Assembly (NCBI GenBank): GCA_007123695.1
Contig: SLGN01000097.1
Location: 1 to 6,163 of the forward strand
Direction of reading: 5' to 3'
Source of the DNA: Verrucomicrobiales bacterium
GTDB taxonomy: Bacteria > Verrucomicrobiota > Verrucomicrobiia > Verrucomicrobiales > DEV007
DNA length: 6,163 nucleotides
The notes beneath the pieces were generated by a model that saw only the letters and a program-made list of their open reading frames with translations, was not told the origin of the DNA and did no database searches. A program made the position numbers and the translations under genes. Within the stretch, counting starts at the first letter, position 1. Every line of letters begins with the position of its first letter. Shown here piece after piece: positions 1 through 6,163 of this stretch.

Positions 1-367
1 CGTAGCGATCCAGAATCCGCCGTTCCCAGCCCGGATTTCCCGAGCTCCGCGCCGCCTCCATCTCCCTCGCCACCTGCTCCACCACGATGTCGTCGTAGAG
101 AAGCGGCAGCAGCTCCAGCAACTGTTCCGCATCCAGCCTCGGCATCGCCTCCTTGTCCGGCACCTCCAGCAGGAGATGGAAGTGGTTGCCCATCAGGCAG
201 TAGGTCACCACCCTGACCCCGAGGAAGCGCTCCAGCTTCCGGAGGATCGACCGGAAGACCTCCTTCTCCGAGGCATGGAAGACGATGCGCCGGTCGACGA
301 CGCGCGAGATGCAGTGGTAGTAGGCCCGCCCTGCTCCGGGCGCGACGAGAATGCGGTGTGGGTTCAT
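1..367 (-). CDS. REP-associated (RAYT-like) Y1/HUH transposase, N-terminal part
   Basis: This is the 5' part of a single-strand DNA transposase of the IS200/IS605-like Y1 superfamily. The 122 visible residues read from an ATG at 367 and remain open to the window edge, so the C-terminus is missing. Near the start is a YYHCISRVVDRR stretch, the usual first strand of this family. Residues 60-70 read GNHFHLLLEVP, whose His-Phe-His (62-64) is the metal-binding HUH motif. The catalytic tyrosine normally lies further downstream and is not in view. Families of this kind (TnpA-REP/RAYT) are usually single-copy, domesticated enzymes linked to REP palindromes and lack classical IS ends; none are seen here, though the other end of the gene is outside the window. 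The spacer on its 5' side has short palindromes but no clear REP. There is no strong Shine-Dalgarno before the ATG. Whether the protein is intact cannot be judged. The family call is firm; the RAYT subclass is inferred. Confidence 0.88.
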   Translation of the reverse strand, partial: MNPHRILVAPGAGRAYYHCISRVVDRRIVFHASEKEVFRSILRKLERFLGVRVVTYCLMGNHFHLLLEVPDKEAMPRLDAEQLLELLPLLYDDIVVEQVAREMEAARSSGNPGWERRILDRY

Positions 368-628
368 GGCAGGTCAATAGGTTTTAAGTGCCTTGCAAGT
401 TACCTTGATTTGCATGAATTACGCAAACGGCTTTTCGTGAAATCAGCATGGTTTTGGCGGGCCCGTTCCTTTGATTCCGGTCCGCAATCTGCGATAAATG
501 AAAACCAGGCTAATTCTTAAAATCCGAATCGGGCCTTTTGTTTCTTTCCGAGAACGAATCCATGGAATCATTAGGAATTCCTGGAATCGAAACTATGGCT
601 TATCAATGGAGCTCGTGCGAGTTGAGCG
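368..628. other. Intergenic spacer with clustered short palindromes
   Basis: This spacer separates the stop of the phosphodiester glycosidase gene from the start of the transposase gene, both on the minus strand, and is clearly more AT-rich than the genes. It should hold the transposase promoter and the terminator of the upstream gene. I see no convincing sigma-70 promoter and no hairpin followed by a T-run. Visible symmetry includes CTTGCAAG (392-399), TTTGC-N9-GCAAA (409-427), CGGGCCCG (458-465), TCCATGGA (559-566) and AGGAATTCCT (573-582). An imperfect direct repeat (555-569 and 574-588, 12 of 15 bases identical, 19-bp period) carries the last two palindromes. Short forward-strand reading frames here look non-coding. 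Confidence 0.5.
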
Positions 629-1444
629 TCACCGCCTTGGCACGATTCCTAGGAAGTTCCTTACTGTCTTGAAGGGTTCGACCGACAAGGAAGACTGGCC
701 GCCTCCGTCGTAGTAGAGACCGGAGGAGGTGCCGCCGTCTAGATTGAGGGCGCGCCGCACCGGCCGCGCCGGGGAGAATTCAGGACGGGCGAGGATTTCG
801 CCTAGTTCTGCCAAGGTGAGGACGTCGCTGAGCCCGAGGGCAAACCAACGGTCGCCGTCATGCAGCACAAATGTCCGCCGGGCTGGCTTTTCGGCGGAAA
901 GGCCGCGTACGGTGGTTCCTCCATCGACGAGGAAGGGGCCGGATTGCACGAGGTCGGTGGGACGGTATTTTTCGGCATCGTATTCGGCCCGCCGGAGCAG
1001 GTAGGGATTGCCCCGGGCGCTGCTCAGGATCACGCCGGAGAGAAGGGCGCCCTGGCCAAAGCGTCCGGAAGCTTCGTCGGAGGCGATCATGAGCCCCGAG
1101 GGCTCGCGGTTTTCGTGGAAAAAGCCTCCGTTGCAGCCCGCCACGCAACCATGGGCGCGGAGTGCGGCGGCGAGCCCGCTGTAGCGCGGCCGCGCCTCCC
1201 CGCCGTTGTCGATGACCCGCAGGGTGTGGCGGTCGGCGTGGAACCATACTAGTTCGATCTTCTTGGGGGAAGCCATGCCAGGCCGGGCGACGAGCTTGCG
1301 TTCGTGCACGAGGGGTGCGTTCGGATTCTGCGCGGGCGATTGGTCCTCGATGCGCCAATCCGACCCACCCACGAAGACAGGCACGAAAGGGAGCAGCAGA
1401 AAAACGGCCCTTGCCCACTCGCAGCGTAACGGTTTCGAGTTCAT
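629..1444 (-). CDS. Secreted phosphodiester glycosidase-like protein (NAGPA domain)
   Basis: The predicted protein has 271 residues and belongs to the NAGPA family (Pfam PF09992, phosphodiester glycosidase). Its namesake, the mammalian uncovering enzyme, removes GlcNAc from GlcNAc-1-phospho-6-mannose. Bacterial members are secreted proteins with poorly known substrates, some acting on wall polymers or exopolysaccharide. Diagnostic motifs in order are NGGFF (105-109), LVQSGPFLVDGG (165-176) and LNLDGGTSSGLYYDGG (233-248). The N-terminus has basic residues and then a hydrophobic run AVFLLLPFVPVFVGG (13-27), a signal peptide or membrane anchor. I chose the ATG at 1444 because it gives a short basic n-region directly before this segment and follows an A/G-rich stretch. 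An ATG at 1459 would add five residues (MRKKK) and is equally plausible. The reading frame continues upstream to 1576, but that would bury the signal peptide. The gene is divergent from the Na/Pi fusion gene, with 196 bp between starts. The family call is firm; the substrate is unknown. Confidence 0.93.
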   Translation of the reverse strand: MNSKPLRCEWARAVFLLLPFVPVFVGGSDWRIEDQSPAQNPNAPLVHERKLVARPGMASPKKIELVWFHADRHTLRVIDNGGEARPRYSGLAAALRAHGCVAGCNGGFFHENREPSGLMIASDEASGRFGQGALLSGVILSSARGNPYLLRRAEYDAEKYRPTDLVQSGPFLVDGGTTVRGLSAEKPARRTFVLHDGDRWFALGLSDVLTLAELGEILARPEFSPARPVRRALNLDGGTSSGLYYDGGGQSSLSVEPFKTVRNFLGIVPRR

Positions 1445-1640
1445 CTTCTTCTTTCGCATTCCTGTTCTGCACGGACTCCGCAAAGGATACGCAGGGCGGG
1501 CGGGCGGACTTGCAAGAAACGGCTTCGCTCCGACGGCACCGCCAACAAGTTTCTTGCATCGAAGGCAACTTGGCAAAGACTCTTGTCACACCGTCTTCTT
1601 TTCCTGTAGCCCGCCACAGCCAACCGCCCGTCGCAGTTCC
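1445..1640. promoter_or_regulatory. Divergent promoter region between the glycosidase and the Na/Pi fusion gene
   Basis: These 196 bp separate two genes that start in opposite directions, so both promoters should lie here, or partly within the flanking 5' ends. I found no pair of -35/-10 boxes good enough to name. The best plus-strand candidate is TTGCAT at 1554-1559 with a poor downstream box. Neither start has a strong Shine-Dalgarno: the bases before 1641 are pyrimidine-rich, and those before 1444 are a GAAAGAAGAAG run. The arrangement allows shared regulation but does not prove it. Confidence 0.55.
1511..1558. repeat. Perfect 10-bp inverted repeat in the divergent promoter region
   Basis: TGCAAGAAAC at 1511-1520 is matched by its exact reverse complement GTTTCTTGCA at 1549-1558, with 28 bases between the arms. 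The bases flanking the arms do not pair. The repeat sits roughly midway between the two divergent starts. It could be an operator with two half-sites, or a stem in a leader RNA of either gene. There is no T-run after either arm, so an intrinsic terminator is unlikely. The function is inferred from position only. Confidence 0.4.
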
Positions 1641-4600
1641 ATGACCCCCCTCTTCATCCGCGGCGCCCTGGCCGCACTCTTCCTCGGCGGGTTGCCCTCG
1701 CTATCTGTCCTCTCGCAAGATTCCTCCGCGCGGCCACTCGAGCCGGTTGCCCTTCGCAGCAGGGTGGATTCGGTCCAGCCTTTTGCGGGCATCGTGCTAT
1801 GGGACACCAACGAACACCGTCGCACCGACGCGGTCCAACTGGAGTACTCCTACGTGGGCTATGCCGAACTCGTCGAGGAAGACGGCGGCTTGAACTGGGA
1901 CTTCCTCGAGAAGAAGCTCGACGCGATCGCCGAGCGCGGGCACCAGGCCATCCTGCGCTTCTATCTCGTCTATCCGGGCAAGCCCTCGCAGGTGCCGGCC
2001 CATCTGCGCGCCCTGCCGGACTACGAGGAGACGGTGGCGAAGAGCGAGGGCAAGGACACCCCTTTTCCCGACTGGTCGCACCCCGCCCTCCAGTCCTTCG
2101 TGATGGATTTCCACACTGCCTTCGCCGAGCGCTACGACGAGGATCCGCGGCTCGCCTTCGTCCAGGTCGGCTTCGGTATCTGGGCGGAGTACCACATCTA
2201 CGACGGTCCCTTCGAGCTGGGCAAGACCTTTCCCGACAAGGCCTACCAAGGCCGGTTTTTGCGCCACCTCGCCTCGGTCTGCCGCAGCACGCCCTTTTCC
2301 ATTTCGGTCGATGCGGCCAAGCCGAAAGCGGGGCCCTTCGAGGAGAATCCGTCGCTGCTCGACCTGGCTTTCGGAGTCTTCGACGATTCGCTGCTGAACA
2401 AGGACCATGGCAAGTGGAACCAGCGCGACTGGGAAAAGGTGGGCCTCGACCGGTCCCTGCGAGCCCCGGCGGGCGGCGAGTTCAGCTACTACACCGATCA
2501 CGACCAGAAGGAGGCGCTCGCTCCCGACGGGCCCCATGGCGAGTCCTTCGAGTCGGCGGCGCGCCGCTTCGGCTTGAGCTATGTGATCGGGGACGACCAG
2601 CCGAACCACCAGTCCATGGAGCGCATCCGCGAGGCCGGCATCGCCAGCGGCTACCGCTTCCGCGTTGTCGCCTTCGAGAGCGGTCCGGGGCGGTCCATCG
2701 TGCGAATCCGCAACGAGGGCGTCGCGCCGATCTACTACGACGCGCATCCGGCCATCGACGGGGTGCGGGCGGAGGCGTCGCTCAAGGGCCTTGCCCCCGG
2801 GGCGGAGGCCGCGTTCGAAATCAAAGCGGGCGGCGACAACCCGGCCTTCTCGATCGAATGCGACCGACTCCTGCCGGGCCAGGCCATCGGCTTCGACGCC
2901 GAACTCGGGGACGATGCGGCACCTCCGGCGGCTTCGTCGGAGGAAGCCCGTGTCGGCAGCCCGGGGCAGGCAGCCGCAGACGTCGGAGCAGGCGACGCGG
3001 CCAGCGAGGCCCCGCCTCCGCAGGAAGCCGACGAGGCGGACTCCGCCCGCAGCTCCGGCCCCGCAGCGGGCGCCGAGGCTGGAGCTGCGGGCGGAGTCGC
3101 CGCTTTCTTCCCCCTCGCTGGAGGGATTGGCCTTTTTCTCCTCGGGATGGCTCTGCTCACCGAGGGGGTCAAGGCCTACGCAGGCCAGTCCCTGCGCCTC
3201 GCCCTGCTCCGGTTCACGGGGACACCGGCGAAGGCCTTCGTTTCCGGCGCGCTGGCCACTTCGCTGCTGCAGTCGTCCAGCGCCACCACCGTGACGGTGA
3301 TCGGTTTTGTCAGCGCCGGGATTCTGAGCTTCCCCCAGGCCATCGGAGTGATCTTCGGCGCCAGCCTCGGAACGACCGCGACGGGCTGGCTCGTGGCCGG
3401 GCTCGGACTCAAGTTCAGTATTGGACTCTACGCGATGCCGCTCGTGGGCATCGGCGCCTTTCTGCATCTCCTTGCCGAGGGGCGAACCCGGGCCTTCGGC
3501 ACGGCGCTCGCGGGCTTCGGTTTGATCTTCATGGGAATCGACCTTCTGCAGGAGGGGATGCGGGGGCTCACGGACTTGGTCGATCCGGGGCGGATCCCCC
3601 AGGGCGGATTCCTCGCCCATCTCGCCGCGATGCTCGCCGGGATCTTCCTCACCGTGGCGATGCAGTCGTCCAGCGCCGCCGTGGCCACCGCCCTGACCGC
3701 GCTTCACACCGGCGCCATCCATTTCGAACAGGCCGCCTCCCTCGTCGTCGGAGCGGCCATCGGCACGACCGTCACCGGAATCATCGCCGCGATCGGAGGC
3801 ACGGTGCCGGCCAAGCGCACCGCTCTCGCGCACGTTCTCTTCAATCTCGCCACCGGCCTTGTCGCCGTCGTGCTGCTGCCTCTGCTGCTCAAGGTCATCG
3901 AAGTCGCGCAGGAGCGGCTCGGGCTCGAAGGCGGTGCTCTCGGACTCGCCGCCTTCCACACCGTCTTCATTTCCCTCGGCGTGCTCCTCTTCCTTCCTTT
4001 CGTGGACCGCTTCGCCGCCTTCATCGAAAAGCTCCTGCCCGACCGCGGGCCACATCTCACCCGGCATCTCGACCGCACCGTGCTGCGGACGCCCTCGGTG
4101 GCGCTGGAGGCTTCCAAGCGTGCCCTCGCCGGGATTGCCATAGGTGCCTTCGAGCGCCTGATTCCCTTTGTTTCGGGCACCAAGCTCCCCGCTGCGAAAC
4201 CGCTCGGATCGACGGTGCTACGAGAGGCTCTCGACCGCACCCGCGAGTTTCTCGGCAGCATCCCGTCGCCGTCCGTCGACTCGCAGAATACGCAATCTCA
4301 CCTCGCCCAGCTCCACGCGATCGACCACCTGGAGCGGCTCCTTTCCAAACTGAAACCGCCGCCGCTGCCGCCGGAATCCAGCATCGAGACGCACGAGACG
4401 CTTGAAACCGGATCCGATCTCGCGTGCAGGATTCTCACCACCGCCAAGCAAGGTCTTTCCGGAGCGGCGGGTCCTCGCTGGACGGACGAGGTCGCGAGCC
4501 TGTCCAAAGCCCTCGCCGATCTGCGCCGCGAGAGCCGACCCCGGCTCATCGAGGAAGCCAGCCGGGCCGGGATCGATCCGCGCGGGACTCTCGCATTGAT

Positions 4601-4769
4601 CGACCGACTGCGGTGGCACGACCGCATCGCCTTCCACAGCTGGCGCACTTCGCTACACCTCGATCAGAACGCCACCAAGGCGGTGGAGCCTTCCGGTTCC
4701 GATGAAGATCCGCAGGAAGCCGAGGAGGAAAATGGAAGCACGCCCGACGATTTGGACTCTTTGACTTGA
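1641..4769 (+). CDS. Fusion protein: secreted DUF4832-like barrel + Na/Pi cotransporter + PhoU-like domain
   Basis: The protein has 1042 residues. Residues 1-25 form a signal peptide (FIRGALAALFLGGLPSLSVLS) with likely cleavage before Q26. Residues ~45-335 look like a DUF4832-type, glycoside-hydrolase-like barrel, with landmarks RGHQAILRFYLVYPG (99-113), GFGIWAEYHIYDGP (E183) and PAGGEFSYYTD (E280). Residues ~338-423 resemble a beta-sandwich. Residues ~424-488 are an Ala/Pro/Glu/Gly linker. From ~489 it is a Na/Pi cotransporter (PF02690, NptA/PhoU-like class), with two inverted halves marked QSSSA (544-548, 675-679) and GASLGTT/GAAIGTT (573-579, 704-710) and about nine hydrophobic stretches. 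Residues ~815-1042 are a helical PhoU-like tail ending in acidic residues. The last ~554 residues alone match a normal complete transporter of this family, so an entire extracytoplasmic protein has been added. I chose the ATG at 1641 because it places the signal peptide at the N-terminus; the frame is open further upstream but overlaps the divergent gene. The transporter call is firm, the barrel family probable, and the substrate unknown. Confidence 0.95.
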   Translation: MTPLFIRGALAALFLGGLPSLSVLSQDSSARPLEPVALRSRVDSVQPFAGIVLWDTNEHRRTDAVQLEYSYVGYAELVEEDGGLNWDFLEKKLDAIAERGHQAILRFYLVYPGKPSQVPAHLRALPDYEETVAKSEGKDTPFPDWSHPALQSFVMDFHTAFAERYDEDPRLAFVQVGFGIWAEYHIYDGPFELGKTFPDKAYQGRFLRHLASVCRSTPFSISVDAAKPKAGPFEENPSLLDLAFGVFDDSLLNKDHGKWNQRDWEKVGLDRSLRAPAGGEFSYYTDHDQKEALAPDGPHGESFESAARRFGLSYVIGDDQPNHQSMERIREAGIASGYRFRVVAFESGPGRSIVRIRNEGVAPIYYDAHPAIDGVRAEASLKGLAPGAEAAFEIKAGGDNPAFSIECDRLLPGQAIGFDAELGDDAAPPAASSEEARVGSPGQAAADVGAGDAASEAPPPQEADEADSARSSGPAAGAEAGAAGGVAAFFPLAGGIGLFLLGMALLTEGVKAYAGQSLRLALLRFTGTPAKAFVSGALATSLLQSSSATTVTVIGFVSAGILSFPQAIGVIFGASLGTTATGWLVAGLGLKFSIGLYAMPLVGIGAFLHLLAEGRTRAFGTALAGFGLIFMGIDLLQEGMRGLTDLVDPGRIPQGGFLAHLAAMLAGIFLTVAMQSSSAAVATALTALHTGAIHFEQAASLVVGAAIGTTVTGIIAAIGGTVPAKRTALAHVLFNLATGLVAVVLLPLLLKVIEVAQERLGLEGGALGLAAFHTVFISLGVLLFLPFVDRFAAFIEKLLPDRGPHLTRHLDRTVLRTPSVALEASKRALAGIAIGAFERLIPFVSGTKLPAAKPLGSTVLREALDRTREFLGSIPSPSVDSQNTQSHLAQLHAIDHLERLLSKLKPPPLPPESSIETHETLETGSDLACRILTTAKQGLSGAAGPRWTDEVASLSKALADLRRESRPRLIEEASRAGIDPRGTLALIDRLRWHDRIAFHSWRTSLHLDQNATKAVEPSGSDEDPQEAEEENGSTPDDLDSLT

Positions 4770-5029
4770 TGGCCGGGCGGCGGAGTTGAAAGACGTGAGA
4801 TCTTCATAAGGCGCGTCGAAGGCATCTAACCTATGCGTTTCGCGGTTTCTTGCCGGGGCGCATCCAGTGATGAAGCTTTTAATCAATATTTTAAACAAGG
4901 CAAGTTAATTGTTTTGTAAAGATTCAGAAAGGAACCACCTCTGGATCGAATCTTCGCTTCCGACCGTTTCGTTTACTATTTAAGCGGATTCCGTGAGTCG
5001 CAGAGACTAGGCGATCGATCATGAAGCGC
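4770..5029. other. Convergent intergenic spacer with AT-rich core
   Basis: This spacer lies between the 3' ends of two converging genes. It should contain terminators for both but shows no classical GC-rich hairpin with a T-run. The core at about 4870-4980 is strikingly AT-rich compared with the coding DNA around it. A weak AT hairpin pairs AAACAA (4893-4898) with TTGTTT (4909-4914). An imperfect stem pairs GAATC-TT-CGCTT (near 4950) with AAGCGGATTC (near 4982). I see no RNA gene and no credible small protein in it. Confidence 0.5.
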
Positions 5030-5737
5030 CTACGTTCGCAGCGTCCAGCTCCCGTGGACGAGGCATCTCGACTTCAAGACGTTCGCGATCGTGATCTTCG
5101 CGTCCGAGCGGTCGAGCTTGAGGGTGAAGTCCGGGGGAATCTGGCCGACCGGGATGTTGATGGTGGGACCATCTGCACGAAACTCCGAGGAAGGCAGCTC
5201 GAGGATCGGGGCGAAGAGGGCGACGGGGATGCCGACCATTTCGTAATTGCCTGTCGCTGCGAAATAGCGGAGCTGGATGATTTCATCGACCTCCTCGCAG
5301 AAGATCTCGAAAAGCTTGCAGGTAAACTGCCGTCGCTTCGCCGGGGTCCGGCAGTCTTGGATCCAAGCCGCCTCGGTGAGCTTGCTGATGTGGAGGGTGT
5401 CCTTCCTCAGCGACTTGGCGCGGCTCGATTTCAGGCTAATCTTCCTGCCGTCGATCTCGACGTCCCAGAAGCGCTGGCCGTCCGGCGCCTTGGAGACGCT
5501 GAAACCGGCGATCTCCGCCGAGGCGATGAAGGCGGTGTCGAAGCTTTCCTGGAACAAGGGGTTGCCGAGGAAGACGTGCTGCGCGAGGAGCCTCGATTGG
5601 AACTCCTCGACGAACTCGGCGCTCATTAGCGGGGAGCTTTCCGCGACGCGCACCTCGACAGCGGTGCGGAGCGCGGCGACCAGCTCAGAGACGCGGCGCT
5701 GTTCCGACGGGGAAAGGCGGAGGACCAACTCAGGCAT
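5030..5737 (-). CDS. Probable type II restriction endonuclease, PD-(D/E)xK-like, family not recognised
   Basis: This 235-residue soluble protein has no signal peptide or membrane segment. I do not recognise its exact family. The restriction endonuclease call rests on three points. It directly follows a cytosine-5 DNA methyltransferase on the same strand. Its ATG at 5737 overlaps the methyltransferase stop by 8 bp, as in many restriction-modification pairs, which suggests translational coupling. Residues 90-105 read FWDVEIDGRKISLKSS, like the core of a PD-(D/E)xK nuclease: Asp92 on one strand and S101-L-K103 on the next, with Ser in place of the usual second acid. Glu64 or Glu75 in the helix-rich N-terminal part could supply a further metal ligand. 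The length is typical for a type II enzyme. The C-terminal part (about 165-235) is strand-rich and may be the DNA-recognition region. A regulator or other accessory protein is possible but less likely. The enzyme should cut the site the neighbouring enzyme methylates; that site cannot be read here. Confidence 0.8.
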   Translation of the reverse strand: MPELVLRLSPSEQRRVSELVAALRTAVEVRVAESSPLMSAEFVEEFQSRLLAQHVFLGNPLFQESFDTAFIASAEIAGFSVSKAPDGQRFWDVEIDGRKISLKSSRAKSLRKDTLHISKLTEAAWIQDCRTPAKRRQFTCKLFEIFCEEVDEIIQLRYFAATGNYEMVGIPVALFAPILELPSSEFRADGPTINIPVGQIPPDFTLKLDRSDAKITIANVLKSRCLVHGSWTLRT

Positions 5738-6163
5738 ATTGGAGCAGGCTGGGTTCCAAGGTTTCTTCGATGTCGGAGGGGCGCAGATGGGTTCCGGGGA
5801 GGATGGCGTCGTGCGGGGTCTTGCTTTTCCCCGTCAGCATCCATTCGCAGACGTGGGCGAGCTGGTAGGAGACCAAGGGAGGCACCGCGTCGCCGATGTG
5901 TCGATAGCGGTTCGACAGCGCCGAGCCCTCGAAGCGGAAGTCGTTGGGGAAGCCTTGCAGGATCGCCATCTCGCGGACGGAGCAGAGGCGGTCCTCGGCG
6001 GGGTGCGCGTAACGCCCGTTGCCGATGTGGGCGCACTCGCGCTTGATCGTCGGGGCGGGGCGGTCCCAACTCATGCGTCCATAGACGTCGGGGTGCGAGC
6101 CGAGCTTCCTGCGGGCGACGAGCCGCTTCATCGCGGGGGTCATCAGTGCGTCGGCGTCCGGCC
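5730..6163 (-). CDS. DNA (cytosine-5-)-methyltransferase, C-terminal part
   Basis: This is the C-terminal part of a C5-cytosine methyltransferase, which transfers a methyl group from S-adenosylmethionine to cytosine in a specific DNA site. The frame is open to the right edge, so the N-terminal motifs I-VI, including the catalytic Pro-Cys, are outside the window. Visible are a motif VIII-like segment (YGRMSWDRPAPTIKRE), a motif IX segment (RLCSVREMAILQGFPNDFRF) and motif X (RYRHIGDAVPPLVSYQLA, near 5865-5905). Motif X usually reads GNAVPP; here Asn is replaced by Asp. Motifs VIII and IX are only about 20 residues apart, a normal distance. The target-recognition region lies before motif IX and is mostly out of view. 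About 35 residues follow motif X, ending in LLQYA. The stop overlaps the start of the downstream nuclease gene by 8 bp, so the two form an operon with methyltransferase first. Its role is to protect host DNA from the partner nuclease. The family call is very firm. Confidence 0.94.
   Translation of the reverse strand, partial: PDADALMTPAMKRLVARRKLGSHPDVYGRMSWDRPAPTIKRECAHIGNGRYAHPAEDRLCSVREMAILQGFPNDFRFEGSALSNRYRHIGDAVPPLVSYQLAHVCEWMLTGKSKTPHDAILPGTHLRPSDIEETLEPSLLQYA

Follow-up and report, generated by a model that had tools for sequence, protein, structure and literature searches.

The 6,163-nucleotide stretch of DNA analysed here (the window), from a Verrucomicrobiales bacterium, holds a gene that appears to join an exported glycosidase-like domain to a sodium-phosphate cotransporter, which raises the question of whether such a protein is real and, if so, what its two halves would do together. 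The gene is a single uninterrupted frame on the forward strand, running from the ATG at position 1641 to the stop codon at 4767-4769, and encodes a protein of 1042 amino acids (P0001). The initial annotation had described one gene with the order signal peptide, barrel and sandwich, linker, transporter and tail, and the elements it named are all present:

1641..4769, + strand: whole fusion gene (P0001, 1042 aa), an open frame with four further full-length relatives at 58-72% identity
1641..1718, + strand: likely cleavable signal peptide, residues 1-26, judged by eye
1731..2651, + strand: predicted (beta/alpha)8 glycoside-hydrolase-like barrel, residues 31-337
2187..2189, + strand: Glu183 codon, a proposed catalytic residue lying in the loop that follows strand 4; E in 136/136 aligned sequences and 5/5 fusions
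2478..2480, + strand: Glu280 codon, a proposed catalytic residue located on strand 7; E in 136/136 aligned sequences and 5/5 fusions
2652..2915, + strand: predicted C-terminal beta-sandwich, residues 338-425, with strands at 340-422 in the model and DUF4832 matches in 51/98 alignment rows
2916..3086, + strand: predicted disordered linker, residues 426-482, rich in Ala/Pro/Glu/Gly/Ser/Asp, with low pLDDT
3087..4040, + strand: complete two-repeat Na/Pi cotransporter, residues 483-800, with PF02690 matched twice and an SLC34A2a (9z60) match across both repeats
4041..4670, + strand: remotely PhoU-like helical tail, residues 801-1010, helical in the model and compared by hhalign

No Rfam match was found in the window. 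The reading preferred here, to which we give a probability of about 0.55, is that P0001 carries a membrane-tethered, periplasmic glycosidase-like barrel on an NptA-type phosphate importer in one molecule.

Full-length relatives and overall model

A whole-protein search across about 5.8 billion proteins listed 32 matches, five of which cover nearly the whole protein, namely the window's own and P0002 (72% identity), P0003 (68%), P0004 (62%) and P0005 (58%), with 96-98% of the query covered. A likely signal peptide precedes the barrel in all five, in agreement with the initial annotation: judged by eye, each opens with a short start, followed by a hydrophobic core and then by small residues ahead of a putative cleavage site. 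In P0005 this stretch begins at Met 72, the listed start lying upstream, and a standalone barrel relative, P0033, has a similar-looking N-terminus.

In the full-length AlphaFold model (pLDDT 85.6, pTM 0.57) the linker is followed by a helical membrane part and then by a helical tail. Whole-model fold searches listed glycosidase-type barrels as their only matches, so that the membrane part and the tail lie outside this fold test.

The transporter half

PF02690, the sole Pfam family found, was matched in two stretches of P0001 (E 8.7e-49, 165.5 bits versus a cut-off of 29.1), and residues 496-795 match the Na/Pi symporter model NF037997 at 182.5 bits versus a cut-off of 50, which bears out the earlier description of a complete two-repeat Na/Pi cotransporter. 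The model of Na/Pi-cotransporter II-related proteins, TIGR00704, matches residues 492-802 (E 7.4e-60) with 203.2 bits, below its cut-off of 210.1, and P0001 is therefore not assigned to it. Each repeat contains a QSSS motif (QSSSATT at 544 and QSSSAAV at 675), with the same motifs in all five fusions, and the vertebrate SLC34A2a (9z60) was matched over both repeats.

A search with the transporter half gave 3228 matches, of which the 120 listed are 523-587 residues long, the best being 58% identical; half-protein searches exclude proteins far from the length of the query, and the fusions themselves could not appear in them. In 114 of the 120 the motif of the first helix could be located, preceded by a median of 9 and at most 37 residues, compared with 493 in P0001, in accordance with the earlier remark that such transporters normally start near their first membrane segment. 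Across 119 standalone proteins (P0196, an unfused relative discussed below, left out), 136 transporter columns reach 98% identity or more; the five fusions keep 130-134 of them, and P0001 keeps 131 of these near-invariant positions over its transporter and tail.

This conservation bears on a somewhat unlikely alternative, in which the transporter half would serve mainly as a membrane anchor, the barrel would act like its standalone relatives, and glycan cleavage and phosphate uptake would be uncoupled. An anchor would need neither both QSSS motifs, nor the second repeat, nor the tail, and would hardly account for the retention of near-invariant transporter positions or for a membrane part that is as conserved as the barrel. 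It would, on the other hand, agree with the occurrence of the barrel without a transporter (120 proteins listed, 376-459 residues long, longer proteins being beyond the range of that search), with a linker unconserved in sequence and length, and with SIR_1591 of Streptococcus intermedius, a DUF4832 protein which, according to PMC12345266, is predicted to be held by one membrane helix.

It is quite unlikely that the transporter moves an anion other than phosphate or acts in the direction of export, in which case the pairing would not concern phosphate uptake. The narrow miss of the TIGR00704 cut-off would fit this view, as would the existence of NptA-like groups of unknown function and the insufficiency of some family members, such as YjbB, for phosphate import (both from PMC13170248); the NF037997 score well above cut-off, the SLC34 homology across both repeats and the remotely PhoU-like tail speak for sodium-phosphate import.

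The C-terminal tail

The tail was called PhoU-like in the initial annotation, which holds for its helical character and, as regards PhoU, for a remote likeness seen in profile-profile comparison. In an hhalign comparison with tails taken from 17 Na/Pi proteins, for two of which Pfam PhoU was confirmed, it aligned over 194 columns with a probability of 77.7 and E 1.9e-5, against a probability of 0.1 for the reversed control. The tail of P0001 has no match to Pfam PhoU, and 2 of the 36 rows of alignment A4 do. Direct membership of the PhoU family was considered and rejected: the full A4 profile matched PhoU structures, but only as long as it included its four most distant rows, of which two have a Pfam PhoU match. 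The tail may thus be regarded as PhoU-like with weak support.

Linker and membrane topology

Residues 426-480 of the full-length model have pLDDT below 50, with block means of 26-38 over 431-480. The linker was first described as 65 residues of Ala, Pro and Glu; a linker predicted to be disordered is indeed there, although Gly, Ser and Asp also contribute to it and its borders are placed here at 426 and 482. Between positions 423 and 485 of P0001 the five fusions have 26-65 residues, and among their ten pairs the linker is 12-54% and the signal-peptide region 11-43% identical. The expectation that close relatives would keep both the fusion and the linker therefore holds for the fusion, present in five proteins, and fails for the linker, which drifts in sequence and length. 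Since the linker is predicted to be disordered, the model does not fix the position of the barrel relative to the membrane part.

As read from the model, the membrane part consists of three crossings and a hairpin in the first repeat, the same in the second, and one more crossing before the helical tail. The nine hydrophobic segments counted earlier are accordingly revised, in our reading of the model, to seven crossings and two hairpins, the latter taken as re-entrant after the published NaPi-II model (PMC6325988). Seven crossings would put the N- and C-termini on opposite sides of the membrane. Of 32 rows, 31 have more lysine and arginine on the membrane face that the N-terminus does not occupy, and one has equal numbers on both faces (mean 8.5 versus 3.7); the count used loop borders that we set from the model, excluded the tail, and covered 32 of the 36 A4 rows, the four most distant being left out and one of the 32 being a fusion. 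If the tail is inside, as the signalling role of its S. aureus counterpart suggests (PMC13170248, in extract), the N-terminus is outside, which the likely signal peptides of all five fusions also fit. The N-terminus is thus predicted to be periplasmic and the tail cytoplasmic, with seven crossings and two hairpins between them. The earlier placement of the barrel outside and the tail inside is in this way supported by the charge distribution and the helix count.

The barrel half

Residues 31-425 are modelled by AlphaFold as a well-folded barrel and sandwich with a mean pLDDT of 93.3. The DUF4832-like barrel plus sandwich of the initial annotation is thereby recovered as a high-confidence prediction, against the case, raised at the time, that the N-terminal part might not be a folded barrel. 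The N-terminal half of P0001 itself has no Pfam match, including to DUF4832 (PF16116) or to any glycoside hydrolase family, whereas among the 98 rows of its alignment 51 match DUF4832, 25 match GH42 and 5 match DUF4874 (E up to 0.1). As it lacks a DUF4832 match of its own, P0001 is called here a relative, and not a member, of the DUF4832 proteins, its barrel being a divergent one. A profile of the barrel family found no related entry among PDB sequences. The layout described for the PF16116 protein SIR_1591, a TIM barrel followed by a beta-sandwich, is present in the model.

A search with the N-terminal half gave 1915 matches, the 120 listed being 52-69% identical over most of the half. Several barrel relatives at 56-67% identity are named 'DUF4832 domain-containing protein' by NCBI, and the named ones among the matches listed come mostly from Verrucomicrobiota and Planctomycetes. 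Identity reaches 98% or more at 91 barrel columns across 120 standalone proteins, and the fusions keep 88-89 of these.

Glutamates after strand 4 and at strand 7 are the arrangement of 4/7-type glycosidases. With strands counted from the barrel model, Glu183 and Glu280 occupy these two places, and both are conserved throughout the 136-row alignment, as expected of a clan GH-A-like enzyme. A set of Asp, His, Asn, Trp and Tyr residues is likewise invariant in the 136 sequences. The suggestion that the domain is carbohydrate-active is strengthened by the invariant glutamates and by the existence of a characterised DUF4832 hydrolase (PMC12345266, as excerpted). Invariance of this kind would be unusual for a pure binder, and it is improbable that the barrel is a non-catalytic domain that binds or senses glycans, positioning the transporter on an envelope polymer or reporting on that polymer, even though DUF4832 sandwiches are said to resemble carbohydrate-binding domains (same excerpts of PMC12345266).

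Distribution and history of the fusion

Four overlapping genome surveys, each of which counts the window's own genome, found a full-length match in that genome only: 1 of 74 genomes in the family (E up to 1e-3), 1 of 386 in the order (E up to 1e-100), 1 of 384 in the class (query P0004, 1e-120) and 1 of 387 in the phylum (query P0002, 1e-120), the strict thresholds being such that a far more diverged fusion could be missed. The remaining survey matches listed cover a single half. The fusion is therefore rare in the genomes and proteins searched, and not unique.

Three candidates for further fusions or related arrangements were set aside. A long frame in genome G452 (817 codons) has an Arg-rich upstream part that by eye looks like another frame, with a Met directly before the first helix; G009 holds just a broken piece of the barrel; and the transporter of G077 starts at a contig end, where the 5' side is unreadable, and resembles the unfused P0266. 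No adjacent separate halves that might represent an intermediate were found among 88 loci, a good number of which include no more than about 1.5 kb of flanking sequence. Five of the 88 (L001, L005, L011, L052 and L066) contain both halves, all of them from this contig, so that outside the fusion nothing seen ties the two functions.

A tree built from 45 barrel rows groups all five fusions as a single clade (97/85, recovered in 96% of 200 bootstrap trees) adjoining standalone proteins. The corresponding tree of the transporter, with 53 rows, puts the five fusions in one clade (100/99) together with an unfused protein, P0196, whose sister there is P0005 (100/99); a clade of the fusions only is rejected (p-AU 0.0175). 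Both trees would be explained most simply by a single fusion event and a later loss of the barrel in one lineage, two independent fusions being less likely. As P0196 shows, the transporter can dispense with the barrel.

There is a negligible chance that two genes were united by an artefact of assembly or annotation. The assembly is fragmented (759 contigs, this one 6.2 kb long) and each half is found separately in relatives; against an artefact stand four other proteins at 58-72% identity with the two halves in a single chain, the grouping of the five barrels in one clade, and a GC content that is alike in the two halves (0.66 and 0.67).

Pairwise identity among the five fusions (ten pairs) is 66-81% for the barrel, 67-80% for the membrane part and 42-60% for the tail. 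The like identity of barrel and membrane part, while linker and signal peptide drift, points to similar constraint on both halves, which are probably both kept in working order.

Genomic context

The divergent neighbour, at 629-1459 on the reverse strand and 181 bp away, is a phosphodiester-glycosidase (NAGPA) gene by Pfam, which would fit a phosphoglycan substrate. Among the 88 loci this neighbour was found solely in those of this contig and beside none of the standalone halves. A standalone barrel in genome G500 adjoins two sulfatases and two genes with sub-threshold GH42 matches. Between the divergent genes of the window lies a 10-bp inverted repeat, the sole match to its pattern in the genome.

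Proposed function

On the preferred reading, that of a tethered glycosidase-like barrel on a phosphate importer, the signal peptide would export the barrel and the transporter would insert behind it, the flexible tether holding the enzyme at the outer face of the inner membrane beside the importer. The barrel may cleave an exopolysaccharide or an envelope glycan with Glu183 and Glu280 as the catalytic pair, the transporter may import phosphate with sodium, and the tail may report or limit uptake. The tether would keep the enzyme beside the importer, most likely at a site of degradation of a phosphate-bearing glycan, functional coupling being the least certain step of this scheme. The barrel would then lie 'at the mouth' of the phosphate transporter, as the initial annotation proposed. 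The fuller version of this idea is rather doubtful, namely that a periplasmic glycosidase fixed at the importer's outer mouth, with a phosphate-sensing tail in the cytoplasm, couples phosphoglycan breakdown to phosphate capture, and that the exported domain is a natural topology reporter showing bacterial NptA to be upside-down relative to SLC34. If the parts work as predicted, polysaccharide breakdown would be linked to phosphate uptake.

Comparison with known systems

In a thin full-text search of the open-access literature no protein was described that combines a glycosidase-type domain with a NaPi-II/NptA transporter; the parts are known, and their combination, a multidomain NptA-type transporter, would be new as far as that search goes.

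The N-terminal half resembles standalone DUF4832-named proteins of Verrucomicrobiota and Planctomycetes (e.g. P0048 and P0083; the nearest, P0033 and P0034, are unnamed), which stop after the sandwich, whereas P0001 continues into a linker and a membrane part. SIR_1591, encoded in the pel operon of S. intermedius, is an active DUF4832 hydrolase of the same barrel-sandwich design, and its deletion mutant is described as having no phenotype (PMC12345266). Its operon also encodes a predicted polyphosphate polymerase, a CotH-type kinase and an MgtC-domain protein (portions of PMC12345266 and PMC7112168). SIR_1591, which is likened to P0001 by description and not by sequence, is tethered by one predicted N-terminal helix and has no transporter.

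The C-terminal half resembles the NptA-type transporter of S. aureus (PF02690, NF037997 and a C-terminal PhoU domain) in having two QSSS repeats followed by a helical tail; the PhoU domain of that protein affects PhoPR signalling (PMC13170248, from extracts), and the tail of P0001 is just remotely PhoU-like. Unlike P0001, with its long stretch ahead of the first-helix motif, standalone NptA-type relatives start at the first membrane helix.

Vertebrate SLC34 proteins (NaPi-II, e.g. SLC34A2a) share a homologous two-repeat core with QSSS motifs. Their N-terminus is inside (PMC6325988, as far as excerpted), whereas that of P0001 is predicted to be outside, and the bacterial class would then be inverted relative to SLC34. 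With the fusion, this inversion becomes testable for a bacterial NptA that carries a PhoU-like tail, and the side on which the N-terminus lies is relevant to the evolutionary orientation of the two inverted repeats.

Barrel and transporter outside the fusion

In the transporter tree, a transporter without the barrel (P0196, 577 aa) is the sister of the fused relative P0005 and lies inside the fusion clade, an apparent loss of the barrel in this protein. P0196 represents a natural control for what the fusion contributes.

The barrel family also occurs in other settings. Genome G009 carries a standalone, truncated barrel gene (locus L088), which matches at 51% over residues 19-121 with no similarity beyond. 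Longer proteins of 576-1130 aa (P0006, P0008, P0010, P0025, P0027 and similar) contain the barrel family as well, and their precomputed Pfam lists include other domains, e.g. PF00150, PF13472 and PF17957, which may lie outside the barrel. The barrel family may be a frequently shuffled module.

Genes flanking the fusion gene

2-367, minus strand: IS200-like (Y1_Tnp) transposase, incomplete at the contig end (E 1.1e-8)
629-1459, minus strand: phosphodiester-glycosidase (NAGPA) gene, 276 aa counted from its ATG (PF09992, E 1.9e-14)
1511-1558, between the NAGPA and fusion genes: perfect 10-bp inverted repeat, spacer 28 nt
5030-6143, minus strand: restriction endonuclease of the SmaI family (PF17411, E 7.6e-8) and C5-cytosine DNA methyltransferase

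The NAGPA and fusion genes are divergently transcribed and separated by 181 bp. The NAGPA protein is likely exported, and its presence as a neighbour could indicate a phosphoglycan substrate. Among the 88 loci compared, the NAGPA gene was absent outside the loci of this contig. The inverted-repeat pattern, a possible operator or hairpin, has a single match in the genome, namely this copy.

The endonuclease gene overlaps the 3' end of the methyltransferase gene, which is cut by the contig end. The partner of SmaI itself is an N4-cytosine methylase, and therefore a C5 partner for a SmaI-family endonuclease would be unusual.
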